In this document: positions 1 to 8,751 of the stretch, piece after piece
How the letters are laid out: every line of letters starts with the position of its first letter
How positions within the stretch are numbered: the stretch's first letter is position 1
Origin: Bacillaceae bacterium
GTDB taxonomy: Bacteria > Bacillota > Bacilli > Bacillales_A > Planococcaceae
Direction: 5' to 3'
Length of the DNA: 8,751 nt
NCBI GenBank assembly: GCA_030149685.1
Contig: JASLGI010000081.1
Location: forward strand, 1 to 8,751
Notes under the pieces: model-generated
Seen by the model: the letters and a program-made list of their open reading frames with translations, nothing else
Told to the model about the DNA's origin: nothing
Database searches by the model: none
Program-made: the position numbers and the translations under genes

Positions 1-1163
<1,163 letters not shown>

Positions 1164-1167
<4 letters not shown>

Positions 1168-1862
1168 CAGTCATTCCATATATTTTACCTGGTGGTATGA
1201 ACACTTCTTTACAAGACGTTTTTCAACTATTCCAACAATATGATGTGCCTGTCGTTGAAATAGGTATTCCGATGAGTGACCCTATTGCAGATGGTCCAAC
1301 GATTGAACAAGCAGGTGAACAAGCGCTCCAACAAGGAGTAACTCTTCAGACAATCGCAGAGGAGCTTTCACATATTCCGCTGCGTGAAACGCGGATTGCT
1401 ATGCTTTATACAAACACCTTACTGCAGTATGGTTTGCACGACTTCGTTCATTGGATGCACGTCGGTCATATAACGAGTGTCATCATTCCCGACTTACCAT
1501 TAGAAGAACAAGCATATATTCGCGCGTATCTCAAAAGACATCGCATTAGTTTCGTTCAACTCGTACCACTTACTGCTTCTGTTGAACGAATGAAAGCACT
1601 CGCTTCACATTCATCTCCTTTCGTTTATGCTGTGACACAAAATGGGACGACAGGAAAGAGAAAGCGAGACGTCGCATTTCCTACACAAATGAACGAGTTA
1701 AAGAAAGTAACGACTCGCCCAATTTATGCAGGGTTCGGTATTCAAACGAAAGAAGATAAAGCCTATTACCTTCAATATGCAGACGGAGTCATTATTGGTA
1801 GTGCATTCATTCGTGCATTTCAAGAAAATGATCAAGAAAAATTAAAAGAATTACTGACATGA
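1164..1862 (+). CDS. trpA: Tryptophan synthase alpha chain (short form)
   Basis: The alpha subunit cleaves indole-3-glycerol phosphate to indole and glyceraldehyde-3-phosphate, handing indole to TrpB. It is a TIM barrel. The catalytic acids are E32 (VVEIGIP) and D43 (IADGPTI), equivalent to E49 and D60 of the Salmonella enzyme. IIPDLPLEE, a TTG loop-6 region and the phosphate-binding GFGI and GSAFIR motifs follow in order. At 232 residues it is short (Salmonella 268). It lacks the N-terminal helix, starting almost directly at the first barrel strand (IPYI), and the usual PFSDP or PYSDP reads PMSDP. The start is secure: GGAGG at 1151-1155 sits 8 nt upstream, and the ATGA overlap with trpB implies translational coupling. 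A strong terminator begins at the base after the stop codon, so trpA is the last gene of the operon. Confidence 0.96.
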
Positions 1863-1905
1863 AAACACCCCCTCTCATCTGTCGTGATCGTGAGAGGGGG
1901 TGTTT
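1863..1905. terminator. Bidirectional terminator after trpA
   Basis: A perfect 15-bp inverted repeat (1863-1877 with 1891-1905) has a 13-nt loop and a GC-rich core (CCCCCTCTCA with TGAGAGGGGG). A-rich and T-rich outer ends provide a U-tract in both directions. It lies between the converging trpA and the zinc-ribbon gene and probably stops transcription from both sides. Confidence 0.93.
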
Positions 1906-1914
1906 CGTTCTTAC

Positions 1915-2580
1915 TTATTTAATTTGAATCTTTTTACCTTCTACTTCGACAAACCATGAACCTTGGTCAAAGTTCTCCTCACCAATTTCAAAACCGGCTA
2001 CTCCTTTTACTGTTACTCCTGGACTAAGTTCTGACACTACTTTTGTATCTCTACCTACTTCTGTAGCGTATTTAGTTGTTGTATCGAAGTCTTTTTTATA
2101 AGTGACTCCATTTTCATCTAATAATTTTAATGTTGGTGTGCTTCCACTGATCGGTTCGTTTGTAGCGTTTTTAACAGTATATTGAACACCTACTAAAATA
2201 GCTCCATCTGCTGCTTCCTTACCTAAAAAACTAGGATCCCCAATTGTTTTCATTTCATCAACTTTAGTTAATGTGAATGTCGTTTTCTTAAGAGGGACTT
2301 CTTCGTTTAATTGGTAAATTACTTCTTCTTTCGTTTCAGCTTCTTTGTTTGTTTTTGAAGCAGTATCTGATGTTGCATCATCTTCTCCAAGAGCATTTCC
2401 TAAAATCCCGAGAATTACGATAATTCCAATGAATGATAAAAACTTGTGACGCATAAACCAACTACGTTGATCATGACCACAATGAGGACATTGTTTCGTT
2501 GATTTTGAAATTTCTTGTCCGCATGCTTTACAAGGTTTCATATTAACATTTGGCTCTTTTTGAACATTGTTTCCACTCAT
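1915..2580 (-). CDS. Zinc-ribbon, single-pass membrane protein with DUF4352-like domain
   Basis: A 221-residue protein of unknown exact role. The N-terminus carries a zinc ribbon with two CxxC pairs (C17/C20 in CKACG, C31/C34 in CPHCG). One transmembrane helix follows at about 47-63 (FLSFIGIIVILGILGNA), then an acidic Ser/Thr-rich linker (about 64-88). The C-terminal beta-rich domain (about 90-221) matches the DUF4352 pattern, with an early LNEEVPLKKTTFTLTKV strand pair, GVQYTVKNATNEP and a closing WFVEVEGKK. In such proteins the ribbon is expected in the cytoplasm and the immunoglobulin-like domain outside. The start is backed by AAAGGA about 10 nt upstream. A TATAAT-like -10 lies at 2619-2624 without a clear -35. 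It converges on trpA and shares its terminator. The DUF4352 call is by pattern only. Confidence 0.87.
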   Translation of the reverse strand: MSGNNVQKEPNVNMKPCKACGQEISKSTKQCPHCGHDQRSWFMRHKFLSFIGIIVILGILGNALGEDDATSDTASKTNKEAETKEEVIYQLNEEVPLKKTTFTLTKVDEMKTIGDPSFLGKEAADGAILVGVQYTVKNATNEPISGSTPTLKLLDENGVTYKKDFDTTTKYATEVGRDTKVVSELSPGVTVKGVAGFEIGEENFDQGSWFVEVEGKKIQIK

Positions 2581-2684
2581 TTACTTCTATTCCTTTTAAT
2601 TACTTTTATTCCATACGTATTATAACTTATCTATTGTTAAAAGCTACTATAAATCAAAATCTCATCTCCTTGAACTTTATATAT

Positions 2685-2713
2685 TTGAAAAAATATTAAT
2701 TATCGGTTAGAAT
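2685..2713 (+). promoter_or_regulatory. Sigma-A type promoter for the gene at 2741
   Basis: The -35 TTGAAA (2685-2690) and -10 TAGAAT (2708-2713) are separated by exactly 17 nt, each matching consensus at 5 of 6 bases. Transcription would start near 2720, leaving a short leader that still holds the full ribosome binding site. No operator-like repeat is visible around it. Confidence 0.72.
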
Positions 2714-2724
2714 ATAAGGGAAAT

Positions 2725-2737
2725 AAAGGAGGTGATC
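2725..2737 (+). promoter_or_regulatory. Near-maximal Shine-Dalgarno that decides the start at 2741
   Basis: AAAGGAGGTGATC is a 13-nt uninterrupted complement of the usual Bacillales 16S rRNA 3' end. Its GGAGG (2728-2732) lies 8 nt before the ATG at 2741. The in-frame GTG at 2732 is part of this site and so cannot be the start. Confidence 0.85.
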
Positions 2738-2740
2738 GTT

Positions 2741-3286
2741 ATGTATGTGCCGAAAAAGGGAAAGGATTTGCAAGGAGTGGCGTTAGAGCGAGTAATGGAT
2801 ATTCTTTTGTCGTTACGATCAACCAAAGAATTATACAATGTATCTTCGATTGAAAGATACCATCAACGAGCGATTGATTTTCTTTGGACGTATCGACATA
2901 ATGATCAACACTTCAAGCGAACCTTAAAAATTAATGGTCATCACTTACACGATGATGACAACTTTTTCTTTGAAACTGTCGGATATACGTTCCCTATCCA
3001 TCTTGGATATGTTATGTATAGCGCAGCGGATTATTACGGATTTTACTATCATGCTGAACGTCGTCTTTATTTGTTGCCTGTAAAAGAGGTACGAAATTTT
3101 TTAATTAAACATATGCACGAGTATGAAATTCAAGAACGCGCCTTATTCGATGTGAAGCAACGTTGGCTTATTTCAGGCCGAGCGATTCCGAAAGAAAAAC
3201 TTCTCGATACGCTTGCTCACTTCCATGTAATCGATATTCCACTGAATCGGCATGAAATTATTCAACGTTATGAAGCTTTTAGGTAA
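2741..3286 (+). CDS. Uncharacterised 181-residue protein, possible degenerate PD-(D/E)XK-like fold
   Basis: I do not recognise this protein by name. It is soluble, rich in His, Tyr and Phe, and has no signal peptide or membrane segment. The middle (about residues 60-115) has a layout seen in phage and mobile-element nucleases of the PD-(D/E)XK type: a strand with LKING, then NFFFETVG, a G followed by SAADYYGFYY, then RRLYLLPVKEVRNFL. In active relatives the LKING position would read like EVKxD. Here the acidic residue before the Lys is absent, so catalysis is doubtful. The fold suggestion is inference. The ATG at 2741 is chosen over the in-frame GTG at 2732, which lies inside the Shine-Dalgarno. 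It has its own promoter, and no terminator separates it from the Ltp-repeat gene 53 nt downstream, so the two may be co-transcribed. Confidence 0.8.
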   Translation: MYVPKKGKDLQGVALERVMDILLSLRSTKELYNVSSIERYHQRAIDFLWTYRHNDQHFKRTLKINGHHLHDDDNFFFETVGYTFPIHLGYVMYSAADYYGFYYHAERRLYLLPVKEVRNFLIKHMHEYEIQERALFDVKQRWLISGRAIPKEKLLDTLAHFHVIDIPLNRHEIIQRYEAFR

Positions 3287-3303
3287 AATCCGTAAGGGTC
3301 TTT

Positions 3304-3332
3304 CTCCTTCTTCTGTATAATAAAAGAAGGAG
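3304..3332 (+). promoter_or_regulatory. Hairpin covering the ribosome binding site of the Ltp-repeat gene
   Basis: CTCCTTCTT (3304-3312) pairs perfectly with AAGAAGGAG (3324-3332) across an 11-nt loop. The second arm contains most of the AAGGAGGGG Shine-Dalgarno (3327-3335) for the ATG at 3340, so read-through RNA from the upstream gene could have a masked start site. The loop also holds TATAAT (3316-3321) with no recognisable -35. If that is a real -10, transcription would begin near 3328 and skip the upstream arm. Confidence 0.5.
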
Positions 3333-3339
3333 GGGTATT

Positions 3340-4125
3340 ATGAGTAAAAAAAATAATCAATTACAAAAAGAACAATTATCTCAAAAACAATGGATAGACA
3401 AAGCACAAAAAGCAAAACATGATTTAAAACAACATCACTCATCACAAACGAAAAAACCTTGGTATAAACGATGGACATTTTGGATAGTTGCTTTACTTAT
3501 TTTAGGTATTATAGGGGCTCTAAATGAAGAGGATAATTTTGCAGTTGAAAATGAAAAACAAAAAAATCCCCCTGTTCAAATAGATAATGAAAATAATGAA
3601 AAAGATGAAAAACAAACGAATGAGAAAGAAGAAATTGCTACAAAGAGAGAAGATATAGTAGAAGATGATGTTCCATTAGAATATCGTTCTGCTTTAAAAG
3701 TAGCAGAACGGTATTCAAATACCCTTTATATGTCGAAACAAGGGATTTATGATCAACTTGTTTCTGATTATGGTGAAAAGTTTCCGGAAGAGGCCGCACA
3801 ATATGCGATTGAGCACCTTGATGCCGATTGGAATGAAAATGCTGTGAAAAAAGGGCAAAATTATGCAGAAACGATGCATATGTCAAAACAAGGTGTCTAT
3901 GATCAGTTAATCTCTGATTACGGAGAGAAGTTTACACCAGAAGAAGCACAGTATGCAGTTGAGCAACTTGATGTCGACTGGAATGAAAATGCCTTAAAAA
4001 AAGCGCATAGTTATGTAGAAACGATGAGTATGTCAAAACAAGGTGTCTATGATCAATTAATCTCTGATTACGGAGAGAAGTTTACACCAGAAGAAGCTCA
4101 ATATGCGATTGATCACTTAGAATAA
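3340..4125 (+). CDS. Membrane-anchored protein with three Ltp-type repeats
   Basis: A 261-residue protein. A Lys/Gln-rich N-terminus (1-45) is followed by one transmembrane helix at about 46-61 (TFWIVALLILGIIGAL). There is no lipobox cysteine. A highly charged Glu/Asn/Lys linker (62-112) leads to three tandem 50-residue repeats starting at 125, 175 and 225, the last ending after 37 residues. Each repeat contains MSKQGxYDQLxSDYGEKF, then a QYAxxxL helix, then the D.DWNENA.KK linker, the pattern of the Ltp family (PF07553). The founding member, from Streptococcus thermophilus phage TP-J34, is a surface lipoprotein that blocks DNA entry of incoming phages. The repeats here should lie outside the membrane. 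Whether this protein protects against phage is inference. AAGGAGGGG sits just upstream of the ATG, and a strong terminator follows. Confidence 0.88.
   Translation: MSKKNNQLQKEQLSQKQWIDKAQKAKHDLKQHHSSQTKKPWYKRWTFWIVALLILGIIGALNEEDNFAVENEKQKNPPVQIDNENNEKDEKQTNEKEEIATKREDIVEDDVPLEYRSALKVAERYSNTLYMSKQGIYDQLVSDYGEKFPEEAAQYAIEHLDADWNENAVKKGQNYAETMHMSKQGVYDQLISDYGEKFTPEEAQYAVEQLDVDWNENALKKAHSYVETMSMSKQGVYDQLISDYGEKFTPEEAQYAIDHLE
3712..4122 (+). repeat. Three tandem 150-bp coding repeats (Ltp units)
   Basis: Units begin at 3712, 3862 and 4012; the last is cut short by the stop codon. Units 2 and 3 are nearly identical in DNA: 3880-3947 and 4030-4097 differ at one base in 68. Unit 1 is clearly diverged at synonymous sites and reads KFPEEAAQ where the others read KFTPEEAQ. 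This points to a recent duplication of the second unit. Confidence 0.9.
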
Positions 4126-4126
4126 C

Positions 4127-4160
4127 AAAAACCCACTCGTTTATGGTCGAGTGGGTTTTT
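4127..4160. terminator. Bidirectional terminator between Ltp gene and recombinase
   Basis: A perfect 13-bp inverted repeat (4127-4139 with 4148-4160), core ACCCACTCG/CGAGTGGGT, has an 8-nt loop with A-tract and T-tract ends. It starts 1 nt after the Ltp gene stop and touches the stop codon of the converging recombinase gene, so it should serve both. Confidence 0.92.
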
Positions 4161-5272
4161 TATAATTGCTCGAAAAAAGTCTCCCACGAGTGAATCGCAT
4201 GACGTTCTTTCGCGAAGATTTTTTCTAAATAAATCATTGTTGTATCAATCCGTTCGTGTCCTAACGAGCGCATAATATCATATACATCAACGCCACTGCG
4301 GTGACTAATAATTGCAAATGCATGTCGAAATGTGTGTGGTGTTAATTTCACCGAGTTTTTTCCAAGTAGATTTGTTGGAAGTTTGCTTAACTCTTTATTC
4401 ATAAATTGAGAGAAATATGACGGTGAGTAATGCGATCCTCTCGATGTAGGAAAGAGCGGACCTTCTTCAGTTGCAGGGAACTCAAGGCCTCTCAATGCGC
4501 GAAATGTTCGAATAGCTTCAAATGTTTCTTTTCGCAGCGGAACTTCTCGACGTTTATTCCCTTTCCCTGTAATCGCTAAGTAATAGTTGTTATGAATCGT
4601 ATCTTTATAAACATCTGTTGTTTTCAGAGTACAAAACTCTGCATTGCGCATACCTGTTGTCGTTAATATGAGAATGATCGCTTCCATTAAAGGATGATTC
4701 ATTGAACGGAATGTCCGAAGCAAGGTTTGAATATCGGATGGGCCGAGGTCCCGATTTGGTCGATCATCTTTTCGAACAGTAGCCGTTCGAAAGCCTTCAT
4801 GAATTGGTCGAGCGATATATTCAACATCGTACAGAAATTTAAAGAATGATGACAAAATATTCGTCTTTCTCTCTAATGTCGCTTTTGCGTATGAACCATT
4901 TTCTTTAACGTACGGACTATCATAAGCGAGCCACTGTTGGTAACGACGTAAATGACGTTTATTTAATGATTTCCATAATGAGTGTTCTTTTAATTGTAGA
5001 TCTAATCCGATTTCTTCTCCATATTGCATCATATAAGTAATACATTGCGCAATTTCCATTTCATACTCTCGAATCGTCCGTTTGGATCGGTCATTTTCTC
5101 GATGTAAATGTTTCGGTGCGTAAAGAAACCATTGAACGACTTCAATATCAGTAAAATGCGTAAATCCAGGTAAATCAAGACGTTCGGCTTCATCATATTT
5201 TTCTTCTAATTCACGCAAAGAAGCTTGTTGAATGATGAGCGCTGTTTCTCTTTTTTGTATATCGTACTTCAA
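4160..5272 (-). CDS. Tyrosine recombinase / integrase
   Basis: A site-specific DNA recombinase that cuts and rejoins DNA through a phosphotyrosine link. Numbered from an in-frame GTG at 5281, the protein has 373 residues. It has an N-terminal coiled region (about 1-35), a core-binding SAM-like domain (about 45-155) and a catalytic domain (about 175-370). All catalytic residues are visible: R212 (TTGMRNAE), K240 (ITGKGNKR), H316 and R319 (PHTFRHAFA), H342 (SLGHERIDTT) and nucleophile Y351 (MIYLEKIF). It is longer than XerC/XerD (about 300), with extra sequence at the N-terminus, resembling integrases of mobile elements. I prefer the TTG at 5272 (370 residues) because the GTG at 5281 lies inside GAAGGAAGGTG, which then sits about 8 nt before the TTG. 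No tRNA lies nearby. The upstream gap is crowded with repeat elements that may be its sites. Confidence 0.93.
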   Translation of the reverse strand: MKYDIQKRETALIIQQASLRELEEKYDEAERLDLPGFTHFTDIEVVQWFLYAPKHLHRENDRSKRTIREYEMEIAQCITYMMQYGEEIGLDLQLKEHSLWKSLNKRHLRRYQQWLAYDSPYVKENGSYAKATLERKTNILSSFFKFLYDVEYIARPIHEGFRTATVRKDDRPNRDLGPSDIQTLLRTFRSMNHPLMEAIILILTTTGMRNAEFCTLKTTDVYKDTIHNNYYLAITGKGNKRREVPLRKETFEAIRTFRALRGLEFPATEEGPLFPTSRGSHYSPSYFSQFMNKELSKLPTNLLGKNSVKLTPHTFRHAFAIISHRSGVDVYDIMRSLGHERIDTTMIYLEKIFAKERHAIHSWETFFEQL

Positions 5273-5340
5273 TTTTTGCACCTTCCTTCATTTTGTAGTG
5301 TACAGAGTATTAGAAAGAAAAACAAGTATCTCTTCACACA

Positions 5341-5364
5341 TTAGTTTACATAATAATATTATAT
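5341..5364 (+). repeat. Dif-like element A beside the recombinase gene
   Basis: It contains AGTTTACATAA (5343-5353), the reverse complement of the XerD-binding arm TTATGTAAACT of the Bacillus/Staphylococcus dif site. The flanking 24 bp match element C (6748-6771) in inverted orientation at 23 of 24 positions, and the first 14 bp match element B (6298-6311) in direct orientation. The opposite arm does not clearly match the XerC half. Confidence 0.6.
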
Positions 5365-5389
5365 AATTTAATGCTTATTAAAAAGGTTT

Positions 5390-5414
5390 CATGAAAACTG
5401 TATTCGTTTTCATG
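5390..5414. repeat. Perfect 9-bp inverted repeat with 7-nt spacer upstream of the recombinase
   Basis: CATGAAAAC (5390-5398) and GTTTTCATG (5406-5414) flank TGTATTC. This geometry is that of a tyrosine recombinase core site: two inverted arms around a 6-8 nt crossover region. It lies about 120 bp from the recombinase start. It has no T-tract, so it is not a terminator. It could instead be an operator. I saw no second copy in the window. Confidence 0.5.
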
Positions 5415-5456
5415 GATTTTCCCTATTCTTTTCCCTAGTTTTATTCGCATAAGTGG

Positions 5457-5473
5457 TGTACATTAGATGTACA
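5457..5473. promoter_or_regulatory. Operator-like palindrome TGTACAT-TAG-ATGTACA
   Basis: A perfect 7-3-7 palindrome lies 53 nt upstream of the ATG at 5527. Its right half overlaps a weak candidate -35 (TGTACA, 5468-5473) paired with CATAGT (5492-5497) at 18 nt. A further TGTACA lies at 5299-5304, just upstream of the recombinase start. A dimeric repressor controlling the divergent pair is a plausible reading. Confidence 0.45.
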
Positions 5474-5526
5474 GACCTGTTCATGCTTCTGCATAGTAAA
5501 GGGACAGACGAATGGAAGGGAATAAG

Positions 5527-6087
5527 ATGAAAGATTTCAAAGTAAATGATATCCAGCACGGGATGCTGGAAGTAACGTTTAATATTGATGGTGTACCTTA
5601 TGCGCTGTATCCAACAGCAGCAACAAATGCACTTGGAGATTTAGTATCTGCTCTCGCAGCGGTTCACCCTTTATGTGATACGACAAAATGGAGTTTTGAA
5701 AAGTCGTATCCAGCAAACTACGTCGTTTGGGATCAAAATGCGATCATTACAGAGTGGAAGTTTACACTTGAAGGGGATACGTTATCGATTCGTATGCAAG
5801 ACCAAGCGAAAGGTATTGGCTATAATACATCTCGTCACGTATTGCATGAAACGACATTAAAAGTTGATCTAACTAACTTCTCAACGATGATCGTTCGTGA
5901 AATGGACCGTATTATTAAAGAGTATGGTATTTTAGGGTATCGTCAACATTGGCAAGAGCATACATTTCCTATCGATAGTTATCTTGCATTAAAACAAGCG
6001 ATGTTAAAAGATCGTTCATTTGATGTGAATAAAGAAGAACAAACATCACTTGATGAAGAAGTAGCGATTTTACTCGCTGAAATTTAA
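5527..6087 (+). CDS. Uncharacterised 186-residue cytoplasmic protein
   Basis: I cannot name this protein. It has no signal peptide or membrane helix and looks alpha/beta. The N-terminal half has beta-rich text (MLEVTFNIDGVPYALYPTAA) followed by NALGDLVSALAAV. The middle is KWSFEKSYPANYVVWDQNAIITEWKFTLEGDTLSIRM. The C-terminal half has a helix around MIVREMDRIIKEYGILGYRQHW and ends acidic. The order 'YxLYPT..ALGDL..AL', a W-rich strand pair, then 'EYGxxGYRxxWxxxxFP' recalls a widespread family of small bacterial proteins of unknown function, some of which I associate with toxin-immunity loci; this is weak. The ATG at 5527 has GGAAGGG at 5514-5520; an in-frame ATG at 5512 (AAAGGG upstream) would add 5 residues. 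It is divergent from the recombinase and bracketed by dif-like elements. A strong terminator follows. Confidence 0.82.
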   Translation: MKDFKVNDIQHGMLEVTFNIDGVPYALYPTAATNALGDLVSALAAVHPLCDTTKWSFEKSYPANYVVWDQNAIITEWKFTLEGDTLSIRMQDQAKGIGYNTSRHVLHETTLKVDLTNFSTMIVREMDRIIKEYGILGYRQHWQEHTFPIDSYLALKQAMLKDRSFDVNKEEQTSLDEEVAILLAEI

Positions 6088-6129
6088 CAAAAAGCGCTTT
6101 TCTACATTTTTGTAGAAAAGCGCTTTTTG
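6088..6129. terminator. Terminator after the 5527 gene
   Basis: A perfect 19-bp inverted repeat (6088-6106 with 6111-6129) has a TTTT loop, an AAGCGCTTTTCTAC core and T-tract ends, starting at the first base after the stop codon. Near-symmetric ends make it able to work in both directions. Confidence 0.92.
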
Positions 6130-6293
6130 TATAGAAATAATTTTTTGTTTTTAATGTCTCCTTCAAAAGTACGTAATGTAGCATCTTTCTACTGAGAACG
6201 GAATTTTCCTTCATTAGACAATCTCTTTACTAACTATAATGTTACACACACAATGTTATTTGAACAATGTTTAAATGACATATCTTTTACAAC

Positions 6294-6311
6294 ACTTTTA
6301 GTTTACATAAT
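6294..6311 (+). repeat. Dif-like element B
   Basis: ACTTTTAGTTTACATAAT is repeated exactly in inverted orientation at 6758-6775 (element C), with 446 bp between the copies. Its last 14 bases also match element A at 5341-5354 in direct orientation. It contains the 11-bp XerD-type arm. No second arm is obvious on its AT-rich right side. Confidence 0.6.
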
Positions 6312-6584
6312 TATTTTATTTATTATATTATCTATTTTACATATGATTATCTGTTAAATATACTTGGACGATTAATTAAGGTTGCGCAAACAGATTTAAA
6401 TTTTGTGACAACGAGAACTTGATACATACGATGAAGAAAAGAGAGAGTTGCGAATTTTTCAAACAATAAATTATGTGGATCAGTAAGGTTAGTCGTGTGA
6501 AGTGAGCTTCTCTTTAGATTATTGAGATTACATGAGAAAGCGCACAATTTTAAACTGTTATATTTAGATATATTAATCAAACAC

Positions 6585-6633
6585 ATTATATATGACCTAA
6601 ACAAATGGAACCTTTGTTTAGGTCATATATAAT
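6585..6633. repeat. Perfect palindrome, 21-bp arms and 7-nt loop
   Basis: Arms 6585-6605 and 6613-6633 are perfectly complementary around the loop TGGAACC, with a GACCTAAACAAA core continuing outward into alternating A/T. The arms are much less GC-rich than those of the terminators in this window and no proper T-tract follows on either side, so a terminator is not the best reading. It could be a miniature inverted-repeat remnant, a protein-binding or cruciform site, or a structured RNA end. Confidence 0.65.
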
Positions 6634-6747
6634 CTTTTGAAACTTACATATGTTTTTTAAAACATGTTGAATATATATTATTTTTAAACAGTGTTTATTT
6701 CTCTTCGTCAAATAAATTATACAGATGATAATTACATTAGTCTTTTC

Positions 6748-6775
6748 ATATAATACTATTATGTAAACTAAAAGT
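6748..6775 (-). repeat. Dif-like element C (inverted)
   Basis: On the minus strand, bases 6771-6748 match element A at 23 of 24 positions, and 6775-6758 match element B at 18 of 18. The plus strand reads TATTATGTAAACT, the same as the XerD side of the B. subtilis dif site, preceded by CTTTTCATATAA, which resembles the XerC side only loosely and with altered spacing. Confidence 0.6.
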
Positions 6776-6787
6776 ATGTTACAACAC

Positions 6788-6804
6788 AATCATTGATAAT
6801 GATT
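6788..6804. promoter_or_regulatory. Fur-box-like palindrome
   Basis: AATCATT-GAT-AATGATT is a perfect 7-3-7 palindrome. It contains GATAATGAT, one full arm of the classical Fur box. It lies between a dif-like element and the adhesin terminator, with no gene start close by, so it may be fortuitous. Confidence 0.25.
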
Positions 6805-6813
6805 TTACAGATA

Positions 6814-6844
6814 AAAAGAGAGACAGACGAGCTGTCTCTCTTTT
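6814..6844 (-). terminator. Terminator of the large surface-protein gene
   Basis: A perfect 13-bp inverted repeat (6814-6826 with 6832-6844), core AGAGAGACAG/CTGTCTCTCT, has a 5-nt loop. Read on the minus strand it is followed by TTTTTAT and lies 6 nt beyond the stop codon at 6851-6853. Confidence 0.9.
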
Positions 6845-6850
6845 GTTTCT

Positions 6851-8751
6851 TTACGGTAATATAATTTGTCCGTTTTTAATTAAATCTTCGATCGTAATCT
6901 TTTGATCGAATTCCCCTTTTAATGTGATTAAATCAGCTGTTTCATAGTCTTTCCCAAGACCGTCACGGTCGATTTGGATCGTTATACCTTCGTCTTCATG
7001 TTTTACTTTTAAATAGTTTGCAATTGTTTTTTCATTTAAATCTTTTGCTTTAAACATCGCACGTAAGTCAATGCGGTCCGCATCTTCTACTGTGTCTACT
7101 CCGCCGTATGTGAAGTCTACCCATGTGCTATGTTTGTGTCCAGCGAGGTTATCCTCATCGTCAAACACTTGATAAATTAATGTGTCTGAACCTTTTCCAG
7201 TTGTAAATTCAACTTGTTGTTGCTGCTTTAAAATCAAGTCGTTATTTTCTGTTGATTGATCTAACTCGCCGATTTTAATTTCTAACTTAGCTGTTGCTGT
7301 ATTTCCTGATGGGTGAACGAGCATATATTCGAATACTTCTGTTTGACCGACTGATTCTATACGGTTATACGGTTTGTACGTATAATCACCGTTCGTTTCG
7401 ATTTCAAGAACTCCGTAATCTCCTGCCAATACAGTTAATTCACTCTCTCGTTTGTTACGGATATTCATTTCGATTCGTTTAAATGCTTTTACATCACCTG
7501 CTTGTAAATACATTGCATTGTCGGAAGTCTCGTCTTTATGAAGAACTCGATCAACGTGTTTAGCGATTTCCCCTTGCTTATCTCGTACAAAATGTCCTCG
7601 GTCATCTACTTCGAATGTTAAGTAACGAAGTGCATCATCTACCATGACATCATAGCCTTTTACGTAAAGGAGTGTTTTGTCATGTTGCTTTTCATCTGCC
7701 CCTAAGTAGTTGCCTTCAAGTGTACGTAAGTTACCTGACACTTCTTTCGCTCCGCTATATGGAAGTGAATATTCTCCCCATGAAGTAGAAACGACTTCAA
7801 TGTTTCGAATGTACACACGTGGTGTGTTTCCTTCAATACTTGCTTTCGCTTCGACGCGATACGTACCTTTCGGTAACCCTGTGACACGATACTCTGGTGA
7901 TGCATCCCAATCGTTATTGATGACAGATTTTTTCCATTCATGTGCGACTTCTCCAGTGTCAACGTTGACAACTTTCACGTCCATTTCCATATTTTCTTTT
8001 CCGCTTTTCGATAATTCAAATGATAATTCACTATCAGTATCTTGTACGGTAAATTCGTTTGAACGGAAAGTATGGTCTTCTACTCTGCTTGTTCGTTGAT
8101 CAGAGGGGGCTGCTGTCACAACATTGTTTACAGGGTTGACTTGAATCGTCGTTTGTTTTTTGTCATCGGCAGCTTCAACAATTTTTGATTCTTTATTATT
8201 GTCAGCCCATGCGATCGTGTCATGGTCGAGTAAAATACGTAGTGTTCCTTCGTCTGAAGTACCATTTTTCGTATTTTTCGCATGAATTTTGAATTCTTCG
8301 TATTGACCAATATTTTGGCGTTTACTCTCAGGTGCGTAACGATACGTTCCGTCACGCTTTACGTATAGCTTTCCGTATTTTCCTTGAATTTCCGTTTCTC
8401 CGTCAATCGCAAGTGGATGTGTTAAGTTCTCATGGACACCACCTGTCACTGCTTCAATGATTGAAGCCTCAGGATCTTGTCCTTTCGTTGCTCCTTCTTT
8501 CTCGAAGAAGTTTCCTTTAACCACTGCATCTTCAGCTGAATGCGTGTAGTCGTAAATCGTCGCCTCTCGAATATCGAATGGAATACCCGCTGCGAGTGAA
8601 ATACCTGCTGACGGTTCTAGTAAAAGAATGTACTTTCCTTCTTCTAACATACCGACATCAATGTACGTTGGAATTGGAATACCGAGTAATGTTCCAACTC
8701 CTCCTGCACGTGTTGCAATTTTCTTATAGTCTCCGTTTGGTAATTCTTTAT
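6851..8751 (-). CDS. Large Bap-like surface protein, C-terminal 632 residues (5' end outside window)
   Basis: The frame is open to the window edge, so this is the 3' end of a larger gene; the first Met in the window (8650) is not a credible start. Counting from that Met, a VCBS/cadherin-like unit lies at about 43-142 (VKGNFFEKEG, then IQGKYGKLYVKRDGTYRYAP and DEGTLRILL). An immunoglobulin-like domain lies at about 185-290 (LPKGTYRVEAKASIEG). A second VCBS-like unit lies at about 303-462 (VSGNLRTLEG, then LAGDYGVLEIETNGDYTYKP and TATAKLEIKIG). The terminal domain, about 484-598, has GKGSDTLIYQVFDD, DTVEDADRIDLRAMF, IANYLKVK, IQIDRDGLGKDYE and LITLKG, close to the C-terminal type I secretion target domain of Gram-negative giant adhesins such as Acinetobacter Bap. 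There is no LPXTG, sorting helix or visible membrane anchor. A role in adhesion or biofilm matrix is inferred. No codon break was seen. Confidence 0.85.
   Translation of the reverse strand, partial: KELPNGDYKKIATRAGGVGTLLGIPIPTYIDVGMLEEGKYILLLEPSAGISLAAGIPFDIREATIYDYTHSAEDAVVKGNFFEKEGATKGQDPEASIIEAVTGGVHENLTHPLAIDGETEIQGKYGKLYVKRDGTYRYAPESKRQNIGQYEEFKIHAKNTKNGTSDEGTLRILLDHDTIAWADNNKESKIVEAADDKKQTTIQVNPVNNVVTAAPSDQRTSRVEDHTFRSNEFTVQDTDSELSFELSKSGKENMEMDVKVVNVDTGEVAHEWKKSVINNDWDASPEYRVTGLPKGTYRVEAKASIEGNTPRVYIRNIEVVSTSWGEYSLPYSGAKEVSGNLRTLEGNYLGADEKQHDKTLLYVKGYDVMVDDALRYLTFEVDDRGHFVRDKQGEIAKHVDRVLHKDETSDNAMYLQAGDVKAFKRIEMNIRNKRESELTVLAGDYGVLEIETNGDYTYKPYNRIESVGQTEVFEYMLVHPSGNTATAKLEIKIGELDQSTENNDLILKQQQQVEFTTGKGSDTLIYQVFDDEDNLAGHKHSTWVDFTYGGVDTVEDADRIDLRAMFKAKDLNEKTIANYLKVKHEDEGITIQIDRDGLGKDYETADLITLKGEFDQKITIEDLIKNGQIILP

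Follow-up and report, generated by a model that had tools for sequence, protein, structure and literature searches.

The locus considered here, a stretch of 8,751 nucleotides referred to below as the window, raises the question of what three dif-like elements are doing around a gene and next to a tyrosine recombinase, and whether they are the targets of that recombinase, the ends of a mobile or invertible segment, or sites of another kind. Element A lies at 5341–5364 on the plus strand, and its 20-mer AGTTTACATAATAATATTAT at 5343–5362 is an exact match to a XerD-type terminus site found across the family. Element B, a weak copy in direct orientation to A, is located on the same strand at about 6294–6319 (20-mer at 6300–6319, two mismatches), and element C, inverted relative to both, occupies 6748–6775 on the minus strand (20-mer at 6750–6769, one mismatch). 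The repeats are as the earlier note had described them: A (5341–5364) and C (6748–6771) are identical at 23 of 24 bases in inverted orientation, ACTTTTAGTTTACATAAT is common to B and C (18/18, inverted), and A and B have the 14 bases TTAGTTTACATAAT in common in direct orientation. The XerD arm of the Firmicute dif site, TTATGTAAACT when read on the opposite strand, is present in all three at 11 of 11 positions, and the assignment of the elements to Xer biology was also correct. Dinucleotide shuffling of the window, repeated 200 times, never produced a 20-mer match with up to two mismatches or the 12-mer core in three copies, and the three elements are real rather than a product of chance. No Rfam family matched the window at gathering scores.

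The sites termed dif and pdif carry a XerC arm and a XerD arm around a centre of 6–8 bp. At the position expected for the XerC arm, agreement with ACTTCCTATAA was 1/11 in A, 3/11 in B and 4/11 in C, against a mean of 3.3 in the nearby background, so that each element is a XerD half-site without a XerC half-site. This is the make-up of XDS, reportedly described by Karaboja and co-workers in 2021 as the XerD-specific SMC-unloading sites of Bacillus subtilis.

The distribution of such sites was followed across two families of genomes. With at most one mismatch, the 20-mer was found in 190 of the 261 genomes of the Savagea family and in 97 of the 121 genomes of a second family, while the reversed control gave one and three matches, respectively; 71 and 24 genomes were without a site at this threshold. 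Canonical dif, also with at most one mismatch, was present in 117/261 and 45/121 genomes. In 60 sites from other genomes, which had been chosen by the 20-mer itself (exact XerD arm, up to two mismatches overall), conservation fell sharply beyond the 20-mer, to no more than 0.44 bits per column; the extension of the site is a conserved 9 bp that reads ATAATWWTA in most copies.

The sites are polar, with their XerD arm facing dif. Among the matches listed for the Savagea family, 118 of the 127 sites on the same contig as dif (70 genomes) read away from it, the median distance was 91 kb, and 107 sites lay within 150 kb; all sites of a genome followed this orientation in 62 of the 70 genomes, some in four, and none in four. 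This set was drawn from 183 sites entered, covering the listed genomes up to G132 and 32 later ones with dif matches, and it left out G133, the unlisted genomes and most sites of genomes without a dif match. Seven dif matches with unusual spacers were dropped as doubtful; they were the only ones for G175, G176 and G229, and retaining these three genomes gave 119 of 130 sites reading away. Among the matches listed for the second family (74 sites entered, one dif per contig, further dif matches left out), 31 of 38 sites in 26 genomes read away from dif, at a median distance of 151 kb, and half of the 38 were more than 150 kb off. The rule was thus broken, among the matches listed, by 9/127 and 7/38 sites in the two families, and binomial P values for the polarity overstate independence, since the genomes are related. 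Composition skew was considered as a cause of the polarity and set aside as unlikely on the argument that the 20-mer holds one G and one C. A separate observation in the second family concerns the sites within 1.5 kb of dif, all 11 of which lie 0.3–1.1 kb from it, on its XerC side, and read away (G007, G292, G316, G329, G336, G346, G352, G358, G359, G368 and G375).

Two opposed polar groups around dif are also what replication-fork terminators (Ter) form, according to the excerpts of PMC13220808 that were available, and the elements could on this ground be taken for Ter sites of an RTP-type system. A strong RTP gene (E below 1e-37) was found in only 13 of the 261 genomes, with 14 over the curated cut-off, against 190 genomes with sites; therefore, the sites do not need RTP. 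As the core of the site is, moreover, exactly the XerD arm, a role as Ter is considered highly improbable.

The tyrosine recombinase beside the elements (4160–5281, minus strand, 373 aa) has the full active site that had been ascribed to it (R212, K240/K243, H316, R319, H342 and Y351), and it belongs to a family carried by large Bacillales plasmids and by chromosomes, in the latter often near dif. At E ≤ 1e-60, it was present in 27 of the 261 Savagea-family genomes. The sites occurred in 21 of these 27 genomes and in 169 of the 234 without the recombinase (Fisher P 0.65), so that the elements are widespread without it, the first of the outcomes that the earlier note had named as speaking against its reading. 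Conversely, all 11 recombinase-bearing plasmid regions, taken from the 20 plasmid matches listed, were devoid of a site at up to three mismatches. The recombinase does adjoin the elements here, and in seven genomes, Kurthia zopfii (G013) and six others (G002, G003, G015, G197, G199 and G212), it has a site no more than 3 kb away, as would be expected if the elements were its targets. We read this closeness as both being located in the terminus: the recombinase module often sits there near dif, and is for this reason found beside XDS-type sites. Given, in addition, that a different, co-varying repeat tracks the recombinase, there is very little chance that A, B and C are its target sites. At six loci from as many genomes (L003, L004, L028, L135, L136 and L137; three of them Sporosarcina), a XerD-type site was also seen about 25–125 bp past the 3' end of the HTH_17-type gene that belongs to the recombinase module.

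The repeat that does follow the recombinase is represented in the window by R, a perfect 21-7-21 inverted repeat at 6585–6633, between B and C, of which the earlier note made no mention; its inner 29-mer at 6595–6623 reads ACCTAAACAAA-TGGAACC-TTTGTTTAGGT. When the best 11-7-11 inverted repeat with an AAA-N7-TTT core was searched for within 700 nt upstream of the recombinase, pairing of at least 8/11 was obtained in 38 of 51 recombinase loci and in 8 of 146 control stretches, the latter being downstream, largely coding and so less comparable. The 51 loci, some of which come from the same genome, exclude L020 as too short, L034–L047, and the duplicates L140 and L141; the window counts among them as a miss because its R lies at −1342. 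In 23 loci the repeat lies 159–177 nt before the recombinase start, the commonest place being about 165 nt upstream. A matrix built from 14 of these loci gave the window R a score of 33.6 bits at 6595–6623, 1342 nt upstream of the recombinase, in reversed orientation and 28.1 bits in the usual one; the arms being perfect, this difference of 5.5 bits comes from the spacer alone, and the orientation is read from seven spacer bases. Co-variation between the arms in 38 sequences, themselves chosen for having the repeat, was 0.211 compared with 0.060 in shuffles (0 of 500 reached the observed value) and at most 0.053 when the arms were slid against each other.

Similar results were obtained from further copies. 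Among 30 recombinase copies of at least 430 bits in the 261 genomes, the exact consensus pattern was located within 5.5 kb in 18 and at 16 kb in one, and was missing from the contig in 11; bare matches to this pattern also occur in genomes without the recombinase, as do matches to the reversed control. The repeat was found close upstream in 9 of the 11 plasmid regions, and in the plasmid copies from Planococcus and Peribacillus its arms are altered yet remain paired. The family thus shows one gene with one adjacent repeat, the layout of a single-recombinase module, with the two 1.3 kb apart in the window. The 11-7-11 inverted repeat R is likely the recombinase's own site, and one site beside one recombinase, on plasmids and chromosomes alike, is an arrangement that fits dimer resolution and suggests this function for the enzyme. 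Note that a second 11-7-11 inverted repeat (10/11) with other letters lies at 5388–5416, that is, in the usual place of R (about −135).

The recombinase scored below all the NCBIfam equivalog cut-offs to which it was compared: 65.9 bits for XerS (cut-off 267), 105.1 for XerC (335.15) and 94 for XerD (329.6). In 43 of 55 recombinase loci it is accompanied by an HTH_17-type gene, usually divergent (three examples were typed), a count that includes two duplicates and weak or distant matches (down to 21% identity and up to about 7 kb away); such a gene was not found in the window. The plasmids that carry the recombinase measure 89–330 kb. A phage origin of the locus was considered and dropped: the region 5300–6800 had no DNA match in a phage collection, a tblastn search with the recombinase gave 375 phage records (23–31% identity among the 20 matches listed), and viral contigs yielded a single distant relative of it.

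Nine cases could be placed, with the recombinase gene on the same contig as a dif of usual spacer; in seven of them the distance between the two is 2.6–31 kb, and the gene is on the XerD side of dif and transcribed away from it. Relaxed dif matches (two to three mismatches) underlie four of the nine cases (G015, G162, G199 and G117) and hence three of the seven. The two exceptions are G117, with the gene 83 kb off on the XerC side and directed toward a relaxed dif, and G147, with the gene 2.2 Mb off; the nine cases do not count odd-spacer dif matches on the contig of the recombinase, which were present in G034, G110 and G229 (the last about 1.75 Mb from the gene) and additionally in G117. Canonical dif is present in some recombinase-bearing genomes (G001 and G013). 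In four of 20 genomes searched (G197, G220, G222 and G227), the recombinase was found with no dif-like match at up to three mismatches, which may mean that dif has diverged or been replaced there or that the assembly is incomplete. That genomes with the recombinase generally lose canonical dif was considered and is not claimed, since 144 of the 261 genomes have no dif at up to one mismatch in any case.

In Kurthia zopfii (G013), trpBA, the recombinase, three sites and dif follow one another in the same order as in the window; among 47 loci, no other has the trp genes. By this synteny, provided by one genome, the window would lie near dif, with dif expected to its right. With dif there, element C would conform to the polarity rule, and A and B would run against it. 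Wherever dif lies, the three cannot all obey the rule, since A and B are opposite to C.

The unusual position of R bears on two further explanations, in both of which elements among A, B and C would be recombination sites. In the first, XerCD or the neighbouring recombinase would flip the segment between A and C (about 1.4 kb) or between B and C (about 0.45 kb). Such a flip would explain why R stands at −1342 and scores better reversed, whereas in relatives it most often lies about 165 nt upstream; by coordinate arithmetic, the A–C inversion returns R to about −236 in the usual orientation. The near-identity of A and C also speaks for it, and their spacers (ATATTA in A, ATACTA in C) are one base apart, although for this very reason they are not the same. 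At the same time, XerCD recombination is not expected without a XerC arm, and the orientation of R is judged on its seven spacer bases. R is also far upstream in L001 (Savagea), L008 and L022, none of which has sites at up to two mismatches, and L001 none at up to three. The close convergent pairs of G227 and G229, two others that were inspected, agree both in the kind of gene between the sites, thioredoxin-like as judged by eye from the sequence, and in its orientation. An invertible segment is considered unlikely. In the second explanation, which the earlier note had proposed as a pdif-like module mobilising the gene, the gene at 5512–6087 would have been inserted as a cassette via A and B. 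These two are direct repeats 957 bp apart that enclose one gene, and a perfect 20-nt hairpin comes after this gene. Deleting the stretch from A to B would, by the same arithmetic, bring R from −1342 to a position near −385, a distance that falls in the span of those observed in relatives. However, the XerC arms are missing; the sites keep to the terminus and are polar; they are frequent in genomes lacking the recombinase and absent from the 11 plasmid regions that carry it; and homologues of the enclosed gene had a site within about 1.5 kb at 0 of 16 loci. These results do not support the proposal, and a cassette origin appears slightly less likely still than inversion. It is probable that the elements are not pdif sites and that they are not sites of the recombinase beside them either.

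The enclosed gene does lie between A and B, as had been noted; its ORF spans 5512–6087 on the plus strand and encodes 191 aa (186 aa from the start at 5527 given earlier), with no Pfam or NCBIfam match. Homologues were detected in 14 of the 261 genomes, and none among viral contigs. The PDB structures most similar to its model (mean pLDDT, 61.2) were Pur-alpha chains, but query TM scores of 0.28–0.38 are too weak for the protein to be named after them, and when its profile was compared with PDB sequences, the matches did not rise above chance level (best E 0.11). Of the other genes in the window, the one at 6851–8749 (minus strand) encodes the C-terminal part of a large adhesin; its match to the NCBIfam BapA/Bap/LapF adhesin model scores 198.1 bits, over the cut-off of 180, and a type I secretion target domain is present as well. 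Such an adhesin is unusual for an otherwise Bacillales-looking genome. The gene at 3340–4125 (plus strand) encodes a lipoprotein with three Lipoprotein_Ltp stretches (252.7 bits), which are encoded by three 150-bp repeats.

Taken together, we think it likely, with some room left for doubt, that A, B and C are XerD-only terminus sites of the XDS type and that the recombinase is a separate entity acting on R. Under this explanation, XerD alone would bind sites of the A, B and C type without recombination taking place there, and would at these sites unload SMC complexes coming from the origin; both activities at the 20-mers are inferred, and the same pattern would be expected of a different protein bound at the terminus, provided that it recognised the XerD arm. 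The recombinase, for its part, would recombine R and thereby resolve dimers of whichever replicon encodes it, its chromosomal module often residing in the terminus near dif. A broader picture can be offered tentatively, as a possibility that we hold to be somewhat less than even: the recombinase, R and often a divergent HTH protein might form a second chromosomal dimer-resolution system beside dif, shared with large plasmids and placed on the XerD side of dif, pointing away. It would lie among XDS-type sites that are polar, and one terminus would thereby unite SMC unloading and XerCD/dif with a plasmid-type resolvase.

If the polarity of the XDS-type sites is true, SMC unloading by XerD would be directional, and a strongly polar 20-mer, recognisable by its sequence in hundreds of genomes, would make this direction-dependence directly testable. 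The 20-mer would also serve as a sequence marker of the terminus. The recombinase, R and, often, the HTH protein make up a module that can be identified on several large Bacillales plasmids, and the co-varying site makes the substrate of the enzyme testable as well.

Several known systems can be compared with this arrangement. In the pdif modules of Acinetobacter, Xer sites surround a gene, and Xer half-sites around a gene are likewise present here, but with no two-arm sites and no evidence of gene mobility. With the dif of Bacillales, sites of the A, B and C type have in common the XerD arm and the position of the 6-bp spacer, and they differ from it in having no XerC arm, a different spacer and often several copies per genome. 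The excerpts of PMC5357621 describe XerS/difSL and XerH/difH as well as large plasmids on which a recombinase of the plasmid's own is encoded next to its site; the resemblance consists of one Xer-like recombinase adjoining one imperfect inverted repeat. The difSL site is 31 bp long with an 11-bp centre, whereas the R-type repeat is 11-7-11, and the present recombinase also differs from these systems in scoring below the cut-offs of XerS, XerC and XerD and in usually having a divergent HTH_17 gene; a canonical dif, moreover, occurs in some of the same genomes. Finally, excerpts of PMC13220808, PMC10945525 and PMC12322038 state for B. subtilis that SMC unloading at the terminus is carried out by XerD (RipX), and the second of them uses the name XDS; in these excerpts no statement on the polarity of XDS was found. 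The likeness of the present sites to XDS, by description rather than by sequence, lies in the XerD-type half-site, the place in the terminus, as observed for the 20-mer in other genomes, and the independence from a XerC arm and from dif, and the differences lie in the other genera, the conserved 20-mer and the strong polarity relative to dif.
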